The notes below the pieces were generated by a model. It made no database searches and was not told the origin of the DNA. It saw only the letters and a list, made by a program, of their open reading frames with translations. 64,000 nucleotides of DNA, from contig NZ_CP042437.1 in NCBI RefSeq assembly GCF_007971525.1, positions 2,232,001 to 2,296,000 of the forward strand, given 5' to 3'. This document shows positions 1-64,000 of this stretch, one piece after another. Position numbers and translations under genes: made by a program. Origin of the DNA: Mucilaginibacter ginsenosidivorax. Its GTDB lineage: Bacteria > Bacteroidota > Bacteroidia > Sphingobacteriales > Sphingobacteriaceae. The first letter of the stretch is position 1; every line of letters begins with the position of its first letter.

Positions 1-1371
1 CTCATCGGGCGGCATCTCCGGCTGGTAGCGGTTGTGATTTTGCTGCTGCTGACCATCCTTTTTGGATTTGGCCTGCCGCATTTTGTTAAGCTCGGATAGC
101 AGCGCGCGTTCATCAATCTGCAAAATATAGCTGCACTCTTTAATGAACACCGATGCCTTGATAGAATCGGGTATCTTGGCAATACTTTCTACAATCTCGC
201 GGATAACGCCCGCCTTTTTTATCGGGTCGTTCCCTGCATCTTTTAGCAGTGTATTGGCCTTAAAAAGGATAAAATCCTTTTTGTTCTCCTCGATGTATTT
301 TTTAAACGCGCTTGAGCCGTTGGCCTGTACGTACGAGTCGGGATCGTGCCCATCAAGGAAGGTAACTACTTTTACATTAAGGCCTTCCTCCAGGATCATA
401 TCCAGCCCGCGGATGGCGGCTTTTATGCCCGCGGCATCGCCATCATATAAAATAGTAATGTTCTTGGTAAACCGGCTGATGAGCTTGATCTGCTCAACGG
501 TTAAGGATGTACCGGACGATGCCACCACGTTTTCGATACCGGCCTGCACTACCGAAAGTACATCGGCATAGCCTTCAACCAGGTAGCAGTTATCTTCCTC
601 GCGGATGGCTTTTTTGGCAAAGTATAAGCCGTAAAGTACATTTGATTTATGGTAGATCTCGCTCTCGGGCGAGTTTACATACTTGGGTACGTTTTTATCT
701 TTTTTTAAGGTACGGCCCCCAAACGCTATAACCCTGCCGGTAAAATTATGTATCGGGAACATTACCCGGCCACGGTAACGATCATACAAAGTACCGTTAT
801 CCCGTTTAACAGACAGGCCGCTATCTACCAAAAATTGTTCTTTATAACCCTCCTTTAAGGCGCTACCAGTAAATGCTTCCCATTGATCGGGCGAGTAGCC
901 CAGCTCAAATTTTTTGATGATATCGTTACTGAAACCACGCTCTTTAAAATAGCTTAAGCCGATGCTTTTGCCTTCGTCCGTTTCAAGCAAACTTTCGTGA
1001 AAAAATTTGGCGGCATAGCCCGATACAATCATCAGGCTTTCGCGGCGCAGGTCTTCTTCCCGGTTTTCGGGTGCTTCAACGGTTTCCTCTACCTCGATGC
1101 CGTATTTTTTGGCCAGCCATTTTAAGGCTTCGGGATAGCTGAATTTTTCCAGCTCCATTAAAAAAGTAACTGCCGAGCCGCCTTTACCCGTAGAGAAATC
1201 TTTAAAAATGCCTTTAGCGGGCGATACCGTGAACGATGGTGTACGCTCATTGGCAAATGGCGAAAGGCCCACGTAATTGGCCCCGCGCTTTTTTAACTGC
1301 ACAAACTCCCCTATCACCTCCACAATGTCGGTGGCTTCCATAATACGGTCGATGGTGGATTTTATGATCAT
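1..1371 (-). CDS. dnaG: DNA primase DnaG (3' end outside window)
   Basis: Makes RNA primers for the replication fork. 457 residues are visible from the ATG at 1371; the window edge cuts the gene in the Gln-rich linker before the helicase-binding domain. The N-terminal domain keeps the CHC2-type frame (SPFANERTPSFTVSP, residues 37-51) but all four zinc ligands are replaced: S37, A40, D58 and T61 stand where Cys, His, Cys, Cys are expected. The TOPRIM core is intact: EGYAD at about 266-270, DGD at 310-312 and DPD at 343-345. Loss of these ligands also occurs, as far as I recall, in other Bacteroidota primases, so this is probably a functional form. A TAnnTTTG-like box (TACATTTG) lies on the minus strand at 1383-1390, suggesting its own promoter. 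Confidence 0.95.
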   Translation of the reverse strand, partial: MIIKSTIDRIMEATDIVEVIGEFVQLKKRGANYVGLSPFANERTPSFTVSPAKGIFKDFSTGKGGSAVTFLMELEKFSYPEALKWLAKKYGIEVEETVEAPENREEDLRRESLMIVSGYAAKFFHESLLETDEGKSIGLSYFKERGFSNDIIKKFELGYSPDQWEAFTGSALKEGYKEQFLVDSGLSVKRDNGTLYDRYRGRVMFPIHNFTGRVIAFGGRTLKKDKNVPKYVNSPESEIYHKSNVLYGLYFAKKAIREEDNCYLVEGYADVLSVVQAGIENVVASSGTSLTVEQIKLISRFTKNITILYDGDAAGIKAAIRGLDMILEEGLNVKVVTFLDGHDPDSYVQANGSSAFKKYIEENKKDFILFKANTLLKDAGNDPIKKAGVIREIVESIAKIPDSIKASVFIKECSYILQIDERALLSELNKMRQAKSKKDGQQQQNHNRYQPEMPPDE

Positions 1372-1476
1372 GCGCTAAAATGCAAATGTAGGCAAAGATG
1401 AGCGTTGCCCTAAATCCGCAAACGTTAAATTACACTTTTATTTGATGGCGAGGGGTTTAAAATTCAAACGACAACG

Positions 1477-1962
1477 CTAAGCAAACTTACCATCTAACAA
1501 TTTAAGCAGCGATGATTTAACACCGCTTGCTTCATATTTATAGAAAACGACAAGCAGCAGGTAAGCCAAAATTGGGGCCACAAAAGGCAACCAATAACTA
1601 AAATTATCTTTAATTGTCCTTGAAATAAATATAAAAGCCACTTCCCAGCAAAAAAGCATGCCAATCATCATGAAGATGATCATTGACGGAAAAATCTTCA
1701 AAGTTATTTTACTTCCCTGCAAATGCGGCGTAATGCCGCCTTTGGCTATGGGCACCATGGCCGCGCGGGGGCTATGTGGCGGCTTAAACCTGAATTGAAG
1801 GTTAAATACGTCACCAATAAATAATGGCTCCTTTTTGTTGTAAAACACCCAGTTTTCATAATTAAAGCGGGAGGGCATTACAGCTTTCTGCAAAATCGCT
1901 TCAACCTCGGCCGGCTGATGCGGCGTTAAAATGACAAGGTTTTCGAAGGGAAAAAAATTCAT
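1477..1962 (-). CDS. Hypothetical two-helix membrane protein
   Basis: 161 residues, family not recognised. A soluble N-terminal half of about 90 residues is followed by two hydrophobic segments (about 93-113 and 124-142) and a short Lys-rich C-terminal tail, which suggests an inner-membrane protein with a cytoplasmic N-domain. It lies between the EamA exporter gene (31 bases upstream) and dnaG on the same strand and may share a transcript with the exporter. Codon use resembles its neighbours. No function can be given. Confidence 0.7.
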   Translation of the reverse strand: MNFFPFENLVILTPHQPAEVEAILQKAVMPSRFNYENWVFYNKKEPLFIGDVFNLQFRFKPPHSPRAAMVPIAKGGITPHLQGSKITLKIFPSMIIFMMIGMLFCWEVAFIFISRTIKDNFSYWLPFVAPILAYLLLVVFYKYEASGVKSSLLKLLDGKFA

Positions 1963-1992
1963 TAGTTGAAGATAATAAATTATATCCTTAAC

Positions 1993-2853
1993 CTAAGCCA
2001 TGCTTACTTGCCTGCGCTTTAAAAATGTTACCGCAATGCCGGCCAGCACAATTACGCTACCGATAATCTCGTTCAGTTCCAGCTTTTCGTTCAATAAAAT
2101 AGCGGCCAATATGGCGGCAAAAACAGTTTGACTCAGCAAGGCGATAGATACCTTGGTCGATTCGAGGTAGCGTAAAGAATAATTGATGGTAAGCCAGCCA
2201 ACAAGCTGGCAAATTACCCCCATACCCAAAAAGCACAGCCAAACTTTTACCGGGAAATGCAAAATGCTTGTGCCCATAAAATCATTAACAACCAGCAGGA
2301 ACACGCTTGCCCCCATCATGCTGTAAAACATAAAGGTAAATACATCAATGCCGCCCATGATGTTTTTTGATGTCATGATGTACGTAGCGTAAAACAGGCT
2401 GGCCAGTACGGCAAGCAAAATACCCGCGTTAAGCTCCAGGTGTAAAATATGCTGATAACCCACCAGCACCACCATGCCTGTTATGGCCACAACGGTACCT
2501 ATCCAAAATAACTTGCCCGAACTTTTTTTGAATAGCAGGAAACTGAACAACCCAACCCAAACCGGTGCCAGGTTGGCAATTAGCGTTGATACGGTGGCGC
2601 TTATTTTTAACAATGATAAATTCCAAACGGCTACATCGGCGGCAAAAATTACGCCCGCTATGATGGCAATTACCAATTGCTTTTTTTTAACCCGGAGTTT
2701 GCTTTTAATGATGCAATAGGGCAGCAAACAAAGCCAGGCAAAAAACACCCTGTAAAAGGCGCAACCAATTGGCGATACCCCGGCAAGCTTCACAAATATT
2801 GGCGAAAACGAGATACATAAAATACCAATAACCAGGCTCACTTTAGGGTTCAT
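1993..2853 (-). CDS. EamA/DMT-family transporter
   Basis: 286 residues with about ten hydrophobic segments arranged as two five-helix repeats, the layout of drug/metabolite exporters of the EamA family. Recognisable family features include the N-terminal 'ISFSPIFVKLAG' helix, the 'SATVSTLIANLAPVWVGLFSFLLF' region at the end of the first repeat (residues about 84-107) and its counterpart 'LRYLESTKVSIALLSQTVFA' in the second. Likely an inner-membrane exporter of a metabolite or amino acid; the substrate cannot be read from the sequence. ATG at 2853. Confidence 0.85.
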   Translation of the reverse strand: MNPKVSLVIGILCISFSPIFVKLAGVSPIGCAFYRVFFAWLCLLPYCIIKSKLRVKKKQLVIAIIAGVIFAADVAVWNLSLLKISATVSTLIANLAPVWVGLFSFLLFKKSSGKLFWIGTVVAITGMVVLVGYQHILHLELNAGILLAVLASLFYATYIMTSKNIMGGIDVFTFMFYSMMGASVFLLVVNDFMGTSILHFPVKVWLCFLGMGVICQLVGWLTINYSLRYLESTKVSIALLSQTVFAAILAAILLNEKLELNEIIGSVIVLAGIAVTFLKRRQVSMA

Positions 2854-3030
2854 GATAACGTTTTAATTGAGCGGCAAACTTAAGCAAATAGCTCATCATC
2901 CGGGTGCTTTAACCATCGAATATATCATAGGGCAACTTTGCGCCCAAATTAAATACGCTAATGCATATCCTTTAATTTGTATACCTTTAGTACAACCTTT
3001 ATCATCAACCGTTGTTGCTGTTTCACTGTT

Positions 3031-3522
3031 ATGAAAAAATGCCTGCTTTCATTTTTTTGCGCTGCCTTATTGCTTTTGAGCTCCTGCGCCAAAAAATCTT
3101 GCTGCGTAGTACCGGTAACGCCCGATTTTATTATTGCTGATAAAAACGGTGTCAAATGGGAGATACAACCCGCTGCCTCCAATATACTGGGCGATACAAC
3201 AACCATAGCCGGAACCCAAACCCAGGGCGGCGAAGAAGAAACTTTTTCAATTAAACTAAGCATAGGCGGTGTTGGCTATTATCCGCTTAAAAACCACCAG
3301 GGGTATTACTTGCTCAAAAAAAACGGCGCTATTACCAAAAAGTATGCCCTTAGCCCTACCCATTTAAACTCGGTAAGCGTTATATCGGTTAACCAGGCAG
3401 ATATGATTATACAAGGTTTTTTCGACCTGAAATTCATCAAAACATATGATAGTCAGCCGGGCGCCGGGGCCGATAGTGTAAGTTTTTTAGATGGCAAATT
3501 CAAAGTTACATTACATAATTAA
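3031..3522 (+). CDS. Small lipoprotein of unknown function
   Basis: 163 residues from the ATG at 3031. The open frame continues upstream to 2977, but this ATG gives a clean lipoprotein signal: Met-Lys-Lys, a hydrophobic stretch and the lipobox LSSC, so lipidation on Cys20 is likely. The mature part is a beta-rich domain of about 140 residues with no recognised family. It stands alone, divergent from the EamA gene and 52 bases before asnS. Probably surface-exposed or periplasmic, anchored in the outer membrane. Confidence 0.75.
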   Translation: MKKCLLSFFCAALLLLSSCAKKSCCVVPVTPDFIIADKNGVKWEIQPAASNILGDTTTIAGTQTQGGEEETFSIKLSIGGVGYYPLKNHQGYYLLKKNGAITKKYALSPTHLNSVSVISVNQADMIIQGFFDLKFIKTYDSQPGAGADSVSFLDGKFKVTLHN

Positions 3523-3525
3523 TTG

Positions 3526-3533
3526 TATTTTTG
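3526..3533 (+). promoter_or_regulatory. Possible -7 element for asnS
   Basis: TATTTTTG matches the Bacteroidota -7 consensus TAnnTTTG, 41 bases before the asnS ATG. No clear TTG -33 partner is visible at the usual distance, so the call rests on the -7 box alone. Confidence 0.35.
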
Positions 3534-3574
3534 CGGCTCAAAAAAATACACAATTTTATACATAATTACACATT

Positions 3575-5011
3575 ATGAGTCAGCGCACAAAGATCAAAGC
3601 ATTGCTGCAAAGCCAGCAAACGGATATTGATGTAACAGTTAAAGGGTGGGTTCGTGCCTTCCGGTCAAATCGTTTTATTGCTTTGAATGATGGCTCAACT
3701 AATAATAACATCCAGATTGTTGTTGATTTTGAAAACACCGATGCCGCTTTGCTAAAACGTATTACAGTTGGCGCGGCACTAAGCGTATCGGGCAAACTCA
3801 TAGCGTCGTTAGGCAAAGGCCAAACGGTTGAAGTTATAGCGCAGGATATTGAAATTTTAGGCGACAGCGATCCTGAAAAATATCCTATCCAACCCAAAAA
3901 ACACAGCCTTGAATTTTTGAGGGAAAACGCTCACCTGCGTTTCCGTACCAGCACTTTTGGGTCTATATTCCGCCTGCGTAACAGCCTGGCATTCGCGGTG
4001 CACCAGTTTTTCCAGGAGCGTGGTTTTATTTACCTGCATACCCCGGTTATCACACAATCGGATGCCGAAGGCGCGGGCGAAGCTTTCCACGTAACTAATT
4101 TCGACCTGAACAATGTGCCCAAAACCGATACCGGCGAGGTAGATTACAAACAAGACTTTTTTGGCAAATCAACAAACCTTACCGTATCCGGCCAGCTGGA
4201 AGGCGAACTGGGCGCAATGGCCCTGAGCGATATTTATACCTTCGGACCAACATTCCGTGCCGAAAACTCAAACACTACCCGCCACCTGGCCGAGTTTTGG
4301 ATGATTGAGCCGGAAGTGGCCTTTAACGACCTGCATGATAACATGGACCTTGCCGAGGACATGCTGAAATACGTGATCAAATTTGCCCTGGATAAAAACC
4401 CGGATGATATTGAGTTTTTATCTCAGCGGCTGCAGGAAGAAGAAAAACAAAAACCGCAAAACGAGCGCTCTGACATGACTTTGTTAGAGAAGCTGAACTT
4501 TTGTTTAGATAACGATTTTGAACGCCTTACTTACACCGAGGCTATCGAAATATTAAAAGAATCGACACCAAATAAAAAGAAGAAATTCCAATATATTGTG
4601 GAAGGTTGGGGTACCGACCTGCAAAGTGAGCATGAACGCTACCTGGTTGAGAAACACTTTAAAAAGCCGGTGATCCTGACCGATTACCCTAAAGAGATCA
4701 AATCGTTTTACATGCGCCAAAATGACGATGGCAAAACGGTAGCCGCTATGGATATCCTTTTCCCGGGCATAGGCGAAATTGTAGGCGGTTCGCAACGTGA
4801 AGAGCGTTTGGATCTGTTAGAAAAACGCATGGACGAAATGGGCATCCCTAAAGATGAGCTTTGGTGGTACCTGGATACGCGCCGCTTTGGCTCGTGCCCG
4901 CACGCTGGTTTTGGTTTAGGCTTTGAGCGCCTGGTGCTGTTTGTTACCGGCATGGGCAACATCCGTGACGTGATCCCTTTCCCAAGATTCCCGAAGAATG
5001 CGGAATTTTAA
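3575..5011 (+). CDS. asnS: Asparaginyl-tRNA synthetase
   Basis: Charges tRNA-Asn with asparagine. 478 residues, normal for the bacterial enzyme. The N-terminal OB-fold anticodon-binding domain covers about residues 1-110 ([20 protein letters not shown]). The class II catalytic domain follows, with motif 2 around [21 protein letters not shown] and motif 3 near the C-terminus ([15 protein letters not shown]). Asn- rather than Asp-type because motif 2 reads [13 protein letters not shown] and there is no bacterial AspRS insertion domain. Monocistronic context; the downstream gap is filled by a GC-rich repeat. Confidence 0.97.
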
Positions 5012-5090
5012 CAGCCCCTCCCAACCCTCCCCGGCAGGGAGGGCTTTTAAAATAAAAGTCTCCCCTGCCGGGGGAGATTTAGAGGGGGCT
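5012..5090. repeat. GC-rich inverted repeat (CCCCTCC...GGGGGCT type)
   Basis: Imperfect palindromic element: CCCCTCCCAACCCTCCCC and related C-rich blocks on the left, a short AT spacer, then CTCCCCTGCCGGGGGAGATT and AGAGGGGGCT on the right. Close variants occur at 5538-5578, 38866-38892, 39001-39024 and 48128-48202. It fills the whole gap between asnS and the SRPBCC gene and ends 5 bases before the chosen ATG. Confidence 0.8.
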
Positions 5091-5095
5091 TGACC

Positions 5096-5581
5096 ATGCC
5101 CATTATCGAATTAGCCACCCACATTAATGCCCCCGTTGCCCGGTGTTTCGACCTGGCCAGGAGCATTGATATGCATGTAGATTCGATGCAGCAAAGCGGC
5201 GAGACTGCTGTGGCCGGCCGAACCAGCGGACTGATTGAGCTGGGCGAAACCGTTACCTGGAGGGCAAAGCATTTCGGCATATGGCAAACCTTAACCTCCG
5301 GGGTTACCGAAATGGAATATCCCAATTACTTCACCGACGAAATGGTTGAGGGCGTATTTAAAGCCTTCCGTCACGAACATTATTTTTATCCCATCAATAA
5401 CCAAACCCTGATGAAGGATATTTTTATGTTTGATGCCCCCTTGGGATTTTTAGGAATTATAGCTAACTTCCTGTTTTTGGAACGTTATATGACCCGGTTA
5501 TTGGAACAACGCAACCGGGAAATTAAAAAAGCGGCTGAAGCCCCCCGTCCCCCTGAAGGGGGAGTTGGAAGGTGGCGTTAA
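5096..5581 (+). CDS. SRPBCC-family protein (START-like fold)
   Basis: 161 residues. The start Pro-Ile-Ile-Glu-Leu-Ala followed by INAPVARCFDLARSIDMHVDS is typical of the SRPBCC / polyketide-cyclase fold group, in which a hydrophobic cavity binds a small lipophilic ligand; the real ligand is unknown. ATG at 5096 was chosen over a TTG at 5090 that lies in the upstream repeat. The C-terminal dozen residues (PRPPEGGVGRWR) are encoded by a copy of the GC-rich repeat at 5538-5578, so the natural C-terminus has probably been replaced or extended. It precedes the hydrolase gene by 33 bases, so co-transcription is possible. Confidence 0.8.
   Translation: MPIIELATHINAPVARCFDLARSIDMHVDSMQQSGETAVAGRTSGLIELGETVTWRAKHFGIWQTLTSGVTEMEYPNYFTDEMVEGVFKAFRHEHYFYPINNQTLMKDIFMFDAPLGFLGIIANFLFLERYMTRLLEQRNREIKKAAEAPRPPEGGVGRWR
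5538..5578. repeat. GC-rich repeat copy overlapping a gene end
   Basis: A partial copy of the element at 5012-5090 (CCCCCCGTCCCCCTGAAGGG and following bases). It lies inside the reading frame of the SRPBCC protein and supplies its last residues and nearly its stop codon. Confidence 0.7.
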
Positions 5582-5614
5582 GCTTCCAAAAAAGCCTGTT
5601 AATCTTGTAAAATC

Positions 5615-6151
5615 ATGTTTAAATCAACTATCCTCATCATCCCGGGGCTGGGTAATTCGGGGCCGCAGCATTGGCAATCACTTTGGGAAAAGCAATTTGG
5701 TTTTACCCGTGTGGAACAGCAAGACTGGGAAACACCCGTTTGTACCGACTGGATAACTTCCCTGCAGACTTATGTAGACAAATATGACGCTAAAGATTTG
5801 ATATTGGTAGGCCATAGCCTGGCCTGCGCCACCATTGCCTACTGGGCAAAGGAATATAACGTAGCCATTAAAGCCGCCCTGCTGGTTGCCCCAAGCGATA
5901 CCGAAGCCGAAAGCTACCCAACCGGAACAACCGGCTTTGCACCCGTGCCGCTCATAAACCTGCCGTTTAAAAGTACCACGGTAATGAGCACCAACGATTT
6001 TTATGTAACACCCCAACGCGCCCAACTATTTGCTACTGCCTGGGGCAGCAAGCTGGTGAACATAGGTGATGCTGGCCATATTAACGCCTCATCGGGCTTA
6101 GGAGAATGGGCAGCAGGCCTGGAACTTTTGCGGGGACTTGACGAATTATAG
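5615..6151 (+). CDS. RBBP9/YdeN-family alpha/beta hydrolase
   Basis: 178 residues, the usual size of this small serine hydrolase family. It begins with IIPGLGNSGPQHWQSLWE, the family signature around the oxyanion region, has the nucleophile elbow GHSLA with Ser68, and a C-terminal GDAGHINASSG with the catalytic His. A TNDFYVTP stretch likely carries the acid. No signal peptide, so cytoplasmic. The physiological substrate of the family is not known. A hairpin terminator at 6225-6264 follows. Confidence 0.88.
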   Translation: MFKSTILIIPGLGNSGPQHWQSLWEKQFGFTRVEQQDWETPVCTDWITSLQTYVDKYDAKDLILVGHSLACATIAYWAKEYNVAIKAALLVAPSDTEAESYPTGTTGFAPVPLINLPFKSTTVMSTNDFYVTPQRAQLFATAWGSKLVNIGDAGHINASSGLGEWAAGLELLRGLDEL

Positions 6152-6224
6152 GCGAAAGGTAAAAGGTGAAAGACCAAAGGCAAGCCGTATATTTAAATCT
6201 AATTCAGCTTAGTTAACCCTTTAT

Positions 6225-6264
6225 AAAAAAAGGCAGAAAGCTCATTACTTACCTGCCTTTTTTT
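6225..6264. terminator. Bidirectional hairpin terminator
   Basis: AAAAAAAGGCAG, a short loop region, then CTGCCTTTTTTT. It sits between the convergent hydrolase gene (ends 6151) and lepB (ends 6290) and has an A-tract and T-tract on both sides, so it can end both transcripts. Confidence 0.8.
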
Positions 6265-6289
6265 GACTTTTGAATTTTGACTTTATTAC

Positions 6290-7759
6290 CTACCTAATAA
6301 CATTAAACAACCTGCTCCACCTGATTTTGTGCAGGAAGCCGGCCTGGTCATCAATACTCATCCAGATAAACAGGGCCTTGCCCACAATATGATCTTCGGG
6401 AACAAAACCCCAGAAACGTGAATCTTCAGAGTTATGGCGGTTATCGCCCATCATGAAGTAGTAGTTCATTTTAAAGGTGTAGCTGTCGGCTTTTTTACCG
6501 TTAATCAGGATATCCTTGCCAACTACTTCAACTTTGTTGCCTTCGTAAATTTCGATAGCGCGGCCGTATACCGGGAATGTCAGGCTATCCAGCTTCACTG
6601 TCCAGCCTTTTTTAGGCACGATGATAGGCCCGTAGTTGTCCTGGTTCCAGGTAAAACGGGGGAAGTTTGGGGTAATTTTATAATTAGGGTATTTCGACGG
6701 GAAGACAGTGTATCCGTCAGAAGCACCGGGCTTAGCCAAATCGGGGGTAACTGATTTTATATTCGCGTACCCTTTTAAAGCATTGGCCGACGCTACAGTA
6801 GTGTTTGTTACAAACTCATTAGCCCTATCGGTTGTGGCAATATCGGCCAGGTGCAGGTCGCTTATCAGGTCGGGGTTAATTGGCGTCCCGTCGTATTGTA
6901 CGCGATAAGTAATTTCGCCATTTACAGGAGTTGTTTTGGCTTTGCCGTTAATAAACACCTGGGCGTTCACCACGCTCAGCGTATCGCCGGGTGTACCCTG
7001 GCAGCGCTTTATAAAATTCTCGCGTTTATCAACCGGGCGGCTTAAAGGGGCATCGGCATCCATCGGGTAATTAAATACCACTACATCGCCTTTTTTAATG
7101 TCGCTTAAACCGGGCAGGCGGTAATAAGGCAGCTCGATGCCATCCCAGTAAGCCTTGGTATTAATAAGGGGCATGGTATGGTGCGCAAACGGAAAGGCTA
7201 TAGGTGTCATGGGTAATCGTGCGCCGTAGTTTACCTTACTTACAAACAGGTAATCGCCAATAAGCAGCGAGCTTTCCATAGATGCGCTCGGGATCACGTA
7301 AGCTTCGATAAACAGTGTGCGGATCAGGGTAGCAGCTATCACCGCGAAAATGATGGCATCAGCCCACTCGCGTGTAACCGTTTTCTTAAGTGCTTTTTTA
7401 TATTTTTCCCTGAACTCCAGGTTGGCCGATGGGCCAACATACTTAGTATCTTTATCAAAACCCCATTTTGGCAAAAATATAAAGGGAAGCGCAACGCCAC
7501 CAATATGTTCGCCTAATGAAAATTTACCGTACGACTTTAAAAAATCGACCATCAGGCCAATAAACACCAGGATATTTAATCCCGGCAGTAACATGAGCGC
7601 CAGCCACCATAACGGCCTGCCACTCAGCTTTATCATAATGTAAATATTATAAAGGGGTATTACACCCTCCCACCCCGGTCTGCCGGCTTTTTCAAATAAT
7701 TTATATAAACCAATAAAAGGCAGAACCACAAATAACAAAAACGCAATTATAATATTCAC
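6290..7759 (-). CDS. lepB: Signal peptidase I with membrane N-extension (paralogue 1)
   Basis: Cleaves signal peptides from exported proteins at the periplasmic face of the inner membrane. 489 residues from a GTG at 7759. The first 100 residues carry extra hydrophobic helices of the kind found in DUF5684 proteins (KAGRPGWEGVIPLYN). The peptidase follows: membrane anchor at about 131-150, catalytic Ser160 in PSASM, catalytic Lys251 in FIKRCQGTPGD and the C-terminal [19 protein letters not shown] box. Long loops between motifs are usual in Bacteroidota. Tandem with paralogue 2, 23 bases away. A third copy lies at 17269-18726. Confidence 0.93.
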   Translation of the reverse strand: MNIIIAFLLFVVLPFIGLYKLFEKAGRPGWEGVIPLYNIYIMIKLSGRPLWWLALMLLPGLNILVFIGLMVDFLKSYGKFSLGEHIGGVALPFIFLPKWGFDKDTKYVGPSANLEFREKYKKALKKTVTREWADAIIFAVIAATLIRTLFIEAYVIPSASMESSLLIGDYLFVSKVNYGARLPMTPIAFPFAHHTMPLINTKAYWDGIELPYYRLPGLSDIKKGDVVVFNYPMDADAPLSRPVDKRENFIKRCQGTPGDTLSVVNAQVFINGKAKTTPVNGEITYRVQYDGTPINPDLISDLHLADIATTDRANEFVTNTTVASANALKGYANIKSVTPDLAKPGASDGYTVFPSKYPNYKITPNFPRFTWNQDNYGPIIVPKKGWTVKLDSLTFPVYGRAIEIYEGNKVEVVGKDILINGKKADSYTFKMNYYFMMGDNRHNSEDSRFWGFVPEDHIVGKALFIWMSIDDQAGFLHKIRWSRLFNVIR

Positions 7760-7782
7760 TATATATTTTCTTTAAGTAACAG

Positions 7783-8919
7783 CTATTTTATACCCCTGAA
7801 CAACCTGCTCCACCTTATTTTATTTGCAAACGATGCCGTACTATCAACACTCATCCAGGTAAACAAGGCCTTGCCAACTACGTGATCTTCGGGCAAAAAG
7901 CCCCAATAGCGCGAATCGGTGGAGTTATGGCGGTTATCGCCCATCATCCAGTAGTAGTTCATTTTAAAGGTGTAAGTATCGGCTTTTTTTCCGTTTATAA
8001 AAACATCCCTGCCAACAACTTTTACAGTATTGTGCTCGTAAATAGCTATAGCCCGCCCATATATTGGGAAGGTAAGGCTATCCAGCTTAACTGTCCAGCC
8101 TTTTTTGGGAATAATTACAGGGCCAAAGTTATCTACGTTCCAGTTGTAGTGTGGCATGGCGCCCAGCTGATAGTCTGGATGCGATAGCGGATATACCGGG
8201 TTTGCGTCGTCGACCAGGCCTTTAATAGCGATATTGGGCGTCACCGATTTTACATTGGAATAAGTTTTTAACTGCCTCACCGATTCAACTGTAGCATTGG
8301 CTGTAAAAGTAGTGTTGTCAACAGCGCCAAAACTTTCCAGGTGCAATTCGTTAACTACATCAGGGTTTATTCCGCTGCCATCTGTTTTTATAACATAGGC
8401 CATTTTACCAGCTTCAACAGGCGGCCTGGGTTTACTGTTAACATACACCAACGCGTTAACCAAACTCAGTGTATCGCCCGGGGTACCCTGGCATCGTTTA
8501 ATGATATTCTCGCGGCGGTCAACCGGCCGGTACAATGGCGAATCTGCTTCCGTGGGCAGGTTAAACACCACAATATCGCCCTTTTTTATGTCGCTTAAAC
8601 CTGGCAGGCGATAATAAGGCAATTGCACATCCAGGTACGATTTGGTTTCGGTAAACGGTATGGTGTGCGCAGTAAACGGCACAGCCAATGGCGTTATAGG
8701 CATCCGTGCGCCATAGTTAACCTTACTTACAAACAAATAATCGCCAACAAGCAGCGAGCCCTCCATCGATCCGCTGGGGATAACATAGGCTTCAATAAAA
8801 AGTGTACGGATAAGGGTAGCGGCTATCACTGCAAACAAAATGGCATCGGCCCATTCGCGCACGGCCCCTTTTTTCTTTTTCGGCGTGGTTTTATCTTTTT
8901 TCCAGAATTTCCAGTTCAT
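7783..8919 (-). CDS. lepB: Signal peptidase I, short form (paralogue 2)
   Basis: 378 residues from the ATG at 8919. The open frame reaches 8979, but the upstream part has no support and this ATG starts a Lys/Trp-rich cytoplasmic tail of about 20 residues before the single membrane anchor (REWADAILFAVIAATLIRTL). Catalytic Ser51 in PSGSM, Lys in NIIKRCQGTPGD, and the [17 protein letters not shown] box are present. It lacks the extra membrane domain of the other two copies and is probably the standard housekeeping peptidase. Followed directly by paralogue 1 on the same strand. Confidence 0.93.
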   Translation of the reverse strand: MNWKFWKKDKTTPKKKKGAVREWADAILFAVIAATLIRTLFIEAYVIPSGSMEGSLLVGDYLFVSKVNYGARMPITPLAVPFTAHTIPFTETKSYLDVQLPYYRLPGLSDIKKGDIVVFNLPTEADSPLYRPVDRRENIIKRCQGTPGDTLSLVNALVYVNSKPRPPVEAGKMAYVIKTDGSGINPDVVNELHLESFGAVDNTTFTANATVESVRQLKTYSNVKSVTPNIAIKGLVDDANPVYPLSHPDYQLGAMPHYNWNVDNFGPVIIPKKGWTVKLDSLTFPIYGRAIAIYEHNTVKVVGRDVFINGKKADTYTFKMNYYWMMGDNRHNSTDSRYWGFLPEDHVVGKALFTWMSVDSTASFANKIRWSRLFRGIK

Positions 8920-8979
8920 TTTTAATCGGATGTGCAAATATGCAGATTTCAGATGTGCAGATGATTGTGTCAGATGCAT

Positions 8980-9669
8980 TCCTCTGATTTACAAATTTGT
9001 TTATTTTTTGATGAATATATTATTAATTGTTTCTCTATGACTGTCTTGTAAGCGATATGTTACCCGCTTTGCGATGCAAATATGCAATTTCAAAAAGGCA
9101 ATATGAAGATTAAGGACAAAAGTCTTTTGCTGGGAAGTCTGAAAGGCACAAAATTGCATTTTTCCATCAATCCTGGTGCATGATATCGAGTATGCACCAC
9201 ATTATCAGGGTGGCTGCCTTAGCTACAGAATTATGCGGCGGGTTGATTATTTAAGCGAACGGTATCCGCTAATGGGGTCAGTAAAATTTACCTGCAGAGC
9301 GAATAACTAATTGCATCACATATATCAAAAGCCAAATAAGAAATACCCCGAAATCGAAATAAGGAACAGATAAATTTAGTTATGGTCAGTATTCTACTTT
9401 ACTATGTATTTCGCTTTCCGAAAAAGCCAAAACAAAACTAATAGTAATCATCACGGACTGCTTTGCAACAAATAATGCCAATTTGGTTAAAAACTCAAGG
9501 TGTTCGGCGGAAACAGCCGGGTAAAAATTGAAATGCCCGAGGGCTACCAGTTTCTGATAGCACATCTGCATTATCTTAAGTTAAGCGTTCAGCTTTTCTC
9601 TAAAAATGGATTCTTTTATAAGTGGTTGCTATTGGGGCATTAAACTTGCTCATCTTCAAGTGCTGCGCC
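8980..9669. other. Gene-poor boundary of the bacteriocin-like island
   Basis: About 690 bases without a convincing gene. On the plus strand, 9143-9310 reads open for about 55 codons and contains a plausible protein-like stretch (IEYAPHYQGGCLSYRIMRRV), perhaps a decayed gene end; I do not recognise it. A 61-codon minus-strand frame at 9386-9571 has no support. Base composition is richer in A+T than the flanking lepB genes. Confidence 0.4.
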
Positions 9670-9873
9670 CTATTTATCAACAACATTATACTTGTTTTTC
9701 AGTAAAAACATCAGATAATATCCTGCAAATATTATCCCCCAAATTATAAGTACTTTCCATGAGTATTTGTACAATCCGGGATATTCCATCCTCAGGTTTG
9801 GAACCAGGTATAAAACCGCAACAATCAATATTAACCCAGCTCCTATAACTCCTAACATTCCCCAAATTTTCAT
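9670..9873 (-). CDS. Small two-helix membrane protein of the bacteriocin-like locus
   Basis: 67 residues with two hydrophobic segments (about 4-25 and 39-58) separated by a short polar loop, and a Lys-rich C-terminal tail. Family not recognised. It is the last gene on the strand of the island, 59 bases after the C39-peptidase exporter. Small membrane proteins at this place in bacteriocin loci are often immunity proteins; that role is inference only. Confidence 0.6.
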   Translation of the reverse strand: MKIWGMLGVIGAGLILIVAVLYLVPNLRMEYPGLYKYSWKVLIIWGIIFAGYYLMFLLKNKYNVVDK

Positions 9874-9932
9874 AGCATTTAATTATTAACAAACATTTCT
9901 CTAAAATATAAAAAAACAACCAAATTTAACCC

Positions 9933-12083
9933 TCAGATAACAACATCAGCCTTAATTAAATATTTTTTTTGATCGATATTATATATAGGGCCAAGACTTT
10001 CTGCTAAGCCGATATTGTGTGTAATCATAGCTATTAGCATTTTTTGCTTTAAGTTATCCAGCAATTTGATAATAAAGCTTTCGGTTTCGCTATCCATTGA
10101 TGCCGTAGCCTCGTCAAGTAAAAGCAATTGGGGTTGGCGATAAAGCGCTCTGGCAAAGGCGACCAACTGCCTTTGCCCCCCTGACAAACTGACGCCGTCT
10201 TCACCCAATAAAGTGCCGTATCCTTGCGGAAATAAACTAAAATACTTATCAAAGCCGTACTCTACGCAAAATTTATAAACTTTAACCATTTCCTCCTGCA
10301 AATAGGTAAGGTCTGGGCCTGGTTCCTGGATATCAAAATTCAAGGCTATATTTTGAAGCAGATTGCAGTTAAAAAACTTAATATCCTGGGGCACTACCGC
10401 AACATTTGATCGCCAGCTGGCATTATCATAAGCATTCAAATCATGACCATCTATGGTAATTTGCCCGGACTCGATAAAGGCAAATTTTTGCAAAATTTGA
10501 AAGATAGTACTTTTGCCGCTACCTGTTTTTCCAAGGATAACAAAAATTTGCCCTTTGTTTAGCTCAAAAGAAACTTTATCTAACAACTTTGGGCGCCCAA
10601 TAAATCTGAATGATATATCTTTTATAACAATAGAATTAATGCTGCCCCCTTTAACCGCGCCGCTATCCGGATTTAAACTTTGTTCTCCTTCTAAATAAAC
10701 AAATTCATACATCCTATTGAAGGCAACTTTAGCTTCCTGAATTTGAATATTTGACATGGCCAGGCGAACAACTGCCGATATAATGCCCGATGTTACTGTT
10801 AGTATAGCCATTAACTCGCCTATTTTAAGTTGATGACTTATCACCAATAGCGAACTACAGGTCAAAATGGTCATCAATAAAACTATCCCAATAATTTCTG
10901 ACCACCAATTTAACCTGGTTTTGGTTATTCCAAGTTTATAAAGCTCGGATTGAAACATTTTAAAAAAGTTCTGCGTAACCCGGCTAAACCCTTTTTCAAG
11001 TCCCGACATTTTAATAACTTCAATACCTTGGATAGAATCAATATAGTTACTATCATTCCGGGCATAGGCCTTCATTACATCTGTTTGTCCGGCTAATATT
11101 TTATCAGAATATATATTTGATAACGCAAAAGAAAGAGGAATACTTGCTAAAGTGCAAAGCGCAATGACGACGCCAAAATTAAAAACATAAAAAACAGAAA
11201 CTATAACAATAAGTAAATCAATAACAACCGAACCTGCCAAAAAACTAATGGTTTGTTGAATCCTGTAAGTATCGTTTAACCGCGATATTAAATCGCCGGT
11301 TTTCCTATTGGCGAAAAAATTCTTAGGCAATGACAATAGCAGGCTGTAAAATTTATTAGTAATACGGTTGTTAAATGCTACACCCTGCTTCAACAACATT
11401 ACCGACCTGAGGTAATTCACCCCGCTTTTTGTTACTAACAGGATAGTTGCCAAAATCAAGCTAATCGATAATTTAAATGTATTATGCTCGGGTAAAACAT
11501 TATCTATCAGCTTTTGCGAAAGTATGGGCATGCAAAGAGACAGTGCAGCGATTATTAAGCCCATAAAGGCAGTAGCAAACAACAATGTTAAATCATCATC
11601 AATCAATCCCCTAATCCACGCCAACTTACTGCCTCTTTTAGTTTTCCTTTCATTAAAGGCTTCGTTACAAGACAGCCGCAGCATGTATTTTTTTTGCCAA
11701 ATTTTTAAAAGTTCGGCCTCTGATATTTCAGAAACGCCCTTTGCGGGGTCGCCAATTAAAAATCCAGACGGTCCATATTGATATAAAACTATGTAATGCT
11801 CCAGATAGCCATCTACCAAAACATGCAATATACAAGGACCATCATTTTTTTTTATTTCGGCTATGTCATCAACCTCAAATGCCTCGGCATTAAACCCAAG
11901 CGATTGCGAAGCCCTATAAAGGCCGAGCATGGTAGTACCTTGAACGGAGGTTCCGCTTATTTGTCTTATATTTTCAAAAGAATCATCGCCGTTATAGTAT
12001 CTGACTACAGAAAGTAAGCATGCGACAGCGCAATCAGATTGATCATGCTGTTTAGTGAATGATTTTCTAATCTTTTTATTCAT
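9933..12083 (-). CDS. C39-peptidase-containing ABC exporter (bacteriocin processing/export)
   Basis: 716 residues. The frame opens with a TTG at 12104, but the ATG at 12083 gives the usual short lead before the peptidase. Three parts: C39 peptidase (about 1-130) with Gln12, Cys18 in KQHDQSDCAVACL, His96 and Asp112 (IGDPAKG), so the triad is complete; a six-helix exporter domain (about 160-445); and an ATPase with Walker A GKTGSGKST, signature LSGGQRQ and Walker B LLLLDEATASMD. This family cuts leader peptides after Gly-Gly and exports the product through the inner membrane. Two small GG-leader peptides lie upstream on the same strand (14874-15304), the evident substrates. No HlyD adaptor gene is nearby. 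Confidence 0.92.
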   Translation of the reverse strand: MNKKIRKSFTKQHDQSDCAVACLLSVVRYYNGDDSFENIRQISGTSVQGTTMLGLYRASQSLGFNAEAFEVDDIAEIKKNDGPCILHVLVDGYLEHYIVLYQYGPSGFLIGDPAKGVSEISEAELLKIWQKKYMLRLSCNEAFNERKTKRGSKLAWIRGLIDDDLTLLFATAFMGLIIAALSLCMPILSQKLIDNVLPEHNTFKLSISLILATILLVTKSGVNYLRSVMLLKQGVAFNNRITNKFYSLLLSLPKNFFANRKTGDLISRLNDTYRIQQTISFLAGSVVIDLLIVIVSVFYVFNFGVVIALCTLASIPLSFALSNIYSDKILAGQTDVMKAYARNDSNYIDSIQGIEVIKMSGLEKGFSRVTQNFFKMFQSELYKLGITKTRLNWWSEIIGIVLLMTILTCSSLLVISHQLKIGELMAILTVTSGIISAVVRLAMSNIQIQEAKVAFNRMYEFVYLEGEQSLNPDSGAVKGGSINSIVIKDISFRFIGRPKLLDKVSFELNKGQIFVILGKTGSGKSTIFQILQKFAFIESGQITIDGHDLNAYDNASWRSNVAVVPQDIKFFNCNLLQNIALNFDIQEPGPDLTYLQEEMVKVYKFCVEYGFDKYFSLFPQGYGTLLGEDGVSLSGGQRQLVAFARALYRQPQLLLLDEATASMDSETESFIIKLLDNLKQKMLIAMITHNIGLAESLGPIYNIDQKKYLIKADVVI

Positions 12084-12156
12084 ACCTGCATAATTATTTT
12101 GCAAACAAATAATTGTTAATTTATCTGAAATATTGTTGCTTTAATTGCATCTGCTC

Positions 12157-12678
12157 TTAATTTAACCATTGGGTAAGCGCAGAAATTTTTGTTTCACCTG
12201 AATAGTTTTTAACAAGCTTTAAATCTTTATTATAAATGAAGATACCAGGGGTTCTGCGGGAGCCAAAAGCCTTGTAAAACTCATCGTCATCAGATTTTAG
12301 CATGGTTAAATTTTTTAAGCTGCCAAGTTTAAATCCTTTAAAATAGCTATCAATTTGTGCGAAGGGCTCATTGGAAACCATTATTATTGAAGTATTACTA
12401 AATGCACTTTGATGTTTTACCAACTCCCCGGCTTCATACTGACAGGAGCCACACATGGTATTGTAGTAAATAATAATGCATGGACGTTTTTTGGGGATAT
12501 CTTTTGAAAGAAAATATTTGGTACTATCCTGCATCAGCCGAAATTTCATGTTAGGAGGAACGCCCAACTGTGATTCCATTTTTGAGTTAAACCTCATTTT
12601 TATAATTATACTATACAGTAATACTGATACAACTATGGCAATAATGCCTAAACAGACCGCTATGATTTTTTTCTTCAT
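12157..12678 (-). CDS. Membrane-anchored thioredoxin-fold protein with CGSC
   Basis: 173 residues. One N-terminal hydrophobic segment (about 4-27) anchors the protein, placing the rest in the periplasm. A thioredoxin-like fold follows with the redox pair Cys76-Gly-Ser-Cys79 in YYNTMCGSCQYE and a cis-Pro loop (RRTPGIFIYN) near residue 145. It resembles TlpA/AhpC-type oxidoreductases. In this locus it lies between the membrane partner of an ABC exporter and the C39 exporter. Both peptides have two cysteines in the mature part, so it may make or rearrange their disulfides; direction of the reaction cannot be read from the sequence. Confidence 0.82.
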   Translation of the reverse strand: MKKKIIAVCLGIIAIVVSVLLYSIIIKMRFNSKMESQLGVPPNMKFRLMQDSTKYFLSKDIPKKRPCIIIYYNTMCGSCQYEAGELVKHQSAFSNTSIIMVSNEPFAQIDSYFKGFKLGSLKNLTMLKSDDDEFYKAFGSRRTPGIFIYNKDLKLVKNYSGETKISALTQWLN

Positions 12679-12706
12679 ATTTATTAAAAAGAGGTTCGAT
12701 TATACT

Positions 12707-14089
12707 TTAGGTTGAAATCAAAGGTTTATTAAAATTAGCTGCTGCCTGCCTAAAAAAATAGCCAGCGAAAACTATACAGACAGCAACATTTAACAAAGCA
12801 ACTGAACAAATTAGAACAGTGTTTTGACAGTATAAAGCTACCGCTGCTATTATCCCAACAATGAGCGTTATAAGCGAGCTGATAAAATTTGTATTGGTTT
12901 GTTTGTTTATGGAGTCGACTAATGTTTTGGGATATTTTAAAGAGAACACCAGCGACATAGCTATTAAACTTAAACAAACTGAGAAGTAAAGTAGAAAGAA
13001 GCGATAATCAATTGGAACTATAATTTTAAAGTACCGGCCCCAAACAGCCTGCAAAATGAATATTAGTATATCAATCAATAAATCTAACGGCAGCAACACC
13101 ATTATTAATGGATATACATAGGTTCTGATTATAGTTTTATGAATATTCCTGCTAAAAAAAACGTTACGATATAAATCAACACCAAATGCGAATATGTTGT
13201 TAAAGAGATAGGTAAACAATAATATGGGTAAAATACAAACAAGGTAAAAAAACTGGTATCCAGCCATAAATTTCAACAGGCCTGTTGACGTACCGAGTAA
13301 ATAAACCAATTTTACCAGGTACAACAGAATTATGCTAGACCGAATTTTATTAGCCGATAATAAATATCGTAATACTATGGTTGACGTATTAGTATTTCTT
13401 GATTTGATATTTATGGATAATGCCTTGGACTGAACAGCAATCTGCCCATAAGAATGATAGGAAACGATAAAAATTAACACCAATAGCGTTAACAAATAAA
13501 AATTGGAAAATTTTAAAAAGTATAGCCAAACAGTTAATATGCTCAAAAAAAGGTAAACAATATGACTAATGTTAAACCTGGATTCGAAAACAGATCTTAT
13601 GGCACGGTTTATATGAAAATATACGAATAACAACAGTAAAACAGCAAAAACGTCTGTAAAGACAACAGATTTGGAAAAGGCGGCGAAGCAAATAAAAAAA
13701 AGCAATATCACCATATAAAAAAACGAGAACAAGTCGCGAAAAAGACTCACCGAATATTTTATAACCGGGTTTAAGTTATAATAAGGATTATCAACAAAAC
13801 GAATAGTCCTGAATGTTGGAAAAATGTATTTTACAATAATAATTACCCCGGTAGCCAGTGAAAGTGCCGATATTAAATTAAATTTAACATGCTTTGCAAG
13901 TAACAAGTCGTTTAACTTGCCGAATATAAAACCATCAAAAACTATCAGCAGAATTATTAGGCCCACCAACACTCTGTCGGTTTTTTTATGGCTTACAATT
14001 ACCTTTTTTTTGGATAGCAGTATTGATAAAAATTTTAATAAAGAAAATAATTGACGTAATTTAAATCCAGTTGGGGAGTAGTACTTCAT
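12707..14089 (-). CDS. Polytopic membrane protein, ABC exporter permease partner
   Basis: 460 residues with about eleven hydrophobic segments and few long loops. The start overlaps the end of the ABC ATPase gene by 29 bases, which indicates translational coupling and makes it the likely membrane partner of that ATPase. No sequence family recognised with confidence; ABC-2-type or bacteriocin self-protection permeases have this size and layout. Probably exports the peptides or protects the producer against them. AT-rich like the rest of the island. Confidence 0.7.
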   Translation of the reverse strand: MKYYSPTGFKLRQLFSLLKFLSILLSKKKVIVSHKKTDRVLVGLIILLIVFDGFIFGKLNDLLLAKHVKFNLISALSLATGVIIIVKYIFPTFRTIRFVDNPYYNLNPVIKYSVSLFRDLFSFFYMVILLFFICFAAFSKSVVFTDVFAVLLLLFVYFHINRAIRSVFESRFNISHIVYLFLSILTVWLYFLKFSNFYLLTLLVLIFIVSYHSYGQIAVQSKALSINIKSRNTNTSTIVLRYLLSANKIRSSIILLYLVKLVYLLGTSTGLLKFMAGYQFFYLVCILPILLFTYLFNNIFAFGVDLYRNVFFSRNIHKTIIRTYVYPLIMVLLPLDLLIDILIFILQAVWGRYFKIIVPIDYRFFLLYFSVCLSLIAMSLVFSLKYPKTLVDSINKQTNTNFISSLITLIVGIIAAVALYCQNTVLICSVALLNVAVCIVFAGYFFRQAAANFNKPLIST

Positions 14090-14816
14090 CAGGCCTTATG
14101 TGTTCTTTGGGTAAGTATTTAAAAAAATTCTCCAATACGGTTTCGCCCTGGGCGTAAAAGTTGTCTTTTTTTTCCTTTATGATAATCTTACCGTGGCTAA
14201 TAAGGGCTACATCTGTAGCTAACTCTTTAATATAAGAGAGATCGTGGCTTGAGATGAGTAAGGTTTTTCCCTTTAACATCATTAATTTAAAAACCCGTAT
14301 CAATTTATCAACAAATACCGGGTCAAGTCCATTAAAAGGCTCATCAAGAATAAGAATACCGGGCGAGTTTAATAATGCGGCACAAAATTCAAGGCGTTTT
14401 TTATTCCCTGTTGAATAAGTAGATATCGTGTTATTGATTAAGCTCTTATCGTCAAAAAACAGATCGATTAAATCATTTATCTTATTTTTTAAATCTATCC
14501 TTTTCATGCTCAACAGCAGCCCGTGCAGCATTAAAAAATCATATCCGGATAGGTCCTCAATTAATAACGATTTTTCGGGCATACACCCAATTTTCCCCTT
14601 TATAGTATTACTTTTATCATAGTATGTTTCTCCCATTATCTGTAATTCCCCGTAATCGGGTGTCAATATGCCAAGTATTACATTTAAAATGGTGCTCTTC
14701 CCGGCACCATTGGGCCCAATCAGGCACAAACATTCCCCCTGGTTAACCGTAATATTAATGCCATCTAACACTTTTTTTTCGCTAAACGCTTTGCATATAT
14801 TTTTTAGTTCAATCAT
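14061..14816 (-). CDS. ABC transporter ATP-binding protein
   Basis: 251 residues. Complete ATPase: Walker A GPNGAGKST (about 35-43), an altered signature YSTGNKKRLEF in place of LSGGQ, Walker B ILILDEPFNGLDP and the switch His in LISSHD. The signature form YSTGNKKR is common in ABC-2-type exporters of the CcmA group. The stop lies inside the next gene, whose membrane protein is its presumed partner. Upstream are the two GG-leader peptides. In class II bacteriocin loci such pairs often give immunity by pumping peptide out of the membrane; here that is inference. Confidence 0.88.
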   Translation of the reverse strand: MIELKNICKAFSEKKVLDGINITVNQGECLCLIGPNGAGKSTILNVILGILTPDYGELQIMGETYYDKSNTIKGKIGCMPEKSLLIEDLSGYDFLMLHGLLLSMKRIDLKNKINDLIDLFFDDKSLINNTISTYSTGNKKRLEFCAALLNSPGILILDEPFNGLDPVFVDKLIRVFKLMMLKGKTLLISSHDLSYIKELATDVALISHGKIIIKEKKDNFYAQGETVLENFFKYLPKEHIRPDEVLLPNWI

Positions 14817-14873
14817 ATCCGTGTATGCGCAATTAAGAGGGATTGGAAAACATCTTCCAACCCCTCAAAAAAT

Positions 14874-15083
14874 TTAAGAGAATAGCGAGTAAATACCATA
14901 AGCGGCGCATCCAACGCCAGCCCCGGCAACTACCCAGGCAGCTACGCCGCCTGTTGCCACAGTTGCTCCTAATAATGTTGCAACGCCTGCTACTGAAACA
15001 CCAGCCGCTAAGCCTGCACAAAAACCTGCCGCTGCAGACCCACCCTGAATTTCTTCGAGTTCGATAAGTTCTAGATTTCTCAT
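14874..15083 (-). CDS. Double-glycine leader peptide A (bacteriocin-like)
   Basis: 69 residues. Leader MRNLELIELEEIQGG (15) fits the ELxxIxGG pattern cut by C39 peptidases. The predicted mature peptide is 54 residues, almost free of charge, rich in Gly, Ala and Val, with two cysteines (Cys22 and Cys59 of the precursor) and several GxxxG helix-contact motifs (positions 20-24, 24-28, 54-58). This is the profile of a membrane-active class II bacteriocin, especially of the two-peptide type. It follows peptide B by 26 bases. The very small size keeps the gene out of many automatic annotations. Confidence 0.85.
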   Translation of the reverse strand: MRNLELIELEEIQGGSAAAGFCAGLAAGVSVAGVATLLGATVATGGVAAWVVAGAGVGCAAYGIYSLFS

Positions 15084-15109
15084 TTTTTTTGTTTTTTAAG
15101 GTTAAATAA

Positions 15110-15304
15110 TTAGTTACTAACAGCAGCTCCAATAGCCAATCCAATACAGGTTGGCCCAAATATGGCACCGGTTACAAAAATGCCAAAACCACCAAATACA
15201 CCACCTGAAATTGCAAGACCACATGCAACTCCGGCACCTGTGGCAAGCCCGTCTTTCGAGCCACCATTGATTAACGCCATCTTCTCAAGTTCCAAAGATT
15301 TCAT
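15110..15304 (-). CDS. Double-glycine leader peptide B (bacteriocin-like)
   Basis: 64 residues. Leader MKSLELEKMALINGG (15), similar to peptide A, with Ile at -4 and Gly-Gly at the cut site. The mature part is 49 residues: SKDG, then a hydrophobic Gly-rich sequence with Cys28 and Cys53 and GxxxG motifs at 25-29, 34-38 and 35-39. A and B share leader, size, Gly/Ala-rich nature and one cysteine pair, but their cores differ, as expected for two complementary peptides. First small gene of the locus after the membrane protein at 15394-16059. Confidence 0.85.
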   Translation of the reverse strand: MKSLELEKMALINGGSKDGLATGAGVACGLAISGGVFGGFGIFVTGAIFGPTCIGLAIGAAVSN

Positions 15305-15393
15305 AAAAAAATTAAGTTGTAATTGTACCTACTCTATCAGCTTTTCGGTTTCCGCTGTTATGAAGTTTACTTCATAAGTATTTTCATTGAGTA

Positions 15394-16059
15394 TTAACTC
15401 AGGTTAATGCTCAAAAACATTATAAAAATGGTCCATACAAGCAAACCTGCTCCGTATGACGATATAACTGTAACCCCTGTTTTTTTAATTGGCAAGCCCA
15501 ATTGATTGCTTAAGCAATAACTCAGGCTAAAACAGTAAATGATTTCAAAAATATTGGTTGTTGAAAGCGGATAATAGAACCATTTCTTAACGTTAGCAAT
15601 ATCAACCAGGCTTAGTAATGAAAACGGCGAAAAAAGCTGGAGGTCTAATAAGGTGTAACGTGTTTTAAAAAAAGAGAACCAAATTATTTTAATAATGAGA
15701 GGGATAAGAAAGATGGTTTCGCTGATAATGACGATTTTAAAAATCTTTGAAAAGCTTATTTTGAAGTTGCTAAAAATAGCTCCAACCATTAAACACATGC
15801 TGATTAAAAAGAATTTAATTGAGTAACAAATTGGCAATATGATATACCCTAAATACTGATATTTTTTTTGAAGGTTAATAAACTCCTCTATCCTATCTGC
15901 GCCAAGCTGCTGTGAATAATAGTTATATATTACCGTATCTGACATTAATATAAAATTAAATACAGCAGTTAAAGCAACTACGCATATACAAAAGATTATA
16001 AACAAATAGTACGTTTTAAGTGAATTAAAATCCTTGTAAGTGACAAGTATTAGGTTCAT
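15394..16059 (-). CDS. Membrane protein of the bacteriocin-like locus
   Basis: 221 residues with five or six hydrophobic segments: about 18-38, 72-95, 100-120, 155-180 and 195-218. Family not recognised; the fold resembles Yip1-like small membrane proteins by eye only. First gene of the minus-strand block, 89 bases before peptide B and probably in the same transcript. Could be immunity, a helper for export or an unrelated protein. Low-GC codon use like the rest of the island. Confidence 0.65.
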   Translation of the reverse strand: MNLILVTYKDFNSLKTYYLFIIFCICVVALTAVFNFILMSDTVIYNYYSQQLGADRIEEFINLQKKYQYLGYIILPICYSIKFFLISMCLMVGAIFSNFKISFSKIFKIVIISETIFLIPLIIKIIWFSFFKTRYTLLDLQLFSPFSLLSLVDIANVKKWFYYPLSTTNIFEIIYCFSLSYCLSNQLGLPIKKTGVTVISSYGAGLLVWTIFIMFLSINLS

Positions 16060-17268
16060 AAGGAAAATAAGTTTAAGTGTTAATTAAAAATTGAACGTCA
16101 CAAGATATATAATCGTTTTCAATAAAAAAAAATATTTTCAAGAAAAACATAGTATTTTTTTTTTCAATTTGTTTTCCTGAGCCCAAATTGGAAAATACTA
16201 ATTTTCAGAATTAATAGATATATCTAAATAAAAATAATTCGAACTATCAAAAAATTAATTCACAATAGCGAATATTTAAGTTTATAATGGTAATTTTTTC
16301 AAAATTATATCCGATTTGAAATTAATTTATTAAAATTACTTTTTAATAAACATAAAACATTATACAAAAAAATTCATGAAGATTTATAATGGAGTTGGCT
16401 ATTTAGGGTTGGGGCATGATGGTATTGATAAGTATCTGCGAAATTTTTCCATTTTTAATTAATGTAAAATTAAAATAATTTCAAATCGAAGTATTTTACA
16501 TGATAGCCTGGTGTCTCATTTACGCTATTGTATATATCATAATATCAATTGGTAACTTTAATAAATCACGATAAAAACAGTAGTAAATTTTAATATCTAA
16601 TACCTTTTAAATACAATAATGAGGTATTTATACTTTTCCGTTAATTTTTTGTATACCAACAATTTGCATTAAATACAGCAGTAGATGACAGCCGGAACTT
16701 ATGACTTGCAAGCAAGCAAAAAATCCAGACCATTATCCCTAACACTGGAAAATAAGTCCTAAACCGCCACATCCGTACTGTTATTAAGTCAAGAAATTAC
16801 CAACGATTGAACATCCAACACCTGTCGTCCGATATCGAATCTTACTGTTTCCTTTAATTTTTAATCAATGTTGTAAAGAGACCACAGGCCTTTTGCTACT
16901 AAAAGCCCTGCGCCACATTCTTTGGGTCAAGGCTTCCGGGCGGATGCTTTGTGATTTGAATAATTCAAAGGGCAAATGCAGTTGCCGGGGGGGGGGTTAA
17001 TCGCCAATGGGTTTTGGCTTCAGCACTTCCAAATTAGCTAGTGTTAATGCAAGCCTTGCCGCAAACAATAACGACCCTATTGCAGGATTCCCCGGTAAGC
17101 GTGTTTGCCAATGGTACCGAGGCCGCACAAACTAAAGTGGTTATTATACCCTTTGACAATTACCAGGCAGCTATTAAACGCCCGGGCGGTTATTATATAA
17201 ACACACAAACCGGGGCGCCTTATGTTACCGGCGATAATTGTAATTTGAAATCTGTACATCTACAATCT
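16060..17268. other. AT-rich gene-free stretch with possible gene remnants
   Basis: About 1.2 kb at the upstream edge of the island. 16060-16700 is very AT-rich and holds no convincing gene; it should contain the promoter of the peptide locus, but no clear TAnnTTTG box stood out. 16850-17268 has more balanced composition, a run of ten G at 16987-16996, and short coding-like pieces on both strands without complete frames: plus 17047-17249 (VIIPFDNYQAAIKRPGGYY) and minus, ending near 16999 (LANLEVLKPKPIGD). These may be remnants of genes broken when the island arrived. Confidence 0.4.
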
Positions 17269-18726
17269 CTACCTGATTATCCGCATCACCCTATCCCAGC
17301 GTATTTTATCGGCAAAGGGTGCATTGGTATCCCAGCTCATCCACACAAAGATGGCTTTGCCTACAATATGGTCTTCGGGCACAAAACCCCAGAAACGGGA
17401 ATCGATAGAGTTGTGGCGGTTATCGCCCATCATCCAGTAGTAATCCATTTTAAAAGTGTAGGTATTGGTTTGGCGGCCGTTAATACTAATACTGCTGCCG
17501 TTTAACTGTAGCTTGTTGTTTTCATAAACTTCGATGGCGCGGCGGTAAATGGGGAGGTTAAGGGTGTCTAATTTTATGGTGAGGCCACGTTTGGGTACGG
17601 TGAAAGGGCCAAGGTTATCTACGTTCCACCGGTGGACTGGGCTGTGCGGAAATACTTCGTGATCATACACGCCCCCAAACTGGATGTTAGGCCTGATGTA
17701 TTTAACACCCGCTACTTTTTTTAACGCCAGCGATGATAGGCGCGTCATGTTCATCACATAGTTGGTACGGGTAAATGGTTGTATATTGGATATGTGAAGT
17801 TTATATATCAGTTCGGGATTAAAGTTAAATGTGTTACTGTCGGTATTCACGGCATATTCCATTTCGGCATTGGGCGGCGGCGGTACAGGCCGGCCGTTAA
17901 TATACACCTGGCCACTTATTAGCCGCACATTATCGCCGGGTATTGCCTCGCAGCGTTTAATGAAGTGCTCGCGTTTATCAACCGGGCGGTACCATGGCGA
18001 ATCGGCCTCCATCGGGAAGTTAAAAACCACCACATCGCCCCTTTTAATATCGCCAAGACCCGGCAACCGGAAGTAGGGCAGCTTGATGCCCTCCCAATAT
18101 GATTTGATACCCATGCCGGGCATGGTATTATGTGTAAACGGAAACGAAACTGGTGTCATAGGCAACCTGGCACCGTAGCTAAGCTTACTCACAAACAGGT
18201 AATCGCCCACCATAAGCGAGCTTTCCATAGATGAAGATGGTATGGTATAAGCTTCGATAAGCAGCAAACGGATAAGCGTTACTGCAAGCACCGCAAAAAA
18301 AACAGTTTCGGCCCATTCACGAGCCGATGATTTACGTAACAAATGGTGATATTCTTCGCGAAATTCATCGCTGGCCGATTGGCCCAGGTACCGGGTATTT
18401 TTATCAAAACCCCATTTGGGCAAAAATATGAATGGCAAAAGTACCGCGCCGGCAATCTGGCGCATTTTTGTTTTGCCAAAACTTTTTACAAAATCAATGG
18501 TGATGCCAATAGCTACAATAACCCCAATACCCGGTATCAATAACAATAGTAGCAACCACGCGGGCCTACCGCTTATTTTAAGCATTACATAGGTAGCGTA
18601 TATTGGAATCAAGGATTCCCAGCCATGACGGCCGGCTTTTTTAAAAAGCTTCCAAAGCCCAACCTGCATCAATAACAATACAGGGGCCAACAGTAAATAA
18701 ACGCCTGCGTAACCCGCTATATCCAT
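17269..18726 (-). CDS. lepB: Signal peptidase I with membrane N-extension (paralogue 3)
   Basis: 485 residues from the ATG at 18726 (a TTG at 18732 also opens the frame). Same layout as paralogue 1: extra hydrophobic helices with [17 protein letters not shown], the motif [14 protein letters not shown], then the peptidase with PSSSM (catalytic Ser), [13 protein letters not shown] (catalytic Lys) and [19 protein letters not shown]. Separated from paralogues 1 and 2 by the peptide island but on the same strand, 14 bases after dapB. The three copies differ most in the periplasmic insert between the Lys motif and the C-terminal box, so they may prefer different substrates. Confidence 0.92.
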
Positions 18727-18740
18727 TGACAAAAACGGGA

Positions 18741-19490
18741 TTAGCTTTTAAAATCGAACATAGCATCAACCGTGTAAAAGCCTTTTTTAGCCTGTATCCA
18801 TTCGGCAGCTAAAACCGCGCCAAGGGCAAAGCCGCTGCGGTTATGGGCGGTATGCTTAAATTCGATGGTGTCCACTTCCGAATCGTAGATAACGGTGTGG
18901 GTGCCGGGTACGCTATCAATCCGCAATGATTCTATCAACAACTGATCTGGCAGCGGATTTTGATCGTCTGCGCGGTCGTCGGTTGTCAGCACATTCAGCC
19001 AATCTTTTTTGGAGTCAAGATTATCGATTATACCTTCGGCAATAGTGATAGCGGTGCCGCTCGGGGCATCCAGCTTTTGCATGTGGTGAATTTCTTCTAC
19101 CTGTACATCATAGTATGGGTAGTTGTTCATCACTTTAGCCAGCATCCGGTTAATATGGAAAAATATGTTAACTCCTACACTGAAGTTGGTGGCATACATT
19201 AACGAGGCGTCACTTTCCGCGCACTGCTGTTTTACCTCATCAAGCTTATCATACCAGCCGGTGGTGCCTACTACTATGGGTACGCCTGCGTTAAAGCAAT
19301 GTTTAATATTGCCCAAAACCGTTGCGGGCATGCTAAATTCAATAACAGCATCGGCCTTTTGCAGGTTTTCGGCAGTTAATTCATGCAGGTTATCCTGATC
19401 GATGGTTAAAACAATTTCATGATTGCGGCTAAGGGCAATTTTTTCAATCATTTTGCCCATTTTTCCGTAGCCCAGTAACGCTATTTTCAT
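18741..19490 (-). CDS. dapB: 4-hydroxy-tetrahydrodipicolinate reductase
   Basis: NAD(P)H-dependent step of lysine and diaminopimelate synthesis. 249 residues from the ATG at 19490; the frame runs upstream to 19559 but the Rossmann motif LLGYGKMG must lie at the start. [15 protein letters not shown] carries the catalytic pair His135 and Lys139. Shorter than the E. coli enzyme, as in other Bacteroidota. Upstream of lepB paralogue 3 with a 14-base gap, likely one transcript. Confidence 0.95.
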
Positions 19491-19602
19491 TTTGAATGTA
19501 TGTATTGAGATAAAATCAAGAGTCGGGCTGTTAGCGTCAAGAATTAAGATAAAAGACAATAATAGTCTAATTTCTTAATTGATAGCAACTACACCCATGC
19601 TC

Positions 19603-20283
19603 CTAAAACGTAAAGGTAACTTTTACAGCCGGAATATAGCTACCAAAAGCAGTTTGCGCATAAACCGGTTGGTTAATCATTCCCGGGCTAACCTTAAAAG
19701 CAAAGTTGTTATCAACCGTGTACGAGTGGATAAACTTGGCATCAATATAGGCATCAATGGTTTGAATACCCCATGCGCCTAAAATACCCAGGATACTTAA
19801 ATCGCGGTTGCGTCGGTAACTGTCAAGCGCATCATATATATTCTGGGCGGGCACTTTATTATTGGTGTAGGCTATGTACTCATCGTAATAGGCGTCGCCT
19901 TTTACCGGCGCCACGCCGCTTTTATAATAATGGGCAAGTATATTAAACTCGTTATAGTAATGCTGGTTAAATATTACTGCCGAAGCCAACAGGCCTATCC
20001 CTGTATAAATGATAGGCACTTTCCACCAGCGGTGATTATACAACTGCCCCCAGCCGGGTATCATCAGCGAGTGCATTACCGCTTTGTGCGGGCTGTGGGT
20101 ACTATCGGGGTGGTATTCCTTCTCTTTTTTTATAGGCGGTGCAAAAGAGCCCGGCGCGGTGCCCGACGCCTTTTTAAAAGTATCTTTTTTGGCTACCGAT
20201 GTGGTATCTGCATGTTGTTGCTGCGCGTTGGCCGCAAAAGCAAATAGCATAACAAAACCAATAATTAACAAATATTTATACAT
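19603..20283 (-). CDS. DUF5683-domain envelope protein
   Basis: 226 residues with a cleavable signal peptide (about 20 residues ending in ANAQ). A polar linker is followed by the conserved SLMIPGWGQLYNHRWWKVPIIY motif and two hydrophobic segments, features of the DUF5683 family found next to parB in many Bacteroidota. Function unknown; probably in the inner or outer membrane. Same strand as parA-parB but separated from parB by a hairpin terminator, so it has its own transcription. Confidence 0.85.
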   Translation of the reverse strand: MYKYLLIIGFVMLFAFAANAQQQHADTTSVAKKDTFKKASGTAPGSFAPPIKKEKEYHPDSTHSPHKAVMHSLMIPGWGQLYNHRWWKVPIIYTGIGLLASAVIFNQHYYNEFNILAHYYKSGVAPVKGDAYYDEYIAYTNNKVPAQNIYDALDSYRRNRDLSILGILGAWGIQTIDAYIDAKFIHSYTVDNNFAFKVSPGMINQPVYAQTAFGSYIPAVKVTFTF

Positions 20284-20470
20284 GCAGCTGATAAAATTTA
20301 AATAAACCCAGGCTTTTAAAACTTGATAAGAGGCCCGCTTTTATTTGATTACAAAGGTAATTTTTATAGCCGGATTAAGAAGCTATATCCCGCCGTTACA
20401 AAAACACCTTATTAAACAAATCATTAACAGGTTTAGCCAGTAATTATTATATACACATTAACTATTATAT

Positions 20471-20517
20471 AAAAAAAGCCGGCCGCTGATAAGAATTTAT
20501 CAGCAGCCGGCTTTTTA
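20471..20517. terminator. Hairpin terminator after parB
   Basis: AAAAAAAGCCGGC(C)GCTGATAA, a four-base loop, TTATCAGC(A)GCCGGCTTTTT: a long GC-rich stem with A- and T-tracts on the two sides. It lies 94 bases beyond the parB stop and before the DUF5683 gene; the rest of this 327-base gap (20284-20610) shows only low-complexity repeat near 20560-20600. Confidence 0.85.
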
Positions 20518-20610
20518 TTTTTTGTATTTTAATTATGTCTATCAGCATTGTATAGGAGTCAGGCTATCTTCTATCTTGATTCCTGACTCTTAACTCTTGA
20601 TTCTCATAAC

Positions 20611-21534
20611 CTACCAATCCAGCATCTCGAGGATACGGCCAAGGTCATCCTCTGACAAGAAAGGAATTTCGATAACCCCGTTGCCCTTGGCGCCTAACTT
20701 AAGCGTTACCCGCGAACTGAATTTTGAAGCTAAATCGTCCTGTATTTTTTGTAGCTGATATGAAACAGGCTCGGGTTGCTTGCCTTCCTTTTTTACGGGG
20801 GCCTTCTGCATTTCCCTAACTAATTCTTCAACCTTACGAACCGATAAGCCTTGCTGAATAATATGCTGATGCAGATATAATTGTTTGGCCGGATCGTCAA
20901 TAGTGATGAGAGCCTTGGCATGGCCCATAGTAAGCGCACCATCGCGGATAGATGCCTGGATGCTTGGCGGCAATTTTAATAAACGAAGGTAGTTAGTAAC
21001 CGTCGACCGGTTTTTGCTTACCCTGTCGCCCAGCTCTTCTTGTTTCAGGTTACATTCTTCAATCATCCGCTGAAAGCTCAGGGCTACTTCAATAGCATTC
21101 AGGTTTTCGCGCTGGATGTTTTCAATGAGGGCCATTTCCAGCATTTGCTGGTCGTTGGCAGTACGCACATAAGCAGGCAGTTGGGTTAGCCCGGCCAGTT
21201 TTGATGCACGAAAACGGCGTTCGCCGGATATCAGCTGGTATTTATGGGCGTTGATACGCCTAACGGTTATAGGCTGTATAAGGCCCTGCAGCTTAATGGA
21301 GTCGGCCAGTTCATTTAAAGCAAGCTCATCAAAATCAGTACGGGGCTGAAAAGGGTTTACTTCTATCTCATCCAGTCTGATCTCATTAACCGAGCCAAGG
21401 CTGCTCACCTCGGCGGCCGAAGTTGATGCCTCTTCCTTTTTGGTGCTTTTGTTTTGGTATGGTTGTACGTTTACCGAGTCATTCAACAGCGCACTTAATC
21501 CTTTGCCCAGGGCATTTCTTCTTTCACTACTCAT
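20611..21534 (-). CDS. parB: Chromosome partitioning protein ParB
   Basis: Binds parS sites and spreads on DNA to load chromosome-segregation machinery. 307 residues. The N-terminal CTPase/ParB domain has GERRFRASKLAGL and the ENIQRENLN helix; a helix-turn-helix domain follows (LGDRVSKNRSTVTNYLRLLKLP) and a C-terminal dimerisation segment. The GERRFR box is the CTP-binding motif. Follows parA with a 4-base gap. No parS match (TGTTTCACGTGAAACA) was noticed in the window. Confidence 0.95.
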   Translation of the reverse strand: MSSERRNALGKGLSALLNDSVNVQPYQNKSTKKEEASTSAAEVSSLGSVNEIRLDEIEVNPFQPRTDFDELALNELADSIKLQGLIQPITVRRINAHKYQLISGERRFRASKLAGLTQLPAYVRTANDQQMLEMALIENIQRENLNAIEVALSFQRMIEECNLKQEELGDRVSKNRSTVTNYLRLLKLPPSIQASIRDGALTMGHAKALITIDDPAKQLYLHQHIIQQGLSVRKVEELVREMQKAPVKKEGKQPEPVSYQLQKIQDDLASKFSSRVTLKLGAKGNGVIEIPFLSEDDLGRILEMLDW

Positions 21535-21538
21535 TTAC

Positions 21539-22342
21539 TTATACTGTTGCTGTTACCGTTGTTGCTTCGGCTTTTACAAGGCCATTTTTCTGGATAATTT
21601 CGCGGGCCAGGTTTAAATAATTAATGGCGCCTTTACAGGTAGCATCGTGCATAATAACAGATACACCAAAGCTTGGTGCTTCGCTTAAACGGGTGTTACG
21701 CTGTATAATGGTATCAAAAACCATATCCTCAAAATGCGTTTTTACCTCATCAACCACCTGGTTACTCAGGCGCAGGCGCACATCGTACATGGTTAACAAT
21801 ATACCTTCAATTTCCAGCTGCGGGTTAAGGCGCGATTGTACAATTTTGATGGTGTTTAACAATTTACCTAAACCTTCCAATGCAAAGTACTCGCACTGTA
21901 CCGGTATAATTACCGAATCGGCAGCGGTTAACGCGTTGATGGTGATTAAACCTAACGAAGGCGAACAATCGATAATAACAAAATCGTATTCGTCGCGCAC
22001 GGCTTCAAATACCTGTTTCATTTTGTATTCGCGGCCACTCAGGTTAATCATTTCAATCTCGGCGCCTACCAGGTCAATATGGGCGGGCAGCAAGTCAAGA
22101 TTAGGGGTTTCCGTTTTCTGGATAGCCTCGTGCGGATCAACCTGGTTAATGATGCACTCGTAAATACTGTTCTTTATGTTGCGTGGATCAAAACCGATAC
22201 CCGAGGTAGAGTTTGCCTGCGGATCGGCATCAACCAATAATGTTTTAAAATCTAATACAGCCAAACTTGCAGCCAGATTTATAGATGATGTAGTTTTTCC
22301 TACGCCACCTTTCTGGTTGGCTAAAGCAATAATTTTACTCAT
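21539..22342 (-). CDS. parA: Chromosome partitioning ATPase ParA (Soj)
   Basis: Deviant Walker A ATPase that moves ParB-parS complexes. 267 residues. The P-loop KGGVGKTT has the signature Lys11 and the P-loop Lys16. VDADPQANST and DFVIIDCSPSLG supply the other nucleotide motifs. No N-terminal DNA-binding extension, so chromosomal Soj type. Operon parA-parB; the upstream gap of 312 bases to the divergent FMN reductase gene contains only an AT-rich inverted repeat. Confidence 0.96.
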   Translation of the reverse strand: MSKIIALANQKGGVGKTTSSINLAASLAVLDFKTLLVDADPQANSTSGIGFDPRNIKNSIYECIINQVDPHEAIQKTETPNLDLLPAHIDLVGAEIEMINLSGREYKMKQVFEAVRDEYDFVIIDCSPSLGLITINALTAADSVIIPVQCEYFALEGLGKLLNTIKIVQSRLNPQLEIEGILLTMYDVRLRLSNQVVDEVKTHFEDMVFDTIIQRNTRLSEAPSFGVSVIMHDATCKGAINYLNLAREIIQKNGLVKAEATTVTATV

Positions 22343-22499
22343 TCTATAGTATAAAAAATTTTGATGTTACAATGATTTATATAAACGTAAAGTAGGGTCA
22401 GAAATTTCTACTTTCGTAAAGTTTTTATCCGGTGATAAAGATACGGAATTAAACAATTACGAAATCCACAGGTTTAGTCAATTTACAAACATAATTAGC

Positions 22500-22652
22500 A
22501 ATTATTGAATTATCGATTTATTGAATTATTGATTGATGAATGAGCAAGACAACGCTATATCTCTTTTATATTTAATACCATCCATATCAGCAGTTTAAAC
22601 ACTGAATACCTTGTAATTCGATAATTCAATAAATCAATAATTCAATAATTAC
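22500..22652. repeat. AT-rich inverted repeat between divergent genes
   Basis: Arms ATTGAATTATCGATTTATTG (from about 22504) and its inverted counterpart AATAAATCAATAATTCAATA (ends about 22652) flank about 80 bases. A similar single arm lies at 35443-35480. Fills most of the gap between parA and the FMN reductase gene. Confidence 0.7.
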
Positions 22653-22654
22653 CA

Positions 22655-23176
22655 ATGATAACAATCATCGCATCAACTAACCGCCCCGGCAGTTCTACCT
22701 TAAAAATGGCCAAATATTATCAGCAAAAATTGCAGGAAAAAGGAGTTGAAGCGGGTGTACTATCTTTGGCGCAATTGCCGCCCAACCTTATTGAAACCGA
22801 CCTTTACGGCAAGCGAAGCCCGGAATTTGCCAACATTCAAAAAGTTATTACCCAAACCGATAAGTTTATATTTGTGATACCCGAGTACAATGGCAGCTAC
22901 CCGGGGGTACTAAAAGTTTTCATTGACGCCTGCGACTTTCCGGCGAGCTTTTATGATAAGAAGGCAGCGTTGGTTGGCGTATCATCCGGCAAATATGGCA
23001 ACATCAGGGGTATTGATCATTTTACCGGTGTTTGCCACTATGTACACCTGAATGTAATGGCACTAAAACTCCACATATCGGGCATCCATAAGGAGTTTAA
23101 CGAAACCGGACATTTGCTTAACGCCGATACCATAAAGTTTACCAACGAGCAGATAGACAAATTCATCTTGTTTTAG
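22655..23176 (+). CDS. NADPH-dependent FMN reductase family protein
   Basis: 173 residues with a flavodoxin-like fold. ASTNRPGSSTLKMAKYY is the N-terminal FMN phosphate-binding loop, and IPEYNGSYPGVLKVFIDAC is the conserved isoalloxazine-binding segment of the NADPH-dependent FMN reductase / azoreductase group. Cytoplasmic, probably reduces quinones or azo compounds; substrate not predictable. Stands alone; the ATG follows the AT-rich inverted repeat by two bases. Confidence 0.88.
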   Translation: MITIIASTNRPGSSTLKMAKYYQQKLQEKGVEAGVLSLAQLPPNLIETDLYGKRSPEFANIQKVITQTDKFIFVIPEYNGSYPGVLKVFIDACDFPASFYDKKAALVGVSSGKYGNIRGIDHFTGVCHYVHLNVMALKLHISGIHKEFNETGHLLNADTIKFTNEQIDKFILF

Positions 23177-23289
23177 ATTTCACTGATTAGTGGTGGCCTC
23201 ACCAATTGGGTTGTTTATTATCAATCCCGGAATCAAAAAAAGTCAGCGTTATTGCAACAAAACAGCGAAATCACCTAAAATCAGTTAAA

Positions 23290-25263
23290 TCACAGTATTA
23301 ATACCCACCCCGTTAGCTTAGGCTGGCCGGTTTTAAGGTCGATGATGTAGTAATAGGTGCCGGGCGGTAATTTGGCGCCGTTGTAGGTGCCCTTCCAGGG
23401 TTTAGCGTAGCCAATGCTCTTAAATATCTGCTGTCCGTAACGGTTAAATACCGTTGTTACACTTTCGGGGTAGGTAAAAAGGCCTTCAATTTCCCAGCTA
23501 TCGTTCACCCCGTCGGCATTGGGCGAAAATGCGTTAGGCACAACCACTTTATGATAAACTTTTACAAAAACACTGCTGGTATCCTCGCCGCAATTATAGC
23601 TCGATTTTACATGCAAGGTATAAGTGATATCATCGGCCGGGTTGGCAACGGGGTTTAACACATTGGCATCGCTAAGGCCGGTAGTGGGTGTCCAATTGAA
23701 AACGTCTGCGCTCTGTGCCGATGCTACCAGGGTAATTGGCCTGTCCTGGAACATACTTTGTTTAGTTTGCGTAACGGCAACCGGCGTTGGCAGTACATTA
23801 ACAGTTAAAGCAGCGGTATCGGTACAGCCAATAGTGTTGGTGACTATCACCTTGTATATTGTAGTGTCTGCAGGCGAAGCTACGGGGTTAGCAATAGTAC
23901 TATCAGATAAACCTTTGCCAGGCGTCCATTTGTAGCTGATGGCACCCAGGGCACTCGCACTTAAATTAGTAGATGCGCCTTTACAAATGGTAACTGTTGG
24001 AGCATTTAAGGTAATAACCGCCTTAGGGATAACGGTGATTGTTGTCGATTTTGAGGTAGAGCAGCCGGCAGCCGATGTAACTATAAAGCTATAAGTACCT
24101 GCATCAGCAGGCTTTACATTTGTAAGTATCAGTGGGTTTTGATTTTTGTTAGCAGCGGTAATGCCGGGGCCGGTCCAATCAACAGTTGCTCCTCCAAATA
24201 CGTTTAACGTTACTGTTTTGCCCTCGCATTCGTGAACGGGCAACACATCTGGTACAACAGGATAAGCGTTTATCGTAACACTCAGCGGCTCCGAAAACAC
24301 CCTGCATGTAGGCGAGCTTATGTTTGAGCCTCCGGCCGCGGCAAGCCTGTATTGGTATACACCAGGTGTATTGTTACCTACAATAAAAGCATAAGTATCT
24401 GTTGTTTGCCCGGCAATATCAAGCCAGCCATTCCCGTCATTTTTGTTTACCTGCCACTGCATTTTAGGATTAGTGTATCCGGCCCCAATCTTCGATTTAA
24501 GCGTATAAGTTTTGCTTTCGCCCACACATTGATTTTGCGGCTGGTTAGCATCTACAGTAGAAAAACCTGTTTGCACTATAGGTCCGCATGCCCTGAAGTT
24601 GATATCATCGAGCAACAGATCGTTGCCGTTGCCGCCGGGGGCCTCGTTGGTCATTTTTAAAACCACCTGGCTGGTATTTGGCGGGGTTGTAAAAAAGAAG
24701 CTCTTGCGTATCCAGTCGTCGCCGCTGGTTGATTCCAGAATATCACCGGTAACTAATGAATCCAACACCAGGCCAGCGGTAGTTTCGATAGTAAATTTAA
24801 TATTTGGCCTGATGGCTATTGAGCCCGCCTTTATCAGGTTCAGTATATATGCCGAAAATTCGTACGTGGTATTTTCGCATAACACGGCGGGAGTGGTCTT
24901 TGTAAAAAATATACTGGGCGTATAGGATGCATTAATCATCATCATATAACCGTTGGCATCACCAGTGTGGTCATGGGTTACAGTTTGCCAGGCCTCCGGA
25001 TGGCAATTACCGGTAGCGCCGCCATATATGTTAGTGGCATTTACAATAGTATACGAGCCATCATTAGGACAGTAGCTGGAAAACGACATATTGGTGATCC
25101 CTGCCGGTAGCGCACTCCCCGGATTTGGGCCTGATCCAAAGGTTTCGGTAATTACCGGATCGCCCAAACTGCCCGCACAAGTTGCCGACTGGCCATGCAC
25201 CAGTGTAAAATCAAGGATAGCAGCAAAAAGCAAAATTAATTTAAGGATACGCAAGCGCTTCAA
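23290..25263 (-). CDS. Large secreted protein with T9SS type B sorting domain
   Basis: 657 residues. A signal peptide (cleaved near HGQ-SATC) is read from a TTG start at 25263; no in-frame ATG precedes it. A carbohydrate-binding-like beta domain covers about residues 25-220, followed by several Ig-like or PKD-like repeats (GGATVDWTGPGITA; GAISYKWTPGKGLSDS; ADVFNWTPTTGLSD). The C-terminal about 85 residues, from VVPNAFSPNADGVNDSWEIEG, form the gliding-motility-associated (CHU_C) domain used for type IX secretion. Probably a cell-surface or secreted adhesin-like protein. Consistent with porV and gldJ in the window. Confidence 0.88.
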   Translation of the reverse strand: MKRLRILKLILLFAAILDFTLVHGQSATCAGSLGDPVITETFGSGPNPGSALPAGITNMSFSSYCPNDGSYTIVNATNIYGGATGNCHPEAWQTVTHDHTGDANGYMMMINASYTPSIFFTKTTPAVLCENTTYEFSAYILNLIKAGSIAIRPNIKFTIETTAGLVLDSLVTGDILESTSGDDWIRKSFFFTTPPNTSQVVLKMTNEAPGGNGNDLLLDDINFRACGPIVQTGFSTVDANQPQNQCVGESKTYTLKSKIGAGYTNPKMQWQVNKNDGNGWLDIAGQTTDTYAFIVGNNTPGVYQYRLAAAGGSNISSPTCRVFSEPLSVTINAYPVVPDVLPVHECEGKTVTLNVFGGATVDWTGPGITAANKNQNPLILTNVKPADAGTYSFIVTSAAGCSTSKSTTITVIPKAVITLNAPTVTICKGASTNLSASALGAISYKWTPGKGLSDSTIANPVASPADTTIYKVIVTNTIGCTDTAALTVNVLPTPVAVTQTKQSMFQDRPITLVASAQSADVFNWTPTTGLSDANVLNPVANPADDITYTLHVKSSYNCGEDTSSVFVKVYHKVVVPNAFSPNADGVNDSWEIEGLFTYPESVTTVFNRYGQQIFKSIGYAKPWKGTYNGAKLPPGTYYYIIDLKTGQPKLTGWVLIL

Positions 25264-25540
25264 TTGGTTTAACTTAAAAAGTTATCCATCAAAAATATAT
25301 TTTTTTATCGAAGCGGCGTGTATAAATAACACACTGTGCGGCATTATATTGAAATACTTACAAAACAGATGGTTATCTAAACAAATAAATGTTAAAAAAA
25401 TTAACCACAAAGAAATATCACGTAAAAATCCTCCGGTATTAAAAGGATATATGACATTGCTAATTATGTCATCGCGAGTATCCATCAGGTAAAACCTTAA
25501 AAAAATCTTTATGAGCAATTGGGTTAAACGAATGCCCTAA

Positions 25541-25625
25541 ACTACCATCATTGAGGTATGAAACAATCTGAATTATGTGAGACTTGGCATGTAGGGGATT
25601 GCTTCGTACCTCAATGACGGTAGTT
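25541..25625. repeat. REP-like imperfect palindrome (GTCATTG family)
   Basis: ACTACCATCATTGAGGTA at the left is mirrored by GTACCTCAATGACGGTAGT at the right, with ATTGCTTCGTACC inside as in the other copies. A half-copy follows at 25654-25682. The 434-base gap 25264-25697 contains these elements and otherwise no supported gene. Confidence 0.75.
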
Positions 25626-25653
25626 TATATCATAGTCATGAACTTACAAACAC

Positions 25654-25682
25654 GTCATTATAAGCATAGCGTAGCAATGACA
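25654..25682. repeat. Partial REP-like element
   Basis: Short hairpin GTCATTATAAGC...GCGTAGCAATGAC, similar to the arms of the neighbouring full copy. Confidence 0.55.
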
Positions 25683-25697
25683 TCAGTTTAATAGCCC

Positions 25698-26624
25698 CTA
25701 CTCCCTTTTATAATCCTTATGTACTATCAAAAAGCTTGCGCGCTCCTCTTTGTGGAAAGGGATATCCCAGTTGCCCTGGTAGGTTATTTTAATGGGTAGC
25801 AGTTGCCCGTTGAAGTTATTGAGTTCGATGTTCATCTGCACATTAAAATCGACGAACAGGTTGCTGAATTTAAGGTCGATGTAACGGCCGAGAATCTCGA
25901 ACGTGCGCTCGTCAAAAATGGTGGTCATTTCCTTAATCATGGTGTCGCCATCAGATGTGCTGGGTTTGCACCTAACTTTAAAACGATAAACAGGAATGCT
26001 ATCAAGGTATTTGCCCCGGGCAAATTCATAGTAGTAAAACTGCTGCATATCCCTGCTGAATATCTCCGTTTTATCGCCGATGAACGGGATACCGGTAACC
26101 CTGCGGCCTGGCGTGAACACCAGCGTTTTAAGCTTGGCTTTATAACTCTCGTTTTTACCTTTTTCGCCTGGTAAGCCATCGCCTTCCACAAAATCGGAGT
26201 TGTACGCGTTCATGAAAATGTAATCGAACATTTCAACGGTGTACAAATTGTATTTGCCGTTTTTTTTATAAACGGTACCGCTATCCTGCCTGGTTATATA
26301 TTCAATTTTATGCTGACCAGCTATATTACTGTGCTTAAGCTTGCGGTAAACCTTGCCGTCAACCTTGTTTTTTTTATCGTAGGTGTAAATGCGGTTTTCG
26401 GCAGTAAAGGCATATTTTTTCATATGCTGAAAAGCCCTGTAAAAACTGGTATCGGCCATCACCGCGTCAATAAAATCCTGCGCGCGTAGTTTATGCGAAC
26501 GGATATCTACTGCAGAATCGATAACAATGGTGCGGATGGTATCGGGATTAAAACGTTGTATTTGCTGCGCAAAAGCAAAACTGCCGGAAATAGTAAACGC
26601 TACAAATAATAATAATTTCTTCAT
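25698..26624 (-). CDS. Periplasmic hypothetical protein
   Basis: 308 residues from the ATG at 26624 (a GTG precedes it directly). Signal peptide of about 20 residues ending in AFAQ, then a mostly beta-rich domain with no catalytic motif I can name; near the C-terminus VDFNVQMNIELNNFNGQLLPIKITYQGNW suggests a strand-rich barrel-like fold. Similar proteins occur in Bacteroidota as uncharacterised exported proteins. Stands alone between a REP-like element and the M20 gene. Confidence 0.65.
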   Translation of the reverse strand: MKKLLLFVAFTISGSFAFAQQIQRFNPDTIRTIVIDSAVDIRSHKLRAQDFIDAVMADTSFYRAFQHMKKYAFTAENRIYTYDKKNKVDGKVYRKLKHSNIAGQHKIEYITRQDSGTVYKKNGKYNLYTVEMFDYIFMNAYNSDFVEGDGLPGEKGKNESYKAKLKTLVFTPGRRVTGIPFIGDKTEIFSRDMQQFYYYEFARGKYLDSIPVYRFKVRCKPSTSDGDTMIKEMTTIFDERTFEILGRYIDLKFSNLFVDFNVQMNIELNNFNGQLLPIKITYQGNWDIPFHKEERASFLIVHKDYKRE

Positions 26625-26693
26625 CACTAACTATTGACGGTTTGGTTTAGGGGTTTGTTACATGTTGATGCCCGCCACAATATAACCGACTAT

Positions 26694-26777
26694 GTCATTG
26701 CGAGGAACGAAGCAACCTCGTAACGATGCAGGAGCGAACTGGCATAGTTACGAGATTGCTTCGTTCCTCGCAATGAC
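26694..26777. repeat. REP-like palindrome, canonical copy
   Basis: Begins GTCATTGCGAGGAACGAAGC and ends GCTTCGTTCCTCGCAATGAC, an almost perfect inverted repeat of about 20 bases with a 45-base centre. Best copy of the family in the window and a possible transcript end for both flanking genes. Confidence 0.85.
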
Positions 26778-26787
26778 AAAGCTGGTG

Positions 26788-27972
26788 TTAATTCCCTAAC
26801 TGCTTAATAGCCAAATAGGCCATCAATCCGGTGCTTATTTTAAATGCATCTTCTTCCACATCAAATGTAGGGGTATGTACTGATGAGGTGATGCCGCGGG
26901 CTTCGTTACGGGTACCTAAGCGGTAAAAACAGCTATCGGCTGCCTGCGAGTAGTAGGCAAAATCTTCTGCCGCCATCCAGATATCCAGGTCCAATACGTT
27001 TTCTTTGCCCAGGTAATCTTCGGCGTGGCCGCGGGTGGCGTGGGTTAGTACTTCTTCGTTAATCAGGAAAGGGTAGCCACGCATAATATTAAATTCGCAG
27101 CTGCCGCCCATGCTTTCGGCAATTCCTTCGGCCATTTTTTTCATGCGCTTGTGGGCTTCGGCACGCCAGTTCTCGTCCATGGTGCGAAAAGTACCTTCCA
27201 GGTAAACCTCGTTGGGGATCACGTTAGTGGCGCCGTTGGCAATTACCTTACCAAATGACAATACCGATGGGCTTTTAGGATCGGCAAAGCGGCTTACTAC
27301 CTGTTGTAAAGCGGTTAATATATGCGCGGTGATAATTACCGGGTCGATATTTTGTTGTGGCTGGGCTCCGTGCCCGCCTTTACCTTTTACAGTAACGTAC
27401 AGTTCATCGGTTGATGCCATGTATTTACCCGCACGGAAACCTACTTTGCCGGCCTCAATCAATGGCATTACATGCTGCCCCAAAACAGCCTGCGGTTTTG
27501 GGTTTTCCAGTACGCCTTCTTTAATCATCAAGCTGGCACCGCCAGGTAGTTTCTCTTCCGCCGGTTGAAAGATCAGCTTTACCGTACCGCCAAACTGGCT
27601 TTTCAACTCTGTTAAAATACGGGCTGTGCCCAGTAACGATGAGGTATGCGCATCGTGGCCGCAGGCATGCATTACACCAACATTTTGCGACTTGTAAGGA
27701 ACATCATTAGCCTCGGTAATAGGCAAAGCATCCATATCGGCCCGCAGGGCTACTACGTTATTTGATGGTAAATCACCTTTAATAAGGGCTACCAGGCCTG
27801 TATCGGCCATTTTCTCGTAGGTTAAGCCCAGTTCTTCCAGTTTACCAGCCACAAAAGCAGATGTTTTTTGCTCGTGAAACGATAGTTCTGGGTTGGTATG
27901 CAGGTGGCGGCGATTGGCTACCACATCATCAAATATTTTCTGGGATAGTTCCTGTATTTTTTCTTTAATCAT
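26788..27972 (-). CDS. M20-family amidohydrolase
   Basis: 394 residues, the usual size of bacterial aminoacylase/hippurate-hydrolase-like M20D enzymes. Metal-binding features are present: MHACGHDAHTSSLL (His-rich motif around residues 100-113), PAEEKLPGGA with the catalytic Glu pair, and a late His near SSVHTPTFDVEEDA. No signal peptide, so cytoplasmic. Hydrolyses an N-acyl amino acid or IAA-type amide; substrate not predictable. Its start overlaps the end of the SPOR gene by 8 bases, so the two are translationally coupled. Confidence 0.92.
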   Translation of the reverse strand: MIKEKIQELSQKIFDDVVANRRHLHTNPELSFHEQKTSAFVAGKLEELGLTYEKMADTGLVALIKGDLPSNNVVALRADMDALPITEANDVPYKSQNVGVMHACGHDAHTSSLLGTARILTELKSQFGGTVKLIFQPAEEKLPGGASLMIKEGVLENPKPQAVLGQHVMPLIEAGKVGFRAGKYMASTDELYVTVKGKGGHGAQPQQNIDPVIITAHILTALQQVVSRFADPKSPSVLSFGKVIANGATNVIPNEVYLEGTFRTMDENWRAEAHKRMKKMAEGIAESMGGSCEFNIMRGYPFLINEEVLTHATRGHAEDYLGKENVLDLDIWMAAEDFAYYSQAADSCFYRLGTRNEARGITSSVHTPTFDVEEDAFKISTGLMAYLAIKQLGN

Positions 27973-28429
27973 TGTCGGTGTCGGCTTTGGGCAGGTTTAT
28001 TTTTTCGGATATGATGAACAGGCTTGAAAACGAAGGCCGCAATTCCTGTATCAGCTTTTCGGCCTCTAATCGAGTCCTGAAATCGCCCGCCCGTACTTTA
28101 AAATTTGGTTCGCTGTATAGAATGTAGGTACGCAGTTCGGGATAATCGCGTTGCAAACGGGCCTGCGCATTATAGGCATCCTTCCGGTTCGATCCGCTGA
28201 AGAATTGTACCCGGTAGCCATAAGATGATGTTACCGCCGGCGCTACACCGGTTTCTTTGTTTAGCGTAAAACGCTTAGCAATCAGGGTATCAACCAGGGG
28301 ATCTTTAACTACCTCAACCTTACCGCGGGTTTGGGCAAAGGTTTGGGTTGATGCAAGTATTAGTATAAAAAAAAAGCAGTACTTGATGAGGCTGGATTTA
28401 GCTTTATGATCAAATACTGCTTTTTTCAT
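27965..28429 (-). CDS. SPOR-domain protein
   Basis: 154 residues. A Lys-rich start and hydrophobic segment (about 12-31, ending TFAQT) give a signal peptide or anchor. The second half (YGYRVQFFSGSNRKDAYNAQ to FSSLFIISEKINLP) is a SPOR domain, which binds denuded peptidoglycan glycans at division sites. Typical small periplasmic SPOR protein. First gene of a two-gene transcript with the M20 gene; a REP-like element lies upstream at 28452-28544. Confidence 0.85.
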   Translation of the reverse strand: MKKAVFDHKAKSSLIKYCFFFILILASTQTFAQTRGKVEVVKDPLVDTLIAKRFTLNKETGVAPAVTSSYGYRVQFFSGSNRKDAYNAQARLQRDYPELRTYILYSEPNFKVRAGDFRTRLEAEKLIQELRPSFSSLFIISEKINLPKADTDND

Positions 28430-28451
28430 GGTGTGTAGTTGTCCAACAAAC

Positions 28452-28544
28452 TGTCATTCTGAGCGTAGTGAAGAATCTATTCTACGTTATGCACAGTAAA
28501 CTTGCAAAGTTCGCGAATAGATGCTTCGTACCTCAGCATGACAG
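28452..28544. repeat. REP-like palindrome
   Basis: TGTCATTCTGAGCGTAGTGA at the left and TACCTCAGCATGACAG at the right, with GAATAGATGCTTCG inside. Same family as 26694-26777 but more diverged. Lies between the SPOR gene and secA. Confidence 0.7.
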
Positions 28545-28621
28545 TCTTTTATTTTGAATGTCATTTACCCTTCAGAATCAGCGGATTTTACCACTTCAGC
28601 TGAAAGGCCGGGCGGGGCTTC

Positions 28622-31600
28622 TTAATTTTGCCCTACGCCGTGGCAGTTTTTATATTTTTTACCGCTTCCGCAAGGGCAAGGGTCATTTCTACCTATCTTT
28701 TGCTCAACCCTTACAGGGGTCGCTTTTTGAATTTCCTGCGGAAAATCGTCCATCGGCACACCGTTGCTTTCGCTTACCATTTCGGCTTTGGTGGTTTTTA
28801 GCTTGCGCAGATCCAGTTTTGGTTCTGGTTTGGCTTCCCTCACCTCTTCGGCCTGCTGCTGAACCGGGATACCTCCGCGGAACAGGAAGCTTACAATCTC
28901 TTTATTCACATTGGCCAACATGCCACGGAACAAATTGAAAGCCTCAAATTTGTAAACCAACAGCGGATCCTTTTGCTCATAAACCGCGTTTTGAACAGAT
29001 TGTTTTAACTCGTCCATTTCGCGCAAATGCTCTTTCCAGGCATCATCTATCAGGTATAGGGTAACGTTTTTCTCGAACGATTTAAACACCTCGTGACCGT
29101 GGTTATCCACTGCTTTTTTCAACGGAACAGAAACCTGTATGCCATGGATGCCATCACTAAACGGAACCACAATATTTTCTACATACTGGCCGCGGGTATC
29201 GTAAACATCTTTCAATACCGGGTAAGCCTGCGCTGCTACGGCATCGCCTTTACGTTTGTAAAAATCCATCACCGTTTGGAAAACGTGATCAACCAGGGCG
29301 TTAATTGAATTTACTGCGAATTTATCGGCATCAACCTCCACATCAACCGAGAACAGGCGGATCATTTCTAAATTAAATCCGTCGTAGTTGTTAGCCTCTT
29401 TATATTCGGTAGTGATATCTTCAACCACATCAAAAATAGTATTGCTCAAATCAACATCCAGGCGTTCGCCAAACAGCGCGTTACGGCGTTTGGTGTAAAC
29501 TACGGTACGCTGTGAGTTCATCACATCATCATACTCCAGCAAACGCTTACGAATGCCAAAGTTGTTTTCTTCTACCTTTTTCTGCGCACGCTCAATTGAT
29601 TTTGAGATCATGGAATGCTGGATAACTTCGCCCTCTTCGATACCCATACGTACCATCAGGTTCGAGATCCTTTCAGATCCGAATAAACGCATCAGGTTAT
29701 CCTCCAATGATACAAAGAACTGTGAAGAACCCGGATCGCCCTGGCGACCAGAACGACCACGCAACTGCCTGTCAACCCGGCGCGACTCGTGGCGCTCGGT
29801 ACCTACAATGGCCAAACCGCCTGCTGCCTGTACACCTGCCCCCAGTTTAATATCCGTACCACGGCCAGCCATATTGGTAGCAATGGTAACTGTACCGGCC
29901 TGCCCTGCTTCCGCCACAATATCGGCCTCTTTCTGGTGCATTTTGGCATTCAGTACGTTATGTTTAATACCGCGCAGTTTAAGCATACGGCTTAACAATT
30001 CAGATATTTCTACCGATGTTGTACCTACCAGTACCGGTCTGCCCGCCTGCGTTAATTTTACAATTTCATCGGCTACGGCATTATATTTTTCGCGAATGGT
30101 ACGGTAAACCAAATCCTGCCTGTCCTCGCGGCTTGCAGGGGTATTTGTTGGTATTTCTACCACATCCAGCTTGTATATTTCCCAAAACTCGCCTGCTTCT
30201 GTAACGGCAGTACCCGTCATACCGCAAAGCTTGTGGTACATTCTGAAATAGTTTTGCAGGGTTACGGTAGCAAAAGTTTGGGTAGCATCCTCAACCTTAA
30301 CATTTTCTTTAGCTTCAATTGCCTGGTGTAAACCATCAGAGTAACGGCGGCCATCCAATACACGGCCGGTTTGCTCATCTACAATTTTCACTTTGCCTTC
30401 GTCCAAAATATATTCGGTATCCTTTTCAAATAACGTATATGCTTTCAACAATTGGTTAACCGAGTGGATCCGCTCAGATTTGATCGAGAAATCGCGCATT
30501 AGCTCATCCTTGCGGGCAATTTTTTCTTCAGTGCTCAAGGTCGATTTTTCAATCTCGGCAATCTCAGTGCCTACATCAGGCATTACAAAAAAGTGAGGAT
30601 CTTCGCCCGATGAGGTAATCAATTCAATACCTTTTTCAGCCAGTTCAACCTGGTTATTTTTTTCGTCGATAACAAAATAAAGCTCCGAATCTACCTTAGG
30701 CATATTCTTGCTTTGATCCTGCATGTAATAATTTTCTATCTTTTGCAGTGTGCTCCTATTACCGCCTTCGCTCAGGAATTTAATTAAGGCTTTGCTTTTT
30801 GGCAAACCCCTGAAAGCACGCAATAAAGCCAATCCGCCTTTTTCCGGATCGGTGTCACCATCGTTAATGGCTTTTTTGGCTTCGTTCAATACCGTATTTA
30901 CATACGCTTTTTGGGCGTTAACCAAACGCTCAATACGCGGTTTCAACTCGTAAAACTCGTGCTCGTCGCCACGTGGGATAGGGCCTGATATAATTAACGG
31001 TGTACGGGCATCATCAATTAAAACCGAATCCACCTCATCCACCATGGCGTAATGCAATTTGCGCTGAACCAATTCTTCCGGGCTACGTGTCATATTGTCA
31101 CGCAGGTAGTCGAAACCAAACTCGTTATTTGTGCCAAAAGTAATGTCGGCCAGGTAAGCAGCGCGGCGTTCCTCGCTGTTTGGCTCATGTTTATCAATAC
31201 AATCAACCGATAAACCATGAAACTCATACAATGGCCCCATCCACTCGCTATCGCGGCGTGCCAGGTAGTCATTCACCGTTACAATGTGTACACCCTGCCC
31301 GGCAAGCGCGTTAAGGTATGCAGGCAGCGTAGCCACAAGCGTTTTACCCTCACCCGTAGCCATTTCAGATATTTTACCCTGGTGCAATACTATACCGCCT
31401 ATAAGCTGTACATCGTAATGAACCATATTCCAGGTAACCTCGTTACCGGCAGCAAGCCAGGTATTTGCGTGAAAAGCTTTGTCGCCTTTAATGGTTACGT
31501 TGCTTTTACGTGCAGCCAGTTCGCGGTCAAAATCGGTTGCGGTTACTTCTATAAATTTGTTTGCGGCAAGGCGGCTGGCGGTTTCTTTAACCACGGCAAA

Positions 31601-31933
31601 CGCCTCGGGCAATATATTGATCAATATATCCTCAAGCTCTTTATTACGGTCTTTCTCCAGCTTATCCAGCTGAGTATATAACTCAACTTTTTCAGCTACA
31701 TCCATATCCAGTTCGTTTTCGGTACGATCTTTTATGGCTTGTATCTCGCTGTCGATGCCCGATAGGCCTTCGGCTATTGTTTGTTTAAAACCTATTGTTT
31801 TAGCTCTAAGCTCATCATTACTGATGGTACCGAGTTTTGCATATTCAGCCTTAATTTTTTCGACTATAGGCTTAATACTTTTTACATCCCGCTCTGATTT
31901 GCTTCCAAAAAGCTTACTTATAAAATCTAACAT
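28622..31933 (-). CDS. secA: Protein translocase ATPase SecA
   Basis: Motor that pushes preproteins through SecYEG. 1103 residues, about 200 more than E. coli, mostly from an insertion near residues 55-165, typical of Bacteroidota. Walker A MATGEGKT (Lys197), [17 protein letters not shown] and [11 protein letters not shown] mark the two ATPase folds; the helical scaffold and wing follow. The C-terminus keeps the zinc-binding tail [13 protein letters not shown], used for SecB and phospholipid contact. Upstream -7 box TACCTTTG at 32002-32009. Confidence 0.97.
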
Positions 31934-32001
31934 ATTATTTTTATATGATGCAACAAACTCAATAATTACGCCACAGCGACAATTAAAGTCATATTGACAG
32001 G

Positions 32002-32009
32002 CAAAGGTA
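32002..32009 (-). promoter_or_regulatory. Possible -7 element for secA
   Basis: TACCTTTG on the minus strand, 68 bases before the secA ATG, matches TAnnTTTG exactly. A TTG at the usual -33 distance was not found, so support is partial. Confidence 0.4.
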
Positions 32010-32078
32010 CGTAAACCCCTCTAAATGGCGTAGCCTTCATGAACACAAATAAAAAACTAATTACTGGTGAATAATCTC

Positions 32079-32317
32079 CTCCAAAGGGGCTACTGTGTGT
32101 ACACATCTTTTGGAAACGTACTAATAATAAAAAAATGTCATTTCGAACGAACCGGGGAGGGCTTTGAGCGTTGGCGTGAGGAGAAATCCTATACGACATG
32201 CTTGCAAATTTGCATGGTTGGATGCATGACGTATAGGATTTCTCCTCGTACCTCGTTCGAAATGACATTTTCTTTTGTTAAAAGATGTGTACACGCCGTA
32301 GCCCAAAGTGGGAGACT
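32079..32317. repeat. Nested composite palindrome with REP-like core
   Basis: A layered inverted repeat. Outer arms CTCCAAAGGGGCTAC and GTAGCCCAAAGTGGGAG; middle arms TGTACACATCTTTT and AAAAGATGTGTACA; inner element 32135-32269 with arms ATGTCATTTCGAACGA and TCGTTCGAAATGACATT, itself of the REP-like family. It fills most of the 443-base gap between secA and ribF, which holds no supported gene. Confidence 0.75.
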
Positions 32318-32354
32318 TTATTTTTTTAAATGCCTTATTTACCTGTTTCCATTA

Positions 32355-32385
32355 AGTCCTCTCCTTTGGAGAGGATTTAGGTGAA
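32355..32385. repeat. GC-rich short palindrome at the ribF end
   Basis: AGTCCTCTCCTTTGGAGAGG followed by ATTTAGGTGA. The minus-strand reading of its right part gives the last codons and the TAA of ribF (Ser-Phe-Thr-stop), so the repeat overlaps the gene end. Confidence 0.6.
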
Positions 32386-33303
32386 GCTTTTCAGCACATC
32401 CACCTTGTCCTGCGCCAACTGCGCCTTCAGTTCATCAAGGCCGGCAAACTTTACGTCGCCGCGCACATAATGGTGAAATTTCATTTGGATGGTTTGGTTA
32501 TAAATCTCCCGGTCAAAGTCAAAGATGTTCACTTCGATGTTGCGGGTGAGGCCATTTACGGTTGGGCGGCTGCCAATATAAGCCATGCCTTTATAGCTTT
32601 CGCCGGCAATTATTACCGTTACCGCAAAAATACCATCAGCCGGTATAAGCTTGTACTTTTCCTCCACCACAATGTTGGCTGTAGGGTAGCCTATCTGCCT
32701 TCCAATCTGGTCGCCCCGCACTACCTTACCGGTTATAAAAAACGGGTAGCCAAGAAAAGCGTTTGCTAAATCAATTTTGTCATTAAGCAAAGCCGCACGG
32801 ATGCGGGTTGAACTTATGGCCACTTCATCAATATCCTGCTCGGGAATTTCTACTACATCAAAGCCATATACGGGGCCAAGTTTTAACAAATCTTCCAGGC
32901 CTCCCTGCCGGTCTTTACCAAAGCGGTGATCATATCCTATCACAATTTTCTTAGTGCCAATTTTTTTCACCAGTACATCGCGTATATAATCTTCGGCAGT
33001 TTGATTGCTAAAATCACGCGAAAACGGCGTGATGATCAAATGATCGATACCAAGCTGCTCCATTAATTGAGCCTTTTCGGTGATGGTGGTTATTAGCTTG
33101 ATGCTCTCATCTTCGGGATGCAGAATCATCCGCGGATGCGGAAAAAACGTAAGGATAACGGTTTCGCCGCCGGTTTGCTGCGCCAGCTCCTTAATTCCTG
33201 CAATAATTTTCCGGTGGCCAATATGCACACCATCAAATGTGCCAATGGTTACAACCGCGTTGTTTATCGCTGTAAATTCGTCAATATTGTTGTATATCCT
33301 CAT
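32377..33303 (-). CDS. ribF: Bifunctional riboflavin kinase / FAD synthetase
   Basis: Makes FMN and FAD from riboflavin. 308 residues, normal. The N-terminal nucleotidyltransferase half begins VTIGTFDGVHIGHRKII (HxGH signature), with the SSTRIR motif near residue 165. The C-terminal kinase half carries GRQIGYPTANI and a beta-barrel end. Cytoplasmic. Minus strand, 78 bases after truB, possibly co-transcribed. Confidence 0.95.
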   Translation of the reverse strand: MRIYNNIDEFTAINNAVVTIGTFDGVHIGHRKIIAGIKELAQQTGGETVILTFFPHPRMILHPEDESIKLITTITEKAQLMEQLGIDHLIITPFSRDFSNQTAEDYIRDVLVKKIGTKKIVIGYDHRFGKDRQGGLEDLLKLGPVYGFDVVEIPEQDIDEVAISSTRIRAALLNDKIDLANAFLGYPFFITGKVVRGDQIGRQIGYPTANIVVEEKYKLIPADGIFAVTVIIAGESYKGMAYIGSRPTVNGLTRNIEVNIFDFDREIYNQTIQMKFHHYVRGDVKFAGLDELKAQLAQDKVDVLKSFT

Positions 33304-33381
33304 TTGATGAGTAAAAACACAAATTTAATTTTTTAGTCCGGCGGGCTATACCCGCCTGTTATTTTTTACCTGCAAATGTAA

Positions 33382-34110
33382 TTAGTGCTGGTTGGCAACC
33401 GGCTCAACCGGCGTTTTTAAGGTTTTAATGGTATTAAACAATTCCATCACCTCCCAGGCATCCTCCACCTTGTAGTTACCACTGCGGGTACGTCTTAATT
33501 TAGATAGGTATGCCCCGTTATTTAAAGCAGCACCAAAATCGTGTACCAGGCTGCGGATGTAAGTACCCTTGCTGCATACCACCCTAAAATCAACTTCGGG
33601 CAATTCAACGCGTGTAAGTTCAAATTCGCTTATGGTAACGCTTCGCAGGCGGCGTTCAACTTCCTCGCCGCGGCGGGCTTTTTCGTACAAACGTTCGCCG
33701 TCTATTTTAATTGCGGAGTGAGCCGGCGGGTATTGCTGTATGTCACCGGTAAACTGCGCGCAATTACTACGCAGCTGCTGTTCGGTAAGTTGGCTGATAT
33801 CGAATTTATTGTCGGGTTCGGTTTCCATGTCATATGATGGCGTGGTTGCGCCAAGCACCATGGTACCGGTGTATTCTTTTTCTTCGGCCTGGAAGGTATC
33901 AATCTGCTTGGTCATTTTACCGGTACAGATAATAAGCAACCCGGTAGCCAGCGGATCGAGCGTACCGGCATGGCCAACCTTCAGTTTTAAAGGCTTAAAA
34001 GAATTGCGGATTTTACCCACCACATCAAAGCTTGTCCATTGATACGGTTTGTTAACCAGCAACAGCTGGCCATCGGCAAATTCCTGGATATTGTGGTAAG
34101 TACTTTTCAA
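33382..34110 (-). CDS. truB: tRNA pseudouridine-55 synthase
   Basis: Converts U55 of tRNA T-loops to pseudouridine. 242 residues, typical of Bacteroidota TruB. The catalytic Asp52 lies in GHAGTLDPLATGLL; KVGHAGTLDP and RLYEKARRGEEVERR are further family features. A TTG at 34110 is used as start: no in-frame ATG lies near the N-terminus, and a matching -7 box (TACCTTTG) lies 18 bases upstream, so the TTG start looks real. Followed by ribF. Confidence 0.94.
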   Translation of the reverse strand: MKSTYHNIQEFADGQLLLVNKPYQWTSFDVVGKIRNSFKPLKLKVGHAGTLDPLATGLLIICTGKMTKQIDTFQAEEKEYTGTMVLGATTPSYDMETEPDNKFDISQLTEQQLRSNCAQFTGDIQQYPPAHSAIKIDGERLYEKARRGEEVERRLRSVTISEFELTRVELPEVDFRVVCSKGTYIRSLVHDFGAALNNGAYLSKLRRTRSGNYKVEDAWEVMELFNTIKTLKTPVEPVANQH

Positions 34111-34128
34111 GTAATATTGTTAAAGCGG

Positions 34129-34136
34129 CAAAGGTA
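34129..34136 (-). promoter_or_regulatory. Likely -7 promoter element of truB
   Basis: TACCTTTG on the minus strand fits TAnnTTTG exactly and ends 18 bases before the TTG start of truB, which supports that unusual start. Confidence 0.5.
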
Positions 34137-34220
34137 TGGAAAAACCAGAAACAAGCCTGCTTAATTTTTTCCCTCCCTTATCGCTTTAACAAATACGTTA
34201 TTCCTGAAATAATTTAGAAA

Positions 34221-35024
34221 TTAGATCACATCTAATTTATGCCCGGTCATGATGAGTCCTATAATCACTGCGCCTATAACAATACGATACCAGCCAAATA
34301 ACACAAAGCCTTTACGCTCTAAAAAAGTGATGAATGTTTTAATGGCCAGCATAGCCACTATAAAAGCAATTACGTTGCCAATTGCAAGTAATTTTATCTC
34401 CTCGCCGGTAAAACGGTGCCCTTCTTTATAAAAATCAAGTAGCTTTTTAGCCGTGGCCGCAAACATAGTAGGCACAGCCAAAAAGAACGAAAATTCGGCA
34501 GCCGCGGTGCGGGTAAGTTTTTGGCTCATACCCCCAACAATAGTTGATGCAGAACGTGAAGTGCCAGGAATCATGGCCAAACACTGGAAAAAACCGATTT
34601 TTAAGGCAGTAAGATAATTGATATCTTTTTCTTCTTTAATAGTAGGCTTATTAAACCATTTATCTACAAAAAGCAAAATGATACCACCTACAAAAAGCGT
34701 AATGCCTACTGTAAGTGCGCTCTCCAACAAAGCATCTATCTTTTTGCTAAACAGTAAACCAAAAACCGCTGCAGGTATAAATGCAACCAACAACTTAAGG
34801 TAAAAGTTGAATGATTGCAAAAAACGTTTCCAGTACAATACAACTACCGATAAGATAGCACCTAATTGCACTGCTATAGTAAACAATTTAATAAAGGGAT
34901 CGGCGGCGATGCCCATAACAGACGAGGCAATGATCATATGCCCGGTTGACGATATAGGCAAAAATTCGGTTATTCCTTCTATTACGGCAAGTACAATTAC
35001 TTGTATGAGTTTAACGGTATCCAT
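34221..35024 (-). CDS. uppP: Undecaprenyl-diphosphatase
   Basis: Recycles undecaprenyl diphosphate to the carrier lipid for cell-wall synthesis; confers bacitracin tolerance in overdose. 267 residues, eight hydrophobic segments. Both family boxes are present: [16 protein letters not shown] (about 16-31) and [13 protein letters not shown] (about 153-165). Inner-membrane enzyme. Next to DUF3098 and ftsX on the same strand, a common order in Bacteroidota (ftsX, DUF3098, uppP, truB). Confidence 0.95.
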
Positions 35025-35146
35025 GTAGGGGTTGGGATGGGTTAGATTAAATTTATTGAATTGATTACGTTAAGTGATTTAAAAGAGGCAAGATCAGCAA
35101 ACATTCTGATAAAAGTCTGTTCTTTTTCACCTAATCAACCAATCAA

Positions 35147-35434
35147 TTACTTGCTAACTTCCGGTTTTTTTAAAATTGCGTAAAAACCTAAAGCAAAACC
35201 CGCTAACACAACTATGGGGGCTATAACAATTTTGGTATTACTGTAAATATCAGTAGTGCCAGACATCAGCACAAAACCAAACGCTACTATTAACACACTG
35301 ATGATTAAAAACTTGTAATTGCCTTTATCAAAAATAAACTCTACTGGCTCATTACTGATAGTTTTTGCCGCTTTTGGCGCCGATGCCGTTGCCGATGTTT
35401 TTAAAGGCGTTGTTGGTTTAAATTTTTGTGCCAT
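35147..35434 (-). CDS. DUF3098 membrane protein
   Basis: 95 residues: a Lys/Ala-rich cytoplasmic N-tail of about 35 residues, then two hydrophobic helices (about 40-60 and 68-88). Matches in size and place the DUF3098 family that sits between ftsX and uppP in many Bacteroidota. Function not known; the context suggests a role in division or cell-wall synthesis. Confidence 0.85.
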   Translation of the reverse strand: MAQKFKPTTPLKTSATASAPKAAKTISNEPVEFIFDKGNYKFLIISVLIVAFGFVLMSGTTDIYSNTKIVIAPIVVLAGFALGFYAILKKPEVSK

Positions 35435-35442
35435 GTTTTTTT

Positions 35443-35480
35443 AATTATTGAATTATCGATTTAGTGAATTATTGATTTAA
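35443..35480. repeat. AT-rich repeat arm
   Basis: AATTATTGAATTATCGATTT and following bases, nearly identical to the left arm of the inverted repeat at 22500-22652. Lies between ftsX and the DUF3098 gene. Confidence 0.55.
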
Positions 35481-35563
35481 TTACTGCTTCGATATTTTTT
35501 AAATATTGTTTTTTTTATTGGCTACGCGATAAAACCTTTTGGCTTTAACCTTTTGCCTTTAAC

Positions 35564-36442
35564 CTATCTATATAGGTCGTATATTTTTAAACGTAAAAAC
35601 TTGTTAACAGCCAGAAATGTGCTAAAGGCTGATATAAATATGCCTAACCCTACCACGCCTAAAAACACCATCCCAAATTCGGTATAGGTTTGCAGGAAAA
35701 CCAGGTCGGGAACTTGCTGGTAGGCCAGGTATAAGGTACCTACTAATAAAACAATAGCAATTAAACCGCCCAAAAGCCCATGCCAAATACCGTATAGTAA
35801 AAACGGTTTACGGATAAAGCCTTTAGTGGCCCCAACAAGCTGCATAGATTTAATTAAAAACCTTTGCGAGTAGATGGCCAGCCTGATGGTATTATTAATT
35901 AAGGCAACTGATAAAACAACGAATATCCCTGCAAAAGCCAGGATGATTAAGCTGATAGATTTCACATTCTCGTTCATCTTATCAACCAGCGATTGCTGGT
36001 ACTTAACTTCTTTAACCAGGGGGTTTTTCAGCAAGTCGGCCTTAAATTTTTCGATATCCTTGTTGTTGGCAAAATCGGCCTTCATATAAATATCCAGCGA
36101 TTGTGATAAGGGGTTATAGCCCAGGAATTTCACAAAATCTTCGCCTAAATCTTTTTGAAGGTTACGGGCGGCCAGTTCTTTACTTACATATTGGGTTTGC
36201 TTCACCATAGGGTTGGCATCCAATTGTTTTTGCAACTGCAGTACATCAGTTTCATGCGCGGCGTCGTCAACAAAAATATTCAATACAATATTTTCCTTAA
36301 CGTAGCGCGATATGTTGTTGGCATCTATTAGCAGTAATCCTAACAAACCCACCATTAACAACACCATGGCAATACCAAATACAGTTGAAATGTATATGGT
36401 TTTTACCTTTTTTGACGATGCACTTGCTTCAAATTCTTCCAT
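35564..36442 (-). CDS. ftsX: Cell division protein FtsX
   Basis: Membrane partner of FtsE that activates cell-wall hydrolases at the septum. 292 residues from the ATG at 36442: one N-terminal helix (about 14-35), a periplasmic domain of about 120 residues and three more helices. An in-frame ATG at 36460 would add MSQISD, but those codons lie in a low-complexity repeat (36444-36536), so the inner ATG is preferred. ftsE is not in the window. Start of the uppP/DUF3098 cluster. Confidence 0.92.
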   Translation of the reverse strand: MEEFEASASSKKVKTIYISTVFGIAMVLLMVGLLGLLLIDANNISRYVKENIVLNIFVDDAAHETDVLQLQKQLDANPMVKQTQYVSKELAARNLQKDLGEDFVKFLGYNPLSQSLDIYMKADFANNKDIEKFKADLLKNPLVKEVKYQQSLVDKMNENVKSISLIILAFAGIFVVLSVALINNTIRLAIYSQRFLIKSMQLVGATKGFIRKPFLLYGIWHGLLGGLIAIVLLVGTLYLAYQQVPDLVFLQTYTEFGMVFLGVVGLGIFISAFSTFLAVNKFLRLKIYDLYR

Positions 36443-36443
36443 G

Positions 36444-36536
36444 TCTGAGATTTGAGACATGAGATGTGAGATTTGAGATTAAAACAGCCACGTTCAGCAG
36501 CTTGTCTCATATCTCACATCTCATATCTCACATCTA
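36444..36536. repeat. Low-complexity inverted repeat (GAGATTTGAGA type)
   Basis: Left block TGAGATTTGAGACATGAGAT and right block CTCATATCTCACATCTCATA, roughly inverted. Sits across the possible outer start of ftsX; the remaining bases of the gap 36461-36792 hold another inverted repeat and no gene on the minus strand. Confidence 0.7.
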
Positions 36537-36642
36537 TAATGTGCGAAATTAAGAAACACGGGTTAAAGGTAAAAGTTTATTGTTTATAAAATTGGTTTAA
36601 TAATGTAATAGTGTGCAGGTTTTAACATTTATTAACGAATTG

Positions 36643-36757
36643 TCTGAACCGGAATTCATCGAATTAAAGAATTAACAGAATTTTAATAGCAGTTTTTACC
36701 TCACCCGCGTTAAGCAAATTCGAATAATTCGTTTAATACCAAAAATTCCGGTTCAGA
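36643..36757. repeat. Inverted repeat with arms TCTGAACCGGAATT
   Basis: Perfect 14-base arms TCTGAACCGGAATT (36643-36656) and AATTCCGGTTCAGA (36744-36757), with related AATTCG/GAATTA words between. Directly upstream of the small charged protein gene. Confidence 0.8.
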
Positions 36758-36792
36758 ATAAACAAATGCCATTGCTGCCCTGTTGTACAACT

Positions 36793-36996
36793 ATGACAAA
36801 GCCAGCAAACGATAAACACAAACAATCGCCTTCGGATACACCAACCGACAGGCCAAATGATAATGGCGGTAAAAGCAAGGTAAAGCCTCATGACAAGCAG
36901 TACCATGCCAACGAACCACATGGCGGCAACATTGCAAAAAAACACGAAAGGGAAGAGCAACCGGTACACTCGGTAAAGGCGGTGCCTAAACATTGA
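36793..36996 (+). CDS. Small charged hydrophilic protein
   Basis: 67 residues from the ATG at 36793; the frame extends upstream but starts in less likely sequence. Rich in Lys, His, Asp and Pro, no hydrophobic segment, repeated KPHD, DKHK and KHERE groups, probably disordered. Coding is supported by codon use and by the opposite frame being a poor protein. Function unknown; a short stress- or nucleic-acid-binding protein is possible but unsupported. Confidence 0.5.
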   Translation: MTKPANDKHKQSPSDTPTDRPNDNGGKSKVKPHDKQYHANEPHGGNIAKKHEREEQPVHSVKAVPKH

Positions 36997-37072
36997 CAGG
37001 GTTTTACGTGGTATGTTTTAAGTTATACGTTAAGTTGATACCCCTAAAAACGTAGCACGTAAAACGTACAAC

Positions 37073-38950
37073 TTATCTCGCTATCCCCGCCGAGTTAAAC
37101 TGCAGATCGTAAAGTTTGCGGTAGTGGCCGTGCTCAATTTTCAGGAGTTCCTGGTGAGTTCCCATTTCCATGATCTCGCCGTGGTCAAGTACGATGATCC
37201 TGTCTGCGTTTTGAATAGTAGATAGGCGATGGGCGATAACTATAGCAGTACGCCCCTGCATTAGTTTATTGATGGCATTCTGGATCAGGATCTCGGTTTC
37301 GGTATCTACCGACGAAGTAGCCTCATCTAAAACCAAAATAGCCGGATTGTATACCAGCGCCCGGATAAAAGATATCAATTGCGATTGCCCCGCCGAAAGG
37401 GTCGATCCGCGTTCCATTACATTATAATCATAGCCACCGGGCAGACGTTCAATGAACTCGTGGGCACCCACATCTTTTGCTGCCGCGACGATCTGCTCGC
37501 GGGTGATGGATTGATTGTTAAGGCTGATATTATTAGCAATGGTATCGGTAAACAGGAACACATCCTGTATCACCGTGGCTATTTGCGACCGGAGGAATTC
37601 AACCTCATAATCGCGAATGTCATGACCATCAACTTTGGCGCTGCCTTTTCCTATCTCGTAAAAACGGTTAAGGATATTGATGGTAGATGATTTGCCAGCT
37701 CCGGTAGCGCCTACCAGCGCCAGTGTTTCGCCGGGTTTTACGTGGAAGCTGATGTTTTTGAGTACCCAATTTTCGTCGTTATAGGCAAACCACACCTCGT
37801 CAAATTCTATTTCCCCCTTCAGCCTGCCGGTTTTCAGTGTGCCGTTGTCAATAGCAACTTCGTTGGTATCCAATACTTTAAAAATCCTGTCGGCACCTAC
37901 CATACCCATTTGCAGGGTATTAAACTTATCGGCCAACTGGCGTATGGGCCTAAAAAGCATGTTAAGCAGCACAATAAAGCCGGTTATTAATCCGGGGGTA
38001 ATTCCTTTTTTTGATGCGGATAAGCTGGCCAGCTGCCCATCAGTAAGCATCCGTTTACAACCATACCAAACCAGCAGGCCTATGCAAATGGCAAACAAAA
38101 TCTCCACCACCGGGAAAAATATAGAATAATACCAGTTACTGCGGATGTTGGCATCACGATACTTTACGTTAACCGCTTTAAACTTGCGCATCTCCTGGTC
38201 TTCCCGTGCAAAAAGCTGGATGACACTGATGCCCGAGATATGCTCGGCCAAAAACGTATTCAACTGTGCCACCTGGGTACGCACTTCCTGGAACGATGAT
38301 TTGATGGCCTCCTTAAATACGTAGGTTGATGCAAACAGGAAGGGCATTGGGATAAGGGTAATTAACGCAAGCTTCCAGTCCTGGAACAGCATCAGGCCGA
38401 TAACAGCAAATACCAGCAGCATATCGCCCATGATACTGATCAGCCCTTCAGAGAATATATCGGCAATGGTTTCCAAATCGGATACCGTACGGGTGATAAG
38501 CATCCCGATTGGCGTCCTGTCAAAATACTTTAGCCTTAAACTGGTGATATGGTTAAAAATATCAATCCTCAAATCGCGAATAACGGATTGGCCCAGGGTA
38601 TTGGTTAAATAAGTTTGGTAATACTGCGCCACAGTTTGAATAACCAATTGCGCAACCATTAGGACAACCATAAAAACCAGCCCGTCGTAATCATCATTCA
38701 GGATATTTACGTCCAGCGTACGTTGAATCAAGATGGGTTGCAACAATGCACCAACGGCCAAAAACACTGTTAAAAAAGCGGCAATCACAAACGTGGTATT
38801 ATAGGGATTTACATAACGCATTACCCGTTTTAACAATTTCCAATCAAGCGCTTTCCCGGTAACGGAGCCTCCCCCGCCCCCCGAAGGGGGTGCTTTTTGA
38901 CTGGCAGAGTCGCCTGCTTTTTTTTCGTTATCCTGTTTGTTATTATTCAC
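37073..38950 (-). CDS. MsbA-like ABC exporter (fused permease and ATPase)
   Basis: 625 residues from a GTG at 38950. Six-helix exporter domain (about 55-330) with the ATPase after it: Walker A GATGAGKSS, signature STLSAGQSQL (LSAGQ, not LSGGQ), Walker B ILVLDEATSSVD, switch His in IVIAHRLSTI. Exporter of lipid-like or drug-like compounds; MsbA-type for lipid A is one option. The N-terminal tail KAPPSGGGGGSVTGK is encoded by a GC-rich repeat copy (38866-38892), so it is probably a neutral addition. Downstream of truA on the same strand. Confidence 0.9.
   Translation of the reverse strand: MNNNKQDNEKKAGDSASQKAPPSGGGGGSVTGKALDWKLLKRVMRYVNPYNTTFVIAAFLTVFLAVGALLQPILIQRTLDVNILNDDYDGLVFMVVLMVAQLVIQTVAQYYQTYLTNTLGQSVIRDLRIDIFNHITSLRLKYFDRTPIGMLITRTVSDLETIADIFSEGLISIMGDMLLVFAVIGLMLFQDWKLALITLIPMPFLFASTYVFKEAIKSSFQEVRTQVAQLNTFLAEHISGISVIQLFAREDQEMRKFKAVNVKYRDANIRSNWYYSIFFPVVEILFAICIGLLVWYGCKRMLTDGQLASLSASKKGITPGLITGFIVLLNMLFRPIRQLADKFNTLQMGMVGADRIFKVLDTNEVAIDNGTLKTGRLKGEIEFDEVWFAYNDENWVLKNISFHVKPGETLALVGATGAGKSSTINILNRFYEIGKGSAKVDGHDIRDYEVEFLRSQIATVIQDVFLFTDTIANNISLNNQSITREQIVAAAKDVGAHEFIERLPGGYDYNVMERGSTLSAGQSQLISFIRALVYNPAILVLDEATSSVDTETEILIQNAINKLMQGRTAIVIAHRLSTIQNADRIIVLDHGEIMEMGTHQELLKIEHGHYRKLYDLQFNSAGIAR
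38866..38892. repeat. GC-rich repeat copy inside an ABC exporter gene
   Basis: CCTCCCCCGCCCCCCGAAGG and following G-rich bases, related to 5012-5090. Translated as the Gly/Pro-rich N-tail (PPSGGGGG) of the exporter. Confidence 0.65.
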
Positions 38951-39000
38951 TTATTTCAAATGTAGTTATAAGTTATAGATAAAATTAGCAATCTGTTGTT

Positions 39001-39024
39001 CCCCTTTCGGGGGGTTAGGGGGCT
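39001..39024. repeat. GC-rich repeat copy beside truA
   Basis: CCCCTTTCGGGGGGTTAGGG and GGCT; a short copy of the same family, touching the truA stop region. Confidence 0.6.
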
Positions 39025-39820
39025 AATATTTCACTTCTGTTAAATACAGCCCGCAGGCCGGTACGCTCATCCCTGCGTTTGAGCGGTTTTTACTTTCTAT
39101 GATCTGCCTTACGGCTTCGGGTGGTATTTCTTTACGGCCTACCATCATCAGGGTACCTACAATAGCGCGTACCATATTACGCAAAAACCTATCGGCCGAA
39201 ATATGGAATACCATGCCTTGTTCGGTTTTAACCCATTCGGCCCGGCTTATTTTACAGTTATTTGTTTTTACCTGGGTGTTTGATTTACTGAAACAACTAA
39301 AATCAATATAATCCATGATCATAGCTGCGGCCTGGTTCATCAGTTCCATATCCGGCACATCGCGTAACTGCCAGGAGTATCCTCTTAGAAACGGATCTTT
39401 ATTAAAATGCACGTGGTACTGGTATGAGCGCAACGTAGCATCAAACCGGGCATGCGCACCGGGGCTAACCGGGATGATGTTTTTTATAGCGATATCAGCA
39501 GGCAGGATAGAGTTGAGGCCTCGAATTTTAAGTCCATAGTCTATAGTCGATAGTCCATGGCTCCCTTTGGTTTCATCACCATTGTCCATTGACAATGGAC
39601 TATCGACCCCTTCCACGTCAAAATGGGCAAAAAACTCTTTGGCGTGCACGCCTGTATCGGTTCGGCCGCAGCCGGTTGTTTCTATGGGTTGGCGCAGGAT
39701 GGTACTTAGCGCTTTGTTTAAAGCTTCCTGAACGCTATGGGCGTTTTGTTGTACCTGCCAGCCATGATAGGCTGTGCCATCATAAGCCAGTTCAATAAAA
39801 TAGCGTTGTTTAGCCGTCAC
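39023..39820 (-). CDS. truA: tRNA pseudouridine synthase A with repeat-derived insertion
   Basis: Converts U38-U40 of tRNAs to pseudouridine. 265 residues from a GTG at 39820, longer than usual (about 245-250). Catalytic Asp55 in GCGRTDTGVHA. After FDVE at residues 67-70, about 20-25 extra residues (SPLSMDNGDETKGSHGLSTI and neighbours, about 74-98) appear before the conserved LNSILPADIAI. Their DNA (about 39524-39601) is low-complexity with GTCCATAG/CTATGG-type words, unlike the rest of the gene. The frame stays open, so the enzyme may tolerate a surface loop. Confidence 0.93.
   Translation of the reverse strand: MTAKQRYFIELAYDGTAYHGWQVQQNAHSVQEALNKALSTILRQPIETTGCGRTDTGVHAKEFFAHFDVEGVDSPLSMDNGDETKGSHGLSTIDYGLKIRGLNSILPADIAIKNIIPVSPGAHARFDATLRSYQYHVHFNKDPFLRGYSWQLRDVPDMELMNQAAAMIMDYIDFSCFSKSNTQVKTNNCKISRAEWVKTEQGMVFHISADRFLRNMVRAIVGTLMMVGRKEIPPEAVRQIIESKNRSNAGMSVPACGLYLTEVKY
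39524..39606. repeat. Low-complexity repeat inside truA
   Basis: GTCCATAGTCTATAGTCGAT and the inverted TGTCCATTGACAATGGACTA nearby form a repeat-like block, in frame within truA. Similar words are seen in intergenic low-complexity repeats. Confidence 0.65.
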
Positions 39821-39923
39821 GCCACAAAGTTAATTATTATGACGGGCTTGGGTATTCATAATTTGGTCAAAGTATCTGGTAGTTAAAAATTCAAAATCGT
39901 TGCCTTTGAACACATAGAAATGC

Positions 39924-40457
39924 TTAACCGGCATATGGCTGTGTAATGTATTCTTTGTAAATCCCTTCAAACATCAGCTTATCTTCAACTGCCTGGTTAA
40001 AAGGCTTATCTAAAAAAGTGTTGCTATAACCTATTGCTTTAGCCAGGTTCTTCAGCACTTTAAAATAAGTAACCTCGATACCTTCAACCAGTTGCAGGTA
40101 AAATACGATGAATACATCGCGCTCCATAGCCGTTTTACCGGTACGGATGGCGGTTATGTAGGCTTCCAGTGTCATGGCTTTCATGCCAAGCACGCTTATT
40201 TTTGACTGATCTTCGCCTATCGTGTTAAATATCCTGTCTATATTCGTTATCTGGTTTTCGGCGTCATCGCGGCAATCCTGTATGGCGTTTTTTAAATACT
40301 GAAGGGTGGCCAGCGTTTTTATCTCGTCAAAAAAATGGATAAGGTGTTCTTTTCCGCAATAAATGCTGTTTAAATGTTCGAGGAATATTTTTTTAAGATG
40401 CACATTTTCAAACTTCACCTCTTGTGGCGATAGGTTTTTATCAGGACTTGGAGTCAT
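39924..40457 (-). CDS. DUF892 (YciE-like) ferritin-fold protein
   Basis: 177 residues, all-helical. LKKIFLEHLNSIYCGKEHLIHFFDEI starts the four-helix bundle of the DUF892/YciE family, with Glu/His-type metal positions in helices (EHL, EDAENQITNI-like region, EVTYFKVL). Related YciE proteins are associated with stress response, possibly binding a di-iron centre. No signal peptide. Stands alone between truA and the DUF4293 gene (opposite strand). Confidence 0.85.
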   Translation of the reverse strand: MTPSPDKNLSPQEVKFENVHLKKIFLEHLNSIYCGKEHLIHFFDEIKTLATLQYLKNAIQDCRDDAENQITNIDRIFNTIGEDQSKISVLGMKAMTLEAYITAIRTGKTAMERDVFIVFYLQLVEGIEVTYFKVLKNLAKAIGYSNTFLDKPFNQAVEDKLMFEGIYKEYITQPYAG

Positions 40458-40589
40458 CGCTTAATAATTATTGGAAAATCAGTTTAAATATACTATAATA
40501 ATTATCATTAAAAGCAAACTTTCGGAGCCAATAAAATGCCTGAAGGCAATAATTAAAACAACTATATTTGCCTCTATAATTATAATATT

Positions 40590-41060
40590 ATGCTACAACG
40601 AATACAAAGCATTTACCTGCTTGCGGCCAGCCTGGTGCTGTTTGCCCTTTACTTTTTCCCGCTGGCACATAACGTTTATGTAAATAACGCCCCTGTAACT
40701 ATTTCGGTCACCGGCATTTTTCAGGATGTTAACGGCGTGCAAAAACATATCGAATCTTTTACAGCGCTTACCGCAGTCACGGCGGTGGTGGCCCTTATTC
40801 CGCTGGTTATAATTTTCCTGTTCAAAAACCGCAAACAACAGTTAGCTTTTTGCTACGGCGCTATACTGGCATTGTTTGGCTACAGCTTTTGGATGGCACA
40901 AACTGTAAAAAAAGCAGTAGGCGAAGGCGTGCAGCTGGATACGCATTCTATGGGCATTGGATTATTCTTAACATCTATAAGCATTGTTATGCTTTTATTG
41001 GCAACCAAGGGTATTAAAAACGACGAAAAGCTAATTAAATCTGCTGACAGGCTTAGATAA
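40590..41060 (+). CDS. DUF4293 membrane protein
   Basis: 156 residues with four hydrophobic helices: about 7-25, 58-80, 88-107 and 122-140. Starts MLQRIQSIYLLAASLVLFALYFFPL, the typical opening of the DUF4293 family of Bacteroidota inner-membrane proteins. Function unknown. Divergent to the DUF892 gene; 115 bases before the sensor kinase. Confidence 0.8.
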   Translation: MLQRIQSIYLLAASLVLFALYFFPLAHNVYVNNAPVTISVTGIFQDVNGVQKHIESFTALTAVTAVVALIPLVIIFLFKNRKQQLAFCYGAILALFGYSFWMAQTVKKAVGEGVQLDTHSMGIGLFLTSISIVMLLLATKGIKNDEKLIKSADRLR

Positions 41061-41175
41061 CACACAACGCTTCCGCCTCATTTTTAATAGCTTACAGCCA
41101 ACTACCATTACAATACCTGTTAACAGGTATTTCATTTAGCGTAATAAATCCATTACATTTATGTGAATTTATGTA

Positions 41176-43122
41176 ATGGGTTTATTAACAAAATTTGCCA
41201 AACTTAAGGCCTTTATTTTACCGGTAATATTGTGCGCCTGCTTACGCGTTTCGGCAAATAATATTGATACCTTACTTGTTAAAGGCCCCGTTAATGATTA
41301 CCTGAGCAACTATTACACCTGGTTTAAGGATAGCAACGGCACACTAACCCCCAATGCTGCTTACGATAGCCTTAAAGCCCATAAATTTAAGCACGACCGT
41401 AACCGGAAAGTGTTTAACCGGGGTTTTACGGGTGATAGCTACTGGCTGGCCGTTTATGTAAAAAACGATACCACCATCCAAATCCCCATATTGTGGAGCT
41501 TTTATAACAACTACCTGTCGTTTGATTTATACGAAGCTGATGAGGGCAGGCTGCCCTTAAAATTTCATGGCACACAATCAAGTTTAAACCCGCTTGATAA
41601 ACGCGAGTACCCTGTAAGGAGTCCATCGTTCAAAATACTCATGGCGCCGCAGCAAACAAAGCTGTTGCTGGTAAAGGTGCACGCCATTAATACCGATAAC
41701 ATTTACTTCCCTACTGATATTACTACAACGGAGGATTATTTACAATACGAAACGCATAACTCGTTCCTGCTGGGCAAATTTATAGGCTATTTTTTGTTTG
41801 CACTGGTATTTAATATTTTGCTTTGGTTTGCCCTTAAAAACAAGTTACACCTGTGGCATGCGGCATATGTATTATCGCTCATCGGATTTAACATTAATGA
41901 GTTTTTGTTAGATACATTCACGTTTCCCAATTGGCTATACAAACTCTGGGTTCATATACCCAAAAGCATGTTCCTGCTTTTACCTGTTTACCTGGGCATT
42001 AATATTTTACAAATCTTCATCAACCAAAAACAAGATTTTAAATTACTTTATAAAATTTTCAGGGTATATAAAGTGGTAGCGTTAGTTGTCCTTGCCTTCG
42101 TTTTTGCAAATTCATTTGTTTTACCTGCCAATAATGCTTTTGTTGCTTTTGTACGCCTTACCGCATATTACCTCACCCTGGCCGGTCTGATGCTGATAGG
42201 TGTTAATGTAGTTTCAGGTATTGTAAGAAAACATTATTACACCATTATTTATTCAATATCTACCATTTTCCTGCTCTTTGCATTTCTTGACTTTTTACTA
42301 AACACACTAAAGCTTGGCCAGCTTTTTTTTATTCCGCCCGGCAACATCGTGGTGGCGTTTACTTTCGAGATACTGGCCCTTACGGTTATATTCGTTTTTA
42401 AATACAAAAAAGAAAAAAACGATAGCATTCAGGCCCTTAATGAAACTTTTAATATGCGCACCAGTTGGGCCCGGGAAATTATTAAGATACAGGAATTGGA
42501 ACGTGAACGCATAGCCCGCGATTTGCATGACGACGTTGGCGCCACCTTAAGCACGCTGAAACTACACTTGAGCAACCATCCGGAAAAGGCCAAAACAAAA
42601 CAGGAGGCTTTAGATTATCAACGGTCAATTGACCTGATCACGAAAATTACAGAAGATGTAAGAGCCATTTCACATGATTTGCTCCCGCCTGATTTTTCGG
42701 AGGATGGGCTATTTATAGCCCTGCAAAGCCGGATTGACGATATTAACTACCATGGCAGGATAAAATTTCAGCTGGTTACCGAAGGCGACGAAGAAAAAAT
42801 TGATAAGGTTACTACCGCTATTTTAATTTATCGTATTATTAATGAATTAATTACCAATATTATTAAACACTCCGATGCATCTGAAGCCAGCGTGCAGCTG
42901 GCTGTACTGGGCACGGGCATCCAGATAATAATTGAAGATAACGGGATAGGGATGGGCACTGTAGTAAATAAAGCAGGTATTGGCCTAAAAAACATCGCCT
43001 CGAGGGTTGAATTCCTGAACGGAGAAATGCATATTGATACCAGCAAAAACGGATCGACATTTATCATATCAATACCCTTTGACCTGAAACACGATTTAAT
43101 TACCGACAATGACGCCAGCTAA
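41176..43122 (+). CDS. Sensor histidine kinase with 7TMR-DISM input
   Basis: 648 residues. A signal peptide leads to a periplasmic beta-sandwich sensor (about 30-185, DISMED2-like), seven membrane helices (about 195-400) and a short coiled coil. The HisKA_3-type dimerisation helix carries the phospho-acceptor His451 in RIARDLHDDVGATLS, followed by an ATPase domain with IIEDNGIGMG and GIGLKNIASRVEFLNG. Overlaps its response regulator by 14 bases, so they are translated together. Signal not known; a carbohydrate is typical of DISM sensors. Confidence 0.93.
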   Translation: MGLLTKFAKLKAFILPVILCACLRVSANNIDTLLVKGPVNDYLSNYYTWFKDSNGTLTPNAAYDSLKAHKFKHDRNRKVFNRGFTGDSYWLAVYVKNDTTIQIPILWSFYNNYLSFDLYEADEGRLPLKFHGTQSSLNPLDKREYPVRSPSFKILMAPQQTKLLLVKVHAINTDNIYFPTDITTTEDYLQYETHNSFLLGKFIGYFLFALVFNILLWFALKNKLHLWHAAYVLSLIGFNINEFLLDTFTFPNWLYKLWVHIPKSMFLLLPVYLGINILQIFINQKQDFKLLYKIFRVYKVVALVVLAFVFANSFVLPANNAFVAFVRLTAYYLTLAGLMLIGVNVVSGIVRKHYYTIIYSISTIFLLFAFLDFLLNTLKLGQLFFIPPGNIVVAFTFEILALTVIFVFKYKKEKNDSIQALNETFNMRTSWAREIIKIQELERERIARDLHDDVGATLSTLKLHLSNHPEKAKTKQEALDYQRSIDLITKITEDVRAISHDLLPPDFSEDGLFIALQSRIDDINYHGRIKFQLVTEGDEEKIDKVTTAILIYRIINELITNIIKHSDASEASVQLAVLGTGIQIIIEDNGIGMGTVVNKAGIGLKNIASRVEFLNGEMHIDTSKNGSTFIISIPFDLKHDLITDNDAS

Positions 43123-43750
43123 GCCAGCCATCCAAATCATCATCGCCGAAGATCATCCTACCTTTTCAATCGGGGTTGAGCAATCATTGGCACGGGCAGG
43201 TAACCTAAAAGTTATTGACAAGGTAACCAATGGCAAACAATTATTGCAATTACTTAACACCAAAGTGCCCCACCTTATCCTGATGGATATTTTAATGCCC
43301 TATATGAATGGCATTGAAGCGGCTAAGCAAATCCGGAAAGATTTTCCGGCTATCCGCATCATATTTATATCCATGTACGAGGAACGCAATATTATTAAAC
43401 AATGCATGCAATACGGGCATGGTTATATCCCCAAAGCATCTACCACCGAGCAACTGATCACTATTATCAATACCGTTATGGCAGGCCAAACCTATTACCA
43501 TAATAACCGCCAGCAACCTTTTCAGCAAACATATAGTGATGATCTAATCAAAAAATACAAGCTCACCAAACGCGAGATTGAATTGATTCAACTGCTAAAA
43601 AATGGATTAACTACCAAGGAGATAGCCGGAAAATTATTTTTGAGCAGCCTTACCATTGAAACCCATCGCAAAAACATTTTCAGAAAACTGGAAGTGAAGA
43701 ACATCACCGAGCTAATTGTTTTTGCATTAAGTAACCGGATAGTAGAGTAG
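43109..43750 (+). CDS. LuxR/NarL-family response regulator
   Basis: 213 residues. N-terminal receiver with the phospho-acceptor Asp60 in HLILMDILMPYMNG and the switch Lys in GYIPKAST; C-terminal LuxR-type helix-turn-helix (KLTKREIELIQLLKNGLTTK to FLSSLTIETHRKNIFRKL). DNA-binding transcription regulator controlled by the kinase encoded just upstream. Target genes cannot be assigned from the sequence. Confidence 0.95.
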   Translation: MTPAKPAIQIIIAEDHPTFSIGVEQSLARAGNLKVIDKVTNGKQLLQLLNTKVPHLILMDILMPYMNGIEAAKQIRKDFPAIRIIFISMYEERNIIKQCMQYGHGYIPKASTTEQLITIINTVMAGQTYYHNNRQQPFQQTYSDDLIKKYKLTKREIELIQLLKNGLTTKEIAGKLFLSSLTIETHRKNIFRKLEVKNITELIVFALSNRIVE

Positions 43751-43881
43751 AAAAATAGCATTTGGCATCATAAAAACAACCCTATAAATTACAAACTCCG
43801 CAATTAAATAGCTATTTTAAAGGCAATTAACATCAATTTGAAAATATATCCATGAAAAGCAAATCTGTTTGTATATACTTA

Positions 43882-43912
43882 TTGCTTTTGTAAAATATTA
43901 GCGCTATCTTTG
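43882..43912 (+). promoter_or_regulatory. Bacteroidota-type promoter of the RNA helicase gene
   Basis: TTG at 43882-43884, 20 bases, then TATCTTTG at 43905-43912: matches the -33/-7 layout TTG-N19/20-TAnnTTTG. 41 bases before the ATG. Confidence 0.7.
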
Positions 43913-43953
43913 CGCCCGATTTGGCGATGTTGCCAAATTCGTTATTTTAATTC

Positions 43954-45801
43954 ATGAACCCATTTATTGAACTGGGAATCCGTCATGATATTGTTAATGC
44001 CATCTCTGAGTTAGGGTTTGAAAACCCAACGCCAATCCAGGAACAGTCAATTCCGGTATTGTTAACAGGCAGCAACGATTTTGTCGGATTAGCCCAAACC
44101 GGGACCGGTAAGACTGCTGCCTTTGGCCTACCATTATTAGAACTGTTGGATTTTGAAGAAAATCATCCACAGGCACTTGTTTTATGCCCAACACGTGAAC
44201 TTTGTTTACAGATCACGAACGACATTAAAAATTACTCCAAAAAAATGGACAACGTTCACGTTGTGGCCGTTTATGGCGGAGCAAGCATTATGGATCAGTT
44301 ACGCCAGATTAAACGCGGCGTACAGATCGTTGTAGCCACACCAGGCCGTATGCTTGATATCATTAACCGTAAGGCGATAGATTTTTCGAAGGTAAAATTT
44401 GTAGTATTGGATGAAGCTGATGAAATGCTCAACATGGGCTTTCAGGAAGACATTGATAATATCTTATCTACCACTCCGGACGAGAAAAAAACCTGGCTGT
44501 TTTCTGCCACCATGCCAACTGAAGTTCGCCGTATAGCGAAAAAGTACATGCACGAGCCATTTGAGCTTACCATGGGCACAAAAAACACCGGCAACGCCAA
44601 CATCGAGCATGAATACTATATAGTACGTGCCCGTGACAAGTATGCCGCTTTTAAACGTATTGTTGATTTTAACCCCGACATTTTTGGTATTGTATTTTGC
44701 CGTACCAAGATAGAAACACAGGATATTGCAGAAGCCCTGATCAAAGACGGTTACAATGCCGATTCTTTACACGGCGATCTGTCGCAACAACAACGCGATA
44801 AAGTAATGAAACGTTACCGCGAGCGTAGCCTGCAATTGTTAATTGCTACCGATGTTGCCGCACGTGGTATTGATGTTAATGATGTAACACACGTTATTAA
44901 CTACTCATTACCTGATGAGGTTGAAAACTACACCCACCGTAGCGGCCGTACAGCCCGTGCCGGTAAAACAGGTGTATCTATCAGCATCATTAACGCCAAA
45001 GAATTAGGTAAAATACGCCAGATTGAGCGCACCCTGGGTAAGCGCTTTGTTAAAGCCGAAATACCAACCGGGTTTGATGTTTGCGAGAAACAATTATTCT
45101 CTATTGTTCATAAAGTACATAACGTACAGGTTAATGAGCAGCAAATTGAGCAATATATCCCGCGTATTATGGAAGAGTTTAAGGATATGAGCAAAGAGGA
45201 GTTTATCAAACGCTTTGCATCAATTGAATTTAACCGTTTCCTTGATTATTACAAAAACGCGCCAGACCTTAACGCAAGCGTTGAAGAAGGTGGCCGCAGG
45301 GATAGGGATGACCGTGGTGATCGCGGCGAACGTGGTGCTTCAAGTGGCCCGTCGGCATACACCCGTTTATTCATAAACTTAGGTTCGGTTGATGAATTTA
45401 ACCGTGGCGATTTGTTAGGTTACATTTGCAACCAAACAAAAATTAGCGGCCGCAGCGTTGGTAAAATAGATGTTAAAGGTGTTTATTCATTCTTCGAAGT
45501 ACCTAACGAGGATGTTGAAAAAGTCAATGCCGGTTTCCAGGGCGCCGAATATAAAGGTCGCCCGGTTCGGATAGAAGTATCTGGCGAAGGAACCAGCGAC
45601 CGTCGTGAAGGTGGTGGTGGTTACCGTGGCGGAGACCGTCGTGAAGGCGGTTATCGTGGTGGCGAACGTCGCGAAGGCGGCGGTGGTTACCGTGGTGGCG
45701 AAAGAAGCAACTCAGGCGGCGGCGATCGTCGTAGCGGTGGCTTCCGTGATTTCTCGGGCAAACCCCGCGAAGATCGCCCGGAACGCAAAAGAAGATTCTA
45801 A
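43954..45801 (+). CDS. deaD: DEAD-box RNA helicase
   Basis: 615 residues. Helicase core (about 1-370): Walker A AQTGTGKT (Lys53), DEAD 153-156, SATMP and HRSGRTARAGKTG. A dimerisation/linker part follows, then a DbpA-type RNA-binding domain at about 465-545 (AYTRLFINLGSVDEFNRGDL). The last 60 residues are Gly/Arg-rich (GGYRGGDRREGGYRGG), which binds RNA unspecifically. DeaD/CsdA-like, so ribosome assembly or cold response is likely; the exact orthologue name is uncertain. Own promoter at 43882-43912. Confidence 0.9.
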   Translation: MNPFIELGIRHDIVNAISELGFENPTPIQEQSIPVLLTGSNDFVGLAQTGTGKTAAFGLPLLELLDFEENHPQALVLCPTRELCLQITNDIKNYSKKMDNVHVVAVYGGASIMDQLRQIKRGVQIVVATPGRMLDIINRKAIDFSKVKFVVLDEADEMLNMGFQEDIDNILSTTPDEKKTWLFSATMPTEVRRIAKKYMHEPFELTMGTKNTGNANIEHEYYIVRARDKYAAFKRIVDFNPDIFGIVFCRTKIETQDIAEALIKDGYNADSLHGDLSQQQRDKVMKRYRERSLQLLIATDVAARGIDVNDVTHVINYSLPDEVENYTHRSGRTARAGKTGVSISIINAKELGKIRQIERTLGKRFVKAEIPTGFDVCEKQLFSIVHKVHNVQVNEQQIEQYIPRIMEEFKDMSKEEFIKRFASIEFNRFLDYYKNAPDLNASVEEGGRRDRDDRGDRGERGASSGPSAYTRLFINLGSVDEFNRGDLLGYICNQTKISGRSVGKIDVKGVYSFFEVPNEDVEKVNAGFQGAEYKGRPVRIEVSGEGTSDRREGGGGYRGGDRREGGYRGGERREGGGGYRGGERSNSGGGDRRSGGFRDFSGKPREDRPERKRRF

Positions 45802-45807
45802 TATATT

Positions 45808-45950
45808 AGAGTCAAGAGGTTAGAATCAAGAATTAAGATAGCTGCAAACGCGGTTTTCTTTACTACTTGATTCTAATTTAAAAAGAGCCAGGAATCAAAA
45901 AAGCTATTGCAGCTTATCTTGATTCTTGACTCTTAATTCTTGCCTCTAAA
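45808..45950. repeat. Low-complexity inverted repeat after the helicase gene
   Basis: Left words AGAGTCAAGAGGTTAGAATC and right words TTGATTCTTGACTCTTAATT are roughly inverted around a 50-base centre. Similar words recur at 20560-20600 and 53175-53235. First part of the 413-base gap 45802-46214. Confidence 0.65.
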
Positions 45951-45964
45951 AAGAAAGATAGTTT

Positions 45965-46056
45965 TCATGGGCTTCCCCTGGTAAGGAAGCAAGTTTTAGT
46001 TTAGTTTTGTTAACAAAGCCTTCAATGCCGCCAGCATGAGGGCTTTTGTTTTTTAT
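45965..46056 (+). ncRNA. Candidate structured small RNA with terminator
   Basis: Hairpin GCTTCC-CCTGGTAA-GGAAGC at 45971-45990, then a spacer, then a strong terminator hairpin at 46012-46056 (AACAAAGCC...GGGCTTTTGTTTTTT). The GGTAAGGAAGCAAG part resembles the conserved helix-8 side of small bacterial SRP RNA, but the match is partial and the long closing stem is weak. It may be a small SRP RNA, another sRNA or only a double terminator. Confidence 0.4.
46012..46056 (+). terminator. Rho-independent terminator
   Basis: AACAAAGCC paired with GGGCTTTTGTT, inner stem ATGC/GCAT, ending in a run of T at 46049-46054. Ends either the helicase transcript or the small RNA upstream. Confidence 0.75.
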
Positions 46057-46076
46057 AGGAGTTTTCAAAGCTTTCG

Positions 46077-46110
46077 AAGCTGCGGTTTATGAGGATACAA
46101 ACCGCAGCTT
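46077..46110. terminator. Second hairpin, orientation unclear
   Basis: AAGCTGCGGTTT, loop, AAACCGCAGCTT: a perfect 12-base stem. It may close a transcript from the right (minus strand) since the T-tract there is weak. Lies between the small RNA candidate and the REP-like copy. Confidence 0.55.
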
Positions 46111-46126
46111 AAAATATATTAGAACC

Positions 46127-46203
46127 GTCATTGCGAGGAACGAAGCAATCCCGAGCTATGTGGGACTAAGCATATAGGGGATTGCTTCGTACCTCGCAAT
46201 GAC
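46127..46203. repeat. REP-like palindrome
   Basis: GTCATTGCGAGGAACGAAGC at the left and GCTTCGTACCTCGCAATGAC at the right, the same form as 26694-26777. Between the terminators and the small lipoprotein gene, which ends at 46215. Confidence 0.85.
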
Positions 46204-46214
46204 GATGTTTCTAC

Positions 46215-46550
46215 CTACCTCGCAAACTCAACCAAATCCGAATCCGGGTAAAACAGGGTAAGCTTATGGTCGTCCAGGCTTTTGATCAGAAATTTGGTAT
46301 AGGGACGGCTGCCCTGGTACGACGTAAAAATGGTATCTTTTTGCACAAAATAATCTTCAGTAACCGGTTGCCCGTCATCGGTAGTAAAACCTTTTTCTGT
46401 TATCTCCAGTTTAGTAGCACCGTCTTTTGATACCCATTTGCCCATTAATTTTTTATTAACCTCGTTTTTTGTTGCCTTATTACCGTTGCATGCAAATGCA
46501 AACAACGTAAGCGCATAAATAGCGGGGATTACTAAAGCATATTTTTTCAT
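46215..46550 (-). CDS. Small lipoprotein, lipocalin-like
   Basis: 111 residues. Signal with lipobox FAFAC (Cys21), then a beta-rich domain with a GKWVSKDGATKLEITEKGF start typical of lipocalin-like DUF families. Likely anchored in a membrane and exposed to periplasm or surface. Same strand as the next small protein, 50 bases apart. Function unknown. Confidence 0.7.
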   Translation of the reverse strand: MKKYALVIPAIYALTLFAFACNGNKATKNEVNKKLMGKWVSKDGATKLEITEKGFTTDDGQPVTEDYFVQKDTIFTSYQGSRPYTKFLIKSLDDHKLTLFYPDSDLVEFAR

Positions 46551-46600
46551 GGCAAACCTGGTAAGTGCAGGCCTAAACCTGCACTGTTAAGATACAACTT

Positions 46601-46912
46601 TTATTTTTCCGGCTTATCAATAAGCTGAGATTTTTTTACATAAACGCGGTGGCCTTTTTTGTTTATGTAATAGTATTTATCGTGTTCGTCAATATAAACA
46701 GTATGGTTGCCCGGTCCAACCTTTCCTTCGTACTTCTTATCAACTACCGCTGATGCACCGTTAGCCGCAATCTGCGATGTTTTGTGACCAACTTTTTTAG
46801 CGGTTTTTGAAATTTTATGTCCAATTGTACTGTCTTTGTGGGTTTGTGCAAATGCCGGCGATATCATAAAGGTACCTGCCGCAAACATTGCAATTTTGAA
46901 TAGATTTTTCAT
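46601..46912 (-). CDS. Small periplasmic protein, Lys-rich
   Basis: 103 residues with a cleavable signal (about 22 residues, ending in AFAQ). The mature part is rich in Lys, Gly and Tyr, with HKISKTAKKVGHKTSQIAANG and a beta-like C-terminal part (HTVYIDEHDKYYYINKKGHR). No family recognised. Between the lipocalin-like gene and gpsA, all on the minus strand. Confidence 0.65.
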   Translation of the reverse strand: MKNLFKIAMFAAGTFMISPAFAQTHKDSTIGHKISKTAKKVGHKTSQIAANGASAVVDKKYEGKVGPGNHTVYIDEHDKYYYINKKGHRVYVKKSQLIDKPEK

Positions 46913-46943
46913 GGTATGTAAAATTGAGTTACTGTTGTATCAA

Positions 46944-47945
46944 CTAACTCAATTTCTCGGCCAAAAGCCTCATTTCAATAACCGGGGAGCGTTTTTGATA
47001 CAAAATAGCGTAAACAGCATCGCAAATGGGCATATTCACCTTGTACTGTTTGTTAACCTGCTGTAGGCAATTTACTGCATAATAGCCCTCGGCAACCATA
47101 TTCATTTCAAGCTGGGCCGATGTAACAGTGTACCCCTTACCTATCATATTGCCAAAAGTACGGTTGCGGCTAAATTGTGAGTAGGCTGTAACCAGCAAGT
47201 CGCCCAGGTAGGCCGATTCTTTAATATCACGGTTAATGGGGTGCACCACATCAACAAACCTCTCCAGCTCGCGTATAGCATTTGAAATAAGTACCGATTG
47301 AAAATTATCGCCATATCCCACTCCATGGCAAATACCTCCGGCTATAGCGTAAACATTTTTCAATACAGCTCCCCACTCGGTTCCATAAATATCATCAGAT
47401 ACGTTGGTTTTAATGTAGCGCGTATTAATCATGCCCGCAAATTCCGCGGCCAAAGCTGCATCGCCCGATGCAATGGTGAGGTAAGAGAGTTTTTCTAATG
47501 CCACTTCTTCTGCGTGGCAGGGGCCGCTTATCACTATAAAATCCTCAAACGGGATACCAAATTTTTGGTGCAAAAACTCGCCTATAATTAAATTCTCGTC
47601 GGGCACAATGCCTTTTATGGCCGATACAATTTTTTTACCGGCCAAATCTGCCGGAGTAATACCGGTTAACGCTTCCTTTAAAAACGCCGCAGGTACATTT
47701 AGTAATACAAAATCGGCCGCCTGTATCAACGATTTTAAATCTGTTGATATATTTTCTTTAGGCAGCTTTATTTCAACCGAGCTTAAATAATAAGGATTAT
47801 GGCCAAACTTATGCAAATGTTCTACAGCCTGCGCGTTCCTCATCCACCAAAAAACTTCTTTTTCTGTAGTGTTATCAACCAACATTTTTACGTTGGCAGT
47901 AGCCCAGCTTCCTCCACCAACAACGGTTATCTTTTTCTTGTACAT
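46944..47945 (-). CDS. gpsA: Glycerol-3-phosphate dehydrogenase [NAD(P)+]
   Basis: Makes sn-glycerol 3-phosphate for phospholipid synthesis. 333 residues. The Rossmann start VVGGGSWATA, the middle GPCHAEEVA motif and VLKNVYAIAGGICHGVGYGDN with the catalytic Lys are present. Cytoplasmic. Upstream gap contains low-complexity repeat words and the GC-rich repeat at 48128-48202. Confidence 0.95.
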   Translation of the reverse strand: MYKKKITVVGGGSWATANVKMLVDNTTEKEVFWWMRNAQAVEHLHKFGHNPYYLSSVEIKLPKENISTDLKSLIQAADFVLLNVPAAFLKEALTGITPADLAGKKIVSAIKGIVPDENLIIGEFLHQKFGIPFEDFIVISGPCHAEEVALEKLSYLTIASGDAALAAEFAGMINTRYIKTNVSDDIYGTEWGAVLKNVYAIAGGICHGVGYGDNFQSVLISNAIRELERFVDVVHPINRDIKESAYLGDLLVTAYSQFSRNRTFGNMIGKGYTVTSAQLEMNMVAEGYYAVNCLQQVNKQYKVNMPICDAVYAILYQKRSPVIEMRLLAEKLS

Positions 47946-48127
47946 TGAATAAATAAAGTAGTAATGCCAGGTTTAAGTTTTAATTGACAAGGCAAATTAA
48001 GGAATTTTTATTCAGATAAGGTGAAGGGTTAAAGGCGAAAGGTTAAAGTGTTTGACGACTAAAATTAAAGGGCTTTTAAAATGATAAACTAAATTGGTTA
48101 AGTTTGTTTATAAACGTATCCGCCATC

Positions 48128-48202
48128 AGCCCCCTCTAAATCTCCCCCGGCAGGGGAGACTTTTTTAAGCCCCCCCTTCCGGGGAGGGTTTGGGTGGGGC
48201 TG
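48128..48202. repeat. GC-rich inverted repeat (CCCCTCT...GGGGCTG)
   Basis: AGCCCCCTCTAAATCTCCCC...GGGGAGAC followed by CCCCCCCTTCCGGGGAGGG and GGTGGGGCTG. Full-length relative of 5012-5090. Ends at the possible upstream start codons of the ATP-grasp-like gene. Confidence 0.8.
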
Positions 48203-48223
48203 ATGGGCAACTTTTTTTACCAT

Positions 48224-49417
48224 ATGAACCCATCAGCCAGGAATACATTTAACACAGGCTTTACCAACGCCAAATACCAGGAGTTTTTAGCCAAACTGAA
48301 CGACGGTTTGCACAGTACGGTGCAATTCCGTGTGGCCGAAACGCCTGTTTTTCTGACGGCCGATTTTCGCGACAAACTGATAGCCGCCGGTGATGACATT
48401 ATCGGCACTATACTGAAGCCCGGCTTTAAGGAACTTACCGAGCGGGCAATACCCGATAAGTGGCGTGTTGCCAATGAAAACAACCACCCTCATTTTATAG
48501 CGCTTGATTTTGGAATTTGTAAAGATGCCCATGGCAATATTGTACCCCAGCTAATAGAGATGCAGGGATTTCCGTCGTTATATGGCTTCCAGATTTTACT
48601 GGGCGATGTTTATGCGGATATTTTTGATATTGCAGCTGATGAAACCGTTTATTTTACCGGACTAAACAGGTCCACTTATATTGACCTGCTCAAAAGAACA
48701 ATTATTGGCCATTGCAAACCAACCGAAGTTGTTTTAATGGATGTAAATGCCCCGGAACAAAAAACCGCTGTCGATTTTTATCTTACAGAAAAACTCCTTG
48801 GCATTCCAGTGGTATCTTTAAACAACCTGGTACAGCAAGGTAACCAGCTATTTTACAAGGTAGATGGTGAACACCTATTAATTAAGCGTATTTACAACCG
48901 CTTGATTTTTGATGAAATTGATAACGATCCGGATATTTTTGAAACGGTTGTTGACATCAGGAAACCCTTTGATTTGGAGTGGATAACCCATCCTAACTGG
49001 TTTTACCGCATCAGTAAATTTACCATGCCTTTTTTAAGCGGAAATTACATCCCCAAAACACAGTTTTTACACCAGGTAGATTACCTGCCGACGGACCTGG
49101 AGAACTATGTATTGAAACCCCTGTTTTCTTTTGCAGGGCAGGGTGTAATTATTGATGTTACTTTGGATGATATACGCCGTATTAAAGACCCGGAAAACTG
49201 GATATTACAGCAAAAAGTAAATTATGAGCCGGTTGTACAGTCGCCCGATGGTGGTGTAAAAGCCGAAATCAGGTTATTGTACCTATGGCCGGATGGCGAC
49301 AAAAAACCCACCCTGTCCATAAATTTGGCCCGGTTAAGCCGCGGAAAGATGATTGGCGTACGATATAATAAAGATTTTGACTGGGTTGGCGGAACAATTG
49401 CCTTTATGCCACGTTAA
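48224..49417 (+). CDS. Uncharacterised ATP-grasp-like protein
   Basis: 397 residues from the ATG at 48224. Earlier starts (GTG 48194, ATG 48203) lie in or at the GC-rich repeat, so the inner ATG is preferred. The C-terminal part reads like an ATP-grasp fold (YVLKPLFSFAGQGVIIDV for a nucleotide Lys-Pro strand; NWILQQKVNYEPVVQSPDGG; AEIRLLYLW), and the N-terminal half has conserved EMQGFPSLYGFQ. It may be a glutathionylspermidine-synthase-like or circularly permuted ATP-grasp enzyme; no substrate can be given. Confidence 0.6.
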   Translation: MNPSARNTFNTGFTNAKYQEFLAKLNDGLHSTVQFRVAETPVFLTADFRDKLIAAGDDIIGTILKPGFKELTERAIPDKWRVANENNHPHFIALDFGICKDAHGNIVPQLIEMQGFPSLYGFQILLGDVYADIFDIAADETVYFTGLNRSTYIDLLKRTIIGHCKPTEVVLMDVNAPEQKTAVDFYLTEKLLGIPVVSLNNLVQQGNQLFYKVDGEHLLIKRIYNRLIFDEIDNDPDIFETVVDIRKPFDLEWITHPNWFYRISKFTMPFLSGNYIPKTQFLHQVDYLPTDLENYVLKPLFSFAGQGVIIDVTLDDIRRIKDPENWILQQKVNYEPVVQSPDGGVKAEIRLLYLWPDGDKKPTLSINLARLSRGKMIGVRYNKDFDWVGGTIAFMPR

Positions 49418-49463
49418 ACTATATACTATTAAAAGCGTCTGTACGTATATATTAAAAATTAAG

Positions 49464-49471
49464 TATTTTTG
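49464..49471 (+). promoter_or_regulatory. -7 box directly before a start codon
   Basis: TATTTTTG fits TAnnTTTG and ends 4 bases before the ATG at 49476. Transcription would begin at or within a few bases of the start codon, giving a leaderless mRNA. Confidence 0.5.
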
Positions 49472-49475
49472 CACC

Positions 49476-49637
49476 ATGAACATCCAGGTAATTTTAGTTA
49501 TTGTTCTTTTTGCCGCTGCCGTTTTTTACATTGGCCGTATGATGTATAAAAGCCTCACGGCCAAAAAAAGTTGCGGTGGCAATTGTAAATGCGGTGTTGA
49601 TTTTTCGGGCATCGAGCCTGGCAAAACGCATAAGTAA
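49476..49637 (+). CDS. Small membrane protein with Cys-rich tail (FeoB-associated type)
   Basis: 53 residues from the ATG at 49476; a longer open frame begins upstream but overlaps the preceding gene. One hydrophobic helix (about 4-22) is followed by a cytoplasmic tail KSCGGNCKCGVDFSG with four cysteines. This form is known from FeoB-associated Cys-rich membrane proteins, here without feoB in view. Possible iron or metal handling; evidence is the motif only. Confidence 0.6.
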   Translation: MNIQVILVIVLFAAAVFYIGRMMYKSLTAKKSCGGNCKCGVDFSGIEPGKTHK

Positions 49638-49705
49638 GTTACAACACCCATTCATCATATCTTCATTTGTTACCTATACTTTTAAACCAGAAGTAATCTC
49701 ACTTA

Positions 49706-52700
49706 ATGGCTTCAAATAAGCAAATTTTTCAGGCAGATACCCCCGGCAGATGGAACCGCTTTAAATGGCTCAGCCGTATACTGCTTGCATTTTTGGTAGT
49801 AGGCATAATAGCCGTAATAGTTACCATTAAATCCACCTATTACCCCAGCCTCCCAAGCCTTGACCTGGCGCCCAAAAAAATGTCGAAAGAGGAGCTTGCG
49901 CAAATCAAGCGGTCAACCAAATACAGGTCCTTCAAGATACAAAAAAGCGAAATTGAAGCGCTTGAACGCGCCAAACGACAACACCAGCGCAAGCACCCCA
50001 ACAATAAAGACCGCCTGAATGTTGCCTTTTACCGTCCCTGGGAACCACAGGCCTATTATTCGCTGCTTGACAATATGCCCAAGCTGGATATGGTGGTAAG
50101 CGAAGGCTTTTCTATTCTTCCGGGTGTTGATACCGTAATTACCAAAGTTGATACCGGCCTCATTAACGTTAATAAAAAATACAATAAGCCAATTATACTC
50201 ACGCTATCAAACTATGTAAATAAAAACAACCAGCAGGGTGGTTATGATAGCAAGGATGTTGAACGCATCATTAAAAATCCGGCTTTGCGGGCAGGCTTTA
50301 TCAATAGCATTACAAACGCCCTAACCAAATATAAGTTTAAAGGCATTAATGTTGACCTTGACGAAATAAAGGACCGTAACAGCAAAAACTACATCACTTT
50401 TCAAACCGAGCTTTACAAAACCCTTAAAGCCAAAGGCTTCCTGGTTACCCAAAACGTAGTACCCGAAGATGAAGCTTACGATATTGTAAGATTGCAACAT
50501 GTTAACGATTTCCTGTTCATCATGGCTATTGATGAGCATAATGAATTAAGCAATCCCGGCGATTTATCAAACCAGCACTGGGTTGAACAGATACTGGATG
50601 ATGTATGTAGCAAAGTACCCAGCGAAAAAATTATTTTAACCTTTGCAGGCGGTGCTTATGACTGGCGCGAAACCAGCATCGGCAAATCCATTGGCTATCA
50701 GCAGGCCATCAGTACCGCCCAGGAAAACCAGAGCAAGATCACTTTCGATCCTATATCGGCCAACTCGCATTTTGCCTACATGGATAAGGACAGCCTTGAC
50801 CATGACATTTACTTTGCCGATGCCGCTACTAACTTCAACGTTATCCGCATGGCCGATGACTGGGCAACAGGTGGCGTGGCGCTGTGGCGTATGGGTACCG
50901 AAGATCCAAGACTTTGGTCGTTTTTTCAAAAAAACCTATCTATCGATTCGCTGCGTAAAACAGGTGTAGATATGCGCAGACTAACGTCTGTTGGTTTAAA
51001 CAGCCGTAAAAACGTTGAATATGATGGCGATGGTGAGGTACTTGACCTGATAACCACGCCTCAGACCGGCGAGATTGATGTAAAACTGGATACAGGGAAC
51101 TATACCATCACAGCCCAAACTTATAAAAGGCTCCCGACTAAGTATATGATCCGTAAGTATGGATACAAGCCCAAAAAAGTTGTTTTAACCTTTGATGACG
51201 GCCCCGACCCGGATTATACTCCCCGTATTCTTGACATCCTGCAAAAAGAAAAAGTTCCGGCCTCGTTCTTCGTAGTGGGCTCCATGGCCGAAAAAAACAT
51301 AGCCATCCTCAGACGCATTTATGAAGACGGTTATGAAATTGGAAACCACACATTCTTCCACCCGGATATATCAACCATCAGCCTCCAACGCGTGGTACTG
51401 GAGCTAAATGCTACACGCAAAATCATTGAATCGGTTACAGGCCGTAGTACCATCTTGTTCCGCCCGCCGTTCAATGCTGATGCCGAGCCCGAAACCCTGG
51501 CCGAAGTAATCCCTGTTGCCGAAAGCCGCAGGCAAAGCTACATCACCATTGGCGAATCTATTGACCCCTGGGATTGGCAGCCCGGCGTAACAGCCGATAG
51601 CATTGTTGCCCGCACCATCAGGCAGGCAGGCAACGGATCAATGATATTGTTGCACGATGCCGGCGGCGACACCCGCGAAGAAACGGTAAAAGCATTACCT
51701 GCTATTATCCATTACTTTAAAACACATGGCTATGAGTTTACCACCATTGCCGATGTGCTTGACAAGACCAAAGATGACCTGATGCCGCCTATAAAAGACG
51801 ACCATACCGGCATTTTTGGGCCAATGTATGATGTTGCAGTACATGGTTATTATTACTTCAACTGGTTTTTAATATATGTGTTTTTGTCGGCTATATTTCT
51901 GGCCATCGGCCGTATTGTTTTAATTGCCATACTGGCGCTCAGGCAAAACAGCGAGAACAAAAAAACAGCAAAACTGCGTGGCAATAATTTGCCCCTGCCG
52001 CCTGTTAGTATTATTGTCCCTGCTTATAACGAGGAGGTAAACGCTGTTGCTACTATCCAAAGCTTATTGAAAACAGAGTACCCTGTTTTTGAGATTATTT
52101 TTGTTGACGACGGATCTAAAGACAACACTTTCGCGGTAGTATCTGCCGCCTATGAGGGGCATCCGCTGGTTAAAATATTAACTAAACCAAACGGAGGTAA
52201 AGCATCGGCATTAAACTTTGGGATAACCCATGCCACAAGCGATTTTGTGGTTTGTATTGATGCCGATACGCAACTTAAAAACGATGCCATTTATCACTTA
52301 ATGAGCTACTTTACCGATGAGGAAATTGGCGCTGTGGCAGGCACCGTAAAAGTGGGTAACGAAACCAATATCATTACCCGCTGGCAGTCGATAGAATATA
52401 TCACCGCTCAAAATATGGACCGCCGTGCTTTTGACCTCATCAATAGCATTACGGTTGTGCCGGGTGCCATCGGGGCGTTCCGAAAATCAGCTATCTTCCG
52501 GGCCGGGGGCTTTACATATGATACATTGGCCGAGGATTGCGATTTAACCATGCGCATACTTAAACAGGGCTACATTGTAAGAAATTGTGCCGAAGCTATT
52601 GCCTATACCGAAGCTCCGGAAACTATCGATATGTTGCTTAAACAACGTTTCCGCTGGAGTTTTGGAGTTATTCAAAGTTTTTGGAAAAACCGCGACGCGC

Positions 52701-53161
52701 TGTTTAACAAAAAATACAAGTTCTTCGGGATGGTGGGTATGCCTAATATCCTCATCTTCCAGATCATATTACCCCTGTTTTCGCCGCTGGCCGATTTGAT
52801 GATGATCTTTGCCTTGTTTGGCGAGAAGCCGGAGAAAATGCTCATCTATTATGTGGCCTTTGTGGTTGTCGATTTTATTGTGGGCATCATCGCCTTCCGT
52901 ATGGAAAAAGAAGATTACAGGAAGCTTGTTTACATTATACCACAACGTTTCTTGTGGAGGCAGCTAATGTATTACGTATTGTTTAAATCGATGCGTAAAG
53001 CCCTCAAAGGCGAGTTAAGCGGATGGGGCGTGCTGAAGCGGACGGGTAACGTAAACGTTAAGGGCGGTCAAAAGAAGAATAACTCAGCAATATATATTAT
53101 TGTTACCTTGCTGATAATTGCTGCAATTGTATTTTGGGTAGTAAAAAAGTGGTACATGTAA
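49706..53161 (+). CDS. Trifunctional GH18 - polysaccharide deacetylase - GT2 protein
   Basis: 1151 residues. One helix at about 20-42 anchors it. GH18-like domain about 95-440; its catalytic stretch reads GINVDLDE (213-220), a variant of DGxDxDxE. Polysaccharide deacetylase (NodB) about 485-700 with FDDGPDPDYTPR (Asp497, Asp498), metal His548 and His552. Several helices near 710-745, then a processive GT2 domain with Asp801-Asp802, DAD 852-854, ED 943-944 and QRFRW 980-984, and C-terminal helices. This order is known from a bacterial group that probably builds, deacetylates and trims a chitin- or PNAG-like polysaccharide. Product not known. Confidence 0.9.
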   Translation: MASNKQIFQADTPGRWNRFKWLSRILLAFLVVGIIAVIVTIKSTYYPSLPSLDLAPKKMSKEELAQIKRSTKYRSFKIQKSEIEALERAKRQHQRKHPNNKDRLNVAFYRPWEPQAYYSLLDNMPKLDMVVSEGFSILPGVDTVITKVDTGLINVNKKYNKPIILTLSNYVNKNNQQGGYDSKDVERIIKNPALRAGFINSITNALTKYKFKGINVDLDEIKDRNSKNYITFQTELYKTLKAKGFLVTQNVVPEDEAYDIVRLQHVNDFLFIMAIDEHNELSNPGDLSNQHWVEQILDDVCSKVPSEKIILTFAGGAYDWRETSIGKSIGYQQAISTAQENQSKITFDPISANSHFAYMDKDSLDHDIYFADAATNFNVIRMADDWATGGVALWRMGTEDPRLWSFFQKNLSIDSLRKTGVDMRRLTSVGLNSRKNVEYDGDGEVLDLITTPQTGEIDVKLDTGNYTITAQTYKRLPTKYMIRKYGYKPKKVVLTFDDGPDPDYTPRILDILQKEKVPASFFVVGSMAEKNIAILRRIYEDGYEIGNHTFFHPDISTISLQRVVLELNATRKIIESVTGRSTILFRPPFNADAEPETLAEVIPVAESRRQSYITIGESIDPWDWQPGVTADSIVARTIRQAGNGSMILLHDAGGDTREETVKALPAIIHYFKTHGYEFTTIADVLDKTKDDLMPPIKDDHTGIFGPMYDVAVHGYYYFNWFLIYVFLSAIFLAIGRIVLIAILALRQNSENKKTAKLRGNNLPLPPVSIIVPAYNEEVNAVATIQSLLKTEYPVFEIIFVDDGSKDNTFAVVSAAYEGHPLVKILTKPNGGKASALNFGITHATSDFVVCIDADTQLKNDAIYHLMSYFTDEEIGAVAGTVKVGNETNIITRWQSIEYITAQNMDRRAFDLINSITVVPGAIGAFRKSAIFRAGGFTYDTLAEDCDLTMRILKQGYIVRNCAEAIAYTEAPETIDMLLKQRFRWSFGVIQSFWKNRDALFNKKYKFFGMVGMPNILIFQIILPLFSPLADLMMIFALFGEKPEKMLIYYVAFVVVDFIVGIIAFRMEKEDYRKLVYIIPQRFLWRQLMYYVLFKSMRKALKGELSGWGVLKRTGNVNVKGGQKKNNSAIYIIVTLLIIAAIVFWVVKKWYM

Positions 53162-53240
53162 GCTGAAGAACTGCGTGGAGATCGAGACAAAAAACACCTG
53201 CGTCTGCAAAGCTTTTTGTCTTGACTCCTTGCCTCTTAGG

Positions 53241-53723
53241 TTACTCTCTTTCAATCAGGCAAACCGCATAAGCTACCACGCCCTCCTGGCGGCCTATAAA
53301 GCCAAGCTGCTCATTAGTTGTAGCTTTTATAGAAATATCATCTTCGCTGATAGATGCCGCTTTGGCTATATGAACCTTCATAGCCGGGATGTGCGGATTA
53401 ATCTTAGGCGCTTCTAAACATACCATGGCATCAATGTTACCAATACTAAATCCTTTTTCTTTTATAAGTTCAACAACATGCTGAAGCAGGATAAGGCTGC
53501 TGATACCTTTCCAACGATTGTCTGTATTGGAGAAATGAAAACCTATATCGCGCATGTTGGCAGCGCCAAGCAAAGCATCGCAAATGGCATGCAAAAGCAC
53601 ATCGGCATCCGAGTGGCCGTAAGCGCCTGCGTGGTGTTGTAAATTAACACCGCCTAAAACAAATGGGTGCTGCTCACGTAACTGGTGAACATCAAAACCA
53701 AACCCTACTTTAATTTTACCCAT
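53241..53723 (-). CDS. ispF: 2-C-methyl-D-erythritol 2,4-cyclodiphosphate synthase
   Basis: Step of the MEP isoprenoid pathway. 160 residues, normal length. Zinc ligands Asp11, His13 (GFDVHQL) and His45 (GHSDADVLLHAI); the conserved DIGFHFSNTD follows. Functions as a trimer in the cytoplasm. Shares the strand with porV, two bases apart, so co-transcription is likely. Confidence 0.97.
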   Translation of the reverse strand: MGKIKVGFGFDVHQLREQHPFVLGGVNLQHHAGAYGHSDADVLLHAICDALLGAANMRDIGFHFSNTDNRWKGISSLILLQHVVELIKEKGFSIGNIDAMVCLEAPKINPHIPAMKVHIAKAASISEDDISIKATTNEQLGFIGRQEGVVAYAVCLIERE

Positions 53724-53725
53724 TA

Positions 53726-54895
53726 TTATTTTGACACGTTGGAGGTTCCGCCAAAACTTGCCGACAAACTAAAACGCAAGGTATTGGCCAAAGGACTATT
53801 TTGCTGGCTGGCTGCCAGGTATGAGAAATCGAATTTAAAAATATCATATTTAAGGCCGAACCCAAGGGTGATATAGCGCCTGTCGCTTTTGCTTGGGTTT
53901 TCATATAAATAACCGGCCCTTATGGCAAACTGGTTATTGTACCAATATTCTGCGCCGGGCGAGAGACTAATTTCTTTCAGCTCTTCGCTAAAACCGCCAG
54001 GTGCGTCACCAAATGATTGAAAAATACCCGACGGTACCGATACATCATCATTTTTACCGCTTATAATATTACCATTGGCGTCTTTAATAGGCGGCGTAGG
54101 CGTTAATAATTTATTTACATCAAAAGCAACCGTTATCTGGTTGTTTTCATCCAGGTTCCAGGTATTGGCGGCGCCCAGCTTTAAATTGGCAGGTAAAAAA
54201 TATTTAGGCCCGTTGGTTGTATAGCTTATTTTTGTACCGATGTTAGATATATTGGCGCCAAAAGCAAACAGGTTATCGTCCCCATAAGTGGTTTTATAAA
54301 ACATAGATACATCGGCAGCAAAAGCATTGCCGGCGCGGCCGGTTTGGGTTGATCCAGCTGTAGCAAAAGAAACACTTGAAATACTCGAATGGATGAAACG
54401 CCCGGTTAGGCCCAAAGAAAAACCTTCGCCAAACTTGCGTGCATAACTCACATCAAGCGAAAATTCATTGGGCGTATAAGTACCCTGGTTATTGGATTGA
54501 TCGTCATTTAATTGAAGCGAGCCGTAATTAAAATAACGCAATGAAGCACCAAGTGTATTACGATCGTCTATTTTATGGGCGTAGCTTAAATAGGATAAAC
54601 TAATATCGGGAACCAGGTGCCTTAGCCACGGAGAATAAGACAATGAAAGTTCATCATTGCTTTCAAGAAATGCAAGCTTTGAGGGGTTCCAGAAATTGGC
54701 ATTAACATCAGGCGAAATAGCAACACCCGCCTCGCCCATTGCGCCCGAACGCGAATCGGGGGTAATGTTCAAAAAAGGCACCTCAACACGCGATCCTCTG
54801 TATGTGCTACCATCAGTACTTGTTTGCGCCATAACCGCAAATGGCGTTAAATACAATGATAAGAAGGTTATATTCCGAAATGTAAAAAACTTCAT
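53726..54895 (-). CDS. porV: Type IX secretion outer-membrane protein PorV
   Basis: 389 residues from the ATG at 54895 (a TTG lies nine bases before). Signal peptide ends near VMAQ. The mature protein is a FadL-like beta-barrel; near its start is the PorV-typical segment VEVPFLNITPDSRSGAMGEAG followed by ANFWNPSKLA. PorV delivers cargo from the T9SS channel to the sortase PorU. Divergent from gldJ, which matches the porV/gldJ neighbourhood known from gliding Bacteroidota. porU itself is not in the window. Confidence 0.9.
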   Translation of the reverse strand: MKFFTFRNITFLSLYLTPFAVMAQTSTDGSTYRGSRVEVPFLNITPDSRSGAMGEAGVAISPDVNANFWNPSKLAFLESNDELSLSYSPWLRHLVPDISLSYLSYAHKIDDRNTLGASLRYFNYGSLQLNDDQSNNQGTYTPNEFSLDVSYARKFGEGFSLGLTGRFIHSSISSVSFATAGSTQTGRAGNAFAADVSMFYKTTYGDDNLFAFGANISNIGTKISYTTNGPKYFLPANLKLGAANTWNLDENNQITVAFDVNKLLTPTPPIKDANGNIISGKNDDVSVPSGIFQSFGDAPGGFSEELKEISLSPGAEYWYNNQFAIRAGYLYENPSKSDRRYITLGFGLKYDIFKFDFSYLAASQQNSPLANTLRFSLSASFGGTSNVSK

Positions 54896-55132
54896 TGGGT
54901 GCAATTTAGCTTTATTATTTTAATTGATAAATACAGGCCCATAATTTACACGGGATTTTTGAAGGAATATTTAATAGCAAACCACCAAAAAAAACAAAAT
55001 ATTGCAACTATTTGCCGTACTTTTTCGTTAAAAACATTGATAATTGTTTGATTTATTTAGAAGAAGGCGCATTAGCGTTAGCATTGTGTCCATTTTTTTC
55101 TAAATTTACGTCATTAATATAATTGTAAAATT

Positions 55133-56833
55133 ATGAAAATACTTTTTACTAAAACTGCTTTAGCCCTTGCGGCCGCATGTGCATTGGTAAGCAGCTGTAG
55201 TAAACCACCGGCATCGCAAAAAACCGGCTTAGTTTATAATAATAAAAATAACGGTGGCTACGAGCGTTACAGGCAAACACACCCCGCACCAGGTCCGGGC
55301 CTGGTACCTATTGAAGGTGGTACCTTTGTAATGGGCGGCAGTGCCGACCAGGATGTTACTTATGATTACAACAATGTCAGGCGCAGGGTTACCGTACCAT
55401 CGTTTTATATGGACGAAACAGAGGTAGCCAACCAGGATTGGCTGGATTATCTGCATTGGTTAAGCATCACTTTCCCGCAAGACCGCGAATTATATTATAA
55501 TGCTTTACCAGATACCCTGGTTTGGCGTAAACCGCTATCATATAATGATCCTTACGTAGATAACTACCTCCGTCACCCTGCATTCCAGGATTACCCGGTT
55601 GTGGGCGTTAGCTGGGATCAGGCACAGGATTATTGCGCATGGCGCACCGATCGTACCAATGAAAATATTTTGCGTGAAACCGGGCGTTTAGTAACCTGGA
55701 AAGATCAAAATGCAAAAGGAAAAAAAGGTGGTGGCGCTGCCGCTGCAAACGGGTCATCGCAACCTTTTAATACTGATATCTATCTTAACGGACAGATTAA
55801 AGGCGCCGGCGTCGACGGTAAAAAAATGTTGCCTAACTTAAGCCCCAATGCTGCCGCCGGCACAGGCAAAAATGCAAAAGCAGTAAGGCCGGTGCGTATG
55901 GAAGATGGTATATTAAAACAAGCTTACCGTTTACCATCAGAAGCCGAGTGGGAATATGCTGCTTTGGCATTGGCCGGCAACACTCAGTTTGAAAATATTG
56001 ACGACGGGAAAATGTACTCATGGAACGGTATGGGTGTTCGTTCGGCAAAAAGTAAAACCCGTGGTTTGATTTTGGCCAACTTTAAAAGAGGTGCCGGCGA
56101 TAACATGGGTGTGGGTGGTTACCTGAATGATAAAGCCGACATAACAGCGCCGGTACGTACCTACCCGCCAAATGATTTTGGCCTTTATCAAATGTCAGGT
56201 AATGTTAACGAGTGGGTACAGGATACCTACCGCCAAACATCTTTTGAAGAATTTGAAGATTTTAATCCTTTCCGTGGTAACCAGTATACCAACAAACGCT
56301 TAGCCGATCCTTCAAAAGGATTATACGCTAAAGACAAATATGGCAAGCCGATTAAAGACCCGGCCAGGTCAAACAAAAAAATGAAATATGCCGATTACCT
56401 GGCATTACAACAAGGGCAGGATCCCAACACGGTTAACAGCGCACCTGCACAACCTGCGCCTGCTAACGGCGCCCAGGCAGCTCCTGGTACACCGGCAAAT
56501 GCGGCTACTACTAAAGCTGCAGTTGCATCATTGGTTAAAGATTCGGGCAAAAAATACGACCCCGATTTCAGAGGCGAAAAAGATACTGTTAGCACTGCGT
56601 TATATGGTACAACCTCATTGGTAAATGACCATTCCAAAGTTTATAAAGGTGGCTCATGGAACGACCTTGCTTTTTGGATGAACCCCGCTACCCGCCGCTT
56701 TATGGACGAGGACGAGTCAAGCGCCGAAGTCGGTTTCCGTTGCGCGATGACCTTAGTAGGAGCTCCGGAAGTTTATCCTAATGGCAAACCGCACTATCCG
56801 GTAAAAAAACCAAAGCCATTTAAGGCTAAATAA
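55133..56833 (+). CDS. gldJ: Gliding/T9SS lipoprotein GldJ-like
   Basis: 566 residues. Lipoprotein signal with VSSC (Cys22), then a formylglycine-generating-enzyme-like fold: PIEGGTFVMGG, DETEVANQDWLDYLHW, VVGVSWDQAQDYCAWR, YRLPSEAEWEYAA, and the end GGSWNDLAFW...GFRC. An Ala/Pro/Thr-rich linker (about 425-470) interrupts the domain. Length and its place beside porV match GldJ of T9SS gliding machinery; GldK is a related alternative. It is probably structural rather than catalytic. Confidence 0.85.
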   Translation: MKILFTKTALALAAACALVSSCSKPPASQKTGLVYNNKNNGGYERYRQTHPAPGPGLVPIEGGTFVMGGSADQDVTYDYNNVRRRVTVPSFYMDETEVANQDWLDYLHWLSITFPQDRELYYNALPDTLVWRKPLSYNDPYVDNYLRHPAFQDYPVVGVSWDQAQDYCAWRTDRTNENILRETGRLVTWKDQNAKGKKGGGAAAANGSSQPFNTDIYLNGQIKGAGVDGKKMLPNLSPNAAAGTGKNAKAVRPVRMEDGILKQAYRLPSEAEWEYAALALAGNTQFENIDDGKMYSWNGMGVRSAKSKTRGLILANFKRGAGDNMGVGGYLNDKADITAPVRTYPPNDFGLYQMSGNVNEWVQDTYRQTSFEEFEDFNPFRGNQYTNKRLADPSKGLYAKDKYGKPIKDPARSNKKMKYADYLALQQGQDPNTVNSAPAQPAPANGAQAAPGTPANAATTKAAVASLVKDSGKKYDPDFRGEKDTVSTALYGTTSLVNDHSKVYKGGSWNDLAFWMNPATRRFMDEDESSAEVGFRCAMTLVGAPEVYPNGKPHYPVKKPKPFKAK

Positions 56834-56859
56834 AATACCCAATTTTAAACTTAAGTATT

Positions 56860-56895
56860 AAGGCCGTTCAGTATTGAATGGCCTTATTTGTTTTT
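56860..56895 (+). terminator. Terminator after gldJ
   Basis: AAGGCCGTTCA, four-base loop, TGAATGGCCTT, then T-rich sequence (ATTTGTTTTT). Ends the gldJ transcript. The rest of the gap 56834-57262 shows no gene. Confidence 0.8.
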
Positions 56896-57204
56896 GGTAC
56901 ATTAAAGTACAGCCGCATCGCCAAAGATTTTGAATAACTAACGCCTCATAGGTTTTAATTGTAAATATCGTGCATCTGCCGGAGCCGGAAAGTTACCCTG
57001 TATAACTTCATCATGGCTGTATACTTACCACTTATTGTATATCATTATTCTCCAAAAACCTGTACAACGCAGTTATATAGCGTGGCACAAACTAACAGTT
57101 AAATGATTCAGCCATATACGAAGCCTTAAGTATATGTAGATATCTACGCAGGACAACTGCAATTGCTCATTTAATCAGGGCAAATTGCATCCCCCCCAAA
57201 CAAC

Positions 57205-57239
57205 AAAATCCCGGCAACTTACATAAGACGCCGGGATTT
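57205..57239 (-). terminator. Terminator after the SusD-like gene
   Basis: AAATCCCGGC, 14-base loop, GCCGGGATTT; the minus strand continues with T-rich sequence. It lies directly after the SusCD transcript. Confidence 0.8.
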
Positions 57240-57262
57240 CATTCTATTTAGGATATTCTTTA

Positions 57263-58654
57263 TTAATAACCTGGGTTCTGCACTAAATTGGAATTGGCGT
57301 CCATTTCACGTTTCGGTATAGGGAATACCAATTTCGGAGAGTCCCAATTGAATGTATCTACAGTATTACCGTCACCATCTACAGATCGGGTGGTTTCTTT
57401 GTAGCGTTTCAAATCACCTAATCTGAAGCCCTCAAAAGGAAGTTCAACACGTCGCTCCTGTTTAATGGCATTAAATAAAGCAGTAGCTGTTATAGCGGTG
57501 GTATTAGCTAAACCGGCCCTGTTTCTAACCTTATTTAAATCAGCAGCTGCACCAGCAAGATCGGGAACGGCTTTCTTAATTCTCGCTTCAGCACGGATAA
57601 GGTAAATCTCAGCCAGCCGGATAGTTACAACGTTTCCAAATGCATTATTAAACTTAGTTGTGAAGGGATCAGTAGTAAATTCATTAGCCCTATCGTCGCC
57701 GGCTTCGTAACGGTCAAAGTGTTGTTGATTGATATAAGTTTCGCCCCGGCCTGCAAAATCGGAGCTTGCATAAACCTCGTTTAATGCATTAAAACCCGAT
57801 TGATTTGAGATTTGAATAGCAAAAATATCCTCGGCAGTATTAAATACGCGTGTTGCCTGGTCCGGATGTTGAAACTCATCGGCAAAATGCTCAATCAGAC
57901 TGTACACACCCCCATCTATTATTTTAGATGCCTCAACCTCGGCCTGGGCATAATTTTCCTGGGTGAGGTAAATACGTGCCAAAACAGCCGACGCTGCTGC
58001 CGAACTTGCATAAGTTGATTTATCTGGAAGATTTGCCTCAGCAATTTTCAAATCTGCAATAGCCTGCGCATATATTTCGGCTACTGTATTCCTTTTCACT
58101 TTTTGGATCCCTGGTATAGTTGTAGTAGGTGTTAAAACAAGAGGCACGGCAAGGTTAGTTGTCGGACTGCCGTCATTCCAGGCTCTGCCAAAAGCCCTGG
58201 CCAAATCAAAATAAGTCATCCCGCGTAAAAACCTGGCTTCTCCTTCAACACTTGCTTTATCTGTTGAAATGACCAGGTTTAGGTTAGCCAAAACTGTATT
58301 ACATACGCCAATGGTGTTGTAACCATTGTCCCATACCCCCTCAACAAAGAAGTTGTTAATAGTAATCTTTTTGTCGTTGAGTTCGGTGTAGTCAGAAAAT
58401 GTTCCGAAATAGGAGAAATCCCCATCATCGGCCAAAAAATCTGTAGTTGCTTGTAATCGTCCTCCATATAGTCCTCTTAAACCTGCCGCAGTATATGCTC
58501 CAATAAGCACGCCTTCCACATCTTTTGATGTTTTGAGCGCCTGGTCAGATTCGACGGTATTTTGCGGTTTAATATCTAACTGCTTTTGGCAGCCAGAGTT
58601 ATACAGCATTGCTAATGTACTTAATGCTATAATTGAATATTTTATTTTTTTCAT
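57263..58654 (-). CDS. SusD-like nutrient-binding lipoprotein
   Basis: 463 residues from the ATG at 58654 (a TTG lies nine bases before). Lipobox NSGC (Cys23 or nearby) anchors it to the outer membrane. The SusD/RagB helical-repeat fold shows in KSDQAL-like and RGMTYFDLARAFGRAW-type segments, with the C-terminal GFRLGDLKRYK. Caps the SusC channel and binds a polysaccharide or oligosaccharide; substrate unknown. It follows the SusC gene by 15 bases. Confidence 0.93.
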   Translation of the reverse strand: MKKIKYSIIALSTLAMLYNSGCQKQLDIKPQNTVESDQALKTSKDVEGVLIGAYTAAGLRGLYGGRLQATTDFLADDGDFSYFGTFSDYTELNDKKITINNFFVEGVWDNGYNTIGVCNTVLANLNLVISTDKASVEGEARFLRGMTYFDLARAFGRAWNDGSPTTNLAVPLVLTPTTTIPGIQKVKRNTVAEIYAQAIADLKIAEANLPDKSTYASSAAASAVLARIYLTQENYAQAEVEASKIIDGGVYSLIEHFADEFQHPDQATRVFNTAEDIFAIQISNQSGFNALNEVYASSDFAGRGETYINQQHFDRYEAGDDRANEFTTDPFTTKFNNAFGNVVTIRLAEIYLIRAEARIKKAVPDLAGAAADLNKVRNRAGLANTTAITATALFNAIKQERRVELPFEGFRLGDLKRYKETTRSVDGDGNTVDTFNWDSPKLVFPIPKREMDANSNLVQNPGY

Positions 58655-58669
58655 CTTCTTCAACTTAAA

Positions 58670-61600
58670 TTAAAATCCCACGTTAATACCAAATGTTATT
58701 GTTTTAGCCTGCGGCGCTGCATAAAAATCATAGTTCTGGGTAATATTGCCAGAAAACGCGTCCGAATTCAGCTCAGGATCCCAACCTTTGTACTTGGTCC
58801 AGGTAGCTAAGTTTGTAGCCTGCGCGTAAACCCTTAAGCTGCGCAGTTTTATTTTCTCAAGAATAGCTTTAGGGAAGTTATAACCTAAAACAATATTTTT
58901 TAAACGAAGGTATGATCCATCACTTAAATATCTCGAACTTGGCGATACGCCATTGCCGCCAAATAAGCGCGCCTCAGGCACCATAGTAACGTCACCGGCC
59001 TTTTTCCATGACTGAAGCTGATCAATAGTCTGGTTATCGGCGCCGTTATTAAAGCCAACCGACATGTACTGCCCGCCACCATTATAGATTTTATCACCAT
59101 TTACTTCCTGTAGCAAGAAGCTGAAGTCAATTCCTTTATAGCTAACGGTGTTATTTAAACCGGCAATAAATTTAGGGTTAGGGTCGCCAACAACAACAGG
59201 AGTTGCGGCGTTGTAATCATTGGTTGTTGTACGGTCTCGCTTCCCACCACCCAAATCAGTGTTTTTATAGTAAAGCGCATCACCATTGGCAGGATCGGCA
59301 CCCGCAAATTCAACGGTATAAAAAACACCCAATGGCTGACCCTCAACCGCACGGTTTACGCCATCTCCGCTTCCGGTAATAACCTGGCCTTTTAAATCGG
59401 TAATTTTATTACGGTTAACTGAAAAGTTAAAGCTGGTTGACCAAGTAACCTCTTTGCCAACTATATTCTTCGAGTCTATCTGCATTTCAAAACCCTTGTT
59501 CTGCAACTTGCCCAGGTTTTGGGTTATTGTTGTATAGCCAGAGGTTGCAGGCACTTGTACATTTAGTAAAAGGTCTTTAGTTTTTCGTAGGTACACGTCA
59601 AATTGTCCCGAAAGCCTTCCGTTAAAAAAGCCAACATCTAAGCCGATGTCTGTAGTAGCCGATGTTTCCCATTTCAAATCCGGGTTTGGCAACTGGGTAG
59701 GCCTTGAGCCCGCAACACCCGCGTAACCAAATTCAGAAAATAACCCGCGCGATGGGAAGTTTCCAATCTCGGAGTTACCTGTTATACCGTAGCTGGCCCG
59801 TAATTTTAAATCAGAAACCAGTTGCTGCTGTTTCATAAAACCTTCCTGCGAAATAACCCAGCCAACAGATCCTGCAGGGAAAAATCCATAACGGTGGTTT
59901 GCCCCAAACCTTGATGAACCATCAATACGGCCACTTACCGATAACAGGTACTTTTCGTCGAACTTATAATTTGCCCTGGCAAAGTACGAAAGCAATGAGT
60001 AAGCGGTTGACGATGATGATCCCGCAGTGATATCGGCCGAACTAATTAGTTTTTTATAAGCATCACTCGGAAACTGATCGCCACTGATAGAGTTAAGATC
60101 GTTTTGCTGACGTTGATAAGTCATACCACCCACCGCGTTGATGTTGCTTTTACCAAAATCTTTTATAAATTGTAAAAAGTTATTGGTGTTAAAATTTACC
60201 GACGTAACAGATGAGTTAAAACCAACACCATTTGGCGTACCTGAATTACGCGAGGTTAAACTACCCGCGTAGCTATCTTCGCTTGAATTCAATATATCCA
60301 CACCAACTTCCGACCGGAAACTTAAAGAAGGGAGTAGTTTTACCTGCGCATATACGTTTCCAAGATTCCTGTAATCTATGGTATTAAAATATGCGTTTTG
60401 TGCATTTAACAATGGGTTATAGTAAATAGGATAGTTACTGTTTGGCGTGCCAGTTGTAGGGTCAAGCGCGCCGCTTGTTAAACCTGTACGCGGATCGATA
60501 ACCGGCGTAATCGGGCTTAATGCAACAATTTGCTCAGGAGTCGAAAACTGGTCGTCATTTGATAAACGATAGTTTTTAGTGCGCGATACACTTAAATTGG
60601 CGCCAACTTCTAACCATTTGTTGGCCTGGTTACTAACATTGGTACGTAAGCTGTACTGGTTTATAGCATTGCCTACCAGGAAACCCTTTTGATTATTATA
60701 GGTGCCAGAGATATAAAACTTGGTTTTATCGGTACCACCCGATAATACCAGGTTATAATTTTGCACGGGGGCATGTTGAGTAATTTCTTTTTGCCAGTCG
60801 GTATTTACTGCATATGTCTTGTAATTATCACTACCGGCAGCATACCTTTTTAAACGCGCCTCAACCGAAGTTGTTGAATATCCCCCGGCAGCACCCGCCA
60901 ATCTTAATAAAGTAACATACTGTTCGGCGTTTAAGAACTCGCGTTCGCGTGTTGGCTTACTAAAACCGTAATACTGGTTGTAGGTTACTTTGGTGTCGCC
61001 AGCTTTACCTTTTTTGGTTGTTACCAAAACTACGCCATTTGACGCCCTCGAACCGTAAATGGCAGCAGCCGAGGCATCTTTTAGTATGTCAATAGATTCG
61101 ATATCATTTTGATTCAGATCGACCAAAGGGTTGGTTGACGCCCCATTGCTTGAAAAATCATCAACAGTGATGGGCAAACCATCAACCACATACAAAGGCT
61201 GGTTACCTGCTGAAACAGATGAAGCACCGCGGATACGCACCTGGATACCTTGTCCCAGCTTACCGTTTTGTGCCTGGATATATACACCCGGCGTACGGCC
61301 CTGGATGGCCGACTCCAAACTCGGTACGGGAATATTTTCAATGTCGGCACCTTTTATTTTTGAAACCGACCCTGTTAACGACGCCCTGCTTTGGGTACCG
61401 TAACCAACAACTACAACCTCGTTAAGTTGCTTGGCATCAACAGCCAGACTTGCGTTAACAACCAGGTTACTTATTGCAGTTTCTACCGGAGTATAACCGA
61501 TAAACCTAAAGACTAAAACTTTGGCTGTGGCAGGTACCGAAAGCTTGTAGGCTCCACTTACATCTGTTTGAGCGCCTATACTGGGGGCACCTTTCACGGT

Positions 61601-61729
61601 CACGCTTACCCCGGGTAAGGGCGAACCATCCTTTTGATCTGTTACCTTACCTGTAATAACGCGGTTTTGTGCGAAAACCAATGAAATGCAGGAAAATAAC
61701 AACAAAATTGTTAGTAGATTTTTCTTCAT
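58670..61729 (-). CDS. SusC-like TonB-dependent transporter
   Basis: 1019 residues. Signal peptide (ends VFAQ), carboxypeptidase-D-like domain (GKVTDQKDGSPLPGVSVTVK, about 25-100), TonB box region NEVVVVGYGTQ, plug (about 115-230) and a 22-strand outer-membrane beta-barrel to the C-terminal aromatic residue. Imports glycans together with the SusD-like lipoprotein in the energy supplied by TonB. No anti-sigma or two-component regulator lies next to the pair, and no glycoside hydrolase gene is adjacent, so the substrate cannot be guessed. Confidence 0.95.
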   Translation of the reverse strand: MKKNLLTILLLFSCISLVFAQNRVITGKVTDQKDGSPLPGVSVTVKGAPSIGAQTDVSGAYKLSVPATAKVLVFRFIGYTPVETAISNLVVNASLAVDAKQLNEVVVVGYGTQSRASLTGSVSKIKGADIENIPVPSLESAIQGRTPGVYIQAQNGKLGQGIQVRIRGASSVSAGNQPLYVVDGLPITVDDFSSNGASTNPLVDLNQNDIESIDILKDASAAAIYGSRASNGVVLVTTKKGKAGDTKVTYNQYYGFSKPTREREFLNAEQYVTLLRLAGAAGGYSTTSVEARLKRYAAGSDNYKTYAVNTDWQKEITQHAPVQNYNLVLSGGTDKTKFYISGTYNNQKGFLVGNAINQYSLRTNVSNQANKWLEVGANLSVSRTKNYRLSNDDQFSTPEQIVALSPITPVIDPRTGLTSGALDPTTGTPNSNYPIYYNPLLNAQNAYFNTIDYRNLGNVYAQVKLLPSLSFRSEVGVDILNSSEDSYAGSLTSRNSGTPNGVGFNSSVTSVNFNTNNFLQFIKDFGKSNINAVGGMTYQRQQNDLNSISGDQFPSDAYKKLISSADITAGSSSSTAYSLLSYFARANYKFDEKYLLSVSGRIDGSSRFGANHRYGFFPAGSVGWVISQEGFMKQQQLVSDLKLRASYGITGNSEIGNFPSRGLFSEFGYAGVAGSRPTQLPNPDLKWETSATTDIGLDVGFFNGRLSGQFDVYLRKTKDLLLNVQVPATSGYTTITQNLGKLQNKGFEMQIDSKNIVGKEVTWSTSFNFSVNRNKITDLKGQVITGSGDGVNRAVEGQPLGVFYTVEFAGADPANGDALYYKNTDLGGGKRDRTTTNDYNAATPVVVGDPNPKFIAGLNNTVSYKGIDFSFLLQEVNGDKIYNGGGQYMSVGFNNGADNQTIDQLQSWKKAGDVTMVPEARLFGGNGVSPSSRYLSDGSYLRLKNIVLGYNFPKAILEKIKLRSLRVYAQATNLATWTKYKGWDPELNSDAFSGNITQNYDFYAAPQAKTITFGINVGF

Positions 61730-61857
61730 AGAGTTAAATATTAATTTAAAAAAAGTAAGTTATTAACAAAAAGGCAAAAAAACAATTAAAGCGATGAGGA
61801 TTTCCCGCGTTTTTTACAAATACAATACTAAAATTACAGTGAAGAGTAGATGAATTT

Positions 61858-62355
61858 TTAAAACTCAATCAAAATTTGGCCCTTTTCTACTTTATCCCCG
61901 CTTTTTATCCTGATTTTTTTTATTGTAACATCGGCCGGGCATTTGATAATGTTTTCCATCTTCATGGCTTCAAGTACCAAAAGGTTATCTCCTTTTTTAA
62001 CTTCATCGCCTTCAACAGCAAACACTTTGAGCACAAGGCCAGGCATGGGGGCTTTAATTTCACTTAGCCGGGCACTGGTTAAACTACTCAGGCCTAATTT
62101 ATCCAGCAAAATATCAAACTGATCTTTTACTGTAATTGTATAGGTATTATTGTTTATCTTAATTTGGGCAGTTTTATCGGCACTGTTAAAAGATACTACG
62201 TCGGCATTGTAGGATTGGTTGCCTGCTATAATATGATAGATGCCTTCGCCAATATGTTTAATATCGGCCGTGGTAGCTATATCATTAATAAGCAGACCGT
62301 CAACATCTCTCGCTGCATCAAAACTATATTTCTCATTTATTTTTATTTGATACAT
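61858..62355 (-). CDS. Biotin carboxyl carrier protein subunit
   Basis: 165 residues. The C-terminal biotinyl domain (about 92-165) has the EAMKMEN biotinylation site with Lys132. An Ile/Asn-rich N-terminal extension precedes it. Carrier for an acyl-CoA carboxylase (propionyl- or acetyl-CoA type); the catalytic carboxylase subunits are not in the window. Cytoplasmic. Confidence 0.9.
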   Translation of the reverse strand: MYQIKINEKYSFDAARDVDGLLINDIATTADIKHIGEGIYHIIAGNQSYNADVVSFNSADKTAQIKINNNTYTITVKDQFDILLDKLGLSSLTSARLSEIKAPMPGLVLKVFAVEGDEVKKGDNLLVLEAMKMENIIKCPADVTIKKIRIKSGDKVEKGQILIEF

Positions 62356-62485
62356 CTGTTGCAGGGTTTGAGTTACGGGATAGTATAGTTCTTAACGTAA
62401 TAACAATTAAAGTTAAGCAAATAACAGTGTTAGCCTTATAACAAAATGCAAATAGTTGAGCCAACCTAAAACCTCGGTCTAAAAA

Positions 62486-63148
62486 CTACTGCGTAAAAAC
62501 ATATTGTACCATATTGGCGCCCATTTTAAGCGCCTTTATACGGGTCTCCTGCGTATCGCCGGCATAAGTGCCATAATCCTCCCAACCATTACCAAGATCG
62601 CACTCGTAGTCATAAAAACACACTAATCGCCCTTTGTATATCAATCCAAAACCTTGTGCGCGGGTGCCGTCATGCTCGTGTATTTTGGGCAAGCCATTGG
62701 GGAAGCTGTATTTTTGATGATAAATTGGATGATTGAGCGGCAACTCCACAAATTCAAGCTCAGGAAATACCTTTTTCATTTGCGGGCGAATGAATTTATC
62801 TAATCCGTAGTTATCGTCGATATGCAAAAAACCTCCGCCGGTGAGGTATTTGCGCAGGTTACGGGCTTCTTGGTCGCTAAAAATCACGTTACCATGCCCG
62901 GTCATAAAAACAAAGGGATAATTAAATATCGATGCACTGCCCACCTCAACAACCTCGTCATCGGTATCAAAGTTAGTTTTCAGGTTTTCATTACAGAATT
63001 TTGCCAGGTTGGTTAATGCGGTACGGTCGCCATACCAGTCGCCCCCGCCTGCGTACTTTAGCCGGGCAAGTTTATACGAGGGGGCGCAGAAACCACACAA
63101 AGCCACAAATGCAGCAAAAGCAATGACGATGTAACTAAGTTTTTTCAT
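62486..63148 (-). CDS. DUF4159-domain periplasmic protein
   Basis: 220 residues. N-terminal hydrophobic signal, then a conserved DUF4159 domain: RLKYAGGGDWYGDRTALTNLA at the start, LRKYLTGGGFLHIDDNYG in the middle and FCNYDYECDLGNGW-like YDYECDLGNGWED near the end. Related to the ThuA-like group of flavodoxin-type folds. Overlaps rsmE by 4 bases, so translated with it. Function unknown. Confidence 0.88.
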   Translation of the reverse strand: MKKLSYIVIAFAAFVALCGFCAPSYKLARLKYAGGGDWYGDRTALTNLAKFCNENLKTNFDTDDEVVEVGSASIFNYPFVFMTGHGNVIFSDQEARNLRKYLTGGGFLHIDDNYGLDKFIRPQMKKVFPELEFVELPLNHPIYHQKYSFPNGLPKIHEHDGTRAQGFGLIYKGRLVCFYDYECDLGNGWEDYGTYAGDTQETRIKALKMGANMVQYVFTQ

Positions 63149-63855
63149 AGCCGGTTTAAAAAATTCACCTCGAAGCAGGCTTCCAGGGCGGCGGTTTCGG
63201 TACGCAGCCTGGCCTCACCCAAAGTTATCGGTTTAAAGCCGCTTTCCAAAGCCAGTTCAATTTCGGCAGGGCTAAAATCACCCTCGGGCCCTATCAATAT
63301 CAAATAACGCCCCTGTGGGTCTATTACTTTACGTAAATCGAGCCTATCACCCGGTTCACAATGAGCAATAAATTTTTGCCCATCAAAGGGCAGCGCCAAC
63401 AGCTGGTTAAATTTAACCGCATCATTTAGTATAGGGTGGTATGCTTTTAACGATTGCTTGATGGCAGCGGTGATAATCTTGTTAAGCCTGTCAACCTTGG
63501 CCTCCTTACGCTCCGACCGTTGGGTGATGATAAGCGATATTTCATCGATGCCAATTTCGGTGGCTTTTTCTAAAAACCACTCCAGGCGCTCGATATTTTT
63601 GGTGGGTGCTACAGCTATGTGCAGGTAATGGTTCCTTTTGTTAAACTCCGGAGTAACAGATGTAATATTAAGGATGGTACGCTTTGGATGCGCATCGTGA
63701 ATAACAGCATTATAAAATCCGCCTCGACCGTCAATCAGTTGAACTTCGTCGCCAGCCTCCAGCCGCAAAACACGTATAGCATGCTTGCTCTCTTCTTCGC
63801 TAAGAAAATATTGGGGATGCGCGGGGGCAATATCGGGCGTATAAAAAAGATGCAT
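63145..63855 (-). CDS. rsmE: 16S rRNA m3U1498 methyltransferase
   Basis: Methylates U1498 of 16S rRNA. 236 residues, normal. N-terminal PUA-like domain (LFYTPDIAPAHPQYFLSEEES); SPOUT knot domain with LIGPEGDFSPAEIELA and LGEARLRTETAALEA, the SAM-binding loop. ATG at 63855. Followed by the DUF4159 gene with a 4-base overlap. Confidence 0.95.
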   Translation of the reverse strand: MHLFYTPDIAPAHPQYFLSEEESKHAIRVLRLEAGDEVQLIDGRGGFYNAVIHDAHPKRTILNITSVTPEFNKRNHYLHIAVAPTKNIERLEWFLEKATEIGIDEISLIITQRSERKEAKVDRLNKIITAAIKQSLKAYHPILNDAVKFNQLLALPFDGQKFIAHCEPGDRLDLRKVIDPQGRYLILIGPEGDFSPAEIELALESGFKPITLGEARLRTETAALEACFEVNFLNRL

Positions 63856-63867
63856 TGACTAAGCAGA

Positions 63868-64000
63868 TTAATGTAAATCTACAGCATCTTCTTCATTTAT
63901 TAGCAATTCAAGTTTAACAGATTCAATATTCTGATCTGATTTACGCAGCACAGTGATATTATAACCATTTGATTCCTTTTGTTCACCCACATCCGGTATC
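63868..64000 (-). CDS. Unidentified protein, C-terminal end only
   Basis: The last 44 codons of a minus-strand gene that continues beyond the window (ending NEEDAVDLH, stop at 63868-63870). The visible part is acidic with an amphipathic strand-like stretch (NGYNITVLRKSDQNIESVKL). Too short to assign. It lies 12 bases before rsmE and may lead the rsmE transcript. Confidence 0.65.
   Translation of the reverse strand, partial: IPDVGEQKESNGYNITVLRKSDQNIESVKLELLINEEDAVDLH

Follow-up and report, generated by a model that had tools for sequence, protein, structure and literature searches.

Two small tandem genes in the genome of Mucilaginibacter ginsenosidivorax, a single contig of 7.81 Mb, encode peptides with double-glycine (GG) leaders and glycine-rich cores. 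The question raised by this locus is whether the two products, here called A and B, act as one toxin, an arrangement in two parts known chiefly from Gram-positive bacteria, or whether they are exported for separate or other purposes. The analysis was carried out on a stretch of 64,000 nucleotides containing the pair (the window) and on related loci in other genomes. We favor the reading that the locus is an acquired cassette of the bacteroidetocin type that makes a class IIb-like two-peptide membrane toxin, with a probability of roughly 0.56.

The peptide pair and its genomic setting

The two tandem frames of 64 and 69 residues reported in the first-pass annotation are present on the minus strand, separated by 26 nt (Table 1), and both precursors do have a 15-residue leader ending in Gly-Gly, with Ser as the next residue. 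The cores are hydrophobic and rich in Gly and Ala (43% in A and 50% in B), carry no net charge, and contain exactly two cysteines, at core positions 13 and 38 in A and 7 and 44 in B, which agrees with that description. As to GxxxG motifs, its wording of several per peptide suits A (six versus 3.1 expected from shuffled cores), whereas the number in B is modest (three versus 1.9). The cores of A and B are unlike each other (z 0.2; 1000 shuffles). With a leader matrix whose training set included the A and B leaders in part, A and B were the sole ORFs in the 64 kb window scoring 6 or more (26.2 and 24.6, respectively), and with both left out of training the raw scores were 19.0 for A and 22.5 for B. 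In 40 first-order randomizations of the window there were seven matches of at least 6, two of at least 9, and none of at least 12. The view that A and B are genuine genes is further supported by the related pairs in other genomes described below.

Table 1. Features of the acquired segment in the window.
Feature	Position	Strand	Remarks
Inserted island between two signal-peptidase genes	9146-17248		Alignment break versus relative G020 (L165)
Small two-TM protein, 67 aa, candidate immunity protein	9670-9873	minus	Two hydrophobic segments; within insertion
C39 peptidase-ABC exporter, 723-aa ORF from TTG	9933-12104	minus	PF03412, PF00664 and PF00005 all above cut-off
Thioredoxin-like protein with CGSC, 173 aa, presumed disulfide former	12157-12678	minus	CxxC common to two relatives
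Multi-TM protein, 460 aa, presumed permease of ABC pair	12707-14089	minus	29-nt overlap with ATPase gene
ABC ATPase, 251 aa, candidate self-protection	14061-14816	minus	PF00005, 9.5e-27
Precursor peptide B, 69 aa	14874-15083	minus	15-aa GG leader and 54-aa core, two Cys, three GxxxG
Precursor peptide A, 64 aa	15110-15304	minus	15-aa GG leader and 49-aa core, two Cys, six GxxxG; transcribed first
DUF805b cis-regulatory RNA element (RF02914)	15326-15358	minus	21 nt before A start codon; 44.8 bits, gathering score 35.6, E 2.7e-10
20-bp inverted repeat, 9-bp arms, candidate operator	15358-15377		Upstream of A
Five-TM membrane protein, 221 aa	15394-16059	minus	First gene of run; presumed counterpart of bacteroidetocin "TM protein"

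The pair lies in a minus-strand run of eight genes, encoding the five-TM protein, A, B, the ABC ATPase, the multi-TM protein, the CxxC protein, the C39-ABC exporter and the two-TM protein. The five-TM protein had no Pfam or NCBIfam match at E ≤ 1. Its structural model (pLDDT 82.8) contains five helices of at least 18 residues; Foldseek gave no match in the PDB at E ≤ 0.001, the best VIA Z among 265 chains was 4.6, and no PDB sequence matched at E ≤ 1, so its function is not derivable from these searches. Relatives of this protein adjoin a CxxC protein, a C39 exporter and GG peptides. The CGSC protein scores 26.5 bits with the Redoxin model, against a cut-off of 26.6, and other thioredoxin models are likewise just below theirs. 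The exporter residues Q19, C25, H103 and D119 are conserved in two relatives. That the exporter is seen as two ORFs in Flavobacterium segetis and in the Flammeovirgaceae genome UBA5585 counts against the preferred reading, as does the content of the run itself: with no HlyD or TolC gene among the eight, the passage through the outer membrane is unaccounted for.

The best NCBIfam match of the ABC ATPase is the lantibiotic-protection ABC model TIGR03740, at 154.6 bits (cut-off 309.75), and its 460-residue neighbor gave no notable family match in Pfam or NCBIfam. Close homologues of this ABC pair, with the ATPase beside the multi-TM protein, were seen in only three loci (L011, L060, L064). The fold model of the presumed permease was unusable (pLDDT 42.8), and as a tracer of the cassette this protein recovered its own genome only among 395 (M. 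endophyticus lies outside the sample); the five-TM protein was therefore taken as the tracer instead.

The eight genes occupy an insertion of about 8.1 kb. The alignment with the nearest relative compared (G020), which lacks this segment, ends at window position 17249 and restarts at 9145, with 379 nt between the two points in G020. The first two signal-peptidase genes, the first of which is 92% identical between G020 and the window, are 672 bp apart in G020 and about 8.4 kb apart in the window. The GC content in 1-kb bins is 0.287-0.383 from 9 to 17 kb, versus 0.415-0.494 outside. The insertion and its low GC content support horizontal acquisition of the cassette.

Upstream of A lie two potential control elements. 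The inverted repeat was matched once in the window and not at all in 100 shuffles, with a pattern picked after the repeat had been sighted. The DUF805b element also stands before the leading peptide of the pair in L131 (L131 9513-9551); the search that showed this gave no hit over the gathering score in six further loci. A pattern for its core has 17 matches across 1.39 Mb of loci; six of these precede a scored GG peptide, and two more (in L039, and the second in L080) precede GG peptides recognised by eye. The genome of M. ginsenosidivorax holds six matches. Of 41 genomes, 33 gave matches, which were over the cut-off in 25, and none of 14 control genomes gave any. Because the element also precedes unrelated genes, it is a general leader element and is not specific to bacteriocins. 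The GG-peptide genes that it precedes are of several kinds (window, L131, L148, L156), and in L148 and L156 it stands directly upstream of tandem peptides with another leader (..VNGG).

Relatives of the cassette and of the pair

With the five-TM profile, matches were obtained in 22 of the 395 genomes taken from the class, and with a wider version in 34 of 351 from the family; the two genome samples overlap. Locus stretches of up to 20 kb were taken for all matches save three weak ones (G326:C44, G411 and G108), and the set also includes named loci and loci reached via peptide B, with the duplicates L059, L060 and L064 excluded from counts. A five-TM match was present at 64 loci, 27 of which have both a CxxC protein and a C39 exporter nearby. 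These complete cassettes contain one GG peptide in 12 cases, two in 10, none in two, and three, four and six in one case each. The 22 cassettes whose five-TM score is at least 190 bits are referred to as core cassettes.

This distribution bears on whether A and B could be structural or stress membrane peptides with no antibacterial role. Such peptides might have a similarly simple Gly/Ala composition, and activity data were found for none of the Gly-rich peptides examined, yet we regard this explanation as very improbable, given a dedicated C39 exporter and CxxC protein, the patchy occurrence of the five-TM protein, the location of the cassette on an insertion, and the similar cassette on a Flammeovirga plasmid. 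The latter (L141, plasmid NZ_CP034564.1 of Flammeovirga pectinis) consists of genes for a five-TM protein, a redoxin, a C39 protein and a GG peptide, with transposase genes and a LanC-like gene nearby. Neither peptide B nor a four-Cys peptide gave any match when plasmids were searched, and the plasmid search with the exporter was swamped by other C39 exporters.

In F. segetis, relatives of A and B occur in the same order beside the same kind of cassette. Core A is similar to its F. segetis counterpart with a z of 13.6 and core B to its own with a z of 11.3; core B also resembles a peptide of Flammeovirgaceae UBA5585 (z 5.4; 1000 shuffles in each case). A B profile built from three sequences, one of them that of F. 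segetis, gave matches at E ≤ 0.05 in 17 of 397 genomes from the same family as F. segetis, and several of the weak matches, which fall inside long frames, are probably due to chance. Seven matches have E values of at most 2.6e-5: G755 (F. segetis), G1110, G859, G1128, G931, G777 and G760. Six of the seven have a tandem partner. In G777 the GG peptides are separated by other genes, with no cassette within its 11.6 kb, and in G1128 the matched B frame contains a stop and the leader of the partner ends in AS. A cassette adjoins the match in G755, G1110, G859 and G760; the matches in G931 and G1128 are near contig ends. The first-pass annotation had made its interpretation depend on homologues occurring as pairs beside C39 exporters, and this is the arrangement found, with tandem pairs adjoining C39 cassettes and their order kept in the pairs compared.

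Order was further assessed on 14 curated pairs. Links with z ≥ 4 join 6 of 91 first-first combinations, 14 of 91 second-second combinations, and 3 of 182 cross combinations, and 21 of the 8192 possible labellings reach the observed value of the order statistic. Five of these pairs (L130-L133 and L135) were fetched via the B profile, a route that enriches for similar second peptides but does not bear on where they stand in the pair, and, owing to an unusual leader, four (L039, L080, L082 and L132) were identified by eye. These selections and the three cross links count against the preferred reading.

The first-pass annotation expected a pair of this kind to be unusual in Bacteroidota, which the core cassettes correct: as scored by program, nine of the 22 have an adjacent pair, 11 have one or more peptides without an adjacent scored pair, and two have none. 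The share of nine is inflated because, besides the window, six of these loci (L010, L011, L130, L131, L135 and L136) entered the set through the peptide-B search. In the remaining 15 core cassettes the scorer found three pairs (L041, of another peptide type; L062; L079) and three further ones were recognised by eye (L039, L080 and L082). Thus tandem pairs are recurrent in the cassettes of Bacteroidota, and they are not universal. The 11 cassettes without an adjacent scored pair, the two without a peptide, and L041 with six peptides of another type indicate that the machinery does not depend on a pair; this, and the leaning of the sample toward pairs, counts against the preferred reading.

Over 28 cores, 65 GxxxG motifs were counted, versus 44.0 expected (sd 5.4). 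Exactly two cysteines are present in 33 of the 39 GG peptides of the 22 core cassettes, and in all 33 of these one Cys lies at most 13 residues from the cleavage site and the other at most 12 from the end. Given this placement near both ends of the core, and a CxxC protein in every core cassette, one closing disulfide per core is likely, and A and B are each probably closed in this manner.

Comparison with described bacteriocin systems

The bacteroidetocins, proposed as class IIf by Coyne et al. 2019, are reported from regions encoding a TM protein with five TM segments, the peptide, a thiol oxidoreductase and a C39 ABC exporter; in the accessible part of that work, these four genes conferred toxin activity in E. 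coli, deletion of the gene for the TM protein, the peptide or the thiol oxidoreductase attenuated activity, and no immunity gene was found in the region (PMC6671954). All four gene kinds are present in the M. ginsenosidivorax run, the five-TM proteins being matched by description. Further shared characteristics are the location on acquired DNA, the 15-residue GG leader (15-16 residues in bacteroidetocins) and the two Cys in each peptide, where bacteroidetocin peptides have at least two (PMC6671954). Relative to their reported size of about 35-50 residues, the cores of 49 and 54 residues are within the range for A and slightly over it for B. The payload is different: bacteroidetocins A and B are described as somewhat basic cores of 42 residues with four Cys and a Lys after the GG (PMC6671954), unlike the two neutral, Gly/Ala-rich cores considered here, with two Cys each and Ser after the GG. 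The ABC pair and the small two-TM gene, both candidates for immunity, are likewise additional to the bacteroidetocin region. The shared gene kinds point to the same type of machinery with a different payload. The first-pass annotation had set bacteroidetocins apart as a group of single peptides; this is accurate as to number, since the 35 regions so described encode 36 peptides and are nearly all single (PMC6671954), but the separation does not extend to the cassette, whose gene kinds are the same. Some of the relatives found here may be among the 14 extra peptides mentioned by Coyne et al. (PMC6671954). Four loci (L055, L057, L058 and L137) contain four-Cys peptides with Lys after the GG that fit the bacteroidetocin description, a comparison made by description only; those of them that were scanned reached no NCBIfam or Pfam cut-off.

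The likeness to class IIb proposed in the first-pass annotation is borne out by the adjacent GG-leader genes, which are kept paired and in order in relatives (in a sample that leans toward pairs), by the hydrophobic GxxxG cores, by the C39 neighborhood and predicted export, and by the single small TM gene that follows the pair in several relatives. It falls short at the level of the sequences themselves. No curated class IIb or IIc model reached its cut-off, the nearest values being E 0.099 for B with lactococcin G-alpha and E 0.03 for A with PF10439, and a relative in L076 scored 26.3 bits against a cut-off of 27.1 with a class IIb/IIc model. Class IIb peptides are usually cationic, unlike the neutral cores of A and B, each of which moreover has a conserved Cys pair and comes from a Gram-negative host.

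A two-protein glycine-zipper bacteriocin is described in Gram-negative Caulobacter, where CdzC and CdzD, of 84-86 residues, are exported by a type I ABC system with the adaptor CdzB, kill on contact, and are countered by the immunity protein CdzI, a small protein with three predicted TM segments (PMC5380434). This activity demonstrates that a Gram-negative glycine-zipper pair is able to kill. The M. ginsenosidivorax pair is similar in its glycine-zipper peptides and predicted ABC export, and it differs in that the adaptor of the CdzA/CdzB system is absent beside it, no HlyD-like gene being present in the run. By this resemblance, and because an RNA element precedes A, the peptides might be exported signals or contact toxins attached to the surface, instead of a diffusible two-peptide toxin. 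We consider this improbable: both a histidine kinase and an HlyD-like adaptor are missing among the eight genes, and peptides with a Cys or Pro interrupting the zipper were removed in the Cdz search, as far as its available description goes (PMC5380434). Pheromones so far known also differ from hydrophobic cores of about 50 residues.

In the available portions of the open PMC literature consulted (PMC8546649, PMC5380434, PMC11195462, PMC10352776, PMC12648078, PMC13289728 and PMC11278639), no two-peptide family of Bacteroidota is described. The preview of the IIBacFinder atlas predicts class II precursors in Gram-negative phyla including Bacteroidota, as a bulk prediction that names, in the part available, no two-peptide family from this phylum (PMC12648078), and none of the 21 two-component clusters predicted in rumen isolates is placed in Bacteroidota in the accessible text (PMC13289728). 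Whether the present pairs constitute a distinct Gram-negative family, marked by neutral Gly/Ala loops with a single disulfide, machinery of the bacteroidetocin type, control in part by DUF805b, a single small immunity protein with two TM segments for each pair, and release without an HlyD/TolC channel of its own, is a proposal that we make only tentatively.

Proposed action, self-protection and other payloads

In the proposed mechanism, the C39 domain would cleave each precursor after Gly-Gly and the exporter would carry the hydrophobic cores over the inner membrane, where the CxxC protein could join the N-side and C-side Cys of each core and so close a Gly/Ala-rich loop. The five-TM protein may help export or maturation, a role proposed because its bacteroidetocin counterpart is required for full activity in the producer. 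Closed A and B would then act jointly, with small-xxx-small faces packing in the envelope of related bacteria; bacteroidetocins, for their part, are reported to target BamA and to kill Bacteroidales (PMC8546649). The producer would be protected by the small two-TM protein, the ABC pair, or both.

Immunity genes are expected in the spot after the peptide unit. Of 37 peptide units, 15 (among them 7 of the 11 two-peptide units) have a small ORF with at least two hydrophobic segments in the next 300 nt, as compared with 19 of 434 control genes (of at least 100 aa, from the same loci), which makes these ORFs candidates. Against the preferred reading, neither the window pair nor that of F. segetis has a small two-TM ORF directly after it; in F. 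segetis this spot holds a 40-residue ORF with one hydrophobic segment. The alternatives in the window are the 67-residue two-TM gene, last in the run, and the ABC pair, both being candidates for self-protection.

The arrangement of these small genes is also pertinent to the principal competing explanation, in which A and B are independent one-peptide bacteriocins with a shared exporter, each killing alone as the tested bacteroidetocins do, and the tandem arrangement is an economy of transcription. Single-peptide cassettes are common, the second-peptide type is found paired with differing first-peptide types, and two peptides of L061 each have a small TM gene of their own after them, while one such gene separates peptides in L063. 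Conversely, Mucilaginibacter and Flavobacterium both retain A and B together and in one order, the order effect over the 14 pairs is attained by few labellings (21/8192, in a set biased by its selection), and seven loci (L010, L011, L077, L130, L131, L133 and L135) have one small TM gene per two peptides. We judge independent action possible and lean against it.

If the two-peptide toxin reading is correct, the bacteroidetocin cassette would be a general delivery platform with a swappable payload, here a two-peptide toxin, and the class IIb principle would reach Bacteroidota, the strains concerned being F. segetis DSM 19741, M. endophyticus RS1 and M. kameinonensis SCK. It would also become possible to test what the five-TM protein and the self-protection genes do, and short synthetic peptides could be tried against Bacteroidota.

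Other GG peptides were encountered in the course of the analysis. L041 encodes six short ones, five of them with four Cys, next to the same cassette, and represents a third type of payload. In L134, at a contig end, GG peptides alternate with small TM proteins, with no exporter within the stretch. A second export locus in the M. ginsenosidivorax genome (L012, 4155000-4174900) has two ORFs with C39 domains, a protein resembling HlyD on visual inspection, and a 63-residue GG peptide of another kind that is rich in Cys. Finally, a single conserved GG peptide of Mucilaginibacter and relatives, with two Cys around a GGLFGG..GPSC-like core, is located near a distant five-TM protein (L086-L091, L093, L095-L097, L099 and L100). 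Several of these loci have an adjacent C39 ORF of 450-500 residues; that of L095, the only one scanned, has Peptidase_C39 alone and no ATPase domain. Core A weakly resembles this peptide (z 4.1).
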